A model generated the notes under the pieces. It did not search any database. It worked only from the letters and a program-made list of their open reading frames with translations, and was not told where the DNA came from. Both the position numbers and the translations under genes were made by a program. Below are positions 1 through 64,000 of a stretch of DNA of 64,000 nucleotides, in pieces. Origin of the DNA: Dyella sp. OK004 (GTDB lineage Bacteria; Pseudomonadota; Gammaproteobacteria; Xanthomonadales; Rhodanobacteraceae); the NCBI RefSeq assembly GCF_900114495.1, contig NZ_FOZI01000007.1, positions 6,606 to 70,605 of the forward strand, given 5' to 3'. Each line of letters starts with the position of its first letter. Within the stretch, counting starts at the first letter, position 1.

Positions 1-107
1 TCTCTTTGGTTACTTTCTCTTTGGGCCAGCAAAGAGAAAGTGACCCGGCTCGCGGCAGCGAGGCGGAATGCCCGCTGCATAAGCGGCCAGGTCGCGACAA
101 CCCAACG
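1..107 (+). repeat. A-type repeat arm, cut by the window edge
   Basis: This stretch contains TTACTTTCTCTTTG, a short inverted copy of it, then a block ending CATAAGCGGCCAGGTCGCG-ACAACCCAACG. The same block forms the right arm of the composite repeats at 6856-7367 and 19544-20068 and, inverted, their left arms. It lies downstream of the last glycosyltransferase gene, so this may be the right end of a third composite that extends off the window. The flank CAACGATTGTTGCGAACA is also found, with small changes, beside the left arm of the copy at 6856. The rest of 1-183 has no gene. Confidence 0.75.
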
Positions 108-183
108 ATTGTTGCGAACACAAAAGCCCCCCGGCAGCCTGCCCCACATCCCCCAGCGTAGAGATCTCGAACAGACTCCCGAT

Positions 184-1296
184 TCAACGCGACGAATCAG
201 TCGCCAGCAATTGCAAATACAACGCCTCGAAAGCACGCGCGGTATGGTCCGCGTCTTCGACGATGGCCCTGCGCTGCGCAGAGATAGCCAGCCTCAACCG
301 CAACTCCTCGTCCACAAGCAAGCCGCGAATGGCATCGGCCAATGCTTCCGGGTCCCCCACCGGGACGGCGAGCGCCCCCCACGGCGCCCATTCCGCGATA
401 TGCCCCACGGCGGTGCCAACGGTGGGCACACCCGCCACCGCAGCTTCAAGCGCAACCAGCGGGCCAGCCTCGTGTCGCGAAGACATCACCAGTACGTCGG
501 CGCTTTCCATCAAGGGCCGCAGCTCGCTATGGGTCTTGAATCCCAGCAGGCGGACATGCGTCTCCAGTCCCAGCTCGCGCACCAGGCGTTCCACTTCGCC
601 TTGCAGTGTGTCGACGCCGACGATATCCATCTGGAACGACAATCCCGACTTGACCAGCAACGCCAGCGCGCGCAACAGCGTGGCCTGGTCCTTGACACGA
701 TTAAGGCTCGCGACATGGATCAAGCGTGCCCGCTCTGTCCCCCGCCGGCGGGGAGCCAGCGGGGGCCATCCCCGCAGATCCACCCCGAGTGGAATCCGGC
801 GGGCGCGCAGGCCGAGTGCCTCGACCGCATCGATCATCGGCTCGCTGGCCGCGGTGATCACATCCGTACTTCGCAAGACCAGCGCCTCGCGTAGCCGGGC
901 CTTCCACGAACGCCGTCCGCCGTAGCCTATGTCGTTCAACGCGACCAGCTCGCCACCGGCGATGTGCACCAGGCTGGGCAGATTCAACAGCGCCGCCGCC
1001 ACAATCGCGATCAGGCTGCACGACCCCGAAAAAAACGCCTGAATCAGGTCGAACGGTTCGCGCTTGTGTTCGCTGCGAATTGCCTGGATGGCACGAAGGC
1101 GCGTGCGGCGATTGCCGATATTGTGGATATGAGCACCGACAAGTTGCCAGCACGCGGGCTGCGCCTCCTGATGCAGGGCGAACACATGCACCTCATGCTC
1201 CCGCGCCAGCCGCTCGATCAGTGCCAGCAACACCGGGATCACCCTGTACTCGCCCGATCGATCGACACCACCCGGCACCACCAGCGCAAGCTTCAT
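184..1296 (-). CDS. Glycosyltransferase family 4 (GT-B fold)
   Basis: This 370-residue GT4-type enzyme is predicted to transfer a sugar from an activated donor onto a lipid-linked glycan at the cytoplasmic face of the inner membrane. The N-terminal half is the acceptor domain. The C-terminal half has a GT4 donor site, with LIHVASLNRVKDQATLLRAL around residues 191-210 and the SRHEAGPLVALEAAVAGVPTV region carrying the E-x7-E-like signature. The chosen ATG at 1296 (MKLALVVPGG) overlaps the TGA of the upstream GT4 gene as ATGA. An in-frame upstream ATG would add 17 residues inside that gene. It is the last gene of the polysaccharide locus. Donor and acceptor sugars cannot be told from sequence. 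Confidence 0.88.
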   Translation of the reverse strand: MKLALVVPGGVDRSGEYRVIPVLLALIERLAREHEVHVFALHQEAQPACWQLVGAHIHNIGNRRTRLRAIQAIRSEHKREPFDLIQAFFSGSCSLIAIVAAALLNLPSLVHIAGGELVALNDIGYGGRRSWKARLREALVLRSTDVITAASEPMIDAVEALGLRARRIPLGVDLRGWPPLAPRRRGTERARLIHVASLNRVKDQATLLRALALLVKSGLSFQMDIVGVDTLQGEVERLVRELGLETHVRLLGFKTHSELRPLMESADVLVMSSRHEAGPLVALEAAVAGVPTVGTAVGHIAEWAPWGALAVPVGDPEALADAIRGLLVDEELRLRLAISAQRRAIVEDADHTARAFEALYLQLLATDSSR

Positions 1297-2408
1297 GGCG
1301 CCACCCGGTACTGGTGATCCAGCAATTGCGCATACGCGCTTTTCCATTGCCGACCCACTGCTGCAAACGACAGGTTGGCATCGAAATGAGCGCGCACCTG
1401 TTCGGAAGACGTGTGATCGGCCGCCATGCGCACCAGCGCTTCAGCCAGGGCATGGGCATCGCCGCAGGGCCACAGCGCACCGATACCGCTGGCGAGTGCG
1501 CGATGGGAAGGAATGTCTGTGATCACCGGCGTGACGCCGCACGCCATCGCCTCCAACACGGCATAGCTGCAACTTTCCGCGAGGCTGCCAGACACAAACA
1601 GATCCGACGCCCGCATGAGCGACTCCACCCTCGCGTGCGCGACCTTGCCCAGCAAGTGCACGCGCCCCGCAAGCCGCGGATCGGTGGCGATGCGCCGCTG
1701 CACCGCGCCCAGCAGCGGCGATGTGGCAAACGCGCACCACAGTTGCAATCCGGGCAGGCGCTCAGCGGCGAGCGCGATACCGTCAAGCACGGTCAGCGGA
1801 TCCTTGCCTTCGCTCAAATGCCCTACCCACAGTACTGATGGACTGCCGTTGAGGCCGGTCTCGGCGCATGCTTCGGCGCGACTGCCCGGCGTGAATCGAC
1901 AGCTCGACTCCGGTATGGCGAACACACGCGCCGAAGGCGCGAACATGCCTGCCCGTACGAACGGCTGCGCCAATACTGGCGCGGTGAAGGCAACACCCGA
2001 AGCTACCGCGTACCATCGTCGCCACTGTCGGCGATGCCAGTAACCGGGCACGCGGTCGGCATGATCCTGCAGCAGCACCGGCCGTCGTGGCAGATGCTGC
2101 GACACCGTATAGATGTCCTCGGCAAAGCCCAGGCCGTGAACGTGAAGCACATCGGCCTGGATCTCATCGAGCAAGCCGGCAACCCGCTTGCCTCGATGTC
2201 CTCTATCGCAGGTACAGTCGATGGCATGGTAGTCGACGCCCGCGCGCGTCAAGCGCTCAGCGTGTGCTGCCACCTGCACTACAGACACCCGTGTGCCGGA
2301 GCCCGCTACCAGCTCGGCGATATCCGCCAGCGACGGCCACTGCTCCAGCGTCTCAGCCAGCCGCTGGCCTTTCGGTGACGGTAGAAAGTTGATCTGCGCG
2401 ACGTGCAA
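1293..2408 (-). CDS. Glycosyltransferase family 4
   Basis: This 371-residue protein is a second GT4 enzyme. It begins MHVAQINFLPSPKG, typical of the GT-B acceptor domain. The donor domain has SVLWVGHLSEGKDPLTVLDG near the middle and GSLAESCSYAVLEAMACGVTPV toward the C-terminus, matching the family E-x7-E region. Its stop overlaps the next GT4 start as ATGA, so the pair is probably translationally coupled. It follows the radical SAM gene by 12 bp and belongs to the second half of the polysaccharide operon. Substrate unknown. Confidence 0.88.
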   Translation of the reverse strand: MHVAQINFLPSPKGQRLAETLEQWPSLADIAELVAGSGTRVSVVQVAAHAERLTRAGVDYHAIDCTCDRGHRGKRVAGLLDEIQADVLHVHGLGFAEDIYTVSQHLPRRPVLLQDHADRVPGYWHRRQWRRWYAVASGVAFTAPVLAQPFVRAGMFAPSARVFAIPESSCRFTPGSRAEACAETGLNGSPSVLWVGHLSEGKDPLTVLDGIALAAERLPGLQLWCAFATSPLLGAVQRRIATDPRLAGRVHLLGKVAHARVESLMRASDLFVSGSLAESCSYAVLEAMACGVTPVITDIPSHRALASGIGALWPCGDAHALAEALVRMAADHTSSEQVRAHFDANLSFAAVGRQWKSAYAQLLDHQYRVAP

Positions 2409-2420
2409 AGCGGCCTCCGT

Positions 2421-3935
2421 CTACAGGCCTGAAACCTGGGGCATGCGCAAGCGCACGAGCCGGTTAGCCAGGTTGAGTTCCCACGGACGGTCATAGCGGC
2501 GGAAGCGGTAGCGCCAGGATGCCGTGGCACTAAGTGCCCGCTTGGCCCAGGGTGGCGAACTCATGTCCTGCACGGTGGGATAGCGGCAACGCAGCACGGT
2601 CACGAAATCGTGAATGCGCCGGCGCATTTTGTCGTCGAGCCAGGGGGCGTCGGCGTGGCAGGCGTAGTTCACCCATTGCGGCTGCGTCCACTCTTCCGGC
2701 GTGCTGGGAAAAATCACCGGCTCGCCGTGGATATCACGCAATGGCGTGGCAGGTCGCCGGCCGCGATCCTTCTCGTTGCGGCTGCTTTCCGGCAGCGGCG
2801 TGTAGACATAGACGATGATCTCGGACTGCGGATTGATCCGCTTCAGCTCGCGGATGAACTCGAAAGTGTGCTCGGTCTCTTCTTCCGTATTTTCTGGCGG
2901 CGCAACCATAAAGGAGAGTTCGGGAATCACGCCGTGACGCCGGCACAACTCCGCCACCGCCAGCGTCTGGTCCGGCCGCGTACCCTTGCGGATTTCCTTG
3001 AGCATCTTGCCATTGGGTGATTCCGCACCGATGTAGGCCATCTTCAATCGGCTCTTGCGCACCAGTTTCCAGGCGTCGTCCGATAGGTTCAGCAGCGCAT
3101 CCGCACGAGCATAGCACCACCATGGCAGCGCGTATTTGGCCATGACTTCCAGCAGCGGAAGCATGTCTTCTTCCCGATCGAAGAAGTTATGGTCGAAGTA
3201 CTGGATCGAGTCGGCGCCAAGCTTGTATTTCAGATAGCTGAGATCGCGCTCGAGACGCGCAGCGGCCGGCAGCATGGTGGTGCCGCCGAACATCGCCGCC
3301 ACACCGCAGAACGTGCAATGGAACCGGCAACCGATCGCCACCTGGTGCGCCGCGGTACGCCGGCCAAGGAAGGTGCGTGCCAGGTATTGCCGCGGATCGC
3401 CCAGCTTGTCGTAGGGCAAGACACGCCCCGGATCGGCGAAGGTGAAGCGACGGCTAGGGTTATGCACAACGGCACCTTGCCGCTTCCACGACAGCCCGGC
3501 AATGTGCGCCGGCGCCACCGGCGATTCCGCGCTCAACGCGGTAACGAGTTCCTGCAGAGTTTGCTCGCCCTGCCCCCGGATGGCGTAATCGACATAGGGG
3601 GCGGACAACGCCACGTCCGGATAGAGCGTCGGAAAATATCCACCCCACACAATCGGCAAGGCCGGAAAGCGTTCGCGTATCGCCTGCGAAACAGCGATGG
3701 CTGGTGCGGTCTGCGGGCCGCCCATGACGCTGATGCCCACCGCATCGAACCGTTCCTCCTCAAGGGCACGTAGCGTGGCGGCCACGACATGCCGGTCGAT
3801 ATTGCCGTCGATGATGCGGCTGCTGCCGTTTCGATCCAGCGTGGCGGACAGGTTCAGCAGTGCCAGCGGAAACCGTGCGCTCGCGCGGCGGGTGATGGTC
3901 GGATTGACGAGCAAGGTGTTGGGCGGGTTGGGCAT
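2421..3935 (-). CDS. B12-binding domain radical SAM protein
   Basis: This 504-residue protein has an N-terminal cobalamin-binding-like Rossmann domain (about residues 1-140, with DAVGISVMGG and VWGGYFPTLYPD) followed by a radical SAM core. The [4Fe-4S]-binding CxxxCxxC motif is Cys203, Cys207 and Cys210. The B12-radical SAM class does C-methylations, ring contractions and other radical chemistry on unactivated carbons. A DxHxxG cobalamin-ligand motif is not evident, which is common in this class. It lies between a small methyltransferase (36 bp upstream) and two GT4 genes, so the substrate may be a sugar, a lipid carrier or another part of the glycan. Its reaction is not predictable. Confidence 0.9.
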   Translation of the reverse strand: MPNPPNTLLVNPTITRRASARFPLALLNLSATLDRNGSSRIIDGNIDRHVVAATLRALEEERFDAVGISVMGGPQTAPAIAVSQAIRERFPALPIVWGGYFPTLYPDVALSAPYVDYAIRGQGEQTLQELVTALSAESPVAPAHIAGLSWKRQGAVVHNPSRRFTFADPGRVLPYDKLGDPRQYLARTFLGRRTAAHQVAIGCRFHCTFCGVAAMFGGTTMLPAAARLERDLSYLKYKLGADSIQYFDHNFFDREEDMLPLLEVMAKYALPWWCYARADALLNLSDDAWKLVRKSRLKMAYIGAESPNGKMLKEIRKGTRPDQTLAVAELCRRHGVIPELSFMVAPPENTEEETEHTFEFIRELKRINPQSEIIVYVYTPLPESSRNEKDRGRRPATPLRDIHGEPVIFPSTPEEWTQPQWVNYACHADAPWLDDKMRRRIHDFVTVLRCRYPTVQDMSSPPWAKRALSATASWRYRFRRYDRPWELNLANRLVRLRMPQVSGL

Positions 3936-3971
3936 ACGAAGCTCTGCCTGCAGTCATTCGGCTGAAGTGAT

Positions 3972-4670
3972 TCAGGGTGTGCGCCTGAGCTGGAAGACCA
4001 GTGCCACCGGCACCCGCAAGGCGATCGGATCGAAGCGCGCTTCTACGGGAATGTCCACCGGATCGAGCATGGGTTCGACGACCTGCTCAATCTCCAGGCC
4101 CAGCGCCGCGCAGGCGGCATGCCAGTGGCTATAGAGATGCGCTGTGTGGCGTACGGCGTAGCGTTTTTCGCCCGCCTTGAAATCGCGCAGCCAACCCAGC
4201 GCGTGACCGGTGGGATGCACGTCACTGCACAACAACATGCCGCCCGGTCGCGTGACGCGGCGCAGCTCGGCCAGTGCCTGTTCCAGATGATCGAGATGGC
4301 CAAGAACCAGGCCGCAGACCGTGAGATCCGCCCAGGCACTGGGCATCGGCAAGGCATCCAGGCTGCCCTGCACCAGCTCGATCAAAGCGTCGCTGCGGAG
4401 GTCGGCCAATTCGTCGCGTGCGCGGTCGAGCATCGCCTCCGAAGGGTCTACTCCGGTGACACGCGTCGCGCCACGATTCAGCGCGTGCCGCATATAGCGA
4501 CCGCTGCCGCATCCGGCATCGAACACGCTGAATCCCGCCAGTTCGGCCGGCATCAGGGCCAGCATGGCGTTCTGCTCCGCCTGCATCACCGGATTGTGCG
4601 CGCGCGCAGGATAGTGTGGCGCCCATAGTGTGTAAGCCTCGGCAGGTTCGAGGATGGGTGTGTCGCTCAT
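3972..4670 (-). CDS. Class I SAM-dependent methyltransferase
   Basis: This 232-residue Rossmann-fold methyltransferase has motif I as VFDAGCGSGRY (about residues 49-59), the acidic end of beta-2 as GVDPSEAM, and a post-motif region RPGGMLLCSDVHP. It resembles UbiE/BioC-like methyltransferases. The ATG at 4670 (MSDTPILEP) overlaps the TGA of the amidohydrolase gene as ATGA; an upstream ATG at 4679 is possible but lies inside that gene. It is part of the amidohydrolase, methyltransferase and radical SAM module in the polysaccharide operon. Acceptor unknown. Confidence 0.85.
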   Translation of the reverse strand: MSDTPILEPAEAYTLWAPHYPARAHNPVMQAEQNAMLALMPAELAGFSVFDAGCGSGRYMRHALNRGATRVTGVDPSEAMLDRARDELADLRSDALIELVQGSLDALPMPSAWADLTVCGLVLGHLDHLEQALAELRRVTRPGGMLLCSDVHPTGHALGWLRDFKAGEKRYAVRHTAHLYSHWHAACAALGLEIEQVVEPMLDPVDIPVEARFDPIALRVPVALVFQLRRTP

Positions 4671-5884
4671 ACGTGGCATGCCTCGGCAGAAACATCGCGA
4701 TGCGCGGATAGCTCCAGCCCCGGCTCCATCGCCATCAACGCTGGGTCAGCTAGTGAACACGCCAGCAGCTTGGGCTTGCCGTCGAGCGTCACCGGCACCG
4801 TCTCCACGCCAAACGCGGCAAACCAATCGGCGAAATCACGATCGGCAATACACGGCATACCGTCGCGAACCACAGCGCGGATGTCGGCACGCCTCACACC
4901 AACAAGACTGGCTGCCGCATCACCGCCGCCATCCGCAACGATGACCATGTCCGCGCGTGCGCCAGGGGCCAGATGGCCACGCCATGGCAAGCGGAGAATC
5001 TGCGAAGCGCGCGTGGTCACCAGTTCCAGCAACTGTCGAGGGGACAGCTCGCCCAGTGCCAGGGCCACCAGCATTTCATCGAGCAGGTCGCGCGCTCCGC
5101 TCAATCGCGAATCCGTACCCAAAGCAAGCCTTCCCGCCGCCGCCAGCCGGCGTGGATCCAGCGTGCGGCCGAGCAGTGAGAGATTACTCGCCGGACACCA
5201 GATCACCGCGGCGTCCGCAGCAACGATGCGATCGACATCCTTCTCGCTCAAACCGACGCCATGGATCAGCACACTATTGGCCGCCAGGCAGCCGAGCTGA
5301 TCCAGCATCGACAACTCCGCTTGCGTCGTTGCATCGGTACCCTCGGCCAGGTGAATCAGCCAGGGCCACTCGGTCGGCGTCGCGAGAAAACTCTCGCGTA
5401 CCGGTGGCCCATAACTCAACCAGCCCAAGGCATAGCTCCAGCCGTAATCGCGCAGCAGCGCCACAGGGAAGTCGGCGGCATCGAGCGCCGCATCCCAAGG
5501 ATCGTGGTGGGCCACGCAGGTGGTGCCCGCCAGCAGATTTTTGAGCGCTCCATGTCGCAGCCGCAGTGCCTTCGGCCAGCTCAGGGCCGCGGCAACATCC
5601 GGTTGATCGAAGTGCGGCTGAAACGCTTCGATCCACCGGTAGCTGTTGGAAAACGGTGCGCCGTTCCGCAAGGGCGGAACACTATTGACGTGCAGGTGGT
5701 CATGCGCATTGATCAGGCCGGGGAAAATCAGATGGTCGCGCAGATCGACACGATAGTTGGGGCTTGCCGGCGACGCAGCCACCCGCCCGCGCCGTACCGG
5801 CAACGGGGCGCGCGAGATGCCAGCCGATGTGATCGTGGCCGCGCCGCAAAGGGTGACATTCGCGGTGGACGGCACGGCGCTCAC
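4667..5884 (-). CDS. Metal-dependent amidohydrolase (TRZ/ATZ-like)
   Basis: This 405-residue member of the amidohydrolase superfamily probably hydrolyses a C-N bond in a small molecule or a modified sugar. The metal-binding motif is NAHDHLH (His61 and His63). Other likely ligands are His178 in WLIHLAEG, His208 in LIHGVGL and Asp258 in LGTDSRLSG, which matches the chlorohydrolase/deaminase subgroup. The start is a GTG at 5884, three bases after the stop of the preceding methyltransferase gene. An amidohydrolase is an unusual member of a polysaccharide operon. Deamination, deacetylation or hydrolysis of a precursor are all possible. Confidence 0.85.
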   Translation of the reverse strand: MSAVPSTANVTLCGAATITSAGISRAPLPVRRGRVAASPASPNYRVDLRDHLIFPGLINAHDHLHVNSVPPLRNGAPFSNSYRWIEAFQPHFDQPDVAAALSWPKALRLRHGALKNLLAGTTCVAHHDPWDAALDAADFPVALLRDYGWSYALGWLSYGPPVRESFLATPTEWPWLIHLAEGTDATTQAELSMLDQLGCLAANSVLIHGVGLSEKDVDRIVAADAAVIWCPASNLSLLGRTLDPRRLAAAGRLALGTDSRLSGARDLLDEMLVALALGELSPRQLLELVTTRASQILRLPWRGHLAPGARADMVIVADGGGDAAASLVGVRRADIRAVVRDGMPCIADRDFADWFAAFGVETVPVTLDGKPKLLACSLADPALMAMEPGLELSAHRDVSAEACHV

Positions 5885-5887
5885 GAT

Positions 5888-6778
5888 TCAACGCCGCCGC
5901 ATCACGATCAGGAAGTGATCGCCCATGTTGCGCAGCACCGGCAATCCACCCAGGCGGTCGTCGAGCCAGCCGAGCCGCTCGCACCGGCGCTGGTGACGAC
6001 GGTAGTAGTCGACCAGGTAAGGCGGCGGCAGGAACAGACTCAACGCGCGATAGCTCTGCAGCGCAAAGTGTTCCTCGAAAACGCGATAGAACTCGCGTGG
6101 CAGGTAGTAATAGGTCCAGATCGTGTGGCGGTTCATGCCCACCGCCAGCGCACCGCGCCGGGTACGCACGGCGGCCCGCTTGAAGCGGCCGCGCAGTGTG
6201 TAATGCACCACCTCCCACGGGCATATCCGGCCGATCACCGAGAACACCAGATGCCCGCCGGGCTTGAGTAGCCGCGCGCACTCGTTGGCGACTACGTGCA
6301 TGTCCGGCACGCAGTTGAGCGGACCGAAGTTCGAATAGATGCCGTCAAACTGCCCCTGCAACTGGTCGAGCTGATGGATGCCCAGATGCGTAGCCGTCAC
6401 GCGGGACTCCATGCCAGCCACCGCGACACGCGAGCGGGTACGCCCAACCATCTGCGGCGACCAGTCGGTGGCTTCGACCTGGTAACCGAACCGGGCAAAC
6501 TCGATGGCATCGATGCCGGTGCCGCAACCCAGGTCCAGCAGGCTCGATCCCACCGGGACCGTGCTGAGCACGGTCTCCCACAGGGCAACGCGCATGCGCT
6601 GGATCAGTTCGTTGTTGCCGCGCGGACCGTCGTAGTCGGCGGCAACGCTGTCGAATGCCTTCTGCGTATCGAGCAGCTGTCCCTCGTCCAATGGACTTTG
6701 GTACGGAGGCTGCGAACCCCATCCGAAAGACCGGCGCTGCTTATCGCGGCCGATTCCGTATTGTCCGCTCATATCCAT
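5888..6778 (-). CDS. Class I SAM-dependent methyltransferase
   Basis: This 296-residue protein has motif I as LLDLGCGTGID (about residues 80-90), the acidic turn ATDWSPQM and a C-terminal region rich in aromatic residues and arginine (RHTIWTYYYLPREFYRVFEEHF). The start is ATG 6778 (MDMSGQYG). The open frame runs on upstream, but there it translates the A-type repeat, so that extension is spurious. It is the first gene after the composite repeat and probably the first gene of the downstream module. A promoter inside or beside the repeat may be needed for its expression. The acceptor is unknown. Confidence 0.85.
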   Translation of the reverse strand: MDMSGQYGIGRDKQRRSFGWGSQPPYQSPLDEGQLLDTQKAFDSVAADYDGPRGNNELIQRMRVALWETVLSTVPVGSSLLDLGCGTGIDAIEFARFGYQVEATDWSPQMVGRTRSRVAVAGMESRVTATHLGIHQLDQLQGQFDGIYSNFGPLNCVPDMHVVANECARLLKPGGHLVFSVIGRICPWEVVHYTLRGRFKRAAVRTRRGALAVGMNRHTIWTYYYLPREFYRVFEEHFALQSYRALSLFLPPPYLVDYYRRHQRRCERLGWLDDRLGGLPVLRNMGDHFLIVMRRR

Positions 6779-6855
6779 CGATGCCTCATCGGTGCGCTGC
6801 TTTCGTGTAACCGGTGAGTGCCTATCTGGGGCGCTTTGGTTGTTTGCGACAATCG

Positions 6856-7367
6856 TTGGGTTATCGCGACCTGGCCGCTTATGCAGCGGGCATTTCGGAC
6901 GCCTGCCGGCGCCCGAGTCACTTTCTCTTTGCTGACCCAAAGAGAAAGTAACCAAAGAGAAATGGTCGGGAAGAGCGCGGCGTACTTTGTAGCTACGCCT
7001 TTTCCAGTGTCAGGCGTCGGGTTTGCTCTTTCTCCCTCCCCTGCTTGCAGGGGAGGGCTGGGGAGGGGTAAGTACTTGGTTCGCGGTTTCCTATTTTGAG
7101 TGTCGGTTGATCGTGACGCAGCCACTAGCGACGCCGTCGCGAGCACCCACCCCTCACCCCAACCCTCTCCCCAGAGGGGAGAGGGAGAAAAGAAAAACCC
7201 TCCAAACGTCTGACACTGGAAAAAGCGCATCTACAGAGCACACCGCCTGCTCTCAGGCCATTTCTCTTTGGTTACTTTCTCTTTGGGCCAGCAAAGAGAA
7301 AGTGACCCGGCTCGCGGCAGCGAGGCGGAATGCCCGCTGCATAAGCGGCCAGGTCGCAATAACCCAA
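6856..7367. repeat. Composite palindromic repeat, copy 1 (MITE-like)
   Basis: This 512-bp element begins TTGGGTTATCGCGACCTGG and ends with its inverted counterpart CCAGGTCGCAATAACCCAA. Arms of about 100 bp carry GCCGCTTATGCAGCGGGCAT and the CTTTCTCTTTG blocks. The core has CTCCCTCCCCTGCTTGCAGGGGAGGG near 7030 and a CCCTCTCCCCAGAGGGGAGAGGG hairpin near 7160. The element at 19544-20068 has the same order of parts and similar core sequence. No transposase is encoded. It fills most of the 619-bp gap inside the polysaccharide operon and probably affects readthrough from wzz into the methyltransferase gene. Confidence 0.85.
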
Positions 7368-7397
7368 CATCACAGCAAGAAGCCGCGAACCAAAGGC

Positions 7398-8237
7398 CTA
7401 CTTCCGCGAGTTCCGACGCCGCATCGCATTCCTAACCATCGCGGCGAACACCCCCAGGCACAAGCCGCCCAGAATACCGACACCCCAGCACAACACCGGA
7501 TTGGGAAACGCCTGATGCTCAGGCACATAAACCGGCCAGAGCAATGACGTCTCATAGGTGTACGTCGTACTGAGCCGCGTGGAAAGATCACTCCTCGCCG
7601 CCGTCAACCCATAGATCTCGCTACGCATGTTGGCTGCCAGCACACCGGTCAACGCCATGCCCTGCCCTGCCTTGCTAGCGGCGTCATTGCGACCCGCCGT
7701 CTGCAGCCACTGCTCGCGTTCGGTCACCGCGCCACTCAACTCCGACTGGACTTCATTCAGTCGCGCCTGAGCCAGCGCCAGTGGCTTGGCTTCCAGCCCC
7801 TGGTGGATCGCGTGCAGCCGGGCCACCGTGGCCTCCGCAAACTGGCGCGCCTGTGGCGGCGAACTGCCGCGCACTGTCAGCTTCACCAGAGGCCCCGCAT
7901 AAGGCAGCGGCTCCAGCTTCAGGCTTTTACGATAGATATGCGATTCGCGCGACTCGGGCGTGAAGCCGAGACTCTGCATCACCTCATTCTGGAAAGCCGC
8001 GGTCTGCAACCGCTCGAGCACCCGGGCCAGTGGCTCCACCTTCGGATCCTGTCCCCCCGGTACCGCCCCGACCTGTCCGATCTGTATCCACGCGGTGGCT
8101 TCCCACTGGCGTTTGGCGAGATGCGTAAAAGCGAACGTCAGTGCGAGGGCCAGCACCAGCACCGTCAGCCACCATCGCCACTCGCGCAGGAGTATCCGCC
8201 ACATGTCGACCAGGTAGACCTCATCTCTTTCCATCAT
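7398..8237 (-). CDS. wzz: Wzz-type polysaccharide chain-length determinant
   Basis: This 279-residue inner-membrane protein has the Wzz topology. A first membrane helix lies near residues 20-38 (WWLTVLVLALALTFAF). A long periplasmic region with predicted helices (about 80-215) follows, and a C-terminal membrane helix (CWGVGILGGLCLGVFAAM) is followed by a basic tail. Wzz proteins set modal chain length by acting with the Wzy polymerase. There is no fused Wzc tyrosine kinase domain, so it is an O-antigen/ECA-style Wzz rather than a capsule-type Wzc. It lies 18 bp after the wzy-like gene and just before the composite repeat. Confidence 0.85.
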   Translation of the reverse strand: MMERDEVYLVDMWRILLREWRWWLTVLVLALALTFAFTHLAKRQWEATAWIQIGQVGAVPGGQDPKVEPLARVLERLQTAAFQNEVMQSLGFTPESRESHIYRKSLKLEPLPYAGPLVKLTVRGSSPPQARQFAEATVARLHAIHQGLEAKPLALAQARLNEVQSELSGAVTEREQWLQTAGRNDAASKAGQGMALTGVLAANMRSEIYGLTAARSDLSTRLSTTYTYETSLLWPVYVPEHQAFPNPVLCWGVGILGGLCLGVFAAMVRNAMRRRNSRK

Positions 8238-8255
8238 TTCGACTCACCCCAGGTG

Positions 8256-9410
8256 TCACGAAGAAGGGTTCCGCAGGCTCGCCTCGACCACCAGGCCAGT
8301 GCGCCGGTTGGGCAATAACAACGCCAGCGCCTGAAGCAGTAGACAGAGGACGATGAAGCCGGCATTGGTCCAGGTAAATGCCTGTGGCGCGAACGGCGAC
8401 ATCACACAGACGTAGGACATGCGAAGAAAGATCAGCAGCGCGAACAACGACACCTGCGGATAAAGGCGGCGCACGCTCCACCGCTGCATGGCGTACAGCG
8501 CAACCATCGAGAACACCGCGCCGGCGGGACCAAACGCGAGCAGGAACGGCAGGAACTCCGAACCCACGTTGATATTCGAGGCATCGAGCGGGATATCCGT
8601 GCCGGCCGTCGCGATCGATCCGGCCATCGGTACCAGCTGATTGATCAGAAAGCTGGCATTGGCATAGTGCTTGGCCAGCAAAGCGGCGAAGTTGTACGGA
8701 CCGGCACCGGCGTACAGCAGCAGCCAGCGGACGCCGACCGGCGCCGCTCGATAGAAGTCGCTGAAAGGCAGCGTGACCGTGTCCAGCGTGCCCGAACGCA
8801 AGATGCCCAGTACCGAGAAGATGGTGCCCCCCGCGATCCCTAGCAGGCCGACCGTCTTCCATGGCAGCGGCGCACGCTCGTCCCGGCGGAACACCAGCAC
8901 CAGCGCCGTCGCGAACAGGGCCGCAAAGACCCGGTTGCGATCGATCACCAGTACCGGAAAGGCCAGACCAATGAACATCAGCGCGCCGCGAAGCCATTTG
9001 TTCCTGGTGCAAAGCAAGCCGATCGGCGGCAGCACCCAGCACATGTCCGAGATATGCCTTACGTGTTCGCGTCCGCCTTCCATCCTGGCGTAGGACGCAG
9101 GAGCATCGATCAGCGGAATCGGGAACAGCACCAGGTCGAAGATGCAGAACAGGATGATGAAGGCCGCGAAGCCCAGCGCGACGAAAGATTCCCGCGTGCC
9201 GACGTAGCTCTTCGCGCGAAACCGCGCCAGCTCCGGCAGCCGCAACCCTGCGGCCAGGTCAAACAACATGATCGCCAGCGAGGTGCTCATCAGCAGGATG
9301 ATTCCCTCCAGGTACCCGGATGGCAGGTCATAGCTGAGCAACGTGAGGCCGCAGGAGACGGCTACCGGCAGCGTCAGATAAGCCGAGGGGAGGCGCAGCA
9401 GGTTTGTCAT
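8256..9410 (-). CDS. Putative Wzy-like oligosaccharide polymerase
   Basis: This 384-residue polytopic protein has about ten hydrophobic segments, including GIILLMSTSLAIMLFDLAAG, FVALGFAAFIILFCIFDLVL and AGFIVLCLLLQALALLLP. It has loop arginines (RMEGGREHVR) and a large loop near residues 225-275, as in Wzy polymerases. Polymerase sequences diverge too much for the family to be certain. The place between wzx/GT2 and wzz, and the ATGA overlap with the GT2 stop, support the call. It would join undecaprenyl-linked repeat units in the periplasm. Confidence 0.7.
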   Translation of the reverse strand: MTNLLRLPSAYLTLPVAVSCGLTLLSYDLPSGYLEGIILLMSTSLAIMLFDLAAGLRLPELARFRAKSYVGTRESFVALGFAAFIILFCIFDLVLFPIPLIDAPASYARMEGGREHVRHISDMCWVLPPIGLLCTRNKWLRGALMFIGLAFPVLVIDRNRVFAALFATALVLVFRRDERAPLPWKTVGLLGIAGGTIFSVLGILRSGTLDTVTLPFSDFYRAAPVGVRWLLLYAGAGPYNFAALLAKHYANASFLINQLVPMAGSIATAGTDIPLDASNINVGSEFLPFLLAFGPAGAVFSMVALYAMQRWSVRRLYPQVSLFALLIFLRMSYVCVMSPFAPQAFTWTNAGFIVLCLLLQALALLLPNRRTGLVVEASLRNPSS

Positions 9411-10336
9411 GCGTGCTCCACCACATGCGTCGTGGCTCGCATCTTGAATCGGGACACCACGCCCAGCGAAAGATAGGCGGCCATATGGACCATGAGCGGC
9501 CAGAGCTCGCCTTTCAGGAACGAGATCTTGGCGCTGATGTGATGCGACTCCGCCCGCAGCAAGGTGCGATACGGTTCGCTGAACATCGCTTGCCGACGCA
9601 AGGCAACGTCCTGCGATTCGGTCAGGTTGAGAATCCTGGCTTTTCTATCGCGCGTCCGGCTCATGTTCTCGCCGTGGATGCGATACGCGCAGACCTGTGC
9701 ATCGATAAAGCCGATCGCATCGTGCGCCGCAAGGCGCAGGAAGAAATCCCAGTCATCGATGCAAAGGGTCTCGTTCCAGCCGGCTACGGTTTCAAGCGCG
9801 CGCTTCCGGACCAGGGCCACCGGCCCACCGATCGCCCATTGGCTGATGACCGCGACGCGGATGCCTTCGTCGGTGCTGTATAAGCGCAAATCGGCATGGT
9901 GCAGGTCGCGCATGCCGCTTTGGTGCATCAGCCTGCCCTCGCGATCCACCACGATCGAGTCGCCGATCACCACCCACTTCCGCGGGTGTGCCAGCAGGTA
10001 GCCCACCTGGGTGTCCAGGCCGCCGGGCAAGAGATAGTCGTCGCTCGCGCCGAGCCGCAGAAACTCGCCATGCGCGCGGGCGGCAAGTTCGTTCAAGGTA
10101 GCCGCAATACCGCGGTTATCGCGGCGCACGTACTCGACCGGTATCTCACCGCGATGGCGCGCTATCCACTCCGCGATCAGCTCCCCCGTGTTATCGGTGG
10201 AACCATCGTCGATGATGATCAGTTCCTTCGACGGATACGGGTCCTCCAGCACGCTGTCCAGACAGCGCTCCACATAGCGCTCGTGGTTGTACGCCGGGAT
10301 CAGCACCGAGACCAGCGGCGCCTCCGTCGGCTTCAT
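9407..10336 (-). CDS. Glycosyltransferase family 2
   Basis: This 309-residue GT-A enzyme opens PLVSVLIPAYNHERYVERCL and has the IIDDGSTDNTGELI nucleotide-sugar motif, then LRLGASDDYLLPGG as the DxD-like metal region and CIDDWDFFLRLA as the likely catalytic-base region. GT2 enzymes add single sugars to the lipid-linked repeat unit in the cytoplasm. ATG 10336 overlaps the flippase stop as ATGA; the longer open frame lies inside the flippase gene. It is followed by wzy with another ATGA overlap. Confidence 0.9.
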   Translation of the reverse strand: MKPTEAPLVSVLIPAYNHERYVERCLDSVLEDPYPSKELIIIDDGSTDNTGELIAEWIARHRGEIPVEYVRRDNRGIAATLNELAARAHGEFLRLGASDDYLLPGGLDTQVGYLLAHPRKWVVIGDSIVVDREGRLMHQSGMRDLHHADLRLYSTDEGIRVAVISQWAIGGPVALVRKRALETVAGWNETLCIDDWDFFLRLAAHDAIGFIDAQVCAYRIHGENMSRTRDRKARILNLTESQDVALRRQAMFSEPYRTLLRAESHHISAKISFLKGELWPLMVHMAAYLSLGVVSRFKMRATTHVVEHA

Positions 10337-11607
10337 GGGTACTGCGCCGACCATTGTCCCAGTCCTCCCAGATAGCGCCGCACCACAACGATGTTGAACA
10401 CCAGGTAGAAGCTGTAATTGACCGCGAATGCGTAGACCGCGCCTACCAGACCAAAGCGCGCGACAAAGATGTAGACCAGTGCGACGTAGCTCACCGCGAA
10501 CACGCACTCGGAGATGATGAACAAGCGCGTCATCGCCTTGGCCAGCATGAGATAGGAAAGAACGAACGAAGCGACCTTGATCACATCGCCTATCAACTGC
10601 GGTCCATACAAGCCGTTGGCTGGCACAAAGTCCGCATTGAACAGCAGCAGCGTGACCCAGTCCCGCGCGACATAGATCGCCAGAGCGACCGCGACCACCA
10701 GCGGCAGGAAGAAGCGGTACGCGTGGCGAAACTCGAACGTCAGCCCCGCCCGATCGTTGATCGAGGCCAGTCTGGGTAGGTAATAGGCGCTGATGGCGGT
10801 GGTAATGAACAGCAGATACGCGTCCGACACCTTGCTTACCGCCTGCCAGTAACCCACCTGCTCCCAGCCGAACTGAAGGGCCAGGTGATCCCTGATCGCA
10901 ATATTGACCAACGGTGACAACAGCGCAGAGGTGAGCGTCATGGTCGAGAACACCGCGAGCTTCGTCACCATCTCGCGATCAAAGCGCATCCGCAGCATGC
11001 TGCGCCGGAAGTACGGACTACGCCTCCACGCAGGCCATCCCACCACCAGCCACAGAGCCTGGCCGAGCACCAGGGCCAGCAATGCGCCATACAGATGCAG
11101 CCATTGCGAAAGCCACGCCACCATCGCCACGTTGAGGATGGATCCGCCCACCTGCACCAAGGCGAAGCGGCGCACGTCCATGAAACCGTTGATCACTGCC
11201 AGGATGTAGTTCGCCAGGGCGATCCCCAGTTGCGCGAATGCGAGCACGCGGATCAGGCTGGTGTAGCGCAGATCGCCCAGCAGCCAATAGGCGATCTGCG
11301 GGCTGAAGGCCAGCGTCAATCCACCCATCAGCAGCGACGCGCCCAGCGCATACCACAGCGCCGCGCCAAGCAGGCGCCGCAGACGCCGGGGGTCGTGGCG
11401 GTACTCGGCGACATACTTCACTACACCCGCACTGATGCCGCCGCCCGCGAGTACCGCGAGCAACGACATCAGACTCATGAACTGTCCCAGCTTTCCCACA
11501 CCCTCCGGCCCGGCGAACCAGGCCACCAGCTTGATCACCACCAGGCCGGCGAGCAGACGGGCAGCTGTCGCGGCCGCGGTATAGACACTGGCGCGCACCA
11601 GATTCAT
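10333..11607 (-). CDS. wzxE: WzxE-like lipid-linked oligosaccharide flippase
   Basis: This 424-residue polytopic membrane protein belongs to the polysaccharide-transporter group of the MOP superfamily. The opening [20 protein letters not shown], then [11 protein letters not shown] and [10 protein letters not shown], resembles the start of enterobacterial WzxE, which flips ECA lipid III. About 12 membrane helices are visible. It would move an undecaprenyl-pyrophosphate repeat unit across the inner membrane. The start overlaps the aminotransferase stop as ATGA. FdtA/FdtB-like genes alongside match the usual link of WzxE homologues with amino-deoxysugar glycans. Confidence 0.88.
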
Positions 11608-12716
11608 CGCGCGCCTCCAAACGACTGGCAGGCCGCAATCACCTGCTCGACAGCGTCCGCCTGCAGCGTGGGCCCCATGGGCAGGCTCAACACTTCGCGA
11701 TGCAGTTGCTCCGTCAACGGCAGCTGGCATCCCTGCAATGCGGTGCAGGCCGGTTGCCGGTGCGGCGGCACCGGATAGTGCACCTGACTCTGCACACCGC
11801 AGTCCTGAAGATGCCGCTGCAAGGCATCGCGTCGCGAACTGCGCACCACGAAGAGATGCCAGACATGCTGATCTTCTTGCGTCACGCCCGGCAGCAGAAT
11901 GTCGGGATGCGCGATCGCCTCGCGATAGCGCTGTGCCACCTCGCGGCGCCGTGCGATCTCGCCATCCAGATACTTCAGCTTCACGCGCAGCATCGCGGCC
12001 TGAATTTCGTCGAGTCGCGAATTCACGCCCTGGAAGGGATGGTGGTACTTCACCTCCGACCCGTAGTTGCGCAGGGCGGCCACGCGTTCGGCCAGGGCGG
12101 CGTTATCGGTGACTACAGCGCCGCCATCGCCCAAGGCCCCCAGGTTCTTGGTGGGGAAGAAGCTGAAGCCCGCCGCATCGCCGAGCACACCGGCCTTGCG
12201 TTCCCCGATCGCCGCACCATGGGCCTGTGCGGCATCCTCGATCAACAGCAGCCCATGCTGCCGCGCTATGGCAGCGAGCGACGGCATGTCGGCCAGCTGG
12301 CCATACAGATGCACCGCCATGATCGCGCGCGTCCGCGGACCAATGGCGGCTTCCAGGCGCGACGGATCAATATTGAAGGTCGAGGGATCGGGCTCTACCG
12401 GCACCGGCACCAGCCGGTTCTCGGTCACCGCGAGGAAGCTGGCAATAAAGGTATTGCCCGGCAGAATGACTTCGTCGCCTTCGCGCAGCACGCCGAGCTC
12501 TTTGTAGCCGCGCAGGATAAGCGACAGCGCATCCAGGCCATTGCCTACGCCCACGGCGTGGCGTGCACCGCAATAGGCAGCGAACTCCCTTTCGAACGCA
12601 GCCACCTCTTCCCCAAGGATGTACCAGCCGGAGTCGATGACGCGTCCCACCGCCGCCTTCAGTTCGTCGGCGTAGCGCGCATTGACTTCCTTGAGGCTGA
12701 GGAACGGGACGTTCAT
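11604..12716 (-). CDS. fdtB: DegT/DnrJ/EryC1 aminotransferase (FdtB/QdtB-like)
   Basis: This 370-residue PLP enzyme is predicted to aminate the C3 (or C4) keto group of a dTDP-deoxyhexulose, using glutamate as amino donor. Visible motifs are [22 protein letters not shown] (Asp161 and Gln164 at the cofactor) and [14 protein letters not shown] with Schiff-base Lys190. A FdtA-like isomerase and a hexapeptide acyltransferase in the same operon suggest a dTDP-3-acylamino-3,6-dideoxyhexose (Fuc3N or Qui3N type) pathway. A WecE-like C4 specificity cannot be excluded. ATG 12716 overlaps the upstream TGA by one base. Confidence 0.85.
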
Positions 12717-13645
12717 CAGAGCAACCACTCGTAGAAGTCGTGCACCACCCCGCGCGCGCCGAAGTACTCCTTTTGCGAGACGAGGCCGCTGTTGATCGAC
12801 CTGCCTTCCTGCTCGGTGGAAATACCAAAGGAGAAGTAATGCCGGTCGGCGTAGACGTCGATCAGTTCAGCCAGAAGGAAGTTGAGTGCGTTAAGACGCC
12901 TGCCCTCGTCCGAGGCCGCCAGGTACTGCGTATGCACCACCCGGCCAAAGTCATAGATGACGGCCCCGGCCAACAGCTCGCCTTCGCGGCGCACCTCATA
13001 GAGCACAATTTGTTCGGGAAACCGCGACTGCAATAGCTGCAGTTCGTCCAGACTGTGTGTCGGCGTGGCATCGTGCTTGTGCAGCACCTTGGTCAGCAGG
13101 CTGTGGAAATCCGCCAACTCGTTGCTGGCCTTCGCACGCAGCCCCAGGCGCCGTGCCTTGCTGACGGCACGCTGCCGCTCTTCCGTAAATCGAAAGGGTT
13201 CCCGCAGCGCGATTACCGAGGAGATGTCGCGCCGCTGCAGGCGTGCGCCCAGTCGGTGAAGTGCGTACAGGTCTTCATCCGCGGGATAGCGGTGGAACAC
13301 GTGCGGCACCGCTTTGTAGATCACCCGCCCCACCGCCAGTGTCCGATAGAACGCGCCGATCTTTTCGAACGCGTCGAGCGTCGATTCGGTGCGCAGTGCT
13401 GGCGTGCTGAGCAGGCCCGCATAGGTCAGTCCACCATGACTGACCACGGTGTTTCCCTTGAGGTTGGCAGGAAAGACCGCTACCGCCTCGCCATTGCGTT
13501 CGATCAGCAGCGACCGGTCGACGAAGCGGTCGGCGTGGTAGTCCATATAATCGCGCAGGTGCAACAGGCTGCCACTCCTCGACTGTGCGACCACGGCATC
13601 CCAGGCGGCGGCATCCACCGGCGAGTAAGGCCTAACCGCCAGCAT
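12716..13645 (-). CDS. FemAB/GNAT-like acyltransferase
   Basis: This 309-residue protein begins [20 protein letters not shown], typical of FemAB/GNAT-like proteins in exopolysaccharide loci. A central region has [27 protein letters not shown]-type C-terminal half contains [20 protein letters not shown] and [17 protein letters not shown]. Such proteins are thought to acylate or aminoacylate a sugar or carrier, but this family is poorly characterised. The start overlaps the upstream beta-propeller gene by 14 bp; the longer open frame lies inside that gene. Confidence 0.65.
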
Positions 13646-14585
13646 GGCTGTCACCGTTGATCTGCACCTGCGGCGCTTCCGCCACGCCAAAACCATCAAC
13701 GCCCATGTCGTTGCCGTTGTAGAACATCAGCATCCGGTCGCGCTGCCGGATCAGTGCGGGATAGCAGATCTGGCGCGAATCCCATCCGGTGGGCGAAAGC
13801 GGAAGCCCCAGCGCCTCGTCACGACGTTCCCAATGGAGGCCGTCGTTGCTATAGGCCACGCCGGGGAAGTACTCGCCGTTGGTGTTGCCCCGCGTGAAGT
13901 ACATGACGTAGCCGTCATCGATGCGATACACGCGCGGGCGCCCGATGCGGTATTCGCTACCGCGCGGACGCAGGCACTCGTGATCTTCCCGGGGTATCAC
14001 CGCGAGGTCAGACGTCTCCGCATAACGGATGTGATAGCGGGGAAAGGGTTGCCCGCCGAGCTGCTCCCAGTCATCACCGACCGCATACCAAAGCCGCCAG
14101 CGACCCGCTTCGTGCACCGCTGTATGGATCGCGCCGATCGTGCTTCGCCCTGGCGCGCGATCCAGGATCGGCGTTTCCTGGGTACGCACGAAACGATCGC
14201 CACCGTCACGGGAAATCGCCAGACCGCTGAAAGCGAGGAACTTGGCCTTCGCCACGCGCTGAAAGCCTACGTAGAACATATGCAGGCCGCCGGGTGCATC
14301 GACGACATCGCCAAGAATGACGCCGTTGTCGTCAAAGCAGCCGCCCCTGCCGATGTCGAGCACCGGCTTGGCGCTGACGCGAACCACGCGCGAGGGGTCG
14401 GCGGCACGCACATCGACATAGCCGATCCGGCTCACGCCGTCGGCGTCGCGGAAGCCGGCATAGACCCGGATGAGATCGTCACCGATCCGGTACGGCGTGG
14501 GGGTCAATGCCGAATGAGCCATCCATCCGCCCACACCTTGCCGCGAGGTCTCGAACACCAGGCCTTTCTTGGTCCAGACAGTCAT
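13632..14585 (-). CDS. Five-bladed beta-propeller protein, GH43/GH32-like fold
   Basis: This 317-residue protein has repeated propeller-blade elements such as DDLIRVYAGFRDADGVSRIG, GLHMFYVGFQ, GRWRLWYAVGDDWEQL, DGYVMYFTRG and RMLMFYNGNDMG. These resemble the fold shared by GH43, GH32 and GH130-type enzymes. No signal peptide is visible, so it should act in the cytoplasm. Proteins of this kind occur in O-antigen loci and may transfer or trim a sugar rather than degrade an external glycan. It lies 7 bp after the acyltransferase stop. Whether it is catalytic is uncertain. Confidence 0.6.
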   Translation of the reverse strand: MTVWTKKGLVFETSRQGVGGWMAHSALTPTPYRIGDDLIRVYAGFRDADGVSRIGYVDVRAADPSRVVRVSAKPVLDIGRGGCFDDNGVILGDVVDAPGGLHMFYVGFQRVAKAKFLAFSGLAISRDGGDRFVRTQETPILDRAPGRSTIGAIHTAVHEAGRWRLWYAVGDDWEQLGGQPFPRYHIRYAETSDLAVIPREDHECLRPRGSEYRIGRPRVYRIDDGYVMYFTRGNTNGEYFPGVAYSNDGLHWERRDEALGLPLSPTGWDSRQICYPALIRQRDRMLMFYNGNDMGVDGFGVAEAPQVQINGDSHAGG

Positions 14586-14592
14586 CCAGCCC

Positions 14593-15258
14593 TCACAACT
14601 TCACGTCGAAGCTGGAACGGTCGGGCAGCGGATGCGCTGGCGATCCTACGTAGACCCGTCCCGACTCCGTGTCCCGTGTCATCAGGGCACCGGCACCTAT
14701 GACGCTGTCCGGTGCGATTTTCACGTGATCGTTGAAGGTCGCATTGACCCCGATGAAACTGCCCTCGCCGATATCGCAGTAGCCGGAAATCACCGCGTGC
14801 GAAGCAATAAACACGTTATCGCGGATCACCGTGCGGTGACCCACATGGTTGCCGCTCCAGAGGACGCAGTTGTTGCCAATGCGGACGAACGGCTGGATCA
14901 CGTTGTTCTCGAAGATGAAGCTGTTCTCGCCGATCTCCACGTTGCGCCATACGAAAGCGTGGGTGCTCACATAACTGGCGCACTGGTAGCCCCGGCGTTT
15001 CGCATCCAGATAGAAACGCGTGCGTAGCCGGTTCAGCTGGCTGGCGGGAATGGCGACGAAGGCCTCGACCTCTGAGGACGGATAGAGCGTCTCGAGTTCC
15101 TCGTAGGCGACGACTGGCAAACCGTTGAGCTGCGTTTGATCGATGTAACTGCGTTCGACGCTGAAGGCGACGACGTCGTAATCACTGTCGTGTTCGAAGT
15201 ATTCCCGGGCTATCTGCGCAAACTCGCCCGCGCCGATAAGCACTAGAGGCCGAGGCAT
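14593..15258 (-). CDS. PglD/NeuD-type sugar acyltransferase (hexapeptide repeat)
   Basis: This 221-residue protein has an N-terminal Rossmann-like sugar-binding domain (PRPLVLIGAGEFAQIAREYF). A left-handed beta-helix follows, built from hexapeptide repeats such as IGENSFIFENNVIQPFVRIG, VIRDNVFIASHAVISG and IGEGSFIGVNATFN. The likely active-site His is in GNHVGHRTVI. It probably acylates the amino group of the UDP- or dTDP-amino sugar made by the FdtA/FdtB-like enzymes. Its start lies 16 bp inside the FdtA-like gene, which supports co-translation. FdtC/QdtC-like and PglD-like roles are both possible. Confidence 0.82.
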   Translation of the reverse strand: MPRPLVLIGAGEFAQIAREYFEHDSDYDVVAFSVERSYIDQTQLNGLPVVAYEELETLYPSSEVEAFVAIPASQLNRLRTRFYLDAKRRGYQCASYVSTHAFVWRNVEIGENSFIFENNVIQPFVRIGNNCVLWSGNHVGHRTVIRDNVFIASHAVISGYCDIGEGSFIGVNATFNDHVKIAPDSVIGAGALMTRDTESGRVYVGSPAHPLPDRSSFDVKL

Positions 15259-15686
15259 GCCGCGATGTCTCCCTGGTAACCATTGCCATTGACATGGACA
15301 TCGCGCAGGAACGCGGCGTAATCGGTGATGTAGTCCGCGGGATCGTAGAGTTGATCGGCAAGGACCATGAGTACGCAGTCCTCGCTGAAGTTGTACATCT
15401 CGCGCCAGACCATGCGTCGCAACAGCAAACCTTGCGATGGATCATCCAGCACCACTTCGCACGGGCCCTCCCCGTCGTCCAGCAGAAAGGTGACCTGCCC
15501 ACGCACCGGAACGGCCAGCTGGATCAGGTTGCGATGCGCGTGCATGCCGCGATGCACATCGCACTTCGTAGAAAACAGGTAATACACACGCCGTATCTGG
15601 AACGGCACGTTGCGATCCTGCTCCAAGGCGATAAGCATGCCGCGGCTGTCGCCATGTTGCTGCAACTGAATTCGCTCGATTTTCAT
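15243..15686 (-). CDS. fdtA: FdtA/QdtA-like dTDP-6-deoxyhexulose 3,4-isomerase
   Basis: This 147-residue single-domain cupin of the WxcM-like/FdtA family has the hallmark HRGMHAHRNL region with the catalytic His pair. It also has LLLRRMVWREMYNFSEDCVLM and a C-terminal YDPADYITDYAAF. FdtA isomerises dTDP-4-keto-6-deoxyglucose to the 3-keto sugar aminated by FdtB. The start (MKIERIQLQQ) fits the family; the open frame upstream is spurious. It is the first gene of the polysaccharide operon. No rmlA or rmlB is present here, so the dTDP-glucose steps must be encoded elsewhere. Confidence 0.87.
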   Translation of the reverse strand: MKIERIQLQQHGDSRGMLIALEQDRNVPFQIRRVYYLFSTKCDVHRGMHAHRNLIQLAVPVRGQVTFLLDDGEGPCEVVLDDPSQGLLLRRMVWREMYNFSEDCVLMVLADQLYDPADYITDYAAFLRDVHVNGNGYQGDIAACLGL

Positions 15687-15821
15687 GTCCGCAGCCAGGC
15701 ACTGGACGGTGGATGAGGTTGTCGTTTCCTGAGTGCCGGGCGCTCGGCAAAAGGTTGCGTGATATCGAGATGGCCCGACACCGCACTGACAAGTGTCGAG
15801 TTCCGGCGACACAAGCTGTTG

Positions 15822-15953
15822 GCTCCCTCCCCTGCTAGCAGGGGAGGGTTGGGGAGGGGTAAGTACTTGAGAAAACTTTTCAGGAGAGGTTTTCGCAAGA
15901 GCTCACCCCCTCCCAACCTCCCCCTGCGAGCAGGGGGAGGAGCAATTCAAAGT
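15822..15953. repeat. B-type GGGGAGGG palindromic repeat in the 15,687-16,046 gap
   Basis: This carries CTCCCTCCCCTGCTAGCAGGGGAGGG-TTGGGGAGGGGTAAGTACTTG and then CACCCCCTCCCAACCTCCCCCTGCGAGCAGGGGGAGGAG. The first block is nearly the same as the cores at about 7030 and 19735. The A-type arms are absent, so this is a solo core. It lies in the divergent region between the fdtA-like and b561-type genes, where promoters for both should be. No convincing promoter boxes were identified by eye. Confidence 0.75.
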
Positions 15954-16046
15954 CGACGCCAATCGGGTGATGTCGAGAGACCCCGCTGTCGGCGTATGCA
16001 ACCTTTCACAGCTCAGCCGGCACCAACCCTCCGGGGCAACACAGCC

Positions 16047-16700
16047 ATGGCACTGACCATGCACGGGGACCACGGAACGATGGCGGGGCACAAGAACAAT
16101 TCGGATATGGACCGACATGACCCATCACAGGGCAGCGCGCTGTCCGCGGTTCGCAATGACGAATCCCTTCCGTTGATGCGGCCACGTTCCTTGATGATCC
16201 TGCACTGGCTGACCGCACTCTTCCTGCTGCTTGGCGTGACCTTGATCCTGATTCGCGACCAAGTCGACGGACGCACCATGCGTCTATGGCTGCTCGAAGG
16301 TCATCGCCATTTCGGCTTGCTGGTGCTGCTGCTGTTTTTCGTGCGCGCGGTGCTTCGCTGGCGGCTGGGCCGGCTTCCGTCAGAGGGCAACACCGCGTGG
16401 CCATTGCGCGCCGCTGCCGCCATGACGCATCTGGCGCTGTACGTGTTGATCCTGGTCCAGCCGCTGCTTGGCTGGGCGCTCAGCAACGCCGAGGGCAAGC
16501 CGGTGCATTTCTTCGGCATCACGCTGCCTGCGCTGGTCGGCTCTGACGAGGATCTGGCGGACACGCTGACGACCTGGCACGCATCAGTCGCCTGGCTGTT
16601 GCTTGGCCTGATAACGCTGCATGTGGTCGCGACGCTGTGGCACCACTTCATTCTCAAGGACCGGGTGCTGCGGATGATGCTGCCGCATCGCCGGGGTTGA
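16047..16700 (+). CDS. Cytochrome b561-type membrane protein
   Basis: This 217-residue protein has four predicted membrane helices, including LTALFLLLGVTLILI, FGLLVLLLFFVRAVL, ALYVLILVQPLLGWAL and VAWLLLGLITLHVVATLW. Conserved histidines for two b haems occur in LMILHWLTAL, EGHRHFG, TTWHASVAW and TLHVVATLWHH. This matches the bacterial cytochrome b561 family, which passes electrons between quinol and periplasmic acceptors. The start is uncertain: ATG 16047 has weak ribosome-binding context, and later ATGs at 16080 and 16110 are possible. It is followed by the Cyc2-like gene, so a shared electron route is plausible. Confidence 0.82.
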   Translation: MALTMHGDHGTMAGHKNNSDMDRHDPSQGSALSAVRNDESLPLMRPRSLMILHWLTALFLLLGVTLILIRDQVDGRTMRLWLLEGHRHFGLLVLLLFFVRAVLRWRLGRLPSEGNTAWPLRAAAAMTHLALYVLILVQPLLGWALSNAEGKPVHFFGITLPALVGSDEDLADTLTTWHASVAWLLLGLITLHVVATLWHHFILKDRVLRMMLPHRRG

Positions 16701-16749
16701 CGCGGCCATGGCTCTCTTCCATGCCATCTCATCGGGGCAACGACACTCC

Positions 16750-18123
16750 ATGCCAACCCATCTGATTTCATTCGCGAAGCGCTGGCACTTATCGATACGT
16801 CATCCCATGGCTATCCGCGTGTGGCTTGGCATGGCGATGGCTCTGCTATTGACGAGCCATAGTGTGCACGCTACTCCCGCTTACGCCAGGCAAACTGGCT
16901 CGCCGTGCGCGGACTGTCATGCCGGCGCCTATGGTCCTGCGCTGACGCCTTACGGCATGCGCTTCAAGCTCAATGGCTATACCGACACCGGCGGCAAGGG
17001 TTCGAGCATTCCTGCGGCCATCCAGCTTATCGGCACGCATACGGTGCCGACCCGTGGCAACAACACGACGCAACTCACCGAAGCCGATCTCTATCTGGCG
17101 GGACGCATCACCGACCACATCGGCGGTTACGTCAAAGTCGAAACGGACAACACCGGCAACGACCACTTCCACACCAAGCTGAGCAACGTCGATGTTCGCT
17201 ATGTCGCGAAGGAACTGAAGCTTGGCGGCCGCGACGCCACGCTGGGCGTGAGCATCAACAACAGCCCGGGATTCGAAGACCCGATCGGCGCCCTGCCGAA
17301 TGCGTCGAACTTCGGCCCGCCGGCCATCTCGGGCACGCTGCTCAACCCATCGAGCCCGAATGCACTGGCGACGCGCGTCATCGGCGCCGTGGCCTACGGT
17401 GTGCTCGATTCAAGCTGGCTCGGCGCCGTAGGCACCTACATGGCCATGCCGCGATCCACGCTATCGGACGTCGGTTATCGCCCTTCGGATGACCCCGGCA
17501 AGCTGAGCGGTACCGGTTATCTGCGCCTAGCCTATATGAAGGAATTCAAGCATCAATTCTTCTCGGCGGGCGTGGTCGCGCTGACTACCAAGCGCAAGCT
17601 TCCCCGCAACGCGCGTGAGGACGACATCACCGATCTCGGCTATGACCTCACTTACCAGTTCATTGGCAACCGGGAACACATTCTGCAACTGAGCTACGTC
17701 AATATTCTCGAGCAGCGCGACTATGGCAGCACCTTCTCTGCGCCCTTCGCACCAGGCTTATCGACCAAGCAACATGTCGCCGCGCACGATCAGACACTGG
17801 GTCTGACCTATACCTTCAAGCAAAGCTACGGCATCACGCTGGCCTACCTGAAAAGTACCGGTACGCACGACCCTGTGCGGTATCCGCCTTACGGCGATCC
17901 GGCCACGACCAGCCAGCTCATCACCCTGTTCTGGGCACCTTTTGGCAAGGAGGACTCCTGGTCGCCTTTTGCCAATCTGAAGCTTGCGGCCACCTGGTTC
18001 CGCTTTACCAAGTTCAACGGCGTCCGTAACAACATCTTTGGCGTCGCCCCTGGTTTAGGTGTTCCTGTGACCAACGCACGGGATCTGGACCAATTCTCCA
18101 TTTCCGCAAGCGTCGCGTTCTAG
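16750..18123 (+). CDS. Cyc2-like fused monohaem cytochrome-porin, outer membrane
   Basis: This 457-residue protein (from ATG 16750) has a signal peptide core WLGMAMALLLTSHSVHA. One c-type haem motif follows, Cys53-Ala-Asp-Cys56-His57, in the context PAYARQTGSPCADCH. GPALTPYGMRFKLNGYT then leads into a long beta-barrel with alternating strands, ending in a terminal Phe (ISASVAF). The order fits Cyc2, the porin-cytochrome that oxidises iron at the outer membrane of iron oxidisers, and its wider homologue family. Starts at 16708 and 16807 are also possible; the last gives a standard signal peptide. It lies between the b561 gene and a small cytochrome c gene. Iron oxidation is an inference. Confidence 0.82.
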   Translation: MPTHLISFAKRWHLSIRHPMAIRVWLGMAMALLLTSHSVHATPAYARQTGSPCADCHAGAYGPALTPYGMRFKLNGYTDTGGKGSSIPAAIQLIGTHTVPTRGNNTTQLTEADLYLAGRITDHIGGYVKVETDNTGNDHFHTKLSNVDVRYVAKELKLGGRDATLGVSINNSPGFEDPIGALPNASNFGPPAISGTLLNPSSPNALATRVIGAVAYGVLDSSWLGAVGTYMAMPRSTLSDVGYRPSDDPGKLSGTGYLRLAYMKEFKHQFFSAGVVALTTKRKLPRNAREDDITDLGYDLTYQFIGNREHILQLSYVNILEQRDYGSTFSAPFAPGLSTKQHVAAHDQTLGLTYTFKQSYGITLAYLKSTGTHDPVRYPPYGDPATTSQLITLFWAPFGKEDSWSPFANLKLAATWFRFTKFNGVRNNIFGVAPGLGVPVTNARDLDQFSISASVAF

Positions 18124-18148
18124 CAGCGCGCCAGACAGGAGCAAGTAA

Positions 18149-18550
18149 GTGACCCGATTGATTTTGGCCAGGGCCCTGCGAGGCATGACTATCGCAGGCA
18201 TGTTCATGCTGTGGATGACAGGCTCACCTTATGCACAGGCCGGCGATGCACAGGCCGGCGCCGATGTGTTCAAGAGCGAGTGCTCCGAGTGCCACAGCGC
18301 GAAGCAAGGGCACAACAAGAAAGGACCCAGCCTGTTCGGCATCGTCGGGCGGGCGGCAGGCAGCCTCCCCGACTATCACTACTCCGATGCCCTGCATCAG
18401 GCGCCCTGGACATGGACCACCGATAAACTCCATGGCTATCTTTCGCAGCCTGCCAGGAAGGCCAACCCTGGCACAAAGATGAAGTACAGTGGCCTGGACG
18501 ATCCCAAGCAGCTCGAAGATCTCATCTCGTACCTGGATACGTTCCACTAG
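18149..18550 (+). CDS. Class I c-type cytochrome, periplasmic
   Basis: This 133-residue protein starts at GTG 18149 behind the ribosome-binding site CAGGAG. It has a signal peptide ending near SPYAQA. The single haem site is Cys45-Ser-Glu-Cys48-His49, followed by GPSLFGIVGRAAG and a likely distal Met in GTKMKYSGL. It resembles the small c2/c550-like electron shuttles. It is 26 bp after the Cyc2-like gene and is a natural candidate to carry electrons between the outer-membrane cytochrome and inner-membrane partners. Confidence 0.9.
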   Translation: MTRLILARALRGMTIAGMFMLWMTGSPYAQAGDAQAGADVFKSECSECHSAKQGHNKKGPSLFGIVGRAAGSLPDYHYSDALHQAPWTWTTDKLHGYLSQPARKANPGTKMKYSGLDDPKQLEDLISYLDTFH

Positions 18551-18661
18551 TTTTACGGGGCACTCAGACGATGAGCCGATGTTGCGAGACGCATGACTAA
18601 GCGGTGGGTACGGCCACACCCTCTTCGATGCCTTCAGGGCCTCACGGCGCTGAGATGGCGC

Positions 18662-19471
18662 ATGCCTGATCCGGTCATGGCAGACACCCGCATCCGGCGG
18701 GCGCGCATCCTTCGCCAGGGTCTCGGCTGCGCATCGCTGGCCATCGGTGCATGCCTGCCCATGGCGCTTCATGCCCAATCGGCGAATCTGAGCGGTACCG
18801 TCGCGCTGAGTTCGCAGCTGGTGGACCGGGGATTACCTGTCACCTCCGAGACGCCCATCGTGCAGGGCGCCGTATCCTGGGCGTCGCCCCAGGGCTGGTC
18901 GCTGCGCGTGTCGGCAAGCGCGGAAGCGCGGAAGCTGGATCGCCTCACTGAAACGTTCGCGCAAGCGGCGCGCTACTGGACACTCGCACCCGACTGGCAG
19001 ATGGGAGCCAGCCTGAGCTACTACGACTACCCAGGTCCCAAGGAGGCACGCGTCTACGACCGGGTCGAAAGTGGTCTGAGCTGGGTGTACCGGGACGTGC
19101 TCACCTTCGGGTTGTCAGCGATTTATGGGGTGGGCTCAGGCGACCACCGGCTGCGCGGCGCCGCTGACGTCGGCTTTCATTGGCCGCTGCCTGGGCACTT
19201 CGGCGTTTCAGCCGGAGCCGGTATCGCCCAGTCTCAGGTGACCTATCACAGCCGTTACGAACATGATCACGCAAGTTCATACGAATATGACGGGGTGACG
19301 TACTACTCCTACACACGATGGAACAGCTACGGCTATGGCCATGTCGGCCTAATGTGGACATATGAGTCCTGGCACCTGGAACTTGATCGCATACTGACGA
19401 GCGGGCTCAAGCGTCCCCGGAACAGTCTCGAGACGGCCCCCTGGGTCGCGACGGTATCGTTCTCTTTCTAA
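18662..19471 (+). CDS. TorF-like putative outer-membrane protein
   Basis: This 269-residue protein has a signal peptide (LGCASLAIGACLPMALHAQ) and then SANLSGTVALSSQLVDRGLP, the opening seen in TorF/gcw_chp family proteins. Repeated amphipathic beta strands end in VSFSF, a typical outer-membrane sorting end. It has no haem motif. It is about 110 bp after the cytochrome c gene on the same strand and may belong to the same unit. ATG 18662 was chosen; 18593 and 18677 are alternatives. Transport substrate unknown. Confidence 0.65.
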   Translation: MPDPVMADTRIRRARILRQGLGCASLAIGACLPMALHAQSANLSGTVALSSQLVDRGLPVTSETPIVQGAVSWASPQGWSLRVSASAEARKLDRLTETFAQAARYWTLAPDWQMGASLSYYDYPGPKEARVYDRVESGLSWVYRDVLTFGLSAIYGVGSGDHRLRGAADVGFHWPLPGHFGVSAGAGIAQSQVTYHSRYEHDHASSYEYDGVTYYSYTRWNSYGYGHVGLMWTYESWHLELDRILTSGLKRPRNSLETAPWVATVSFSF

Positions 19472-19543
19472 GAACCTGTTCAAAATCTCTGTGCGGGGAT
19501 ATATGAAGTGAGTCCTTGGTACGCGGCCTCCTACTTTGGGTGC

Positions 19544-20068
19544 TGGGTTATCGCGACCTGGCCGCTTATGCAGCGGGCATTTCGGACGCCTGCCGGCGCC
19601 CGAGTCACTTTCTCTTTGCTGACCCAAAGAGAAAGTAACCAAAGAGAAATGGTCCGAAGAGCGCGGCGTGCTTCGTGGCTAAGCTTTTTCCAGTGTCAGG
19701 CGTCGAAATGGTTCTCTCACCTTCGCTCTTGCTCCCTCCCCTGCTCGCAGGGGAGGGTTGGGGAGGGGTAAGTACTTGGTTCGCGACTTCCTACTTTGGG
19801 TGTTGGTTTATCGCGATGTGCTACTAGCCACGCCGTCGCGAGCACCCACCCCTCACCCCAACCCTCTCCCCAAAGGGGAGAGGGAGCAAAGGGAGAAGCC
19901 ATCTAGATGTCTGGCACTGGAAGATGCGTAGCTACAAAGCACACCGCCTGCCCTTAGGCCATTTCTCTTTGGTTACTTTCTCTTTGGGCCAGCAAAGAGA
20001 AAGTGACCCGAGCCGCGGCAGCGGTTCGAAATGCCCGCTGCATAAGCGGCCAGGTCGCGATAACCCAA
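19544..20068. repeat. Composite palindromic repeat, copy 2 (MITE-like)
   Basis: This 525-bp element has the same part order as 6856-7367: a left arm TGGGTTATCGCGACCTGGCC, a CTTTCTCTTTG block, GAGCGCGGCGTGCTTCGT and CCAGTGTCAGGCGTC. Then come the GGGGAGGG core, a CACCCCTCACCCCAACCCTC block, CTGGCACTGGAAGATGCG and an inverted right arm ending CCAGGTCGCGATAACCCAA. The outer flank AACATCAAAGCAAGAAGCCACGAG also resembles that of copy 1. It fills most of the 730-bp gap between the outer-membrane gene and the ECF sigma gene. No coding content is supported. Confidence 0.85.
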
Positions 20069-20201
20069 CATCAAAGCAAGAAGCCACGAGCCAAACGCTT
20101 ACCCCGCCAGCAGAGGCGCCAAACAGATCAATACAGAATCAGAAGCAACCTTTTCCCGTTGGCAGAGCACTCACGGCATCCAAACCTCTCCAGAAACGAC
20201 C

Positions 20202-20801
20202 ATGAACGACGTCGACATTGATGCAGACGCGACCGACCGCATGCTGCTTCAACGCATGGCAGCAGGAGATCGTGCCGCCTTGACCATGCTGTATCGGAGC
20301 TACCACGGGCGGTTGTGCCGGTTCCTCTCCCGCCTGACGCGTCGCCCCGATGTGATCGACGAGGTCATTAATGACTGCTTCTGGATTGCCTGGCAGAAAG
20401 CCGGCAGCTTCCACGGGGACTCGCGCGTATCCACCTGGATCATCGGCATCGCCTACCGTTGCGGACTCAAGGCGCTACGCCAGCACGGCGACGAGCCGCT
20501 CGAGGACGACGCGCGGTCGGAAGCGCGATATCCATCCCATTGCCCGGACGAGGAGCGCGAGCTTCGCGACTGGCTGGCGCAGGGACTCAACCGTCTCTCG
20601 GCGGACCAGCGACTGGCCGTCGAGCTTGTCTATGGGCTGGGTCATAGCCTGGACGATGTTGCCGTGATCATGCAGTGCCCGGTCGGCACGGTGAAGGCAC
20701 GCCTGTTCCACGCGCGGGTCAGGCTGCGCAATACGTTGCCGGCGCTTGCCGGCGACACGCCCATACAGAAAGAGCAAACACAGAAAGAGAGCATGCCATG
20801 A
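20202..20801 (+). CDS. ECF-family RNA polymerase sigma factor
   Basis: This 199-residue protein has sigma region 2 (MLYRSYHGRLCRFLSRLTRR to DCFWIAWQKAGSFHGDSRVSTWI) and region 4 (LNRLSADQRLAVELVYGLGHSLDDVAVIMQCPVGTVKARLFHAR). There is no region 1 or 3, as in ECF sigma factors. It would direct RNA polymerase to a small regulon when freed from its anti-sigma partner. The next gene, with an ATGA overlap, encodes that anti-sigma factor, and a protease gene follows. The composite repeat lies just upstream. No target promoter motif was recognised by eye. Confidence 0.93.
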   Translation: MNDVDIDADATDRMLLQRMAAGDRAALTMLYRSYHGRLCRFLSRLTRRPDVIDEVINDCFWIAWQKAGSFHGDSRVSTWIIGIAYRCGLKALRQHGDEPLEDDARSEARYPSHCPDEERELRDWLAQGLNRLSADQRLAVELVYGLGHSLDDVAVIMQCPVGTVKARLFHARVRLRNTLPALAGDTPIQKEQTQKESMP

Positions 20802-21436
20802 ACTTGCCCATCGACACCGGCAAAGATTGCGCCCGTGCCTGGGAGGCCATGCCCTGGGCGCTGCAGGAAAACAACCCGCAGGGACAGCACGAATGGCTGA
20901 TGGAGCATCTCGCGCAGTGCGAATCCTGCCGCGCGGAATTCGAGCAGCAGAGCCGGCTGCGGATGGCCATTTCGCTGCCATCGGACGTGCCGGTCGATGT
21001 CGAGGCTGGATTGCGGCGCTTGATGTCACGGCTTGATACGACGGATGCCGATGACATGCCTACCCGTGCACGCCCCACTAGCTGGGTGACACGTGCGCTG
21101 GTGGCTGCCGTGCTGGTGCAGGCGGTGGGCATTGGCGTGCTGGGTGCCAGGCTGTGGTCCGAACAGGAAGCGCATCAACCGTATCGCACGCTCAGTCAGA
21201 ACGCCCCGCCAGCAGCACCTGGCGCAATCCATGTCGTGCCGGACGCTACGATGAAGCTGGCCGACTGGAACGCCCTGCTGCATGAACTGCAATTGCAGGT
21301 GACGAGAGGTCCCAACGCTGTAGGGGCCTACACCGTCGTGCCGGCCAACGGCGCGTCGTCATCACCGGACACGCTGCGGAAGCTGCGCGCAAGTCGCGGC
21401 ATCCGCCTGGCGGAACCCGTCGCCCCGCCCCCATGA
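20798..21436 (+). CDS. Zinc-finger transmembrane anti-sigma factor
   Basis: This 212-residue protein has an N-terminal anti-sigma domain with the zinc-binding motif His37-x3-Cys41-x2-Cys44 (HLAQCESC). A membrane helix follows (ALVAAVLVQAVGIGVLGA, about residues 99-118), then a periplasmic domain of about 95 residues ending RKLRASRGIRLAEPV. Such proteins hold the ECF sigma factor at the membrane until a signal or protease acts. Its start overlaps the sigma stop (ATGA), and its stop overlaps the protease start (ATGA), so the three should be made together. Confidence 0.85.
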   Translation: MNLPIDTGKDCARAWEAMPWALQENNPQGQHEWLMEHLAQCESCRAEFEQQSRLRMAISLPSDVPVDVEAGLRRLMSRLDTTDADDMPTRARPTSWVTRALVAAVLVQAVGIGVLGARLWSEQEAHQPYRTLSQNAPPAAPGAIHVVPDATMKLADWNALLHELQLQVTRGPNAVGAYTVVPANGASSSPDTLRKLRASRGIRLAEPVAPPP

Positions 21437-22728
21437 AGCTGGCCGTCCTCGCCATGCTCGTGGTGACGGCGGCGCTGAGCGCCTGCACGCTGCCACGTCC
21501 GACGACGCCACGGCCTACATCCGTCGAATCCAGCACCGACCATGTGCTGGCCATGGACCCCGCACGCGACATCGTGCTGGCCGTCGCCAATCCACTCGAG
21601 CCGCCCGCCACGCATGCCGGTTCGAGCGTGCTCGGTTACGCTCCCGCCGGCAACTACGGCGCCGGACAACGCGCGGTTTCCACGCTGACGGCACTGAAAA
21701 AAACTTATGGGATCCGGCAGATCACCGGCTGGCCCATCAAGGCGCTGGATCTGTACTGCATCGTGCTGGAGCCGCCGGCGGGCATGACCCGCGAAGCCTT
21801 GCTGGCGGCGCTCGCCAAGGATGCGCGCGTGCAGCTTGCGCAACCGTTGCAGGACTACGCCGTCTACGCCGACACACAGGAAGACGGGCATCGCTATAAC
21901 GATCCCTATGCTGATCTGCAGCACGGCTTCGTCGAAACCGATGCGGCCGTCGCCCACAACGTTAGCCGGGGCGACGGCGTCCATATCGCGATCGTCGACA
22001 CCGGTGCGAATACCGCTCACCCCGACCTCCAGGGAAGCATCGGGGAAGTGCGCGACTTCGTGGACGCGGATGCCCCCGCATTCAACCATGACAGCCACGG
22101 CACGGAAGTGGCCGGCATCATTGCCGCGGTGGGCGACAATCACCAGGGCATCGTTGGCATGGCACCTGGCGCGACACTCAACATCTACAAGGCATGCTGG
22201 TATCCGCCCTCTGCGCAGAGCGGCGCGCACTGCAACTCCTTTACGCTCGCCAAGGCGCTGGCTGCCGTGATCGACACCAAGGCGCGCATCGTCAATCTGA
22301 GTCTTGGCGGTCCGGCCGATCCCCTGCTCAACCAGTTACTCGGCCATCTGCTGCGTCAGGGCCGCATCGTTATTGCGGCATCGCCGCCAGAGGGTGACTC
22401 GGGCGGCTTTCCCAACGATGTACCCGGCGTCATCGTGGTGCGCGCAAGCAACGCGTCAACCGCTCCGCCGGGCGTTCTCAGCGCGCCCGGCAAAGACATA
22501 CTCACCACGCAACCCAACGGCGGCTACGACTTCACCTCAGGCTCGTCGATGGCCGCCGCGCATGTGAGCGGCATCGCTGCATTGCTGTTGTCGTTGACGC
22601 CTGGACTGGATGCGCGCGCCATCCACGAGCTGATGCTGGATAGCAGCAAGGTGTCCAATCACATGCTCCAGGTGAATGCAGCTGCCGCCATTGCCATGCT
22701 GCGCGCACGACAGAAGAGCCCGCACTGA
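21433..22728 (+). CDS. S8 subtilisin-like serine protease, putative lipoprotein
   Basis: This 431-residue protein has a lipobox with Cys18 (LSAC), then an N-terminal propeptide-like region and an S8 domain. The catalytic triad is visible: Asp189 in IAIVDTGAN, His222 in DSHGTEVAGI and Ser372 in TSGSSMAAAHVSG. The usual oxyanion-hole Asn of the AAGN motif is not present; the same place reads VIAASPPEGD (about 313-322). That could mean weak activity or a changed mechanism. It is coupled by ATGA to the anti-sigma gene and may process the anti-sigma factor or be its effector. The role is inferred from context only. Confidence 0.85.
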   Translation: MKLAVLAMLVVTAALSACTLPRPTTPRPTSVESSTDHVLAMDPARDIVLAVANPLEPPATHAGSSVLGYAPAGNYGAGQRAVSTLTALKKTYGIRQITGWPIKALDLYCIVLEPPAGMTREALLAALAKDARVQLAQPLQDYAVYADTQEDGHRYNDPYADLQHGFVETDAAVAHNVSRGDGVHIAIVDTGANTAHPDLQGSIGEVRDFVDADAPAFNHDSHGTEVAGIIAAVGDNHQGIVGMAPGATLNIYKACWYPPSAQSGAHCNSFTLAKALAAVIDTKARIVNLSLGGPADPLLNQLLGHLLRQGRIVIAASPPEGDSGGFPNDVPGVIVVRASNASTAPPGVLSAPGKDILTTQPNGGYDFTSGSSMAAAHVSGIAALLLSLTPGLDARAIHELMLDSSKVSNHMLQVNAAAAIAMLRARQKSPH

Positions 22729-22782
22729 CACCGTCATGCACTGCATGCCCGTAGTCGTGCCTGATATCGAAGGGAACTCCGC

Positions 22783-22998
22783 ATGAGATCCGCGCCGGCG
22801 CTGTCTGGCGGACCGCTTGGCGATAGCGCCGCGCGGGACTACTCGCGCAAATTGCAGCTATTCAATGCCTTCGCCGAGCCCGAGCTGCGCAACGCCATCG
22901 CCAGCCTCGAGCTACGGCCAGGCATGCGCGTACTGGATGCCGGCTGCGGAACGGGCGAGGCGCTGCGCTTGACGCCGCTCGACATAGCTATAGCATGA
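22783..22998 (+). pseudogene. Truncated SAM-dependent methyltransferase
   Basis: This 71-codon frame encodes only the N-terminal part of a class I methyltransferase. It has MRVLDAGCGTGEALRL as motif I, but the frame ends about ten residues later at LDIAIA. A complete domain needs about 150-200 residues, so it is probably a fragment left by deletion or decay. The start has a fair ribosome-binding site (GAAGGGAA upstream). It follows the S8 protease gene by about 55 bp. No later frame clearly continues the domain in the next 300 bases. Confidence 0.6.
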
Positions 22999-23302
22999 TC
23001 GCGCGCAAGCATGAGATCGGCGCAAGAAATGCGTTTGCCAGTCGGCTTCTACCATGCGCTACCAGTAGGTGTTTGTCCGCAAAATGATCACCATTACAAG
23101 CGAGATAAGTTGAGCGCCGGCATGCGCGCCAAAGGGGATGTTCCTCGTTCCAACCATTGTCTAAGGGCCGCATAGCAGGATGGCGAGTGGTGTCGCCATC
23201 TGGATACTGAAAAGTATTGTCTAACGGTTCGAATGCCGTCGCAGCGAAATAGCTTCATGGCGGGCGCACCATGGCGCCCATAATCTTCTACTGAGGTATT
23301 CC
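22999..23302. other. Gene-free 304-bp stretch with small hairpins
   Basis: No coding sequence is supported here. A hairpin GATGGCGA-GTGGTG-TCGCCATC lies at 23179-23200 and a GGGCGC/GCGCCC hairpin near 23265. The promoter of the YVTN gene should be here. The region may hold remains of the decayed methyltransferase gene, but no matching frame was recognised. Confidence 0.5.
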
Positions 23303-24304
23303 ATGACGACTGAACAACTGACGTTCAAGACGCACCCAACGGCACGCCGCTGGCTCGCACGCACGGCTCGCTGCGCCCTTCCCTTCCTGATGGCGTGGGT
23401 GGTACTGCCTGCATCGGCCCACAACAACAATGCTTATGTGGCCAATCAATTTGGCAACACGGTTTCCGTGATCGATATGACCACCAATACCGTGACTGCC
23501 ACGGTGCCGGTAGGGACCGTTCCTCTGGGTATTGCAGTCAGTCCCGATGGCAGCGTCGTATATGTTGCCAATGCCAATGCCAACACTGTCTCCGTGATCA
23601 ACGCGGCCACCAATACTGTGACCGCCACGGTGCCGGTAGAGAAGGCCCCTGCGGCGGTAGTGGTCAGTCCTAATGGAGCTGATGTGTATGTGGCCAATGC
23701 CAATGCCAGCACCGTCTCCGTGATCGATACGGCCACCAACACCATCATCGCTACCGTGCCGGTTGGGAGCGTGCCTCTATCCATAGCGGTCAGCCCCGAT
23801 GGCGTTCATGTGTATACGGGCAACGCGGGTGACAATACCGTCTCCGTTATCGACACGGCTACCCATGCCGTGACCGCAACGGTACCGGTGGCGGCCACTC
23901 CTTATGGCGTAGTGGTCGGCCCTTTGGGCGCTCGTCTATACGTAGCCAGTTTTGATTCCAACGACGTCTCCGTGATCGATACGTCCACCAACACGGTGAC
24001 TGCCACGGTGGCGGCTGGGAACGGTCCTGATGCCATAACGATCAGCCCTATCGGCATCCCAGTGTATGCAGCCAATTTCACTGACAGCACCGTTTCCGTG
24101 ATCAACCCGTTCAACAAAACCGTAATCGCCACGGTGCCGGTGGGAGAATATCCAGGGGCCATAGCGGTCAACCGCCATTCCGGTCGCGTGTATGTAGCCA
24201 ATGTCGGCTCCAATACCGTTTCTGTGATCAACCCGTTCACCAATAAGGTGATCGCCACAGTAAACGCAGGCAGGGGTCCAACGGCCGTGGCGATCCAGCC
24301 ATGA
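23303..24304 (+). CDS. YVTN-family beta-propeller repeat protein, exported
   Basis: This 333-residue protein has a signal peptide (RCALPFLMAWVVLPASAH). Seven or so tandem repeats of about 42 residues follow, with consensus VYVANANANTVSVINTATNTVTATVPVG and then SPDG. These are YVTN repeats, which form a beta-propeller in surface or periplasmic proteins and are known in archaeal surface-layer and bacterial proteins. No catalytic or metal-binding motif was noticed. It is a single-gene unit ending at a strong terminator. Function unknown; binding or surface display are possible. Confidence 0.88.
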   Translation: MTTEQLTFKTHPTARRWLARTARCALPFLMAWVVLPASAHNNNAYVANQFGNTVSVIDMTTNTVTATVPVGTVPLGIAVSPDGSVVYVANANANTVSVINAATNTVTATVPVEKAPAAVVVSPNGADVYVANANASTVSVIDTATNTIIATVPVGSVPLSIAVSPDGVHVYTGNAGDNTVSVIDTATHAVTATVPVAATPYGVVVGPLGARLYVASFDSNDVSVIDTSTNTVTATVAAGNGPDAITISPIGIPVYAANFTDSTVSVINPFNKTVIATVPVGEYPGAIAVNRHSGRVYVANVGSNTVSVINPFTNKVIATVNAGRGPTAVAIQP

Positions 24305-24355
24305 TGGTGAGTAGCAGCCTGCCTCGACAGCGCTAGCCACTACGAAAACAAAAGC

Positions 24356-24385
24356 AAACGGCCATCTCTCTCGAGATGGCCGTTT
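24356..24385 (+). terminator. Rho-independent terminator of the YVTN gene
   Basis: A perfect 13-bp stem AAACGGCCATCTC / GAGATGGCCGTTT with a 4-nt loop TCTC is followed by TTTTAC. It lies 51 bp after the YVTN stop codon. Confidence 0.85.
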
Positions 24386-24668
24386 TACGAGTGGGCGTTT
24401 CTGTGCAGCAAGCAGGATACGTGGCAACCTCCCCGCACGTAATCCAGCGCCGGATATGGATAACCCGCATACTCAAGTACGTTACCCCTAGCTAACAACT
24501 ACAAGCGCATGCTGCGACGGCGCCAGGAAAGTATGTCTCCTCCTTGGCAGGCGTCTCAGCCACGCGGTCCTCTCCCTAACGCCATCTGAGTACTTCTCCG
24601 ATCTGCATCGGAGTTGCGGTTTTGTCCGCCCAAGATCCGCCACGCGGATCACCACTCAAGGCAGCCCC
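24386..24668. other. Upstream region of the fasciclin gene
   Basis: No gene is supported here. The 283-bp stretch should carry the promoter of the FAS1-domain gene. No operator, riboswitch or repeat was recognised. Confidence 0.5.
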
Positions 24669-25121
24669 ATGTCCAATCATGATTCCAACGTTTCTAGCGC
24701 GTCCTCCAAGAATCTCGTCGATACAGCAGCGGCCAACGACTCCTTCCATACGTTAAGCAATGCTCTCGAAGCAGCCGAGCTAACCCACGTGCTCAAAAGT
24801 TCAGGCCCCTACACCGTTTTTGCCCCTACCGACGCGGCATTCGAAAAGCTGCCCAAAGGCACGCTGGAAAACTGGCTGAAGCCGGAAAACAAGGCGGAGT
24901 TGATCTCGGTACTGAAGTACCACGTATTGCCGGGCAGGACGCCCGCCGTTGAGGTCGAAAAGTTGACCGCAGCGAAAATGATGCAGGGCCAGACAGTGAC
25001 CATCAGGAAAGATGGCGACAAGCTCAGCATCGGCGGCGCCCGCATTACTGAGCGTGATATCGCGTCGAGCAACGGCGTTATCCATGCGATCGACACCGTC
25101 ATCGTGCCGACCAAGCAATAA
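24669..25121 (+). CDS. Fasciclin (FAS1) domain protein
   Basis: This 150-residue protein is a single FAS1 domain. It has the H1-like block NDSFHTLSNALEAAELTHVLK, then SGPYTVFAPTDAAFEKLPKGTLE, YHVLPGRTPAVEVEKL and the C-terminal NGVIHAIDTVIVP. FAS1 domains mediate adhesion and protein or carbohydrate binding. No signal peptide was seen from ATG 24669, unlike many bacterial homologues, so export is uncertain. It is a single-gene unit followed by a hairpin. Confidence 0.9.
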   Translation: MSNHDSNVSSASSKNLVDTAAANDSFHTLSNALEAAELTHVLKSSGPYTVFAPTDAAFEKLPKGTLENWLKPENKAELISVLKYHVLPGRTPAVEVEKLTAAKMMQGQTVTIRKDGDKLSIGGARITERDIASSNGVIHAIDTVIVPTKQ

Positions 25122-25132
25122 CTGGCAAGAGC

Positions 25133-25161
25133 CTTGTGGTGGGGGTAAACCTCACCACAAG
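25133..25161 (+). terminator. Hairpin downstream of the fasciclin gene
   Basis: A CTTGTGGTG / CACCACAAG stem, with some added pairing in the loop, begins 12 bp after the stop. There is no U-tract, so it may be an RNA-stability hairpin or a weak terminator. Confidence 0.5.
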
Positions 25162-25315
25162 AACTCGCTATCTGTGGTGGCACAAGTCACCCGCATCACA
25201 TCCATGGAAGAACCACTGCGACGCTCAATAGAACTTCCGCGCCACCTCGGATTTCGGTCTCACCGGGTCCGGTGCCGCAGACCATCGGCGATTTTCTAGC
25301 GATAGAGGCAGAGCC

Positions 25316-25537
25316 ATGAGCATGTCCAGACAAGAGTTACGTGGCACGGTAAGCCGCATTGAAGCGGCTATATCCGTCCTTCGACTCCGCTATGCCAATG
25401 ACGCGAAGTTCTTTCAATCGACCGACAGCATCTTCACCAGTGTCTTCAGCAACGCCCATCATGAAGACGATGACTGGCTAGCTGTGATGGTCGATGAGGT
25501 TTGCACGCGACAAGGTATGCCTTACCCCGCCATGTGA
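25316..25537 (+). CDS. Small conserved-looking hypothetical protein
   Basis: This 73-residue protein begins MSMSRQELRGTVSRIEAAIS and has a heptad-like helical N-terminus. An acidic region HHEDDDWLAVMVDEVC and a short tail GMPYPAM follow. A GAGG ribosome-binding site lies about 8 bp before the start. It has no membrane helix or known motif. It lies convergent with the histidine kinase gene and about 190 bp after the FAS1 gene. It could be a small soluble regulator; the coding call rests on the start context and acidic composition. Confidence 0.5.
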   Translation: MSMSRQELRGTVSRIEAAISVLRLRYANDAKFFQSTDSIFTSVFSNAHHEDDDWLAVMVDEVCTRQGMPYPAM

Positions 25538-25579
25538 GCAACATCGCGCGACCGTTTCATTGTCGGTGCCATCGGCAAG

Positions 25580-26917
25580 CTATGCGGCGCCGAACAAGAC
25601 AGTAATACCAAGACCCCGCATACCCACGCCCGCCCCCATCTCGATACGCGCACCATGCGACTGCGCGATACGCGCCGCCAGGGACAAACCGATGCCGCTG
25701 CCGCGCTGATCGGTGCCGGCAACGCGGTAGAAACGGTCGAAGATGCGCTCGCGCTCTTCTGGCGGCACGCCGGGACCGTCATCAGCGATGCGCAGCCGTG
25801 CGGTACCGTCGGCGTCATGTCCGCAGGCTACTTCGATGCACGCACCCTTGCCGCCGTAGCGAGTGGCGTTGTCCAGCAGATTGCGCATGAGGATACCGAG
25901 CTCATCGACGTCGCCGACGATGTGCGTCGGCTCGATCTGCAACACGATGCGCTGATTGTTCTGCTGCACCAGGATGTCAAAATCGCCAATCACGATGGTG
26001 ATCAGCTCGGCCAGATCCACCGGCACGCGGGGGCGGGCATGCCGCGTCGCGTCGAGCCGCGCCAGATCAAGCAACTGCTCCGACAGCCGCGCGCTACGTT
26101 CCACCCCCGCCAGCAATTGCCGCAGACTGGCATCCTTCTGCATCACATTGGTGGTGTGCAGGGCGACCTGTGCATTGGCCGACAGCACCGCCATCGGCGT
26201 GCGCAACTCGTGTGCGGCATCCACAATGAAACGCCGCTCGGCCTGCACGGCCCGATCCAGCTGCACCAGCTGATCGTTGAAGGCATCCAGCAAGGGACGG
26301 AGTTCTGCTGGCAACGTAGCCGCAGGCAATGGAGTCAGATCGAGCGGAGCGCGACTCTGCATGGTTTTGCTCAATGTCATGACGGGCGCGAGCGACCAGC
26401 GGATGCCCCAGCGCACGGCCAATCCCAGTAACCCCATCATCAATACCAGACTGGTCAAGGTGACTCCGGCCAGCCAGAGGTAGATGGTTTCGTAGTCACT
26501 TTGCGGTTTACCTACCTGCACCTGGATGTGCCGCGCTTTGTCGCTGAAGGCGTAGATCCGCCACGGCTCACCCTGGACAGGACGACGTACGAAGCCGTCG
26601 CGGAAATCCGGCTTCAATGGCACCTCTGGTGCGCCCGGCGAACGAATCAGCAGCCGTCCATCCACCCATACCTGGTAACTCATGTCGTCACGCATCCAGG
26701 TTTTGGCGGACAGACCCGTGACCGGCGCAATCGCCAGCAGCTGATAGTCCTTCGGCATGAACTGCACGATCTCCTGCGCATGGGTCAACAGCGAGTTGTC
26801 CCATAGACCGGTGCCTTCATGTCTAAAGAACGCACCAAACACCCCCACCCACAAGCCCCAGAAGGCCAGGAAGCACAGCAACAGCATGACGAACAAACGC
26901 CGCCGCAACGAGTTCAT
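25580..26917 (-). CDS. Sensor histidine kinase (PmrB/QseC-like)
   Basis: This 445-residue inner-membrane sensor has two membrane helices (near residues 8-27 and 148-168). They bracket a periplasmic sensor of about 120 residues with basic and aromatic residues. A HAMP-like linker is followed by the H-box FIVDAAHELRTPMAVL, then an N-box NLLDNATRYG, DDGPGVP and GSGIGLSLAARI for ATP binding. It should phosphorylate the response regulator whose gene overlaps its start by ATGA. The response regulator and the PmrA-box in front favour a PmrB/QseC-like role in surface or lipid stress. The signal is unknown. Confidence 0.9.
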   Translation of the reverse strand: MNSLRRRLFVMLLLCFLAFWGLWVGVFGAFFRHEGTGLWDNSLLTHAQEIVQFMPKDYQLLAIAPVTGLSAKTWMRDDMSYQVWVDGRLLIRSPGAPEVPLKPDFRDGFVRRPVQGEPWRIYAFSDKARHIQVQVGKPQSDYETIYLWLAGVTLTSLVLMMGLLGLAVRWGIRWSLAPVMTLSKTMQSRAPLDLTPLPAATLPAELRPLLDAFNDQLVQLDRAVQAERRFIVDAAHELRTPMAVLSANAQVALHTTNVMQKDASLRQLLAGVERSARLSEQLLDLARLDATRHARPRVPVDLAELITIVIGDFDILVQQNNQRIVLQIEPTHIVGDVDELGILMRNLLDNATRYGGKGACIEVACGHDADGTARLRIADDGPGVPPEERERIFDRFYRVAGTDQRGSGIGLSLAARIAQSHGARIEMGAGVGMRGLGITVLFGAA

Positions 26918-27579
26918 GTGCAGGCCTCGCCCAGTCGGTAGCCAAGACCGGGCACGGTAATCACCAGCTCTTCGCCGAACTTGCGCCGGAGCTGGTGGAT
27001 GTAGACCGCGATGGTGTTGCTCTCGATATGGCCGTTACCGCCGTAAACCGCATCCTCCAGCTGGCTGCGCGTCACGGGGCGGCCCTTCCGCTCCATCAGC
27101 GCGAACAGCGTGCGGTACTCATGCAGACTCAAGGCAGCTGGCTGGCCGCGGAACGTGACTTCGCGCCGGCTTGGGTCCAGCTGCACCTCGCCGCAGCTCA
27201 ACAACGGTGCAACCCGGCCCTGGCTTCGCCGCATCACGGCGCGCAATCGCGCGTACAACTCGTCGAGCTGAAACGGTTTGACGACATAGTCATCGGCACC
27301 CGCATCGAGTCCACGTACGCGTTCGCTCAACTGGTCGCGGGCGGTGATGATCAGTACTGGAGTGGTGTCGTAGCGTTCGCGAAGCGCTGTCAGCACGCTT
27401 AGGCCGGAACTGCCGGGAAGATGCAGATCCAAAAGCACCGCGCTGTAGCTGTGCTCGACCAGCACGGTTTTTGCCGCGCCAGCGTTGGCGACCCAGTCCA
27501 GTCCCCAGCCTTGCTGGCGCACGCCGTCGCCGACCGCCTTGGCCAGCATGGCGTCGTCTTCCACCAACAGTATCTGCAT
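26914..27579 (-). CDS. OmpR-family response regulator (PmrA/QseB-like)
   Basis: This 221-residue protein has a receiver domain (MQILLVEDDAMLAKAV, phospho-acceptor Asp in LLDLHLPGSSG, conserved Lys in YVVKPFQ). A winged-helix DNA-binding domain follows, ending NTIAVYIHQLRRKFG. The sequence is close to the PmrA/QseB group. It is transcribed first, and its stop overlaps the kinase start. The divergent intergenic region carries a perfect PmrA-type box 54 bp from its start codon, so it probably controls its own operon and the divergent DedA genes. Confidence 0.92.
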   Translation of the reverse strand: MQILLVEDDAMLAKAVGDGVRQQGWGLDWVANAGAAKTVLVEHSYSAVLLDLHLPGSSGLSVLTALRERYDTTPVLIITARDQLSERVRGLDAGADDYVVKPFQLDELYARLRAVMRRSQGRVAPLLSCGEVQLDPSRREVTFRGQPAALSLHEYRTLFALMERKGRPVTRSQLEDAVYGGNGHIESNTIAVYIHQLRRKFGEELVITVPGLGYRLGEACT

Positions 27580-27632
27580 CGGCCATGCCCTCCCTTGTCT
27601 ATGCCGAATGCCCAGCAGCTTGCCGTTGCGCG

Positions 27633-27649
27633 ATTAAGACGGCCTTAAA
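27633..27649 (-). promoter_or_regulatory. PmrA/QseB-type binding box
   Basis: On the minus strand this reads TTTAAG-GCCGT-CTTAAT, a perfect match to the PmrA-box consensus YTTAAK-N5-YTTAAK. It lies in the 158-bp divergent region between the response regulator and the DedA gene. The consensus is known from PmrA of enterobacteria; binding here is an inference. Confidence 0.7.
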
Positions 27650-27737
27650 ACCCGTAGCCGACGATGCGCCCATTCACGAGCACCTGCGCATCGAGGTTCC
27701 CTACCATGCCTGTTGTTGTTCTGCCTACCGAACGTTC

Positions 27738-28403
27738 ATGGCGGCTGCCGCCATGATGACGCTTGCCGCGGATCCCGTGGGCCAACTGATGGCATGGATC
27801 GCCATGCACGGCTTGCTGGGGCTGGCCGCATTGGCGATCGCCGAACGGCTAATTCCAGTGCTGCCCTCCTACGCGGTGCTGGTCGCCGTCGGGATCGGCG
27901 CCGCGCACGGCGAATGGTCGCTGCCGGAGGCGCTGGCCGCGACCTGCGTGGGCGGCATGACTGGATGCCTGCTGTTCTACTCGGTCGGCATGATGCTGGG
28001 CCAACATCGCGCCGCCGCACTCATCGACGGCTCCGCCCGACTGATGCGATTGCCGCCCGCCTCCGTGCAAAACATCGCACATGGTTTGCGCGCGAATCAG
28101 CATCGCTACGCCTTCATCGCTCAATTGATTCCGGTGGTGCGCCTGATCGCTCCGGGCATGGCCAGCCTGCTGCGCCTGCGTCCCCTGGGTTTCATCGCCT
28201 GCACGCTGCCGGGTCTGTTGCTGTGGAATCTGTTGTTCATCGGCATCGGCCACCTCGCTGGGCGATGGGCGGATTCGGTCAACGCTTCCGCGCTCGCGTT
28301 GCAGACATTCGTCGTATTGCTGGCATGCGAAATCTTCATCGTCGCCACATGGCGATGGTTGGCCACCAGGCATCCCGATCCCCAACGGAATTCCGCCCCA
28401 TGA
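27738..28403 (+). CDS. DedA-family membrane protein
   Basis: This 221-residue polytopic protein has the VTT/DedA domain. It contains AERLIPVLPSYAVLVAVGIGAA, then the family Arg-Phe region near YAFIAQLIPVVRLIAPGMASL, and C-terminal helices TFVVLLACEIFIVATWRW. DedA proteins are linked to lipid-carrier recycling, membrane potential and, in some species, polymyxin resistance. ATG 27738 is taken as the start; the open frame upstream lies in the intergenic region and is probably not used. It overlaps the next gene by ATGA and is divergent from the PmrA-like regulator. Confidence 0.82.
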   Translation: MAAAAMMTLAADPVGQLMAWIAMHGLLGLAALAIAERLIPVLPSYAVLVAVGIGAAHGEWSLPEALAATCVGGMTGCLLFYSVGMMLGQHRAAALIDGSARLMRLPPASVQNIAHGLRANQHRYAFIAQLIPVVRLIAPGMASLLRLRPLGFIACTLPGLLLWNLLFIGIGHLAGRWADSVNASALALQTFVVLLACEIFIVATWRWLATRHPDPQRNSAP

Positions 28404-28993
28404 CCTTCACCGATACGTTGCTGTTCTTGCGCGCCTGGTTGCGCGATCCGTCCATGATCGGCGCCGTAGCGCCATCGGGAGCCGCACTGGCACGGCTGAT
28501 CACCCGAGACGTTGATCCTCGCAACGGTCCCGTCATCGAACTGGGACCCGGCACCGGCGTGTTTACCCAGACCCTGCTTGACCGAGGCGTACCTGCGCAT
28601 CGGCTTGCCCTTATCGAAGCCGACCCGACGTTTGCCAACACACTGACGCAGCGCTTTCCGGCGACGCGCGTGCTGAACATGGATGCGGCCCATCTCGGTC
28701 TGTCCGAGCCGCTGTTCGGCAGTGAGCGCGCTGGCGCGGTGGTCAGTGGACTGCCACTGCTATCGATGCCACGGGACAAAGCTCTCGCCATCGTCGAAGG
28801 TTTGTTCTCGCGCCAACTGCGCAAGGACGGCACGTTCCATCAATTCACCTACGGACCGCGCTGTCCGTTGCCACCGGATGAGCTGAGCGAACTGGGCCTG
28901 GAGGCAACGCACATGGGCAGCGCCCTTCTGAACTTGCCACCGGCGTCGGTCTATCGCTTCCGCCGCCGCACATCGATCAGCATGGCTATCTAG
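28400..28993 (+). CDS. PmtA-like phospholipid N-methyltransferase
   Basis: This 197-residue class I methyltransferase has VIELGPGTGVFTQTLL as motif I, EADPTFANTL and a central SGLPLLSMP, a motif set seen in the PmtA/rRNA-adenine methyltransferase-like group. PmtA converts phosphatidylethanolamine to mono-, di- and trimethyl forms. Its start overlaps the DedA stop as ATGA, and it is convergent with a LysR gene. A role in lipid head-group change under PmrA-like control is a reasonable inference. Another small-molecule substrate is possible. Confidence 0.75.
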   Translation: MTFTDTLLFLRAWLRDPSMIGAVAPSGAALARLITRDVDPRNGPVIELGPGTGVFTQTLLDRGVPAHRLALIEADPTFANTLTQRFPATRVLNMDAAHLGLSEPLFGSERAGAVVSGLPLLSMPRDKALAIVEGLFSRQLRKDGTFHQFTYGPRCPLPPDELSELGLEATHMGSALLNLPPASVYRFRRRTSISMAI

Positions 28994-29000
28994 GGAAGGA

Positions 29001-29891
29001 TCAGGTCAAGTTCGCCAGTTCCGAGGTCATGGCCAGTACCAGCGGTGAGCCCGTGAGCGCACCTCGCGTCAGCGCATGAACCTGACGGCTTAGCGCTGTG
29101 CCGCCCGGCTTGCGGACCACCACTTTGGCACTCGAAAAGCGCCGCCCCAGATCCGGCACCAACCCCACGCCCAATCCAGCGGACACCATTCTAAGCAGCA
29201 GATCGTAATCATCTACGGTGTGATTGATTCGCGGCACAAAACCGAATGCGGCACACGCACGCTCCGCCAGCAGCCGGTCATCAGCCTGTCTCGACCCGAC
29301 AATCCAGCTTTCGCGTGCCAGACGTTCCAGGCTGATCGGTCCCCGCTCGCTGCGCCACGTTTCCGGGAGCGCTAATAGCATCGACTCCTCCAGCACCTGC
29401 TGCGAGACGAGATCCGCAGCGCTGTCCCGAGGCACAAGGTTGTAGGTAAATGTAAGTGCAAGTTGGCAACGCCCGTCACGCACGGCCTCAATGGCATCCG
29501 GCGATTCGAGTTCCCGGATAAAGATGCGCACCAGCGGAAAACGCTCGCGGACTCGCACGATGGCCGGAAGCAGATGCGCCTTGGCGAAGGTCGAGAAGCA
29601 GGCGATCTCCAGCTCCCCTCGCGGCTTTCGCCTCACCGTGCGCAGATCACGCTCGGCCTCCTCGGCTGCTTCGAGAATGACTTCGGCGTGCGCCACCAGC
29701 CGTACACCCTCCGGCGTCAAATGCACCCGCCGTCCGATGTGCTCCAGCAATACAACGCCCACTTCGCGCTCCAGCGTTGCGAACTGCTGCGACACCGCCG
29801 ACGACGTCAGCCCAAAAGCATTCGCAACCGCGGTCATGGTGCCGCGACGGGCAAGCTCCCGAAGGAGGCGAAGACGGGCCAGGTCAATCAT
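29001..29891 (-). CDS. LysR-family transcriptional regulator
   Basis: This 296-residue regulator has an N-terminal helix-turn-helix (MIDLARLRLLRELARRGTMT with TSSAVSQQFATLEREVG). A LysR effector domain follows (SFARLAREQ-like positions near ELEIACFSTFAKAHLLPA and DYDLLLRMVSAGLGVGLVPDLG). The start chosen, ATG 29891, is the family start; the longer frame adds 28 unrelated residues. It is divergent from the arginase-family gene and probably controls it. The candidate operator is 29909-29924. Confidence 0.9.
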   Translation of the reverse strand: MIDLARLRLLRELARRGTMTAVANAFGLTSSAVSQQFATLEREVGVVLLEHIGRRVHLTPEGVRLVAHAEVILEAAEEAERDLRTVRRKPRGELEIACFSTFAKAHLLPAIVRVRERFPLVRIFIRELESPDAIEAVRDGRCQLALTFTYNLVPRDSAADLVSQQVLEESMLLALPETWRSERGPISLERLARESWIVGSRQADDRLLAERACAAFGFVPRINHTVDDYDLLLRMVSAGLGVGLVPDLGRRFSSAKVVVRKPGGTALSRQVHALTRGALTGSPLVLAMTSELANLT

Positions 29892-29908
29892 CAAGAAATT
29901 CTTACACA

Positions 29909-29924
29909 CATGATTAAATTCATG
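29909..29924. promoter_or_regulatory. Candidate LysR operator in the divergent region
   Basis: CATGATTAAATTCATG has 5-bp inverted ends CATGA/TCATG around an AT-rich centre, between the LysR start (29891) and the arginase start (29987). LysR sites are often imperfect palindromes near a T-N11-A core. The match is short. Confidence 0.4.
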
Positions 29925-29986
29925 AAGTAGACCTGCGCAAAGGTCATCCATAAAGTCGGCATGACCCATCGCCAAGGCAAACCGTC

Positions 29987-30847
29987 ATGACCCGACTTTC
30001 CCTCCTGGGGATACCCAACGATGACAACTCGTCGCACTTGAAGGGTGCATCGGAAGCTCCCTCGCTGATCCGCCACGAGCTCTACTCCGATGCGTACAGC
30101 CTATGGAGCGAGACCGGCGTCGACCTGGGCGTGGAAGGCAGGCTCGTGGACCATGGCGATATCTCGTTCGATGGCAGCCACGATGCATGGGATCTTATCG
30201 AACAGCATGTGGCCCGCCTGATGGATCCGGGCGACCCACTGATCTGCCTTGGCGGCGATCACGCCATCACTCATCCCATCATGCGTGCGGTACGCCGCCG
30301 GCATGCCAGCCTCACGATCATCCATATCGACGCGCACCCCGACATCTATCACGCCTACCAAGGCAACCCGAGATCGCACGCCTCGCCATTTGCCCGGATC
30401 ATGGAGGAGCAGCTGGCCGATCGCCTGATTCAAATCGGCTTGCGCACCGTCAACGACCACCATCGCGAGCAGTTCAGGCGTTTTGGTGTTGAGACGATCG
30501 CGGCTGGCGACTGGCATGCAGGCCACCGGCTCGACATAACGACACCGGTGTACCTGTCGATGGATATCGATGCACTGGATCCCGCGTATGCACCGGGCGT
30601 ATCACATCGCGAGCCCGGCGGCCTCTCTCCGCGCCAGGTGATCAACTTGATTCAAAGCATCGACCAACCCATCGTGGCCGCCGACATCGTCGAGTACAAC
30701 CCACGCTGCGATATCTCCAACCTCACTGCGACGGTGGCGGCAAAACTGCTCAAGGAAATGGCTGGAATGATGATAAAGGGGAGCCAAAGCATGGCTGCCC
30801 ACCCATCACGGCAAGCCCCTTATCCTGATCCGCACGCACATCGGTGA
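29987..30847 (+). CDS. Arginase/agmatinase/formiminoglutamase-family hydrolase
   Basis: This 286-residue ureohydrolase-superfamily protein has the Mn-binding motifs ICLGGDHAIT, IIHIDAHPDIYHAY and LSMDIDALDPAYAPG. The characteristic pre-proline turn REPGGLSPRQ is also present. These enzymes hydrolyse C-N bonds of guanidino or formimino compounds: arginine, agmatine or formiminoglutamate. Specificity cannot be set from sequence alone. A divergent LysR regulator suggests control by a nitrogen or amino-acid signal. The C-terminus carries a proline/histidine-rich tail. Confidence 0.9.
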   Translation: MTRLSLLGIPNDDNSSHLKGASEAPSLIRHELYSDAYSLWSETGVDLGVEGRLVDHGDISFDGSHDAWDLIEQHVARLMDPGDPLICLGGDHAITHPIMRAVRRRHASLTIIHIDAHPDIYHAYQGNPRSHASPFARIMEEQLADRLIQIGLRTVNDHHREQFRRFGVETIAAGDWHAGHRLDITTPVYLSMDIDALDPAYAPGVSHREPGGLSPRQVINLIQSIDQPIVAADIVEYNPRCDISNLTATVAAKLLKEMAGMMIKGSQSMAAHPSRQAPYPDPHAHR

Positions 30848-30882
30848 CTTGCCTACAGATTCCGCGAAGCACCAACGCACCA

Positions 30883-31125
30883 TCAGTCAGAACGACGCCA
30901 TTGCCCACTATCAAGAATGGAAGTGAGTTCGCTCGCGTAGTTGGCGAAGCAGGTAAAGATGGGACGAGCGTCGACTTTCAACGGCCTCGCCTTGGGATCG
31001 GAACAGGCAGCTAGGTCGGCCAATTGCTGAAGCGCATCACGCATGTCGCACAACTGGCGATGAGCGGACTCGGGAAGGCAGTAGTGCAGCGCGATGGTTT
31101 TTGTGTCGGACGCGGTGCTCGCCAT
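30883..31125 (-). CDS. Small hypothetical protein, possibly XAC0095-like
   Basis: This 80-residue protein starts at ATG 31125 behind an excellent ribosome-binding site (AAGGAGAT). It has IALHYCLPESAHRQLCDMRDALQQLADLA, which resembles a short helical domain in Xanthomonadales small proteins of the XAC0095 kind. That family assignment is tentative. It has no membrane segment. It is a single-gene unit convergent with the arginase gene. Function unknown. Confidence 0.6.
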   Translation of the reverse strand: MASTASDTKTIALHYCLPESAHRQLCDMRDALQQLADLAACSDPKARPLKVDARPIFTCFANYASELTSILDSGQWRRSD

Positions 31126-31363
31126 GGCGACATCTCCTTGCACGAAGGCCTTTCGCCCAGGTGCGGCACATCGCGCTCAACACGCGGTGTGCCGCGGGAC
31201 GATCAACGGCCTCAAAGGCTCACCGACGACTCTTGACTGAGTGCCGGCACAGGTAATCGAGGAAGTGGGCCGCAGCGTCCACCCTTTCCGTCGCGGCACA
31301 CGGCAATGCGCCGGGTGCAACGGCTTAAGTGGATTCGCATGGAAACGGCAGCGCCGCGGTTCC
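31126..31363. other. Gene-free stretch upstream of the small unknown gene
   Basis: The 238-bp stretch should hold the promoter of the 80-residue gene. No repeat, riboswitch or convincing frame was recognised. Confidence 0.4.
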
Positions 31364-31465
31364 TCAATCGTGTTCGCTGATAACGCGAACCGGCCGGTTT
31401 ATCGTTGAGGGTGCCGCCGAGGGGTTTGGCGGGCGAGCGACTGCCGTATGATCTGGCTTAGCCAT
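31364..31465 (-). CDS. Candidate very small protein (33 residues)
   Basis: ATG 31465 is preceded by an ACAGGAG ribosome-binding site with 5-bp spacing, and a TGA ends the frame after 33 codons. It encodes MAKPDHTAVARPPN, then a Pro/Ala/Ser-rich segment and NRPVRVISEHD. No homologue was recognised. It stands alone in an otherwise gene-free 875-bp stretch. It could be a leader peptide or a real small protein. Confidence 0.35.
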   Translation of the reverse strand: MAKPDHTAVARPPNPSAAPSTINRPVRVISEHD

Positions 31466-32000
31466 ATCAACTCCTGTGTAAGTTGGTTTGGTTAGCGGGT
31501 CAGGGGTGTGTCACCACCCTTGGCTCGCGCTTCTACACTGCATCGCTGCAATGGTTGCCTGCGTCGACTTTCTACGACTCCGCAGGCAACGCGCCGAAAC
31601 TAGCAAAAGAGAACACGCTCGTCTGTAAGTGTTCACCTGCATAGCGTGTGCAATGCGTGTCATCTCTTGAACTGCTCTTGCGTATGCCGCCGAGGCAGCG
31701 TGCGCGATGACGAGCGAAGGCGTAGTTGGTCCCGCCATTTATGAATCCGCTTCATAGAGGCATTCGCTTTTCCGGCCTTTATCAGCAGGCCAGGCCACAC
31801 CTATGCTGTCGATGAGCTGCCCGTTCCGGTTCGTCGCCTTGAGCGCAGGTGGTTGAGATCCCATCCGCCGCTTCTTCGATCGTCCATGCACTCGCCATCG
31901 ACAGCAGCTACACCGTGCGCTAACACTGGGCTCGCTAACACCTCATTGCGGTCGAATCCCTGCCGCATCCTTTCGATCGCCCCATCCGGAGATTTCCCCC
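31466..32000. other. Gene-free 535-bp stretch upstream of the decarboxylase gene
   Basis: No gene is supported. A 75-codon frame on the minus strand (31511-31738) has no recognisable motif or strong start. A perfect 10-bp GTTGCCTGCG / CGCAGGCAAC inverted pair with a 20-bp loop lies at about 31551-31590. The promoter of the operon at 32001 should be near 31900. Confidence 0.5.
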
Positions 32001-32339
32001 ATGCCCGAGAAGCCCACCAACGGCCGCAAAGCGTTCGGCCATATCGCCCCTGCCTTTGCCGATTACACCGACAATGTTCTGTTCGGCGATGTCTGGGAAC
32101 GGCCGGGGCTTTCGCCGCGCGATCGCAGCTTGATCACCGTCGCCAGCCTGATCTCGCTCTATCGCGTCAACGAACTCCCCTTCCATATGAAGAAGGCGCT
32201 TGAGAACGGCCTGAGCAAGGACGAGCTGATCGAAGCGATCACCCACCTCGCCTTCTACTCAGGCTGGCCCACCGCTGCCTCGGCGCTGCCGATTGCGCAG
32301 CGCGTGTTTGACGAAGCGGATGCCAGTCCGAAGGAGTAG
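32001..32339 (+). CDS. Carboxymuconolactone decarboxylase-family protein
   Basis: This 112-residue single-domain protein has SPRDRSLITVASLISLYRVN and the signature helix EAITHLAFYSGWPTAASAL. The family includes decarboxylases and AhpD-like peroxidase partners. The CxxC redox motif of AhpD is absent here, so a peroxidase role is unlikely. It begins a run of three redox/enzyme genes, 5 bp before the aldo/keto reductase. The exact reaction is unknown. Confidence 0.88.
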   Translation: MPEKPTNGRKAFGHIAPAFADYTDNVLFGDVWERPGLSPRDRSLITVASLISLYRVNELPFHMKKALENGLSKDELIEAITHLAFYSGWPTAASALPIAQRVFDEADASPKE

Positions 32340-32344
32340 CAACC

Positions 32345-33346
32345 ATGGATTACCGTTATCTCGGCCGCAGCGCTCTCAAAGTGTCGCCCTTGTGCCTAGG
32401 CACGATGATGTTCGGTGGCGAAACCGATGAAGCCACCTCGAAGCGCATCATCGACAAGGCCTTCGAGCAAGGTGTGAATTTCATCGATACCGCGGATGTC
32501 TATCACGCCGGCCGCGCGGAAGAAGTCGTGGGGCGCGCCATCGCGGATCGTCGCGATCACTGGGTGGTCGCCACCAAGTTCGGCTTTCCCGCCACACCAG
32601 GTCCCAACGAACAGGGCCAGTCGCGTAAGTGGATTTACCAATCGGTCGACGCGAGCCTCAAACGGCTCGGCACCGATTACATCGACATCCTCTACTTCCA
32701 TCGCGCTGTACCCGAGCAGCCGCTGGAAGAAGGCGTGCGCGCTGTCGGCGATCTGATCCGCCAGGGCAAAGTGCGTTACTTCGGCCTCTCCAATTTCCGC
32801 GGCTGGCGTATCGCCGAAGTGGTGCGCCTTGCTGACCAGCTTGGCATCGATCGCCCCGTCGCCAGCGAGCCGCTCTACAACATCGTCGACCGCACCGCCG
32901 AAGTCGAACAGCTGCCGGTGGCCGGTCACTACGGCCTGGGTGTAGTGCCCTACAGTCCCCTCGCGCGCGGTGTCCTCAGCGGCAAGTACGCAGTGGACGC
33001 ACCGCCGCCGCCCGACAGCCGGGTCGCACGCGGCGACAAGCGCATCCAGCAAACCGAGTGGCGCCCGGAATCGCTGAAGATCGCGCAGGCGATTGCCGCG
33101 TATGCTGCCGAGCGCGGCACCACCACCATCGCATTCGCCCTGGCCTGGGTACTCAGGAACCGCTTGGTCAGTTCAATCATTGCCGGCCCGCGAACCGAAG
33201 CGCATTGGGACAGCTACGTCGAAGCCCTGAAGGTGCAACTGGGTCCCGAGGACGAGAAATTCGTCGATAGCCTGGTGCGGCCGGGCCATGCTTCGACACC
33301 GGGCTACACCGATCCGGGGTATCCCATCGAGGGGCGTAAAACATGA
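32345..33346 (+). CDS. Aldo/keto reductase
   Basis: This 333-residue TIM-barrel reductase has the NADPH-linked catalytic set: DTADVYHAGRAEEVVGRA (Asp and Tyr), ATKFGFPAT (Lys) and YFHRAVPEQPLEEG (His). The cofactor-binding end is SIIAGPRTEAHWDSYVEAL. It reduces aldehydes or ketones with NADPH. It is 5 bp after the carboxymuconolactone decarboxylase gene and about 80 bp before a cupin gene, so they may be one transcript. Confidence 0.92.
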   Translation: MDYRYLGRSALKVSPLCLGTMMFGGETDEATSKRIIDKAFEQGVNFIDTADVYHAGRAEEVVGRAIADRRDHWVVATKFGFPATPGPNEQGQSRKWIYQSVDASLKRLGTDYIDILYFHRAVPEQPLEEGVRAVGDLIRQGKVRYFGLSNFRGWRIAEVVRLADQLGIDRPVASEPLYNIVDRTAEVEQLPVAGHYGLGVVPYSPLARGVLSGKYAVDAPPPPDSRVARGDKRIQQTEWRPESLKIAQAIAAYAAERGTTTIAFALAWVLRNRLVSSIIAGPRTEAHWDSYVEALKVQLGPEDEKFVDSLVRPGHASTPGYTDPGYPIEGRKT

Positions 33347-33423
33347 TGAGTAGCCGATAAGACATCTGGCAACCGGCCCCCGTTGGCGCCATGCTCACCT
33401 GGCACCTTTCCCCAGGAGGCAAC

Positions 33424-33798
33424 ATGTCATCACCCGTCAAATCGCCCAGGCAGATCGCCGAATCGCTTACCGAACTATGGTCACCACGCGTCGTTGCGGA
33501 AGTAGACGATGCCTACATCAAGGTCGCCAAAGTGCAGGGCTCGCTGGCCTGGCATAGCCACGAAGGCGAGGATGAGTTGTTCTTCATCCTGAAGGGGCGT
33601 CTGCGCATCGAAATGGATGATGGTGTTGTGGAACTCGGCGAAGGCGAGATGTTCGTGGTTCCCAAAGGCGTGCGGCACAACCCCGTCGCCGAGAACGAAT
33701 GCCAGCTCATGCTGATCGAGCGCAAGACCACGCAGCACACGGGCGATGTGGTGACTGAGAAGACACGTTCGTTAAGTGAGCAGTTGCGTCCGGTGTAA
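33424..33798 (+). CDS. Cupin-domain protein
   Basis: This 124-residue protein starts at ATG 33424 behind a near-perfect AGGAGG site. It is a single cupin barrel with metal-binding motif SLAWHSHEGEDELFFILKGRL and second motif GEMFVVPKGVRHNPVAENE. It resembles small mannose-6-phosphate isomerase-like cupins. Substrate and enzyme activity are unknown. It ends at a bidirectional terminator. Confidence 0.88.
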   Translation: MSSPVKSPRQIAESLTELWSPRVVAEVDDAYIKVAKVQGSLAWHSHEGEDELFFILKGRLRIEMDDGVVELGEGEMFVVPKGVRHNPVAENECQLMLIERKTTQHTGDVVTEKTRSLSEQLRPV

Positions 33799-33812
33799 CG
33801 GGCAAAAGAGTC

Positions 33813-33845
33813 GGAGTCATTTTTCGGTGATAGAAAAATGACTCC
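33813..33845. terminator. Bidirectional terminator
   Basis: A perfect 13-bp stem GGAGTCATTTTTC / GAAAAATGACTCC with a 7-nt loop lies between convergent cupin and NmrA-like genes. The T-rich and A-rich arms suit termination from both sides. Confidence 0.85.
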
Positions 33846-33859
33846 GCCAGACGAAGCAC

Positions 33860-34708
33860 TTACCCCCGCGTCCACGCAGCCGCTGCATTCGCCGCATACG
33901 TCTCGAACGACATCGGCGGACGCCCAGTCACCCGCTCGACGATATCCGTGACGACAGCACCCGCACCATCCCGGATCGCCTCCTGGTCACGCACTACCAC
34001 TGCCGCGTAGTCGGCGGGAACACCGCCGCCTTGCAGGATCGTGGCGAACTCGTTCGAGGAAATCTTCCGGTGGCTGATCTCTCGCCCCGCTGCCTTGCTG
34101 ATGATGGCGGCGGCTTGCGCGAAGGTGAGCGACTGCGGGCCGGTGATGTCATAGATGGCCGGCGCATGGCCGCGCTCTGTCAACGCGACGGCAGCAACGG
34201 CCGCAATGTCCCCCGCGTCGACGAACGCAACCGCACCGTCGCCCGTAGCCGTAGCCACGGCATCCGCGTGAAGAATGCCGGGCAGAAAGAACGACTCGGA
34301 GAAGTTCTGCGAGAAACCACCCGGGCGCAGCAACGTCCATTCCATACCCGACGCCATCACTAACTGCTCCACTTTGCGCCGCCCGGAATCTGCTGGCTCG
34401 TGAGGAAAGTCGACTCCAAGTGAGGAAATGGCGACGACACGTTTGACGCCAAGCTGCTTCGCACGATCAAGGAAGGGGGCGATGACGTTCGACGGGTCTT
34501 CTACAAAATCCGGGCCGATCAGATACACCGCATCGACGCCGTCGAGCGCGGCCTGATGCGTTTCAGGCTGGTCCCAGTGGAACAGCGTGTGATGTGGACT
34601 GGCCTGCCGACTGGCGGCACGCACGGTGACGCCGCGAGCCTGAAGCAAGGGAACAAGGCGGCGGCCGGATTTTCCGGTGGCGCCGAGTACGAGCGCGGTG
34701 GTGGTCAT
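33860..34708 (-). CDS. NmrA-like NAD(P)-binding oxidoreductase
   Basis: This 282-residue atypical SDR protein begins with the glycine motif ALVLGATGKSGRRLVPLL. It also has DGVDAVYLIGPDFVEDPSN and VAISSLGVDFPHEP, then an extended C-terminal substrate domain. The class includes NmrA-like sensors and NADPH-quinone reductase-like enzymes. The Tyr-x3-Lys catalytic pair is not obvious. It is divergent from an AraC-family regulator gene that may control it. Substrate unknown. Confidence 0.87.
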   Translation of the reverse strand: MTTTALVLGATGKSGRRLVPLLQARGVTVRAASRQASPHHTLFHWDQPETHQAALDGVDAVYLIGPDFVEDPSNVIAPFLDRAKQLGVKRVVAISSLGVDFPHEPADSGRRKVEQLVMASGMEWTLLRPGGFSQNFSESFFLPGILHADAVATATGDGAVAFVDAGDIAAVAAVALTERGHAPAIYDITGPQSLTFAQAAAIISKAAGREISHRKISSNEFATILQGGGVPADYAAVVVRDQEAIRDGAGAVVTDIVERVTGRPPMSFETYAANAAAAWTRG

Positions 34709-34766
34709 GGGGCATCTCGATGTGGTGGGTGAGATGACAGGCTACGGCCGCTTGACGCGCGCATGA

Positions 34767-35783
34767 ATGGGTGAAAAGCTCGAATGCATGTTCGAACGTC
34801 TCGATTCTCGCTTTGATGTCCTTGCCCAGGTGCTTGAGGCCGCCCACCTCGGCCGCGCCCTGTCGGCGCGTATCGAGCTTGGTGCGCCCTGGGCTTTGCA
34901 CTTCGCCGACACCAACCGGCGCGCAGGCTTTCATGTGGTCACCGCGGGGCGTTGCTGCGTGCTGCTGGATGGCACCACCGATGCGGTAGAACTCGGCGCG
35001 GGCGATATCGTGGTGTTTCCCCATGGCGCCGGACATGTACTGGCCGACCAGCCCGACACGCCCAGCATCGAGATTCACGAAGCGGTCGGCAACCTCGCAC
35101 CGGGCCAGCGCATGAGCCTGCCGAACGCGGGAAGCGGCGCGCCGGCCAGCGTGCTGTGCGGTTCCTATTCGTTTGCACCGGATGGCACCAATCCATTGTT
35201 GCGCGGCCTTCCGCAGTTGCTGCATCTGTCCGCGGAAAAGCTGCGCAACACGCCGCTTGAAGCAGCAATGCAATGGCTCGCGGCAGAAGCAAACGGCGCG
35301 GCTCCGGGCACTGCCCTGATCATCGACCGGCTGGTCGACCTGTTGTTTATCTACGCGCTCAGGCTATGGACCGCACAGCAGGATGCGAGCAGTCCGCAGA
35401 CCTGGTTCGGCGCGCTGCAAGATCCGGTTGTCGGGCCTGCCGTGCATGCCGTACACGGCGACCCCGCATACGCCTGGACGGTCGAAAACTTGGCGCAGCG
35501 TGCCGGGCTTTCGAGAGCGGCCTTTGCCCGGCGCTTCCAGCAAGCGATGGGAGAACCGCCGTTGAGCTACGTCACGCGCTGGCGCATGACCGTGGCGGCA
35601 GGCCTGCTCGCCGACGGACACGCTATAGCGCACGTCGCCGACCGCGTCGGCTATGAAAATGAGTTTGCGTTCGCCAAGGCGTTCAAGCGCATTCGCGGCC
35701 TGGCGCCAGGACAGCATCGGCAGAGGCATGCGAAGCAGCGGACGGAAAGAACCACCCAGGCCGAAAGTGGTTTTGTGGAATAG
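34767..35783 (+). CDS. AraC-family regulator with N-terminal cupin domain
   Basis: This 338-residue protein has an N-terminal cupin_6 domain (HFADTNRRAGFHVVTAGRCC to VFPHGAGHVL). The C-terminal AraC DNA-binding domain has the first helix-turn-helix in VENLAQRAGLSRAAFARRF and the second in IAHVADRVGYENEFAFAKAFKR. This type usually activates a divergent reductase or efflux gene on binding a small ligand. The NmrA-like gene starts 58 bp away in the other direction and is the likely target. Confidence 0.9.
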   Translation: MGEKLECMFERLDSRFDVLAQVLEAAHLGRALSARIELGAPWALHFADTNRRAGFHVVTAGRCCVLLDGTTDAVELGAGDIVVFPHGAGHVLADQPDTPSIEIHEAVGNLAPGQRMSLPNAGSGAPASVLCGSYSFAPDGTNPLLRGLPQLLHLSAEKLRNTPLEAAMQWLAAEANGAAPGTALIIDRLVDLLFIYALRLWTAQQDASSPQTWFGALQDPVVGPAVHAVHGDPAYAWTVENLAQRAGLSRAAFARRFQQAMGEPPLSYVTRWRMTVAAGLLADGHAIAHVADRVGYENEFAFAKAFKRIRGLAPGQHRQRHAKQRTERTTQAESGFVE

Positions 35784-35825
35784 AGGAATGCCGCGCTCGA
35801 GCCAATTCATTCATCCGTCGGCCGC

Positions 35826-36941
35826 CTAGCGAAATGCTGAAGTATCCCGCGGGTGCATCGGCTCATCGGACGCCTCGATCATCATCTTGTGCAGCCGCTG
35901 CAAGTGACTGCGCCATCCGTCTTTGCCGAACGCAGCAAACAGGCCCATCTGCAACAGGCTGCGCCCCGTATCGTTGCGGGCGACGACGACCATATGATGC
36001 TTGGTATCGACGATCATGAACTGGCCGCCCCACCCATCGGCCCACACCACGCTGTTGCGACGATCGAGCCACCAGAGATAGCCATAAGCGTCGAAGGGCG
36101 GCATGTCCTTAATCTCCGAATACGGCTGTGTGCTCTCGCGAATCCACGCCTCGGGTATCACCTGGTGCCCGTTCCAGGTGCCGTTGTTGGCATAGAGCAC
36201 GCCGAATCGCGCGAGATCCGCGGCACTCATGAAGATCACGAACTGGCGATGCTCGGTATAACCGGGCTGGTCGTAGATGACATGCCCCGGCTTGAAGGTG
36301 GTCATGCCGGTCGGCTTGGCAATCCACTCGTAAAAGGCCTGCCCGATGCTGAGACCGGTGCGGCGTTCGAAGATCACGCCGAGCACGTTGAAATCCCAGT
36401 TGTTGTAGTAGAAGAATTCGCCCGGCCGATGCGAGCCGCGGCGAGGGCGGCCATCCTTCATGCCCTTCGCTTCGCCGGCGGCTTCGATATAGATGCCTGA
36501 GCGGGACATCAGCAGGTCACGCACCGTCGCCGACTTCTCCATCGCAGTGAGTGGTTTCACTTTGTCGTCGATACCCAGTTCGCCCAGGGTCTGGTCGAGG
36601 CGGATGTAGCCGCGCGCGATCGCGATGCCATAAAGCCCGCTGAGCAGGCTCTTCCTGACCGAATGTGTGTTGATCGGAAGATCCGCCTCTCCCCATTGCG
36701 CCAGCTGCCCGCCGTCTTTCAGCGCGACGAAAGCGTCGAACTGAGTCTTCTGCGGTAGGTAGGCATAAGCCTGCTCGATGAATTTTTGGTCCTTGACGGG
36801 TGCGGGCCACAGCGTGGTGGCGAATGCGTTGCGCTCTCCGCGTGAGATGACTGGTAGCGAGGTGACTATCAAACCGATAGCGACCAGCAGGGAAAGCATG
36901 AGACCACCGATCTTCGCGACACGCGCCAGCTTTATCTTCAT
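35826..36941 (-). CDS. Serine hydrolase (beta-lactamase/class C-like), exported
   Basis: This 371-residue protein has an N-terminal membrane-anchor or signal helix (GGLMLSLLVAIGLIVTSLPVIS). It has the serine-hydrolase motif SVRKSLLSGLYGIAIARGYI, where Ser-x-x-Lys forms the active-site nucleophile and base, and the tyrosine motif YYNNWDFNVLGVIFE. A third Lys-Thr-Gly-like place reads WADGWGGQFM. Members are esterases, carboxypeptidases or D-aminopeptidases. Substrate unknown. It is divergent from the NarL-type histidine kinase. Confidence 0.85.
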   Translation of the reverse strand: MKIKLARVAKIGGLMLSLLVAIGLIVTSLPVISRGERNAFATTLWPAPVKDQKFIEQAYAYLPQKTQFDAFVALKDGGQLAQWGEADLPINTHSVRKSLLSGLYGIAIARGYIRLDQTLGELGIDDKVKPLTAMEKSATVRDLLMSRSGIYIEAAGEAKGMKDGRPRRGSHRPGEFFYYNNWDFNVLGVIFERRTGLSIGQAFYEWIAKPTGMTTFKPGHVIYDQPGYTEHRQFVIFMSAADLARFGVLYANNGTWNGHQVIPEAWIRESTQPYSEIKDMPPFDAYGYLWWLDRRNSVVWADGWGGQFMIVDTKHHMVVVARNDTGRSLLQMGLFAAFGKDGWRSHLQRLHKMMIEASDEPMHPRDTSAFR

Positions 36942-37088
36942 TTCGCCAGACCTCTATCCAGATGTGGCGTGCAGTCTGGTCAAGCGCGCTGAAGCCGTCA
37001 GGCATCGAAAGTCACCAGAGCGGGTGACGAAAGTCACCTCTTTCCGTTTCCGCTTGCCTTTCCCCCAGTCAGACGGAATGCTAGCCGC

Positions 37089-38225
37089 ATGAGGCTGGCG
37101 ATATCTCCCCAATCGGCGATTGCGGTGGCAGGCTTCGTGGCTTGGGCGGCGATTGGACTTGAGTTATGGTCCGGCCCGCTGGCGGCTACTGCGCTGGGCG
37201 CACCGTTTCCGGTCCACGGTTTATCGAGATCGCTGCATGCGCTATTTCTTCTGGTGTTCCTGGCATCGCTCGGCATACGCGGCCACGATGCCGTCCAGCT
37301 AGCGCTAGCCGCCGCGCTCAGCGCGATCACGCTGGCCCTGGTAGCGCTCTATCGCTATAACTCCGCCGCCGCGTTGCTGATCGTGCCGATGCTGACGTTC
37401 GCACGGCTGTTGAGCATTCAGAGGCTGGCAGTCGTCTATGTGGTGTTGAACGCGCTGCTACTCACCATCGTTCTGATGTTCCGGCAAATGGACGCACCAC
37501 TGACTTATGTCGGCCTGCATGCCAGCCTCCAGTTGTTCGCCGTTATGGTCGCGCGCTTCGCCCAGAAGGCAGAGCAGGCGCGGGATATGCTCGCGAGCGC
37601 ACATGCCGAACTGCTCACCACGCGCGGCATGCTGGCCGAGTCCGCCAGGCACCAGGAACGCCTGCGCCTGTCGCGCGAGTTGCACGATGTAGCGGGACAC
37701 AAACTCACCGCGCTGCGCCTGAACCTCGCCGCGATCACCCACAACCGTCATCTGGATCAAGTAGCAACCGTCGCCTTGTGCTCACGCTTGACCGAGGAGC
37801 TGCTCGACGACCTGCGCGGCATGGTCCACCAACTGCGGCTGCATGACGGACTGGATCTGGGCGCCACGCTGCGCCGGCTCGCGGAACCCTTTCCCCGGCC
37901 CCGCGTGCTTTTCGATATTGCCGACGATGCACGCGTTGCCAGGCTCGACCAGGCCGAGGCCCTGTTGCGCACCTTCCAGGAAGGACTCACCAATGCGGCG
38001 CGCCACAGCGACGCTACGCAGGTCTGGGCAACGTTGTCCCGCGATGGCGACCAGGTGCGGCTGATGATCCGGGACGACGGACGCGGGCGCGGCCCCGTGC
38101 AGGCCGGGCATGGACTCAACGGCATGCGGGAGCGCCTTCAGGCCTTGGGCGGTGATCTTGAGTTCCAGCACTCCGGCGATGCCGGCTTCCAACTGCGTGC
38201 ATGGCTGCCGGTAGCGTGGTCGTGA
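37089..38225 (+). CDS. NarL-type sensor histidine kinase
   Basis: This 378-residue kinase has five or six membrane helices in its first 150 residues. A coiled linker and the HisKA_3 dimerisation box with phospho-His in RLRLSRELHDVAGHKLTALR follow. The HATPase domain has the N-box EGLTNAARHSDATQV and the DDGRGRG and GLNGMRERL boxes. It lacks a large periplasmic sensor and probably senses within the membrane. Its GTGA overlap with the response-regulator gene supports co-expression. Confidence 0.9.
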   Translation: MRLAISPQSAIAVAGFVAWAAIGLELWSGPLAATALGAPFPVHGLSRSLHALFLLVFLASLGIRGHDAVQLALAAALSAITLALVALYRYNSAAALLIVPMLTFARLLSIQRLAVVYVVLNALLLTIVLMFRQMDAPLTYVGLHASLQLFAVMVARFAQKAEQARDMLASAHAELLTTRGMLAESARHQERLRLSRELHDVAGHKLTALRLNLAAITHNRHLDQVATVALCSRLTEELLDDLRGMVHQLRLHDGLDLGATLRRLAEPFPRPRVLFDIADDARVARLDQAEALLRTFQEGLTNAARHSDATQVWATLSRDGDQVRLMIRDDGRGRGPVQAGHGLNGMRERLQALGGDLEFQHSGDAGFQLRAWLPVAWS

Positions 38226-38866
38226 CCGGTGCCAAGCGCCTTCGCATCGCACTGGCGGATGACCAGGCGCTGGTGCTCTGCGGCCTCAAGGCGCTACTGG
38301 GTGGCTTCGAGCAGCTCGAGGTAGTCATCGAGGCCGATAGCGGCGAGGCACTGCTCGAGCAGATGACGAAGACGACCGTCGATGTCGTGCTCTCCGATAT
38401 CCGCATGCCTGGATTGGACGGCTTCGGTCTCTGCGAACGCCTGCGACGACTGCCGAAGTCTCCGCCGGTCATCCTGCTGACCACGTTCAATGATCCGGAC
38501 ATGGCCCTTCGTGCCGCCGAAGGCGGTGCGGATGGTTTTCTGCTGAAGGATGCCTCTCCGATGGAGCTGGTCGCGACCATCGAGGAAGTCGCCAGCGGGC
38601 GGACCGTGATAGCCCCCATTTCTACCGACCTGCTGCGCACACGCTATGCCTATCACGACGACAACGCGCCAAGCGGACGCTTCAACAAGCGCGAGGTCGA
38701 CATCCTTCGCCTGCTGGCCGGCGGATACACCAACCGGGAGATAGGACAGGCCATCCATATCGCGGAAGGCACCGTCAAGAACTACCTCATCGATATCTTC
38801 GACAAGCTGGACACGCGCGATCGAACGCGCGCCGTGCTGAAGGCCATCACCCTGAAGATCATCTAG
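38222..38866 (+). CDS. NarL/LuxR-family response regulator
   Basis: This 214-residue protein starts at GTG 38222, which overlaps the kinase stop as GTGA; an upstream ATG at 38201 lies inside the kinase gene. The receiver domain has ALADDQALVLCGLKALL, DVVLSDIRMPGLDGFGL with the phospho-Asp, and FLLKDASPMELV. The LuxR helix-turn-helix is FNKREVDILRLLAGGYTNRE to GTVKNYLIDIFDKL. Regulon unknown. Its TAG overlaps the stop of the convergent GH43 gene. Confidence 0.92.
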   Translation: MTGAKRLRIALADDQALVLCGLKALLGGFEQLEVVIEADSGEALLEQMTKTTVDVVLSDIRMPGLDGFGLCERLRRLPKSPPVILLTTFNDPDMALRAAEGGADGFLLKDASPMELVATIEEVASGRTVIAPISTDLLRTRYAYHDDNAPSGRFNKREVDILRLLAGGYTNREIGQAIHIAEGTVKNYLIDIFDKLDTRDRTRAVLKAITLKII

Positions 38867-40488
38867 CTTGGTTCGCCGAGCGCGCGATAACTGAAATCCC
38901 GCAACAGAATGCTTCCCTCGCCCGCGCTGTAGATGCCCAGTTTGAGGCTGAGGAACCCACCGAACACGTTGTGATGGATACCGGAAACTTCCATACGCAG
39001 TCCATGCAGTACCCAGGTTCGGCCGCCATCGTGCGAGTAGTGGAAGGTGATGACGTTGTCGTCGTTGGTCAGCCTTAGCCGCACGCTGGATGTCGGTATC
39101 GCGGCGCGCATCCAGGGCTGTTCCTCGGCGTATTCATAGGTCCTCATGCCGTCAGGCGTGAAGCCGATGCCGACAAAAGCTTTGTGATTGTAGAAAAGCA
39201 GCAGTCCGCCCTCGGCCTTGCCGGTGAGATCGATGGTGATTTCCGCGATATACGAGCGATCACCGACGATGCAGGTCAGTGGTGTGCTGTCTATTGGCGA
39301 GTGTCCCTTGGCGGCGATGCGTAGCCCTTTAGCTTCATAGATAACCCGCTGCATCTCGTCCGGCGCCGGGTCGTGAAAGCACCACTGCACACCGAATTTG
39401 TTGGTGCTGAAATCATCCGACAGCGCATGACCCGACGGCCCGCCCTTCCCTCCTTTGGGTTTCGGTAACGGCCTGGAGAGATCGCCGCCTTTTGCGCGGA
39501 ACCAGCCATCGCTGGTCCATTCCATGGGCTCAAGAAGCGTCTGGCGTCCGAGCGCGCGAAAGCCGTTCTCGTAGCCGTGGTAGACCATCCACCAATCGCC
39601 GGCCGGGCCTTCCACCAGCGACGCATGTCCGCGCGACCACCACGGCTCATCGGCACTCGTGGTGCGCACCAGCGGATTGTGTGGGCAATGCTCCCACGGA
39701 CCGTGGATCGATCGGGAACGCGCAGCGATCACCATGTGGCCTGTCGGCGGACCCGCGGTGCCGCCGACAGCGGTGATCAGATAAAACCATTCGCCATGCC
39801 GAAGCAGTTTTGGCCCTTCCGGCGCGAAGTTCTCTACCACCCAGTCGTCCGGATACCGCCACGGCTTATAGGCCGGTTCCAGCGATCCATCGGTGGCAAG
39901 GCCGTCATCAGCAAGACGTATTTTGCGTATGCCGTTGACGAACAGATAGCGTCTGCCGTCCTCGCCCACGACGTGGCCGGGATCGATGCAGTCGGGGATT
40001 TTCAGATCAACCGGATCGCTCCACGGACCTTCGATGCGATCGGCCCAGATCGCAAAGATCGACCATCCCTTGTCGCCCGGGTTGGCAGGGATATAGATGA
40101 AGTAGCGGCCATTGTGCTTGCACAGGTCGAGCGCCCAGATCGGACCGAGCGACTTGGTCACTGCCGGGCCTATGGGTGCCCAGTTCACCAGATCGGTGGA
40201 GTGCCAGAGGATCACCGCCGGGTAGGCGTAGAACGACGAAAACGTCATGTAGTAATTGTCGCCATCCTTGAGGATGGTGGGATCGGGATGATCGCCAGCC
40301 ATGATCGGATTCAGATAGGTGCCATCGCCGAGATCGGCTTTTCGTTGGCCTTCGATGCCCGGCTTCCACAGAGGGCGTCTGTTACCCCCGATGCATGGAG
40401 CAGCCTTGACCGGGTTCATGACAAAAGGCGCGGACACCGCTCCGGCCAACAGCAACTTGAAGGTGTTGCGACGTGAGCTGTCCACCAT
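38863..40488 (-). CDS. GH43-family glycoside hydrolase, Tat-exported
   Basis: This 541-residue protein has a Tat signal (SSRRNTFKLLLAGAVSAPFV). A five-bladed GH43 catalytic propeller follows, with base Asp in NPIMAGDHPDPTILKDGDNY, DCIDPGHVVGEDGRRYLFVNG and the acid Glu in SLVEGPAGDWWMVYHGYENG. A C-terminal lectin-like domain is like the GH43 beta-xylosidase C2 domain (about 350-541). It is predicted to cut xylosides or arabinosides from plant-type hemicellulose in the periplasm. Start ATG 40488 is chosen; a longer frame lacks support. It overlaps the convergent response-regulator stop by 4 bp. Confidence 0.9.
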   Translation of the reverse strand: MVDSSRRNTFKLLLAGAVSAPFVMNPVKAAPCIGGNRRPLWKPGIEGQRKADLGDGTYLNPIMAGDHPDPTILKDGDNYYMTFSSFYAYPAVILWHSTDLVNWAPIGPAVTKSLGPIWALDLCKHNGRYFIYIPANPGDKGWSIFAIWADRIEGPWSDPVDLKIPDCIDPGHVVGEDGRRYLFVNGIRKIRLADDGLATDGSLEPAYKPWRYPDDWVVENFAPEGPKLLRHGEWFYLITAVGGTAGPPTGHMVIAARSRSIHGPWEHCPHNPLVRTTSADEPWWSRGHASLVEGPAGDWWMVYHGYENGFRALGRQTLLEPMEWTSDGWFRAKGGDLSRPLPKPKGGKGGPSGHALSDDFSTNKFGVQWCFHDPAPDEMQRVIYEAKGLRIAAKGHSPIDSTPLTCIVGDRSYIAEITIDLTGKAEGGLLLFYNHKAFVGIGFTPDGMRTYEYAEEQPWMRAAIPTSSVRLRLTNDDNVITFHYSHDGGRTWVLHGLRMEVSGIHHNVFGGFLSLKLGIYSAGEGSILLRDFSYRALGEPS

Positions 40489-40652
40489 GCCTGCACTCTC
40501 TTGTCTGTAGCGAATGCAGAAACCTACCAGCATCTCCGCGCATCTTCGGCCAAGCGCGACTTACGATTCCTGTCATCGACGCTTACGTTTTTGGGCGAAC
40601 AGAGGACGGAGCTGCGGCATCCATGCCAACACGCTGATGCCGCCAGCCATAG

Positions 40653-43600
40653 CTACGGCTCGAATTTCTTCTCCACGCCAAGCAGCACCGATTGATTGTC
40701 GCGGCTGCTGTTCTCTAGCAGGTTCTGGTATTCGAAGCGGAGCATCCAGCCTCCCAGTGTCTGCAGTTGCACGCCTGCCCCCAACAAGGTGCGGTTGCGT
40801 GACTGGCCTTGCAGCGATGCCTGATACAGCGGGCCGGCGAGCAAGTCCGCGTAGCGCATCGCCGCCACACCGGAACCCTGGAAGTCGTGCGCGTACTCGG
40901 CGCGCAGCGTAGGCAGCCAGTTGCCGTAGTCGCGCTTGATAGTCCACTGGGCACGCACACCCAGATTGCCCGTCGTGGTCTTCACCGTCTGGCTCTGGTA
41001 GCTGAGCGTGTCACCCGCGACACCCGATTCGGTATAGCCGTCGAGCCGGCCATGGGCCACGTCGAGTCGGGCATACGGCGACAGCAGCAGCGCTGAGCTG
41101 CGGTGCTCGTAGCCAAGTGCTACGGAGCCGAACCACTGGGTGCCGTCCCGCTGACCGGTGACCAGGCTCGCATCACCCGTGACGTAGCGTTTCGCATCGA
41201 ATGACAGCCACTGGTAGCCAAGCAGGCCATCCACGTAGAGATTGGCGGCCGGATGGTAGCTGGCATAGAACGCCAGGTTGTAACTGTCCGTCGTACTGCG
41301 GCTGCCGTGCCGGCCAATGTCCGAGGCATCATGGCCATAACCCAGGCCTGCGCCTACGGCCAGCGCATCGTTGATGCGCTTGTCCGCACCCATGCTCAGG
41401 CCAGTGGTGGTGAAATCAATGCCGTTGTTGCTGGTGCCCGGCTGGGTCTTGCCGAAGTTCACCGCGCCGCCGGTCCATACCGTGATACCGCCGGGCAAGC
41501 TGCCGTTGGCCGCGCCGACCGGCGCTGCAGCGGGTTCATCGGGCTGCATCAGATAACGGCGGCTCCACGTATCGCCCTCGCCACGCAGGCGCTGCATCGG
41601 GTCCCGGTTCTGCTGGCTGGCGGAGGTCAGCGTGATGCCATTGGTGAAACCGCCGGCGCGGCTGTCGTTGTGCAGACTCTCCAGGCGGCGCTGGAAGTTG
41701 CCGATCTGGCCCTGCGCCATGCGGCGCGCCGAGTCGACCTGCGCATTGAGGATGCCGAGCACTTCGGCATCTTTGGAGGGATCAGGCCGCGCCGTGACCG
41801 TCAGCGTGACAACGCCAGGCGCTGACGTCGCGTACGCATTGCTGAGCGTGTAGTTGAGTTGGGCAACACCGCTGAAGCTGCTTGCAGCCGTGAAGTCCAG
41901 CGCATAACCATTGGCCGTTACATGGATGCTGGCGCTGCCGGCATTGGCTGGCGAGATCGACACCACACTGGCCGCGGTGAAAGGCCCGCCGTGCGCGGTG
42001 GCGGTCAGGTCCACCTGCACTGAAGAGCCTGCAAGCACGCCAGCGCTCAGCGCCGGTGCCACCGGCAAAGGGTTCACCGTGATGCTTACGCGTGCCGGCA
42101 GCGAGCTGCCAAAAGCGTTGCTCAGCGTGTAGTCGAAACTCACTGCGCCTGTCGCATCGGCGGCAGGCGTGTAGATCAGATCGGTGCCGCTGACGGTAAC
42201 GATGCCGGTCGATGGCGGCGCAATCACGTTGACCGTTGTGAACGGACCACCGGTGGCGCCCTGTGCGCCATGGATCGTCACCGCCTTGCCGGCCAGCACG
42301 GTGACGCTTTGTGCTTGCGCCACCGGCACCGCCAGCGGTGTCACCTTGACCGTCACCGTGGCCGGCGTCGAGCTGCCGCCCGGGCCTGTCGCGATGTAAG
42401 TGAAACTGTCGCTGCCGTAGTAGTCATGCGCCGGCGTGTAGCTGACGTTCAAGCCGCTGATGACCGCCGTGCCATGCGCCGGTGCCTGCGCGATCGCGAT
42501 GCTGGTGATCGGGCCGGTGTCGTTGGCCGTCACCGCAATCGTTGCCACGGCATTAGCCGGTGTGCTCGCCGTGTCATTCACCACCACCGGCGCCGAATCA
42601 GCCACCACCAAGGTAAAGGCCTGGCTGCCGGTGAAGCCCCGCGAGTCCGTGGCGGTGACGGTGGCGTTGAAGCGCCCTGCTGTCTTGGGCGTGCCCGACA
42701 GCACGCCACTCGCGCTCAGGCTCAGGCCCGCCGGCAAAGCACCACTGGTGACGCTATAGGTGTAAGTGCCGTTGCCGCCGCTGGCGCCGAGCTGCTGGCT
42801 ATAAGCCACGCCAACGGTCGATGTCGCCAGTGCAGACGGCGTCACCGTGATGACCACCGTGTTGACACCGAACGTCTGGCTGACTGTCGCTGCGGCAAGG
42901 TAGTTGCCATTGCCCGGCTGGTCGGCGTGGATGGTGCAACTGCCCGCGCTGACCAAGGTGAGCTGGCCACCGGCGGTGATCGTGCATACCGCGGTGGTGC
43001 CTGAGCTGAAGGTCGGCGTCAGGCCCGAATCGGTGGTCGCCGACAGAACGGGCAACGTGCCCAGGTACTGAGTCCCGGGGTTGGCGAAGCTGATGATCTG
43101 AGTGGCCATCGGCGTCACGCTGTTGGAAGCGGCCGACGCCGCGCCGGTACCCACGCCGTTCGTCGCGCTCACGGTAAAGGTGTAGGCGGTACCGTTGGTG
43201 AGCCCGGTCACCGTAATGGAGTTGCTGCTGCTGGTACCCGTGAAGCCACCCGGCATGGCCGTCGCCGTATAACCGGTGATGGCAACACCGCCGTTACTTG
43301 CGGGCGCGGTGAACGTCACGGTTGCCTGGGTGTTTCCCGCTGTTGCGCTGCCGATGGTCGGCGCGCCTGGCACCACGGCATTCACGGAGAAGGATTGGGT
43401 CACCGTCGGTGCGGCCGGATAGGTGCCGTTGCCCGCCTGATCCGCATGAATGGTGCAGGTGCCCGCACTGACAAAGGTGAGCTGACCGGTCGGCGTAATG
43501 GTGCACACCGCCGTGGTGGCCGAAGTGAACGTTGGCACCAGGCCGGCATCGGTGGTCGCCGTCAATGTGGGCGACGTACCGAAATTTTGTGCACCGGGGT

Positions 43601-44951
43601 TTGGGAACGTGATGGTCTGCGTGCCGGTTTGCACGGTGTAGTTGGCACTGGTAGTCGTGCCTGTGCCCGCATTGCCGGCCAGATCCGTCACGGCGGTGTT
43701 GTTCAGCGTAATCACGTTGCTGCTGCTGGACACCCCTGGCGTCGGTGTCAGCGTGGCCGTCCAGGTCACGCCACCGTTGCCGGGACTGAAGGCGGAAAGC
43801 GTCGCGTTGGAGACGCTCAGCGCAGCGTTGCTGAAAGCATTAACCGCTTCGGAGAACGTGATGGTGACAAGCGCGGTTTTGCCTGTCGTCAGCGCGCTGT
43901 CCGATAGAACGATGGCAGCGGTGGGACGTTGGGCATCGATCGTGTAGTTGTTGCTGCTGGTGGTACCCGTGCCCGAGTTGCCAGCTACATCTGTCACACC
44001 GGTATTGTCCAGCACAATGACGTTGCCGCTGTGGGTGAGCCCCGGAACCGGGGTCAGCGTGGCTGTCCAGGTGATGTTGTCGCTCGTACTCAGGTTAGAC
44101 AGGGTGCCGTTATCGGTGGTCATGCCAGCGAGGCTGAAGCCGGTGACCGCCTCGGAGAACGTGATGGTGACCAGCGAGGTGGCACCTATGCCCAGATTGG
44201 CGTTCGCCACGACGATAGTCGCCGTGGGCCGCTGGGTGTCGATCGCGTAATTATTGCTTGAGGTCGTGCCCGTACCGGTGTTGCCCGCCGCATTCGTGAC
44301 GCCGGAATTGTCCAGCGTAATGACATTGGCGGCAGCGACGATCCCGTTGGACGGCGTGAATGTGGCGGTCCAGGTGATGCCACCATCGCTGGAACTCACG
44401 CCGGTCAGGGTACCGTGGCTGATGGACAAGTCGGCGTTGCTGAAGCCGGCGACTGCCTCGGAGAACGTGATGGTGACTCCGCTGGTTGACCCGATCTTCA
44501 GTCTGCTGTTCGCGACGATGACGGTAGCCGTGGGGCGCACCGTATTGATCGCATAGCTATTGCTGGTGCTCACCCCGCTACCCGAACCGTCGACATCACT
44601 GATACCCGTGTTGTTCACCGTGATGAGGTTGCCGACAGCATTGATACCGTCCACGGGCGTCAAGGTGGCCGTCCAGGTCACACCGCCATCCGCGGAGCTG
44701 ACATTGCTCAGCGTGCCGTTGGCCACCACGATGTCACTGTTGTTGAAACCGGTGACTGCCTTGAGAAAGGTAAATGTGACGGTGCTGGTATCGCCCGCTT
44801 TCAGTGAGCTGTTGACTACATTGACCGTCGCCACCGGCACGGCCAACGCAGTGCCGCAACCTAGCGCAGCCATGAGAAACACGATTACCCGCAGGCAAAT
44901 ACCCAACGACGCGCGCGACAAGCGCGCGCCCAGACCGCGACGTTCCAGCAT
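40653..44951 (-). CDS. Ig-repeat autotransporter adhesin-like protein
   Basis: This 1432-residue protein has a signal peptide (ICLRVIVFLMAALGCGTALA). Four tandem Ig-like repeats of about 100 residues carry SDGGVTWTATLTP and NVITLDNTGVTD motifs. Two ASPT-like repeats around TCTIHADQAGNG flank a fibronectin-III-like domain, and then come a putative Ig (TSGALPAGLSLSASGVLSG) and cadherin-like repeats (VVVNDTASTPANAVATIAVTAND). A linker with QRNRDPMQRLRGEGDTW-type residues leads to a C-terminal autotransporter beta-barrel ending VEKKFEP. It should display its repeats at the cell surface. The repeats are similar at DNA level, so recombination can change their number. Confidence 0.9.
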   Translation of the reverse strand: MLERRGLGARLSRASLGICLRVIVFLMAALGCGTALAVPVATVNVVNSSLKAGDTSTVTFTFLKAVTGFNNSDIVVANGTLSNVSSADGGVTWTATLTPVDGINAVGNLITVNNTGISDVDGSGSGVSTSNSYAINTVRPTATVIVANSRLKIGSTSGVTITFSEAVAGFSNADLSISHGTLTGVSSSDGGITWTATFTPSNGIVAAANVITLDNSGVTNAAGNTGTGTTSSNNYAIDTQRPTATIVVANANLGIGATSLVTITFSEAVTGFSLAGMTTDNGTLSNLSTSDNITWTATLTPVPGLTHSGNVIVLDNTGVTDVAGNSGTGTTSSNNYTIDAQRPTAAIVLSDSALTTGKTALVTITFSEAVNAFSNAALSVSNATLSAFSPGNGGVTWTATLTPTPGVSSSSNVITLNNTAVTDLAGNAGTGTTTSANYTVQTGTQTITFPNPGAQNFGTSPTLTATTDAGLVPTFTSATTAVCTITPTGQLTFVSAGTCTIHADQAGNGTYPAAPTVTQSFSVNAVVPGAPTIGSATAGNTQATVTFTAPASNGGVAITGYTATAMPGGFTGTSSSNSITVTGLTNGTAYTFTVSATNGVGTGAASAASNSVTPMATQIISFANPGTQYLGTLPVLSATTDSGLTPTFSSGTTAVCTITAGGQLTLVSAGSCTIHADQPGNGNYLAAATVSQTFGVNTVVITVTPSALATSTVGVAYSQQLGASGGNGTYTYSVTSGALPAGLSLSASGVLSGTPKTAGRFNATVTATDSRGFTGSQAFTLVVADSAPVVVNDTASTPANAVATIAVTANDTGPITSIAIAQAPAHGTAVISGLNVSYTPAHDYYGSDSFTYIATGPGGSSTPATVTVKVTPLAVPVAQAQSVTVLAGKAVTIHGAQGATGGPFTTVNVIAPPSTGIVTVSGTDLIYTPAADATGAVSFDYTLSNAFGSSLPARVSITVNPLPVAPALSAGVLAGSSVQVDLTATAHGGPFTAASVVSISPANAGSASIHVTANGYALDFTAASSFSGVAQLNYTLSNAYATSAPGVVTLTVTARPDPSKDAEVLGILNAQVDSARRMAQGQIGNFQRRLESLHNDSRAGGFTNGITLTSASQQNRDPMQRLRGEGDTWSRRYLMQPDEPAAAPVGAANGSLPGGITVWTGGAVNFGKTQPGTSNNGIDFTTTGLSMGADKRINDALAVGAGLGYGHDASDIGRHGSRSTTDSYNLAFYASYHPAANLYVDGLLGYQWLSFDAKRYVTGDASLVTGQRDGTQWFGSVALGYEHRSSALLLSPYARLDVAHGRLDGYTESGVAGDTLSYQSQTVKTTTGNLGVRAQWTIKRDYGNWLPTLRAEYAHDFQGSGVAAMRYADLLAGPLYQASLQGQSRNRTLLGAGVQLQTLGGWMLRFEYQNLLENSSRDNQSVLLGVEKKFEP

Positions 44952-45117
44952 GACTGATTTCCCCTGTAGCCGTTGAAACCGCGCGCATCATGCGACTGTG
45001 GTCAACGTCTGATTATTTAATCACGCTTCAACGCCCGGTGCGAATTCGCGCCAAGCGTTGGCGCCGGGCAACCAAAAATCCCAGGGGACACGCCGAGGTG
45101 CATCTTCACTCGCGCGT

Positions 45118-46017
45118 CTACGGCGCCCCGCGATAACGCAGTGCCTCCACCAGCACCGCCAACGCGCGCGATGATTGACGGCGACTCGGGTAGTACAGGT
45201 GGTAACCGGAAAACGGCGGGCACCAATCCTCCAGCACGCGCACAAGGCGTGCTTCGGCGATGTACGGCAACACTCTGTCCTCTGGCAGATAAGCCAGGCC
45301 GAACCCGGCCAATGCCGCCCTGAGAATCTGGTAGCCGCTATTGAAAACAAGCTGACCTTCCACACGCGCCTTCACTTCGCGCCCTTTGCGTTCGAACTCC
45401 CACGCATAGAGACCGCCATGCGTGGGCAGGCGTAGATTGATGCAGCTGTGCTCGGCCAGATCGTGCGGCGTCTTCGGCCGCGGGCGATGGGAAAAATAGG
45501 CGGGCGCACCGACCACCGCCATGCGCAGATCCGGCCCGATGCGCACGGCGATCATGTCCTTCTCCACCTGGTCGCCCAGGCGTACGCCGGCGTCGTAGCG
45601 CTGCGCGACGATATCGGTCAAGCCGTAGTCGATGGTGATTTCGACCTTGATATCGGGGTAACCCGGCAGGACTTTTTCCAGCATCGGCCACAACATCGTA
45701 TTGGCCGCATGCTCGGCAGTAGTAATGCGGATGGTGCCGGCCGGCTTGTCGCGAAACTCGCTCAGCGCTGCCAGTTCGGCATCTATTTCTTCGAAGCGCG
45801 GCGCCACCGTGAGCAGCAGGCGCTCGCCCGCTTCGGTGGGCGAGACGCTGCGCGTGGTGCGTGTCAGCAGGCGCAGTCCAAGACGGGTTTCCAGCGCGCG
45901 AATGGTATGGCTGAGCGCCGATTGAGATACCCCGAGCTGCGCCGCCGCCCGGGTGAAGCTGCCTTCGCGCGCCACCGCGATAAAGGCGAGCAGATCGCTG
46001 AGATTATCGCGCGCCAT
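45118..46017 (-). CDS. LysR-family transcriptional regulator
   Basis: This 299-residue regulator has a typical N-terminus (DLLAFIAVAREGSFTRAAAQLG and QSALSHTIRALETRLGLRLL). An effector domain follows with DIKVEITIDYGLTDIVAQRYDAG and the Gly-rich LVFNSGYQILRAALAGFGLA. It belongs to the group that often controls nearby short-chain reductases or efflux genes. No obvious divergent target is next to it; the upstream gene is the ClC channel, on the same strand. Regulon unknown. Confidence 0.9.
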   Translation of the reverse strand: MARDNLSDLLAFIAVAREGSFTRAAAQLGVSQSALSHTIRALETRLGLRLLTRTTRSVSPTEAGERLLLTVAPRFEEIDAELAALSEFRDKPAGTIRITTAEHAANTMLWPMLEKVLPGYPDIKVEITIDYGLTDIVAQRYDAGVRLGDQVEKDMIAVRIGPDLRMAVVGAPAYFSHRPRPKTPHDLAEHSCINLRLPTHGGLYAWEFERKGREVKARVEGQLVFNSGYQILRAALAGFGLAYLPEDRVLPYIAEARLVRVLEDWCPPFSGYHLYYPSRRQSSRALAVLVEALRYRGAP

Positions 46018-46095
46018 TCATGAGCTCCACTCATAGAGTCATGAGATTGTGCCACCTAATCACAGGCGTCCGCGCACATAGATTCCATAGGCGCC

Positions 46096-47946
46096 TCAGC
46101 GACGGATGGGCGCCTTGCCTGCAAAGTGCCGATGAACCTCCCGCGCCTCGCGCAACCGGCGTGCGTGTGCTGCAAGCAGATCGCCGCGGGTAATGATGCC
46201 GGTCATGCGATGCGCGCTGGAACGGTCGACCACCACCAGACGCCCGACATCGGCCTCGACCATATGGTCCGCTGCCTCGCGCAAGGAGTGACTTTCGTCC
46301 ACGACCAGCGGTGGTCGCTTGATCAGCGAGCCCACCTGCGTCTCGGAGACTGGGTGATCGAACAGATCACGCCGAGTGATCACGCCGACCAACCGATCCT
46401 GCTCATCCAGCACCGGAAAACCCTGATGCCGGGTGGCGGCGCCGCCGCCTTCCATCCATTGACGCACCGTTGCCAGTGCATCATTCGCCCGCAGGCTCAC
46501 CACTTCGCGGCTACAGGCGTCGCGCACCAGGATGCGGTCGAGATGGTCGGCGGCGTACTCACTCGGCACGCGCACGCCGCGCCGGGCGATCTTCTCGGTC
46601 ATGATCGTGTGCCGCATCATCAGACCCGAAACGAGGTAAGCCGCTGTGCATGCGCCGAGCAACGGCAACAGCGCATGGGTCTGCAAGGTCGTTTCAAAAG
46701 CAAAGACAATCGAAGTGAGAAAGGCGCGCGACGCTCCGGCAAAAATCGCCGCCATGCACACCAGCGCCGCCATGCGCGGATCGATCTGCAGCGATGGCGC
46801 CACATGCAGCAGCCCAACGCCGAGCACACCGCCCAACGCCCCGCCGATGGTGAAGAGCGGTGCCAGCGTACCGCCCGACGTACCACTGCCGAGCGCTATC
46901 GACCAGGACAGCAGCTTGAAGCAGCACAGCGCCAGCATGGCACTCAGGCCCAGTTCGCCCGAAAGCACGGCGCCTATATTGGAATAGCCCACACCTAGGG
47001 TCAGTGGTGCGATGTAACCGACGACGCCCACCGCCAGTCCGCCCAGCGCCGGCCACCACATCCAGTGGATTGGGAGCTTCTCGAAACCATCCTCGATGGC
47101 ATAAGTCAGCCGCGTGATGCCGACGCTGACGACACCGGTCAAAAGCCCGAGCAAGGCGTAGACGACCAGCGCGGACAACCCGGGAGCACTCAATGCCGGC
47201 ATGGCGAACATCGGCTCGCTGCCCTCTATGACGTAACGCACACCGGTGCCGATGAAGGCGGCCAGCGCCACCGGAATCAGCGAGCGAGCGCGGCGTTCGA
47301 ACAACAACAGCTCGATAGCCAGCAGGATCGCGGACACCGGTGCGGAGAACACCGCCGCCATGCCGGCCGCCGCGCCCGCTGCGAGCAATGTCTTGCGCTC
47401 ATCGGCGGTGACCTGCACGAACTGACCCAGCAGCGAACCCAGCGCACCGCCGGTGGCGATGATCGGGCCTTCCGCGCCGAACGGGCCACCCGTGCCGATG
47501 GCCACCGCGGAGGAGACCGGCTTGAGCCAGGTGAGGCGCGGCTTGATCCGGCTCTCATTGATCAGCACCTGCTCCATCGCCTCGGGAATCCCGTGCCCAC
47601 GAATGGCCTGCGATCCCCAGCGGGCCATGACCCCGACAATCAGGCCGCCAACGACGGGCACCAGGATGACCCACAGTCCAAGCGCATGGCCTGCGGGACT
47701 GACAAACGCATCGCTCCAGCGGCCATAGAACGCAAGATTGGTAATGAGCCCGATCAGCGCGGTCAGTGCGCGCGCCACGCCGGCCATGACCGCGCCCAGC
47801 ACGATCGCCATGGCAGAAATCCATAGCACCCGCCGATCGAGCGGCCGGAAACGCCGTGGCATATGAGCCTCGGCCAGTACCGGATCCAGCGAAGGGGCAA
47901 GCGGAATCGCCGCACGCGAGTGCGGATCGTTAGGGGTGTCATGCAT
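46096..47946 (-). CDS. ClC-type chloride channel/antiporter with CBS domains
   Basis: This 616-residue protein has a ClC membrane domain with GSQAIRGHGIPEAMEQVL and GTGGPFGAEGPIIATGGALG, which includes the GxEGP-type gating Glu. It also has SGTSGGTLAPLFTIGGALGG, and about 14 helices are visible. Two C-terminal CBS domains (EVVSLRANDALATVRQWMEG to GVITRRDLFDHP; PPLVVDESHSLREAADHMVE to GIITRGDLLAAH) could bind nucleotides. It probably moves chloride against protons in acid response. Start ATG 47946 is preferred; 47976 is also open. Confidence 0.92.
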   Translation of the reverse strand: MHDTPNDPHSRAAIPLAPSLDPVLAEAHMPRRFRPLDRRVLWISAMAIVLGAVMAGVARALTALIGLITNLAFYGRWSDAFVSPAGHALGLWVILVPVVGGLIVGVMARWGSQAIRGHGIPEAMEQVLINESRIKPRLTWLKPVSSAVAIGTGGPFGAEGPIIATGGALGSLLGQFVQVTADERKTLLAAGAAAGMAAVFSAPVSAILLAIELLLFERRARSLIPVALAAFIGTGVRYVIEGSEPMFAMPALSAPGLSALVVYALLGLLTGVVSVGITRLTYAIEDGFEKLPIHWMWWPALGGLAVGVVGYIAPLTLGVGYSNIGAVLSGELGLSAMLALCCFKLLSWSIALGSGTSGGTLAPLFTIGGALGGVLGVGLLHVAPSLQIDPRMAALVCMAAIFAGASRAFLTSIVFAFETTLQTHALLPLLGACTAAYLVSGLMMRHTIMTEKIARRGVRVPSEYAADHLDRILVRDACSREVVSLRANDALATVRQWMEGGGAATRHQGFPVLDEQDRLVGVITRRDLFDHPVSETQVGSLIKRPPLVVDESHSLREAADHMVEADVGRLVVVDRSSAHRMTGIITRGDLLAAHARRLREAREVHRHFAGKAPIRR

Positions 47947-48052
47947 GAAAGGCGACTCAGAACCGAGGCCGCGCAAGAGTACGCGTTTGGAGGCTCAGTA
48001 GCTGGCTGGAAAATGAATGGCCGTCCAAAACGGGATCGGCCATCCGCCGGCT

Positions 48053-48520
48053 TCAGCTTCGCGCATCAGCATCCAGACCGCGCTGCCACTCACGCTCGGC
48101 GTACTGCTTCAGCACCCTGAGCGTCCCCGCCCAGTAGAACTCCAGGTGCTTGAAGATGGTCGGCGTCGGGAAGTTGGCAGCCACCAGGGTTAACGCGGTG
48201 CAGTCGCCCGCGGCATCCAGCTCGAAGGTCATGGTGGTGTAGCTCTGCGGCTCATCAGCAAGCCGCGATACCGAACTGCGATGGGTATAGCTGAGCCTCT
48301 TCTGCGGCTCAAACGCGAGCACCACACCGGTGTTCTCGAAACGCCCGTAGTGAAATCCGCGAACAACCATCGGGCGCCCTACCCTCCAGTCCGTTTCCAC
48401 CTCGATCATCATCTCGGGCTCGCCCATCCACTCCCGCATCTTGTCGACGCGGGTCAGACTTTCCCAGACGGCCGCAGCGGGTGCGTCGATGACGACGGTG
48501 TCGGTGAAGTGTTGCGGCAT
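48053..48520 (-). CDS. SRPBCC/AHSA1-like protein
   Basis: This 155-residue protein has the START-like fold signature: an opening FTDTVVIDAPAAAVWESLTRVDKMREWMG, a middle strand GRPMVVRGFHYGRFENTGVVL, and a C-terminal helix TIFKHLEFYWAGTLRVLKQY. Such proteins bind hydrophobic ligands or act as small cyclase-like enzymes. It is on the same strand as its neighbours but lies about 100 bp from them. Ligand unknown. Confidence 0.85.
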   Translation of the reverse strand: MPQHFTDTVVIDAPAAAVWESLTRVDKMREWMGEPEMMIEVETDWRVGRPMVVRGFHYGRFENTGVVLAFEPQKRLSYTHRSSVSRLADEPQSYTTMTFELDAAGDCTALTLVAANFPTPTIFKHLEFYWAGTLRVLKQYAEREWQRGLDADARS

Positions 48521-48619
48521 GCGGGTATCCCAGTTCGGCTGACGGCATGTTGGCGGACTGACGTGTCCCTAAGCGCTCGGCCGAAAGATCCGCTTGGCCA
48601 TGGTCAGGAGATGCGTCGG

Positions 48620-48934
48620 TTATTTCTTGACCGCCATTGGAGCCCAGCTCATTTCTCGACGCATGGCGAGAGCGGAGGCCGTCCACAGGCAGAACCCTGC
48701 AACGAGCCCAGCGAAAGCGCCCCCCAGTGGGGGTGACAAAAATCCGCCAATGATCGACGCAACGATCAAGGCAACGCCGAGCGCATAGAACGGCTTGAAC
48801 GGAATGGCAAAAGCCATCGGGAGAAAATGCAAGCCAACAACAAAGGCAATGGCGGGAAGCACCAACTCCGGATGGCCGAGGTTCTTAACCACGTTCACTG
48901 CGAGAAGGATGATGATTGCACCCCAGAAACCCAT
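48620..48934 (-). CDS. Small multi-pass inner-membrane protein
   Basis: This 104-residue protein starts at ATG 48934 behind a GGGGAGGG ribosome-binding site. It has about four hydrophobic segments (GAIIILLAVNVV, VLPAIAFVVGLHFLPMAF, ALGVALIVASIIGGFL and GAFAGLVAGFCLWTASALA). It resembles unnamed integral membrane proteins seen near stress genes. The upstream 13-residue extension in the open frame is unlikely. Function unknown. Confidence 0.7.
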   Translation of the reverse strand: MGFWGAIIILLAVNVVKNLGHPELVLPAIAFVVGLHFLPMAFAIPFKPFYALGVALIVASIIGGFLSPPLGGAFAGLVAGFCLWTASALAMRREMSWAPMAVKK

Positions 48935-49041
48935 ATCCCTCCCCTGTTTTGTAGATCGGATAAAGATGGTCACTTGCCAGTGGCAACCAGAAGACCATCA
49001 AGCACATCCTACCCGCAACACGGGGCGTCCATCAGAAGAAC

Positions 49042-49395
49042 TTAGTTCGTCGGATTACCCGATGAACCATCTCGTGGGAGTGGAGCCAAGAAGTCAGCTA
49101 CGGGCTCAAGGATCAATTCCGGCAAGCTTTCAGCGATGGCCTCTCGCAGTTGTTGCCAGGCTTCCGGGTCGACCGACGGACGAGCAAGACCCTCCGTTTT
49201 TGCCGCCAACGACGGCCACTGCGTATAGCTGTACCAAATATTGTCGGGACCACGATGCAAGCGCGAGCCTAACGAGCCACGTTCGGTCAAGAGCAACTCT
49301 GTAACTCGCGCCCAAGCTCGGACGAACGATTCTTCGGATCCCGGATGCAGGCGCCAACGGTAGATGGCGCAGAAGGCTGGGGTGGCGTTATCCAT
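49042..49395 (-). CDS. Antibiotic-biosynthesis-monooxygenase-like (ABM) protein
   Basis: This 117-residue protein is a ferredoxin-like alpha/beta domain beginning TPAFCAIYRWRLHPGSEESFVRAW, with RLHRGPDNIWYSYTQWPSLAA later. It resembles ABM-family proteins, which include small quinone or haem monooxygenases and many proteins of unknown role. A C-terminal Pro/Leu-rich helix extends it. Start ATG 49395 matches the domain start; the open frame runs further up but looks spurious. Catalytic residues cannot be named. Confidence 0.7.
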   Translation of the reverse strand: MDNATPAFCAIYRWRLHPGSEESFVRAWARVTELLLTERGSLGSRLHRGPDNIWYSYTQWPSLAAKTEGLARPSVDPEAWQQLREAIAESLPELILEPVADFLAPLPRDGSSGNPTN

Positions 49396-49599
49396 ATCTG
49401 ACTCTGGCAGCAGTGGTAGTTTCACTTCGCGCTTCCGTGCCCTCAACTGCAGGCATGTCATGGCACCTGCCGGGAATGTCCGCGCTGGGTGGCGACCGGA
49501 GCCGATTCAGCATGACGTTACTTGTCCTGCTGCGATCATGTCCACACCCCGAGGCGGACACGGCTTACAAACGTGTGTGAGTCAGGTTCCGTCCGTCTC

Positions 49600-50439
49600 T
49601 CAGCGCGCCAAGGCGCCAATCAGCGCTGTGGTGAGCGGCTTCAGGTAGTAGCTCTCCGAAGGAATCACCTGGACTCGCACGCCATGTGCCGCCAATGCAT
49701 CGACCACCAATGGACCCACGGCGGCCACGACGACCCGCGCCAGCGCCGCTTGCAATGCAGCACTCTGCTGCTGCGCTTCAACCACGCGGAACAGGCGCTC
49801 CACCTGCTGCAGGCTGGTGAAAGCAATCGCATCGATGCCGCCTCCCCGCATGCGCTCGATCATGGCCATGACGTCGGCATCGTCGGCGGCGTCGGCATAG
49901 ACGTAAGGTGCCACTGGCAGCACTTGCGCACCCGCTTCGTCAAGAAACGCCATCAACAGCGTGTTGGGATCGCTTCCGTAGAGCTGCACCCCGATGCGCC
50001 GATAACGCAGATCCAGGTCTCGCAGCATCACGATCATGCCCGCCGTCGTTGCTGGATCGGCCACCAGCGTCGGGCGCAACCCCAGTTCGCGAAGCACACG
50101 CCCGGGCTTGGGGCCTCGCGCCACGATACGTATTTCGCTGAGTCGTTCGATGAAACGCTCTCGCCACTCAGGTGCGTGCCGATCGATAGCGCTCAACAGG
50201 CGACGTAATCCTTCGCCGGTAAACAGCAGCAGGTCGTCGCAGCCCCCACCGTTGAACATGCGCAACCATTCAAGCACCGGCGCCGGGTCCGGCGCATCGC
50301 GGATGTCGACCAGAGGGCAACGCCAGACCTCCGCCCCGCGCCGCTCCAGCAAGGAGGCAAACACATCCAGCTCACGCGATTCGGGAACCGCAATACACCG
50401 ACCTGCCAGGGCATGGTTCGATTCGACAGGCAGCGTCAT
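49600..50439 (-). CDS. hemD: Uroporphyrinogen-III synthase (HemD-like)
   Basis: This 279-residue protein has the two-domain HemD fold, with VPESRELDVFASLLERRGAEVWRCPLV, GKGLRR-like GEGLRRLLSAI, and ADPATTAGMIVMLRDLDLRYRRIGVQLYGSD near the middle. Residues DAIAFTSLQQVERLFRVVE are near the C-terminal domain. It closes hydroxymethylbilane to uroporphyrinogen III, the precursor of sirohaem. It is last in the nitrate-assimilation operon after cysG, so it should supply the sirohaem needed by NirB. The start has a good GGGAG site. Confidence 0.85.
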   Translation of the reverse strand: MTLPVESNHALAGRCIAVPESRELDVFASLLERRGAEVWRCPLVDIRDAPDPAPVLEWLRMFNGGGCDDLLLFTGEGLRRLLSAIDRHAPEWRERFIERLSEIRIVARGPKPGRVLRELGLRPTLVADPATTAGMIVMLRDLDLRYRRIGVQLYGSDPNTLLMAFLDEAGAQVLPVAPYVYADAADDADVMAMIERMRGGGIDAIAFTSLQQVERLFRVVEAQQQSAALQAALARVVVAAVGPLVVDALAAHGVRVQVIPSESYYLKPLTTALIGALAR

Positions 50440-50475
50440 GGATCACTCCCGCAAGGAAAGCGCTGGGGGCAAGAC

Positions 50476-51915
50476 TCATACCGTTTCAGCACACGCATCC
50501 TGTGTAACCGTCGTGCCCGACCGATGGGATACGAGCTCGCCAAACCACGCATGATCGCGCGCCATGGCGGCCACTTCGCCAATGATCAATAACGCCGGCG
50601 TACCCACTGCGTGCTGCCTTGCCAGGGCCGGCAAAGCGTGGAGGGCGCCAGTGATCACGCGCTGCAGTGGCAGCGTGCCGTTCTCGATCAATGCGAAGGG
50701 CGTATCTGCGCGGCGACCGTATTCGAGCAGCCTGGCGGTCAATACGTCGATGCGCTCCACGCCCATATAGACGGCCAGGGTCAGGCGGTGGTTGGCCAGT
50801 GCATGCCAGTCCAGCGTATCGGTCGTGTCCTTGCCATGCGCGGTAAGCAGGCAGACTGACTGGGCATAGTCGCGATGGGTCAATGGAATGCCCGCATAGG
50901 CCGCACACGCCACCGCGGCGGTGATGCCGGGCACGATCTCGCAATCGACGCCATGCCTGCGCAGGAAGGCCATCTCCTCGCCACCCCGGCCGAACACGAA
51001 CGGGTCGCCACCCTTGAGCCGCACCACACGCTTGCCTGCCCGCGCATGGGCGAGCATAAGTTGATGGGTATGGTCCTGCGGCACATGGCGGCCGGCGCAA
51101 CGCTTGCCGACGTCGATGCATTCGGCATCGCGCCGCGCCATCGCCAGCACGTCGGCGCTGACCAGTTGGTCATGGAGAATCACGTCGGCCTGGTTGAGTG
51201 CGCGCAGCGCCTGTAGCGTCAGCAGCCCGGGATCGCCTGGGCCGGCGCCGACCAGCGTCACCGAACCCCTGGCCGGCTCGACACCGAGCGCGCTCAACGC
51301 ATCCAGCATGACGTGCTCAGCCTCGGCAGGCTGGGCGCGACGGAGCAGCGGCAGGACCGGACCATCATGCAGCCAGTCATAGAAGCCACGACGTTCCGCC
51401 AGCCCGGGAAAGCGATGCACGATGCTGCTGCGATGCTGCTGTGCGAGCGTCACCAGCGCCCCGAGCGCATGGTCCAGCACGCGCTCCAGCGTCTCGCGCA
51501 CGCGGCGCGCCAGCGCCGGCGCCGCACCGGCGGTGGAGATGGCCACCATCAGCGGCGAACGATCAACTACTGCAGGCACATGAAAACGCGACAGCGATGC
51601 ATCGTCGACCACGTTCACCAGAAGGCGCCGCGCCGCAGCGTCCGCGGCAACCTGTGCATTGAGGGCGCGATCGTCCGTGGCAGCTATCGCCAGCCACACA
51701 TCATCGAGCCATGCCGACTGATAACAATCATGCAGCCACGTTACCTGGCCGCCGCCAGCGAGCCGTGCCAGAGCGGGATTCAATTGTGGTGCGCCCACCC
51801 GCACCTTCGCACCAGTAGCGAGCAAAGCAGCGACCTTGCGCTCAGCCACCGCGCCACCGCCGATCACCAGCACCGGCAGCCCCTTCAGGTCAGCAAATAG
51901 CGGATACAGCTTCAT
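50476..51915 (-). CDS. cysG: Sirohaem synthase (multifunctional CysG)
   Basis: This 479-residue protein is a CysG fusion. The N-terminal precorrin-2 dehydrogenase/ferrochelatase domain begins [20 protein letters not shown]-like (about 9-28). The C-terminal uroporphyrinogen methyltransferase domain has [38 protein letters not shown] and [20 protein letters not shown]. It makes sirohaem from uroporphyrinogen III in three steps. It is 22 bp after nasA in the operon. ATG 51915 is the family start; the longer frame is spurious. Confidence 0.95.
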
Positions 51916-51937
51916 GATTTGCCCCTCGGTCGTTGCC

Positions 51938-54649
51938 TCACGCGCCCGCCTCCGCTTGCACCTCGGCAATCAGTTGTCGCAACTCCGGCACACAAGAGCC
52001 GCAGTTGCCGCCCGCGCGCAAGCTGGCGGTAATTTGCGCAGGCGTTTCCAGTCGCTTCTCGCGAATCGCGGCACAGAGCGTGTTACGCCCCACCCCGAAG
52101 CACGAGCACACGATGGGCCCGCTGTCGCCATCCGCATTGGGCGGCTCGCCGGCCAACAGACCCACGCGATCACTTTCATCGAGGCGCTCCTGCGCAAACA
52201 GGCCCGCCAGCCATTGGCGCGCCGGCAGGTCCTGACGTGCGGAAAGAAACATGCACGATTCGATGCGATCGTCGATGACGTACGCGGCGCGATAGACACC
52301 CGTGCTGCGGTCTTCGTATTCCAGCCAGTCGGCGTCAGGATCGTCGACGCCGAGCCATGCGCGCGCCCACGCGCCGCAATCCGCCAGCCGATCGCGATGG
52401 GCGATCTCGTAGCGCAGAAAACGCTCGCCGCGAATGAGCGTCCAATAGCTCGGCCCGGAAGGTGGAAACGCTCGTCGTCCGAATGCAAAGCCATACCAGC
52501 GCACCGGGAACGGCTCTACCCAGACCGGCGTGTGCTTGAACTCCGGTTCGCCGGAAACCGGATCCACTACCGGATTGACCAATCCGCCGACACGCGCATC
52601 GGAGGCAAACTGGTCGTTCCAGTGAATCGGCACGAACACATGGCCGACAAGAATGCCGCCGCCATGGCGCACACGCGCGACCATCGCCCCCCAGCGTGAA
52701 CGCACCCGTGCCAGTTCGCCTTCGCGCACGCCGAAGCGCAACGCGTCATGGGGGTGCATGTCGATGTACGGCTCGCTGATATGTCCCGCTAACCGGGGCG
52801 ATTTTCCGGTTCGCGTCATGGTGTGCCATTGATCACGCACGCGGCCGGTATTGAGCACGAGCGGATACTCGGCGTCGGGCGCATGCACGGGCGCGCGGCC
52901 GGGCGTGGCGATAAAACGCGCGCGGCGATCGCTGTGCGCAAAGCATCCGTCCGCAAACATCCTCTGCGTTCCGCTGCCATCCTCCATCACCGGCCACTGC
53001 ACCGGCATGAGTGCGTCGTAGCCTTGCTGGCTCAATGTCGCAAGGGCACCCAGGTTGAGCTGCCGTGGCGCAGCAGGCTGACCGTCGCTGAGCGGCTCGC
53101 GATTGCGGAAGGCGGTGAGCCGCGCGTGCTCCACGAAAATATCGTGCGGTCCGTCGAACTGGAAACCGCGCCCGAAACCCAGCCGTTGCGCAACGTCGCA
53201 GACCATGCGCCAGTCGGCCCGTGCTTCCCCCGGCGCAGGCAGGAACGGCCGTTGACGGGAGACGCGTCGTTCGGAACTAGTCACGGTGCCGTTTTTCTCG
53301 CCCCAGCCAAGCGCAGGTAACAACACGTGGGCGAACGCATTGGTGTCCGTCGCTTCGACGATGTCGGAGCACACCACCAGTTCGCACGCTTCCAGCGCGC
53401 GTTTCACGCGGTCTGCATCGGGCAGGCTCACCACCGGATTGGTGCCCATGATCCACAGTGCTTTTACCTGCCCCTGCAGCACCGCGTCGAACAGCTCCAC
53501 CGCTTTCAGCCCCGGCTGGGAGGCGATGCGCGGTGAATCCCAGAACGACTGCACGATGTCGCGATGCACCGCCTCGTGCAGCTCCATATGCGCGGCAAGC
53601 ATGTTGGCCAGCCCGCCCACCTCGCGCCCACCCATGGCATTGGGCTGTCCTGTGATCGAGAACGGCCCCATGCCCGGCCTGCCGATGCGCCCGGTGAGCA
53701 GATGGCAGTTGATGATGCCGTTGACCTTGTCCGTGCCACTGGACGATTGGTTCACACCTTGCGAGAACAGGCTGACGGTTTTCTCGTAGCGTGCGAACCA
53801 GCGATAGAAGGTCAGCAGGTCGGCCAGCTGCACGCCACAGATACGCGCCACCTCTGCAGGGTCGCCCGCATCGGCATCGGCTGCCGCCAGCGCTTGTGCC
53901 AGCCCCTGTGTGTGCGCATCGACAAAGGCGGCGTCCATTGCACCGTGCCGGAACAGAAACGACAGCAGGCCGTTGAACAGCCAGACGTCGGTGCCCGGCC
54001 TTACCGGCAGATGCAAGTCCGCCGACTCGCAGGTCGCGGTGAAGCGCGGGTCGATCACCACGATGCGCGTACCGCTGCCCTGCTCCCTGGCCTGGACCAT
54101 GCGCTGGAAGATCACCGGATGGCACCACGCCGTATTCGAGCCGACCAGCACGATGAGCTCCGCCTGCTCCAGGTCCTCATAGCAACCCGGCACCGTGTCC
54201 TCACCGAACGCGCGCTTGTGCCCGGCTACCGCCGAGGACATGCACAGGCGTGAATTGGTGTCGATATTGGCGGTACCGATGTATCCCTTGGCCAACTTGT
54301 TGACGACGTAGTAGTCCTCGGTCAGCAGCTGACCAGACACGTAGAAGGCCACTGCATCCGGGCCATGACTGTCGATGATCTGGCGGAAACCGCTGGCTAC
54401 ACGATCGAGTGCTTCACTCCAATCCACTTGCCGAAGCGCCCCGTCCAGCTCGCGCAGTTTCGGTTGGAGCAGACGTCCCTCCATGCCCATGGTCTCGCCT
54501 AGCGCTGCGCCCTTCACGCACAGGCGGCCGAAATTGGAACCATGCTGGGGATCGCCCGTCACGTTGACCACACCATCGGCGCCGACGTTCGCAAGTACGC
54601 CACAACCGACGCCGCAATACGGACAGGTGGTGGCCACTGCGCCATTCAT
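51938..54649 (-). CDS. nasA: Assimilatory nitrate reductase, catalytic subunit
   Basis: This 903-residue molybdopterin oxidoreductase reduces nitrate to nitrite in the cytoplasm. The N-terminal [4Fe-4S] site is Cys9, Cys12, Cys16 and a later Cys in GRLCVKG. Moco-binding segments include [20 protein letters not shown] and [22 protein letters not shown]-terminal BFD-like [2Fe-2S] domain has [11 protein letters not shown] and [10 protein letters not shown], found in NasA-type rather than NarG-type enzymes. ATG 54649 overlaps the FAD-reductase stop as ATGA, so the two are likely made together. The electron donor is probably the FAD protein or NirB-like system. Confidence 0.95.
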
Positions 54650-55908
54650 GCGGCTATCCCGGTATTTCCGGCAACCGGTGTCTGGCAATAACTGCGGCCG
54701 AACAACAACCGATCGCGCCATGGCGCAATGTCCGTGCCGTTCTGTATCAACTCGAAATACCAGCCGCCCTCCTTCGCGTCGCCATACAGCACCGCACCGA
54801 CGAGACGGTTCTCCCTGAGCACCAGCCGCTTGTAGACGCCACGGCGCGGATCGCGCAACACCAGGTCCTCGGTGCCGGCGCCGCCGATGAAGTCGCCGGC
54901 CGAATACAGATCAATGCCGGTGACCTTCAGCCGGGTAGCACTTTCCGCTGCGCGATAGCGGCGATGCCCAAAGCGCGCCAGATGCGCCGCGCAGACCCGC
55001 GCCTGCTCCCACGCCGGCGCCACCAGGCCGAAGGTCGCTTTGCGATGCTGCACGCACTCGCCGACCGCATAGATCAGCGGATCGTAGGTTTGCAAGGTGT
55101 CGTCGACCACAATGCCGCGCTCGCAATAAATGCCGCTCGACTGGGCCAGCGCCATGTCGGGACGTACCCCCACGGCCATCACCACCAGGTCGGCGTCAAT
55201 GCGACTGTCATCGGCCAGCGCGACGCCTTGCACGCGCTCGCGGCCATACAGCGAAACCGTCTCCGCATCGAGCTGAAGTGTGAGGCCACGCGCCTGCAGG
55301 TTGCTGGCGAGCAACTTCGCCGCGTCGGCGTTGAGCTGCTGGTTGAGCAATACATGGCTGCGATGGATCAGGCTCACCTGCATGCCACGCCGGGACAAAC
55401 CGTTGGCCGCCTCGATGCCCAGCAGGCCACCACCGATCACCGCGGCACGCTGGTAGGTATCGGCAGCCGCCACCATGCGTTCCACATCGTCGATGCCGCG
55501 GAAGCAGACCACGCCCGGCAAGTCGTTGCCCGGCACCGGCAACATCACTGGCTGCGAACCCGTGGCGATCAGCAGGCGGTCATAGGCGAGCTCGACACCG
55601 GCACGCGACCGCACGCGCCGGCGCACGCGATCGATCGCCACCACCGGGTCGCCTGCGTGCAGCGCAATACCATTCGCGGCATACCACTCGGGCGTATTGA
55701 GCATGATGTCGTCCGCCTGCTTCTCACCGCTGAGCAGCAGCGAAAGCATGATGCGGTTGTAGTTGCCGTAGGGCTCGGCGCCGAACACGCTGATGTCGTA
55801 CAGATCCGGCGCGAGCTGCAACAACTCCTCCACCGTGCGGATGCCGGCCATGCCATTGCCGATGACCACCAGCCGAGGGCGACGCTGATGAAGTATCGCC
55901 ATCGTCAT
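54646..55908 (-). CDS. nasB: NAD(P)H/FAD-dependent nitrate-reductase electron-transfer subunit
   Basis: This 420-residue protein is similar to the N-terminal FAD half of NirB and to reductase subunits such as NasB/NasC. FAD-binding segments are RPRLVVIGNGMAGIRTVEEL and DPLIYAVGECVQHRKATFG; the NAD(P) site is AAVIGGGLLGIEAANGLSR. It lacks the sirohaem domain. It should pass electrons from NAD(P)H to NasA, with which it overlaps by ATGA. The symbol is used by analogy. Its start codon and first ten codons are inside the right arm of the palindrome at 55876-56165. Confidence 0.85.
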   Translation of the reverse strand: MTMAILHQRRPRLVVIGNGMAGIRTVEELLQLAPDLYDISVFGAEPYGNYNRIMLSLLLSGEKQADDIMLNTPEWYAANGIALHAGDPVVAIDRVRRRVRSRAGVELAYDRLLIATGSQPVMLPVPGNDLPGVVCFRGIDDVERMVAAADTYQRAAVIGGGLLGIEAANGLSRRGMQVSLIHRSHVLLNQQLNADAAKLLASNLQARGLTLQLDAETVSLYGRERVQGVALADDSRIDADLVVMAVGVRPDMALAQSSGIYCERGIVVDDTLQTYDPLIYAVGECVQHRKATFGLVAPAWEQARVCAAHLARFGHRRYRAAESATRLKVTGIDLYSAGDFIGGAGTEDLVLRDPRRGVYKRLVLRENRLVGAVLYGDAKEGGWYFELIQNGTDIAPWRDRLLFGRSYCQTPVAGNTGIAA

Positions 55909-56004
55909 GATGCCTGGAAGGCTCGCAGGCCGCGCCGCGTGGCGCAGGGAAGACTGGTCGTCTTGGCAAGCCGCGCGGCGCGGCCTGCGAGCCTTCCAGG
56001 CATC
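55909..56004. repeat. Long hairpin 1 (31-bp arms)
   Basis: Perfect 31-bp arms begin GATGCCTGGAAGGCTCGCAG and end CTGCGAGCCTTCCAGGCATC at 55909-55939 and 55974-56004, with a 34-bp loop. It ends one base before the FAD-reductase ATG and would put the ribosome-binding region in a stem. Confidence 0.9.
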
Positions 56005-56035
56005 ACCCCGTCATTTGAAATGTCATCCGCTGGGG

Positions 56036-56133
56036 CCAGCCCTGTCTGTTCGCAGGCCTTCGGTCCGCCGTCTCGACAGACCACCAGTCTGCTTTCGACG
56101 ACGGCCCTATGGCCCGCGAACAGACAGGGCTGG
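56036..56133. repeat. Long hairpin 2 (18-bp arms)
   Basis: Perfect 18-bp arms CCAGCCCTGTCTGTTCGC and GCGAACAGACAGGGCTGG lie at 56036-56053 and 56116-56133, with further imperfect pairing inside. The right end directly abuts the outer 32-bp repeat copy. Confidence 0.9.
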
Positions 56134-56179
56134 TGACGATGGCGATACTTCATCAGCGTCGCCCTTGACCGCCTTCCGG

Positions 56180-56530
56180 TCATCGGCTATCGCGCCTGAC
56201 CCATACACGGTCATCTTGCAGGCGCACCTCCCAGGTACGCACTGCATGTTCCGGCGATTCCAGGCATTCGCCGCTGCGCAGATCGAAATGCTGTTTGTAG
56301 ATCGGCGACGCCACCACGATGCTTTCGCCCAGGCTGCCCACCAGACCACGCGACAGCACCGCAGCCTGCGAATGCGGGTCGACATTGGCGATGGCGTAGA
56401 AGTCGCCCTCCCCGACCCGGAATATCGCCACCTGCTCGCCGTCCACCAAAGCGCACACGCCGGTATCCGGAACGATGTCGCCGATGCCGCAAACGGCCAT
56501 CCATTCGTTATTCATGCCGAGCTCGCTCAT
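56180..56530 (-). CDS. nirD: Nitrite reductase small subunit (NirD)
   Basis: This 116-residue protein is a Rieske-like fold of the NirD type (NEWMAVCGIGDIVPDTGVCALVDG, FYAIANVDPHSQAAVLSRGL and ASPIYKQHFDLRSGECL). The iron-sulphur ligands of true Rieske proteins are absent, as usual for NirD. It joins NirB to make the NADH-nitrite reductase. ATG 56530 has a GGAG site 8 bp upstream; a GTG at 56539 overlaps the nirB stop and is an alternative. The palindrome follows its stop codon. Confidence 0.93.
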   Translation of the reverse strand: MSELGMNNEWMAVCGIGDIVPDTGVCALVDGEQVAIFRVGEGDFYAIANVDPHSQAAVLSRGLVGSLGESIVVASPIYKQHFDLRSGECLESPEHAVRTWEVRLQDDRVWVRRDSR

Positions 56531-56535
56531 TGTCG

Positions 56536-59106
56536 TCACTCCGCCAGCACCGTGACCGGTATGCGGGCATGCCGGCCGCGCTTCTCTTCTGCCGTTGCCG
56601 GGCGTATCTGTCCGCGCTCCGGCACGAAGACGACGTTGTCGTCGCTGGCGTCGCTATTGACGAAGTGGTGGAAGCGGCGACGTGTTTCCGGGTCGCTCAC
56701 GGCGCGCTTCCACTCGCACTCGTAGGTATCCACCACGAGCTTCATCTGCGCTTCCAGCTCGGCAGCGATACCCAGGCGGTCATCGATGATGACGCTGCGC
56801 AGATAGTCCATCCCGCCTTCGAGGTTGTCGCGCCATACGCTGGTGCGCTGGAGCCGGTCGGCCGTGCTGATGTAGAACATCAGGAAGAGGTCGATGTAAC
56901 GCACCAGGGTGGCCGTATCCAGGTCGCCCGCCAATAGTTCAGCGTGACGCGGCTTCATGCCGCCGTTGCCGCACACGTAGAGGTTCCAGCCTTTTTCGGT
57001 GGCGATCACGCCCACGTCCTTGCCCTGCGCCTCGGCGCACTCGCGGGTGCACCCTGACACGGCAAACTTCAGCTTATGCGGCGAACGCAACCCCTTGTAG
57101 CGGTTCTCCAGATCGATCGCGGTGCCTACCGAATCCTGCACGCCATAGCGGCACCAGGTGGAACCCACGCAGGACTTCACCGTGCGCAGCGACTTGCCAT
57201 AGGCATGCCCCGATTCGAAACCGGCGGCGATCAGCTCCTCCCAGATCAGCGGCAGCTGCTCCAACCGCGCGCCGAACATGTCTACGCGCTGGCCACCAGT
57301 GATCTTGGTGTAGAGGCCGTACTTCTTGGCCACCTGGCCCACAGCGATCAGCCCGTCGGGCGTCACCTCCCCACCCGGCATGCGCGGCACTACCGAGTAG
57401 CTGCCATCCTTCTGAATATTGGCGAGGAAGTAGTCGTTGGAATCCTGCAGCGATGCATGTTCCTTCTGCAGCACGAACTCGTTCCAGCATGAAGCCAGGA
57501 TGCTCGCCGCAGTGGGTTTGCAGATATCGCAGCCCAAACCCTTGCCATGGCGCGCGAGCAATTCATCGAAGCGGCGGATGCGCTCCACGCGTACCAGGTG
57601 GTACAGCTCCTGGCGCGAATACGCGAAGTGCTCGCACAGATGGTTGTCGACCGCCAAGCCTTGGCGTTTCATCTCCGCCTTCATGACCTGGGTGACCAGC
57701 GGCACGCAGCCGCCGCACGTCGTGCCCGCGCGCGTCGCGGCCTTCAAGGCGCCGACCGAAGTCGCGCCGGTCATGACGGCATCGCACAACTGCCCCTTGG
57801 ACACGTTGTTGCACGAACAAATTTGCGCGGAAGCCGGCAACGCATCGATGGAGAGTCCCGACTTGGCCTTGCCGTCGGACGAAGGAAGAATGAGAAACTC
57901 CGGCGCTTCGGGAAGCTCCAGCCCGTTGAGCATCATCTGCAGCAGCGTGCCGTATTCGGCGGCATCGCCCACCAGCACGCCACCCAGCAGCCGCTTGCCG
58001 TCTCCAGAAACCACCAGTTTCTTATAGATCTGCCGACGCTCGTCGCTGAACTGGTAGCTACGGCTGCCCGGCGTCGTGCCATGGGCATCGCCGATGCTGG
58101 CCACATCCACGCCCATCAGCTTGAGCTTGGTGGACATGTCGGCCCCGGCAAACTCCGGCAGGCTCGGCGCCTGCTTGCGCGTGAGCAACGCATGCAAATG
58201 GTTCGCTACCACTCGCGCCATCTCGTAACCCGGCGCTACCAGGCCAAAGATCTTCCCGCCCCATTGTGCGCACTCGCCGATGGCGTAGACGTCGCGATCG
58301 CGTGTGCGACAGAAGTTGTCGACCATGATGCCGCCACGCTGGCCCACACCTAGTTCGCTCTGTCGCGCCAGGTCGTCGCGCGGGCGAATACCGGCGGAGA
58401 ACACAATCAGGTCGGTCTCGAGTTGGCTGTCATCGGCGAACGTCATGCGATGGCGCGCCGTTTCGCCATCAACGATGGCCTGCGTGTTCTTTCCCGTATG
58501 CACTGTGAGACCAAGGTCCTCAATGGACCGCCGCAGCATCTGCCCGCCGATGTCGTCCACCTGCACCGCCATCAGGCGCGGCGCGAATTCCACCACGTGG
58601 GTCTCGAGCCTCATGTCGCGCAATGCCTTGGCGCATTCCAGCCCCAGCAGGCCGCCACCTATCACCACGCCATGCCGGGCATTCGTGCCCCATTGGCTCA
58701 GCGCTTCCAGATCGTCGAGCGTACGGTAGACCAGGCAACCCGGCCGGTCGTTGCCGGGAATCGGCGGCACAAACGGCGTTGAGCCTGTGGCCAGCACCAG
58801 CTTGTCGTAAGAGATCACTTCGCCGTCGGCGGTCGTCACTCGCTTGAACGCGCGATCAATCTGCACGGCGCGCGTGGCGAGCCGCAGGTGCAGGCCCGGC
58901 TGCTCGAAGAATCCGGGTGCCACCAGCGAGAGATCGTCCGCGCTCTTGCCCGCAAAGAATTCCGACAAGTGCACCCGGTCATAGGCCGGGCGGTTTTCCT
59001 CGCACAACACGGTGATGTCCAGGTCATGCAGCTGGAGCGCTACCAACTCCTCCAGCAACTTGTGTCCCACCATGCCATTGCCGATCACGACAAGCTTCAG
59101 CGCCAT
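56536..59106 (-). CDS. nirB: NADH-dependent nitrite reductase, large subunit
   Basis: This 856-residue protein reduces nitrite to ammonium with NADH. An N-terminal FAD domain (LKLVVIGNGMVGHKLLEELV) and NADH domain (RHGVVIGGGLLGLECAKAL) come first. A BFD-like [2Fe-2S] region (ICSCNNVSKGQLCDAVMTGA; CGGCVPLV) follows. The sulphite/nitrite reductase halves come next, with the [4Fe-4S]/sirohaem cysteines in FAVSGCTRECAEAQGKDVGV and LYVCGNGGMK. A GGAGG site precedes the ATG. It lies 21 bp after the transporter gene. The start of the operon order matches nitrate import then reduction. Confidence 0.97.
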   Translation of the reverse strand: MALKLVVIGNGMVGHKLLEELVALQLHDLDITVLCEENRPAYDRVHLSEFFAGKSADDLSLVAPGFFEQPGLHLRLATRAVQIDRAFKRVTTADGEVISYDKLVLATGSTPFVPPIPGNDRPGCLVYRTLDDLEALSQWGTNARHGVVIGGGLLGLECAKALRDMRLETHVVEFAPRLMAVQVDDIGGQMLRRSIEDLGLTVHTGKNTQAIVDGETARHRMTFADDSQLETDLIVFSAGIRPRDDLARQSELGVGQRGGIMVDNFCRTRDRDVYAIGECAQWGGKIFGLVAPGYEMARVVANHLHALLTRKQAPSLPEFAGADMSTKLKLMGVDVASIGDAHGTTPGSRSYQFSDERRQIYKKLVVSGDGKRLLGGVLVGDAAEYGTLLQMMLNGLELPEAPEFLILPSSDGKAKSGLSIDALPASAQICSCNNVSKGQLCDAVMTGATSVGALKAATRAGTTCGGCVPLVTQVMKAEMKRQGLAVDNHLCEHFAYSRQELYHLVRVERIRRFDELLARHGKGLGCDICKPTAASILASCWNEFVLQKEHASLQDSNDYFLANIQKDGSYSVVPRMPGGEVTPDGLIAVGQVAKKYGLYTKITGGQRVDMFGARLEQLPLIWEELIAAGFESGHAYGKSLRTVKSCVGSTWCRYGVQDSVGTAIDLENRYKGLRSPHKLKFAVSGCTRECAEAQGKDVGVIATEKGWNLYVCGNGGMKPRHAELLAGDLDTATLVRYIDLFLMFYISTADRLQRTSVWRDNLEGGMDYLRSVIIDDRLGIAAELEAQMKLVVDTYECEWKRAVSDPETRRRFHHFVNSDASDDNVVFVPERGQIRPATAEEKRGRHARIPVTVLAE

Positions 59107-59127
59107 CTCGATGGCCTCCCCGCCCCG

Positions 59128-60480
59128 TCAGTCGATTGCCAGCGCAGCAGGCGCCGATGCATCGGCACGACCCTGTTGCAAGGATTCCCGATAAAGCCGC
59201 TCTTCGTGGGCCGCATGCTCATGACTGAAGCGCACCGCGAGCGCGCACAGCGAACCGGCGATCACAAAACCGCCCAGATACATAAAGGTGTGTTGCACCG
59301 AGCCGGTGGCTTTCTGCAGGAAGCCAGCGGCCACGGCTCCCACGTTGCCGCCCGCACCCACGATGCCTGCCACCCCGCCGAGTGCTTTGCGATCGATGAA
59401 AGGCACCAGCGCGTAGGTCGCGCCGCAAGCCATGTGCGTGCACAGGCCAAAGGCAAGCATGGCGGTCACGGCGATACCGGCGCCCTGCGCTCCCGAGAAC
59501 CACAGCAGGCCCAATCCCTCAGCCAGCATCAGGATGCATAGCAGACGCGCGCGTGCCGGCAGGCCATGTCTGCGCGCCAGGCGATCCGACGCCAGACCGC
59601 CCAGCGCACGCGCGAACAAGGCGAGCAACCCGAAGCCGCCGACCGCGAGTCCCGCCGAACGGAGATTCAGTCCGAAGCGATCAACGTAATAGCCGGCAGC
59701 CACGCCATGTACGAACAGCTCGATGCCGAAACAACCGGCATAGGTGACGAACAACATCCACACCCGATAGTTGCGCGAGGCGAGCCGGAACGCGCTCCAG
59801 CCACCGCCCTTGCCGCTGTTCACCGCCACGCCGCGCGCGCGCAGTTCCCGGTAATCGCCTTGCGGGCCATCCTGCGTGTACTTCCAGTACAGCACGCCCA
59901 CGACCACCATCAGCACACCCGGAACCAGCATTGCCACCCGCCAACCCTGGCCGTTGCTCACACCAAGGGCCACCAGGCCGGCAAGCACCCAGGGCATCGC
60001 AGCCTGCGCCACGCCACCACCGGCGTTACCCCAGCCAGCCGCCGTCGCATTGGCCGTGCCCACCACATTGGGCGCGAACATCACCGACGTGTGGTACTGC
60101 GTCACCACGAAGCCTGCACCGACGATGCCGATCGCCATGCGAATCAGCAGGAAGGAGGCATAGTCGTGCACCAGCAACATGCCGAACACGGGCAACGATC
60201 CCAACAGCAATAGACCGGTATACGTGCGGCGCGGTCCCAGGCTGTCGCATAGCGGACCGATCAATAGCCGTCCAAAAATAGTGACGGCAACCGCGGCGAT
60301 GTTGATATTGGCAATCTGATCCGCACTGAGATGGAATTCGTCCTTCACCAACGGCATCAACGGCGCTACGGCGAACCAGGCAAAAAAGCAGACGAAGAAC
60401 GCCAGCCAGCTGAGATGAAACGCGCGCATGGGTGGCGTCCGCCACTGGAACAATTCGATCCGTGTCGCTTTGCCCGACAT
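59128..60480 (-). CDS. narK: Nitrate/nitrite MFS transporter (NarK/NasA family)
   Basis: This 450-residue MFS permease has 12 helices and the nitrate-signature segments of the NarK group: FVVTQYHTSVMFAPNVVGTANATAAG-like in helix 5 and FGLCTHMACGATYALVPFIDRKALGGVAGIVGAGGNVG in helices 10-11. An Arg in helix 2 or 8 binds nitrate in known members. ATG 60480 has a strong GGCGGAGG site. It is first in the nirBD-nasA operon, so it should import nitrate for assimilation. The symbol is used for the family only. Confidence 0.93.
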   Translation of the reverse strand: MSGKATRIELFQWRTPPMRAFHLSWLAFFVCFFAWFAVAPLMPLVKDEFHLSADQIANINIAAVAVTIFGRLLIGPLCDSLGPRRTYTGLLLLGSLPVFGMLLVHDYASFLLIRMAIGIVGAGFVVTQYHTSVMFAPNVVGTANATAAGWGNAGGGVAQAAMPWVLAGLVALGVSNGQGWRVAMLVPGVLMVVVGVLYWKYTQDGPQGDYRELRARGVAVNSGKGGGWSAFRLASRNYRVWMLFVTYAGCFGIELFVHGVAAGYYVDRFGLNLRSAGLAVGGFGLLALFARALGGLASDRLARRHGLPARARLLCILMLAEGLGLLWFSGAQGAGIAVTAMLAFGLCTHMACGATYALVPFIDRKALGGVAGIVGAGGNVGAVAAGFLQKATGSVQHTFMYLGGFVIAGSLCALAVRFSHEHAAHEERLYRESLQQGRADASAPAALAID

Positions 60481-60838
60481 ATCGCCTCCGCCCGAAGATG
60501 AGGAAGCGGTCAACGCCCTACCGGCTGCGCTCACCGCCCACCTTTAGTCCGCCCCTGACATGTTGCTTTGCAACATGCATGCCATTCACGGGAACCCGCG
60601 CAGGCCGCGAAATACAAGGAAAGTCGGCTGGCAAAGCCGTTTCTCGTGCACCAAAGGCAGTGCATGCCGGAGGAATTTGCACCATTGCAGTGCATCATTC
60701 CGGCGTAGATCAGATTGACGGATGGCGATGCATGGACAGATCGCCAAAAAATATATCCACGCGGGATTGCGGAGCCGCCGCCTCGATGAGCACACGCGTG
60801 TCGTCCGCCCTTGCCCGGTCGCGAGCAATCAATACGAG
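60481..60838. other. Divergent promoter region, narK operon and MarR gene
   Basis: The 358-bp gap should contain the promoter of the nitrate operon and of the MarR gene. Apart from the 19-bp palindrome at 60559-60577, no clear promoter elements, NtrC-type sites or terminators were recognised by eye. Confidence 0.5.
60559..60577. promoter_or_regulatory. Palindromic operator candidate upstream of narK
   Basis: CATGTTGC-TTT-GCAACATG is a perfect 8-bp inverted repeat with a 3-bp spacer, 79 bp upstream of the narK start. Its size and symmetry suit a dimeric repressor such as the divergent MarR protein. Binding is an inference. Confidence 0.55.
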
Positions 60839-61285
60839 ATGCGCGCCACAAAAAAACCGCGTCGTACACTTGAGCTTGAACTTGGCGAGCAGCTCAACAT
60901 CTTGCTCACCGCGGCCCATGCGCTCGCCAATCAGGCGGCCGCGTGCTTCGATGACGGTTTACAGCCGGCGGCGTTTCACATCGCACGCTGGCTGCATGCG
61001 CACGGCGCCGCAACGTCAAGCACCATCGCCGCCCATGTAGCCATGGACCGAAGCGCAACTAGCCGTTTGTTGGGGCAACTTCAAAAGCTCGGTTTTGTTG
61101 CACGCGCATCCGATGACAAAGACCGGCGCGGCGCGATTTTTTCGCTCACCCGTGAGGGACGTGCACGCCTCAATCTCGCACCCGAACAGCGCGGCCTCGC
61201 CTTTTACAAGCGCACCGGCCCCTGGAGTGACGACGAACTGCGACGTTTCACAGCCATGATCCGCCGCTTCAATACGGTTGAATGA
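60839..61285 (+). CDS. MarR-family transcriptional regulator
   Basis: This 148-residue protein has a MarR winged-helix with AFHIARWLHAHGAATSSTIAAHVAMDRSATSRLLGQLQKLGFV and the wing DDKDRRGAIFSLTREGRARL. A helical dimer region flanks it. Starts further upstream are open, but ATG 60839 fits the domain. It is divergent from the nitrate operon and upstream of an MFS transporter gene. It may control either; the 126-bp gap to the MFS gene and the operator near narK leave this open. Confidence 0.85.
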   Translation: MRATKKPRRTLELELGEQLNILLTAAHALANQAAACFDDGLQPAAFHIARWLHAHGAATSSTIAAHVAMDRSATSRLLGQLQKLGFVARASDDKDRRGAIFSLTREGRARLNLAPEQRGLAFYKRTGPWSDDELRRFTAMIRRFNTVE

Positions 61286-61413
61286 AATCGTCGCCGCATC
61301 ACGGCACAGATCGTTGCCGCCTGCCGCATAAATACTCGTTTGAGTATGGAGCCACCTTGGAGCACCCCCTAGATTGAAGCGCCGGCAATCATGCAAACGC
61401 GCGATGGCGAGTG

Positions 61414-62640
61414 ATGCCGCTACCTTTCTCCACCGGGAGCTTCGCTGTGTCTGGTAACGACGTGTCGTCGCATCTGTCGAAGACCACCCTCTTCGCCATG
61501 GCCCTGGCGGCAGGACTCGCTGTTGCCAACATCTATTACAACCAGCCGATGCTCGGTGTCATGAGCAGCAGTCTGGGCGATCCGCGCGTCAGCGACTGGA
61601 TCCCTACCCTGACTCAACTGGGTTATGCCGCCGGTCTGCTGTTTCTGCTGCCATTGGGCGACATGCTGGAGCGGCGACGCCTGATCGTTGTGCAGTTTCT
61701 GATCCTGGCCGCGGCATTGATGCTTGCAGCGATAGCCCCGGGCCTGGCCGCGCTGGCTATCGCCTCGGTCATGGTTGGCGCCGCCGCCACGGTCGCTCAG
61801 CAGATCGTGCCGTTCGCGGCCATTCTTGCCGCGCCCGAGAAGCGCGGCGCGGCTATTGGCAGCGTGATGAGCGGCCTGCTTACAGGGATTCTGCTCAGCC
61901 GCACCCTGGCGGGAGTGATTTCCAGCGTGGCCGGCTGGCGTGCGATGTTCTGGCTGGCCGTGCCGGTGGCGGCGATGGGCGCGATATTGATGGCGCGTAC
62001 GCTACCCGCTCATCATCCGCGTCAGCCCATTCAATACAAAACGCTGTTGGCCTCCCTGGGCAAGCTGTGGCGTGGCGAACCGGTGCTGCGTCGCGCGGCG
62101 GCGACTCAGGCGCTGCTGTTCGCCTCGTTCTCGGCGTTCTGGACCACGCTGGCGCTTCGTCTTGCCGAGCCGCCGCTCAACCTCGGCGCGGCCACGGCGG
62201 GATTGTTCGGCATCGTAGGCGCGGTCGGTGTCGCCATGGCACCGGTCGCAGGACGAATCGCGGATCGCAAAGGCCCTGCACCTGTGATTGCGCTCGGCGC
62301 AGCCGCAACCATTCTGGCCTGGGTGATCTTCGGTCTGTGGTCGAGCCTGTGGGGTTTGGTTGTCGGCGTCATCGTGCTCGACTTCGGCGTACAGATAGCG
62401 CTGGTCTCTAATCAGCACCTCATCTACGGCCTGCATCCGGAATACAAAAGCCGCCTCAATACCCTGTTCATGACCACCATGTTTGTCGGCGGCGCGCTCG
62501 GCTCTCTGGCGGCGGCATCGGCCTGGCACCGCTATGGATGGATGGGCGTCTCGATACTCGGCGGCGTGTTGCCGATCGGTGCGCTGGCGATGAGCCTGAT
62601 GCATTGGCGTCCCGGCCGTGTGGCTCGTATTTCACCATGA
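61414..62640 (+). CDS. MFS transporter (YfmO/PMF-type efflux-like)
   Basis: This 408-residue protein has 12 membrane helices and the MFS motif A LPLGDMLERRRLIVVQ in the loop between helices 2 and 3. It begins SKTTLFAMALAAGLAVANIYYNQPMLGVM. It resembles drug/metabolite exporters of the DHA1 group. ATG 61414 is chosen; a GTG at 61411 is also in frame. The FAD monooxygenase follows by 13 bp. With the divergent or upstream MarR gene it could be a regulated efflux and detoxification pair. Confidence 0.88.
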   Translation: MPLPFSTGSFAVSGNDVSSHLSKTTLFAMALAAGLAVANIYYNQPMLGVMSSSLGDPRVSDWIPTLTQLGYAAGLLFLLPLGDMLERRRLIVVQFLILAAALMLAAIAPGLAALAIASVMVGAAATVAQQIVPFAAILAAPEKRGAAIGSVMSGLLTGILLSRTLAGVISSVAGWRAMFWLAVPVAAMGAILMARTLPAHHPRQPIQYKTLLASLGKLWRGEPVLRRAAATQALLFASFSAFWTTLALRLAEPPLNLGAATAGLFGIVGAVGVAMAPVAGRIADRKGPAPVIALGAAATILAWVIFGLWSSLWGLVVGVIVLDFGVQIALVSNQHLIYGLHPEYKSRLNTLFMTTMFVGGALGSLAAASAWHRYGWMGVSILGGVLPIGALAMSLMHWRPGRVARISP

Positions 62641-62653
62641 GCCGGAAATCATC

Positions 62654-63787
62654 ATGAGTCTTCGCATCGGTATCGCCGGGGGTTCGGTGGGTGGCCTGTT
62701 TGCCGCGGTCCTGCTGGCCCGGCAAGGACATCAAGTAACCGTGATGGAACGTGCCCGGCACGGTCTTGCGCGGCGCGGCGCCGGCCTTGTGGTGCAGGAA
62801 CAGGTTGAGCGCATTCTTCGCATGGTCGGGCTTCCCCGCGTGGCGGAAACCGGCGTCTGGGCGAACGAACGCATCGTGCTGGATTTGCGTGGCCATGTGG
62901 CGACGCGCGAACGCCGCCCGCAGATGCAGATGTCCTGGGATCTGCTCTACGACGGTTTCCGGCAACTGCTACCGGACTCTCTTTATCTGACTGGCGCTAC
63001 GGTCAACGACATCGAGCCATCCGATCGGCACGTCAACGTCACGCTGGCCGATGGCCGCCGCTTCGAGTTCGATCTGCTGATTGGCGCGGATGGCCAGGGC
63101 TCGATCGTGCGCAGCATCGTGAATGGCGAAGCCGCGAAAATTATTCGGCCCGACTATGTCGGTTACGCGGCATGGCGCGGCCTGGTGGCCGAGAACGCCA
63201 TGCCACGACAGGCGGCGGATCTACTCTTCGAGCGCTTCGCCTTTCACTTCGCCGAAGGGGAGCAGGCTCTCGGCTATCTGGTGCCCGGCCCCGATGGGCA
63301 GACTGCGATGGGCGAGCGCCGCTACAACTGGGTGTGGTATCGCCAGTTGCCGGCCGAACAACTACGCGAACTGCTCAGCGATGCGCAGCGTACCGGTGCG
63401 CTTTCCCTCGGCCCCGGCGAGTTGCCGCCCGCGGTGAGCGAAGCGCTGGTTGCCGATGCGCAAACACAACTTCCGCCTCCATTCGCCGCTGCGGTGGCCG
63501 CGGAGGCGCAACCGTTCGTGCAGCCGATCTACGACTATGAAAGTCCACGCATGGTGAACCGTCGCGTCGTGTTGCTCGGCGACGCTGCCTTTGTGGCGCG
63601 TCCCCATACCGCGATGGGCGTAGCGAAGGCGGCGGGCGATGCGATGGCACTGGCTAACGCACTGGTCGGTCGGCCGCTGGACGAAGCGCTGGCCGCTTAC
63701 GAACAGGCGCGCCTTTCCCAAGGCCGCGCCATAGTCGACTACGGGCGCAGGCTGGGGCAGTCGCTGTCCATGCCGGTCACGCCCTGA
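62654..63787 (+). CDS. FAD-dependent aromatic-ring monooxygenase
   Basis: This 377-residue flavoprotein monooxygenase has the GxGxxG-like start RIGIAGGSVGGLFAAVLLARQG, the DG motif FDLLIGADGQGSIVRSIVNG, and the GD motif VVLLGDAAFVARPHTAMGVA. It resembles 2,6-dihydroxypyridine hydroxylase-type enzymes (PHBH fold). It would hydroxylate a small aromatic using NAD(P)H and O2. Start ATG 62654 (MSLRIGIAGG) is right for the FAD motif. It lies 13 bp after the MFS gene. Substrate unknown. Confidence 0.9.
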   Translation: MSLRIGIAGGSVGGLFAAVLLARQGHQVTVMERARHGLARRGAGLVVQEQVERILRMVGLPRVAETGVWANERIVLDLRGHVATRERRPQMQMSWDLLYDGFRQLLPDSLYLTGATVNDIEPSDRHVNVTLADGRRFEFDLLIGADGQGSIVRSIVNGEAAKIIRPDYVGYAAWRGLVAENAMPRQAADLLFERFAFHFAEGEQALGYLVPGPDGQTAMGERRYNWVWYRQLPAEQLRELLSDAQRTGALSLGPGELPPAVSEALVADAQTQLPPPFAAAVAAEAQPFVQPIYDYESPRMVNRRVVLLGDAAFVARPHTAMGVAKAAGDAMALANALVGRPLDEALAAYEQARLSQGRAIVDYGRRLGQSLSMPVTP

Positions 63788-63820
63788 TCCGTAGCCACCA
63801 TGGCGATGGCAGCCATGGAC

Positions 63821-64000
63821 TCAGCTCGGATGAATCATGTCGCGGGCATAGGCAAGCCCGATGCCATAGCCACCGGCATGGGCTTCGACAATGGCTCGTG
63901 CGCCATCGTAGGTATCGTGTCGCGTCCAGTCTCGCTGAAGCTCGAGCAGCAGCTGGATCCAGGAGGTCATCTTCGCGCCCAAGGACTCCATCCGTCGCAA
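63821..64000 (-). CDS. Isochorismatase-family hydrolase, 3' end only
   Basis: The last 60 codons of a minus-strand gene end at a TGA at 63823-63821. The visible part reads MESLGAKMTSWIQLLLELQRDW-like residues, then YDGARAIVEAHAGGYG and AYARDMIHPS. This matches the C-terminal region of YcaC-like isochorismatase-family proteins, where an ELQRDW helix follows the active-site fold. The N-terminal half, with the catalytic Asp, Lys and Cys, lies outside the window. It is convergent with the monooxygenase gene. Confidence 0.65.
   Translation of the reverse strand: MRRMESLGAKMTSWIQLLLELQRDWTRHDTYDGARAIVEAHAGGYGIGLAYARDMIHPS

Follow-up and report, generated by a model that had tools for sequence, protein, structure and literature searches.

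Within the 64,000-nucleotide stretch of Dyella sp. OK004 DNA that we analysed (the window), nirD and a gene for a FAD/NAD(P)H reductase are transcribed leftwards, and the junction between them is occupied by a 290 bp segment rich in inverted repeats (Table 1). The best NCBIfam match of the reductase is the N-terminal part of NirB, at a score below the cut-off of that model, and its 420-codon frame is intact with its domains. All three pairs of inverted repeats named in the original prediction are real and free of mismatches: the outer arms are exact over 32 bp, those of hairpin A (55909-55939 and 55974-56004) over 31 bp, or 32 bp with a one-base outward extension, and those of hairpin B (56036-56053 and 56116-56133) over 18 bp. 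A third, small hairpin (CCCC...GGGG) links the two large ones, and the outer arms span codons 1-11 of the reductase open reading frame as called from the ATG at 55908.

Table 1. Coordinates of features at the nirD-reductase junction (window positions).
Feature	Position	Strand	Basis
Whole element, type T1, 290 bp, probable IS5-type MITE with three-hairpin interior	55876..56165		Dispersed copies and absence in relatives
Terminal inverted repeat, reductase-body side	55876..55907		Exact 32-bp match to other arm; homologous to ends of other copies
Terminal inverted repeat, nirD side	56134..56165		Exact match to other arm
Inner hairpin A	55908..56005		Exact arms, fold, covariation in 11 copies
Small central hairpin CCCC...GGGG	56006..56035		Fold; helix 5 of covariation analysis
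Inner hairpin B, arms continuing imperfectly	56036..56133		Arms, fold, covariation
92-codon open reading frame from native start through element; its TGA (55905-55907) overlaps the new ATG	55905..56183	-	ORF list, frame scan
Element-borne ATG, in frame with reductase, 33 nt from element end	55906..55908	-	ORF list, frame scan
Native reductase start, displaced; ATG of the ATGA overlapping the nirD stop (56180-56182)	56181..56183	-	Sequence; homologous to ATGA/GTGA in L082-L091
Interrupted FAD/NAD(P)H reductase, Pyr_redox_2 and Rubredoxin_C, 420 aa, first 11 codons from element	54646..55908	-	ORF and domain searches
nirD, nitrite reductase small subunit	56180..56539	-	TIGR02378 above cut-off
Tetramer beside conserved core, CGAG (CTCG on - strand), one base from CTAG	55874..55877		Flank listing
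Tetramer on other side, CTTG (CAAG on - strand), one base from CTAG	56164..56167		Flank listing

The inverted repeats of the element are far above chance. Among perfect 16-mer inverted repeats no more than 320 bp apart in the window, 37 of 44 pairs fall at the element and the remaining seven at a single other place near 6.9-7.3 kb, and none of 20 first-order shuffles of the window contains any such pair. The predicted single-strand fold has an energy of -266.9 kcal/mol (z -19.6; 100 shuffles, mean -146.7, sd 6.1) and forms one closed structure in which a 32-bp outer stem encloses two long hairpins and a short central one. An imperfect palindrome of about 500 bp is also seen at 6866-7370, with perfect 22-bp inner arms (6944-6965 and 7258-7279) and outer arms that read by eye as GCGACCTGGCCGCTTATGCAGCGGGCATT; it has neither the T1 nor the T2 ends described below.

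Insertion into the reductase gene

Comparison with related genomes shows how the junction is organized when the 290 bp are missing. We kept 80 of 328 reductase loci and read the upstream 330 bases for the best 16 of the 80, with reading frames checked by script. All ten nearest named relatives (L082-L091), which comprise Frateuria, Dyella, and MAGs of Rhodanobacter and of a pseudomonadote, have an uninterrupted junction without the element. There the reductase start, in frame, shares bases with the nirD stop in an ATGA or GTGA and always lies 29 nt from the codons for GNGMAG. The six Burkholderiales loci (L092-L097) have a differently arranged junction, and the element is likewise absent. Frateuria defendens (L082), whose reductase is 92 % identical over residues 6-409, reads ATGAGCGAAAGGCGGCCA CGGCTGGTTGTC at this point, and the window reads ATGACCGGAAGGCGGTCA, then 290 bp, then CGGCTGGTGGTC. 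Judged from these two texts, the element sits between codons 6 and 7 of the original reductase gene and itself contributes the ATG at 55908, such that the apparently copied first codons of the reductase are its terminal inverted repeat. To say that the leader of the reductase contains an inverted copy of the start of the gene is thus literally correct, but the two copies are really the two ends of one inserted element.

Because the same unit is dispersed in the genome, is absent from this site in relatives, and resembles IS5-family insertion sequences at its ends, we interpret it as a 290-bp non-autonomous transposable element, most probably an inserted IS5-type MITE (type T1), a reading to which we give a probability of roughly 85 %. 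A local fold-back duplication, as had also been proposed, is not supported, given that the same 290-bp unit is present at other loci and that the site is uninterrupted in all ten relatives. The element carries no transposase gene, its longest frames being the 92-codon frame and fragments.

Dispersed copies and covariation of their arms

Three further full-length copies are present in the same genome (G000), with 90, 86 and 84 % identity to the query (55870-56180), and their matches stop near the outer arms (positions 7-296 or 9-294 of the 311-base query); weaker relatives were found as well. With the window copy there are four full T1 copies in this genome. Matches were found in 13 of the 41 genomes searched, its own included, and all 13 belong to the same bacterial family, although three (G012, G017 and G020) have only short, weak matches. 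None was found in 16 genomes from other families of the same order, and the plasmid collection has no match either to the element or to an end found in genome G094 (see below).

There are two end types, T1 (AAGGCAACGCTGAATAAGTATCGCC) and T2 (TAGGGATGCTCTGATCTATTC), with the window copy ending in a variant of the T1 end, AGGGCGACGCTGATGAAGTATCGCC. Full T1 and T2 copies are both about 290 bp and have a common three-hairpin interior. The T2 matches start near query positions 34-48, often extend to 227-269, and are mostly 67-77 % identical. Solo ends and shorter derivatives, down to 50 bp, are also present. A script listed 67 distinct paired copies of both end types among the loci collected, leaving out pairs above the end-mismatch limit or with ends at least 420 bp apart. 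A degenerate T1 pattern is exact in two of 147 genomes of the bacterial family, a pattern that misses the variant end of the window copy. Together, T1 and T2 appear to constitute a family of IS5-type MITEs whose interior forms large hairpins and whose hosts are relatives of Frateuria, Dyella and Rhodanobacter; among titles and abstract openings we found no paper naming it. Three solo T1 ends in genome G022 (L068, L069 and L077) resemble, by eye, the products of deletions with GCC at the join and about 30 nt left, and this short GCC junction seems recurrent.

Other insertions can be compared with uninterrupted sites. At dgoK, all four readable junctions in relatives (L285, L286, L287 and L288) have a start without the element, as ATGA or GTGA; two further loci (L291 and L294), not at the junction, were left out. 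Uninterrupted sites were also sought for four T2 copies. The first element of L009 is cleanly absent in G001, the first of L041 has an uninterrupted site in gapped alignments only, the site of the second in L009 is uninformative, and that of the second in L041 is split over two places. At the T2 copy at 5237-5524 of L041 (G001:C11:344000-351000), the two flanks match two contigs of G000 (C6 and C3), and in relatives they are likewise found apart, which suggests a chromosomal rearrangement at the element.

The original prediction proposed that the nitrate operon has an RNA switch in which the start of the reductase stays hidden until a ligand, protein or RNA opens it, and suggested covariation as a check. 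In the very stable fold (z -19.6) the AUG at 55908 is indeed predicted to lie in a paired junction, and covariation is strong. Among 11 T1 copies, 97.1 % of cells are paired versus 91.2 % after shuffling, and 32 of 113 pairs show two-sided change versus 15.1 in shuffles, both values lying beyond all 500 shuffles and far above slid controls. Further pair types number 57 versus 52.4, a value reached in 21 of the 500 shuffles. The check is thus positive, but the outer stem changes in the manner of a DNA palindrome, with 33 two-sided, 2 one-sided and 5 broken of 352 cells, and hairpin B has more one-sided changes. RNA helices pass through G-U pairs, and the near absence of such intermediates from the outer stem suggests maintenance at the DNA level, with the arms copied from each other or constrained as DNA ends and not selected as an RNA switch. 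What maintains the hairpins is probably arm copying or transposition, acting on the DNA, and not use as an operon sensor, and the pattern may be compatible with an RNA effect at any one locus. The element is also missing from all ten nearest named relatives, an absence that applies to the outer arm and speaks against a switch; the same element lies in dgoK, in tamA and elsewhere; and Rfam 15 has no match in the window at gathering score. We therefore give a dedicated switch of the nitrate operon very little likelihood.

Hardly any likelihood attaches to a phase switch in which the segment inverts by recombination between the 32-bp arms. The repeats are exact, and the inner hairpins occur in either order with respect to the gene that follows (L001 and L002 versus L003), but the opposite orders are seen at separate loci, which is what elements inserting in either direction would produce, and the arms are the ends of the element. 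By eye, no recombinase was noticed among the open reading frames of at least 90 aa at 50000-60000.

Target sites and candidate transposases

As to the enzymes that may have moved these elements, genome G022 has 41 matches to PF01609 (DDE_Tnp_1), and of 30 such loci scanned, three have T2 ends on both sides (L235, L236 and L237) and two on one side (L238 and L241). The insertion sequence at L235 is 1200 bp end to end, and its open reading frame, read up to its own stop only, matches the IS5 family transposase model NF033581 (E 2.7e-92). An insertion sequence in G102, the transposase of which matches the same model (E 1.1e-100), has a T1-like end, GGGCAACGCTGAATAAGTCC, and a different opposite end, GGATATGCTGAACAAG, and T1 ends or end fragments lie near two contig edges of G094. 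The T2 ends thus match IS5-family insertion sequences, and for T1, the type in the window, the correspondence consists of the similar G102 end and the G094 fragments; no complete insertion sequence with exactly T1 ends was found, and by eye the coordinate lists show no T1-end pair of insertion-sequence size in G022 and no such T2-end pair in G001. T1 and T2 lack a transposase, and the window copy was presumably inserted by an IS5-family enzyme acting in trans. There are no PF01609 matches in G000, G001 or G018, so the mover of the window copy may have been lost from its own genome, or may fall outside the PF01609 model.

The flanking tetramers of the 67 copies are TTAA on both sides in 12 and CTAG on both sides in seven, and YTAR fits 41 on the left, 38 on the right and 25 on both. 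Tetramers are identical as direct repeats in 21 of 67 and as inverted repeats in 22 of 67, and since these values are nearly equal and the tetramers mostly palindromic, a duplication is inseparable here from palindromic ends. The flanks of 2-12 bases outside the A...T ends show no direct repeat above random pairing, and shifting the ends inward by one base raises the 2-base comparison alone (z 3.9). Among the two-ended insertion sequences of G022, L236 and L237 are flanked by TTAG/TTAG and L235 by TTAG/CTAG. No intact target duplication flanks the window copy, which has CAAG/CTCG on the - strand, and Dyella acidisoli (L089) has CCTAGG at the insertion point; a decayed CTAG duplication and an insertion without duplication are both possible, and uninterrupted sites cannot tell them apart because at sites containing TA a duplication-free insertion looks like a YTAR duplication.

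The closest known system is MITEPsy1 of Pseudomonas syringae, described as 100 nt long with 18-nt ends like those of the IS5-family ISPsy2, with demonstrated transposition, and with CTAG or YTAA as a duplicated target (PMC3189936). T1 is similarly short and gene-free with ends resembling those of the IS5 family, and T1 and T2 are most often flanked by TTAA or CTAG, which would fit a target of the same type. They differ from the 100-nt MITEPsy1 in their length of about 290 bp and in an interior of three hairpins common to two end types, and they are known from sequence. A further likeness is to the intragenic bacterial MITEs and Rickettsia palindromic elements, described as small mobile palindromes whose open frames are joined to host genes (PMC2229807). 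T1 is also a small palindrome with an open frame joined to a host gene, but unlike these it ends the native frame and offers a new start in the frame of the gene.

The CGTC REP dimers, described together with TIR families of tyrosine transposases, are head-to-head palindromes, as T1 is, with REP units of 20-40 bp, and in H. neapolitanus CGTC-1 dimers lie inside a 41-bp palindrome beginning GGGaaGCTT, which by eye resembles the T2 ends; the accessible portion of this work reports no link to IS5 ends (PMC3733652), in which the dimers differ from T1 and T2. A CGTC also stands next to the T1 hairpins, at most as a candidate REP tag.

It is improbable that the element is instead a REPIN or BIME-type repeat moved by a RAYT (TnpA-REP) or an IS200-like transposase and not by an IS5 enzyme, and we rejected such an origin as the main reading. 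It would agree with the palindromic form, with the many solo ends and small palindromes in G022, with the lack of a clear duplication at the window site, and with a RAYT-like gene in the same genome; near the 13 IS200-like loci scanned of 16 in G022 there are also one solo T1 end and one poor T2-like end with 3 mismatches, two further matches at the mismatch limit being taken as chance. However, none of nine RAYT-like places scanned in 7 genomes has a T1 or T2 end, G001, with 79 matches to the T2 end, lacks any PF01797 match at E 0.001 (7 of 12 genomes have PF01797 matches), and the T2 ends are the ends of IS5-family insertion sequences. The solo T1 end lies at position 2009 of L184, about 150 bp from the IS200-like gene (G022, C1:1362126-1362482); it is the only exact (19-base) one among the 13 loci and is probably there by chance. 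At L193 (G018:C12:192000-196500) a RAYT-like gene at 1755-2433 is accompanied by inverted copies of TGTAGGAGCGCACCCTGTGCGCGAC, a GTAG-type repeat unlike T1 and T2, and a RAYT-like frame in G004 (L173; C1:888191-888514) has three stop codons and is apparently decayed.

Reading frames through the element

Two other T1 copies of G000 also lie just inside genes. One follows codon 2 of dgoK (L002, PF05035) at a GTGA overlap, and the other follows codon 3 of the presumed native frame of tamA (L003), whose native ATG is likewise presumed and whose best NCBIfam match, NF047950, is below cut-off on a partial frame. In both, the native frame runs to a stop overlapping an element start (ATGA; GTGA) that is in frame with the gene, and in all three genes the element is entered in codon phase and has an in-frame start 33 nt from its exit. 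Among the 11 full T1 copies, an ATG or GTG lies 33 nt from the exit end, with the path open to the end, in 22 of 22 orientations. Half of these orientations (11 of 22) keep frame 0 open over 240 nt or more, made up of all 6 from the in-gene copies and 5 of the 16 from the other eight; as a mark of in-gene copies this is a weak test (3/3 sense orientations versus 5/16; p about 0.06 by hand). Of random 290-bp segments, 1.4-2.3 % show such a stop/start layout. Because the three in-gene copies share ancestry, they do not count as independent cases, such that a restart is plausible and not proven. A T1 copy in G018 (L034, C17; 1484-1772) lies directly before an ATG (MPDFSALL...) and offers in-frame starts of its own; its insertion would displace the ribosome site of the gene.

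These frames suggest a possible route by which the reductase could still be made. Ribosomes finishing nirD would resume at the native ATG and read the 92-codon frame across the element, opening its hairpins as they go. On reaching the UGA at 55905-55907 they would terminate and then begin again on the overlapping AUG at 55908, adding 11 element-derived residues to the reductase. We regard such translation in two coupled steps as an even chance on the arrangement of the frames. As the AUG is buried in the predicted RNA, the restart would be expected to need ribosomes arriving through the 92-codon frame, and the proposed dependence on readthrough could hold in this form. A scan of 55700-56400 revealed no promoter or terminator.

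Alternatively, the insertion may have inactivated or strongly reduced the reductase, the in-frame ATG being accidental and hardly used, which we consider possible but somewhat unlikely. The start is buried in a very stable predicted structure and is preceded by no more than a weak AGG, and about 0.41-0.43 of random segments have a start in the exit frame within 60 nt; against this, the 420-aa open reading frame is intact with its domains, the same layout is seen in dgoK and tamA, and at the tamA site of G001 a 36-nt in-frame remnant joined to the native ATG keeps the gene open.

If coupled restart does occur, a gene hit just after its start codon would be restarted by translational coupling and not lost. 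It is a more doubtful proposition, which we put forward tentatively, that T1 has been shaped to survive in gene starts, with outward starts 33 nt from its tips, insertion in the phase between codons and restart by coupling, and has in this way spread into coupled operon junctions. For annotation, it should be noted that the first 11 residues of the reductase come from the transposon. What appeared to be an operon switch becomes, on the MITE interpretation, one member of a transposon family, which would explain three odd gene starts in a single genome, and if the restart layout is functional it would give a mobile element a simple means of sitting within coupled genes without doing harm.
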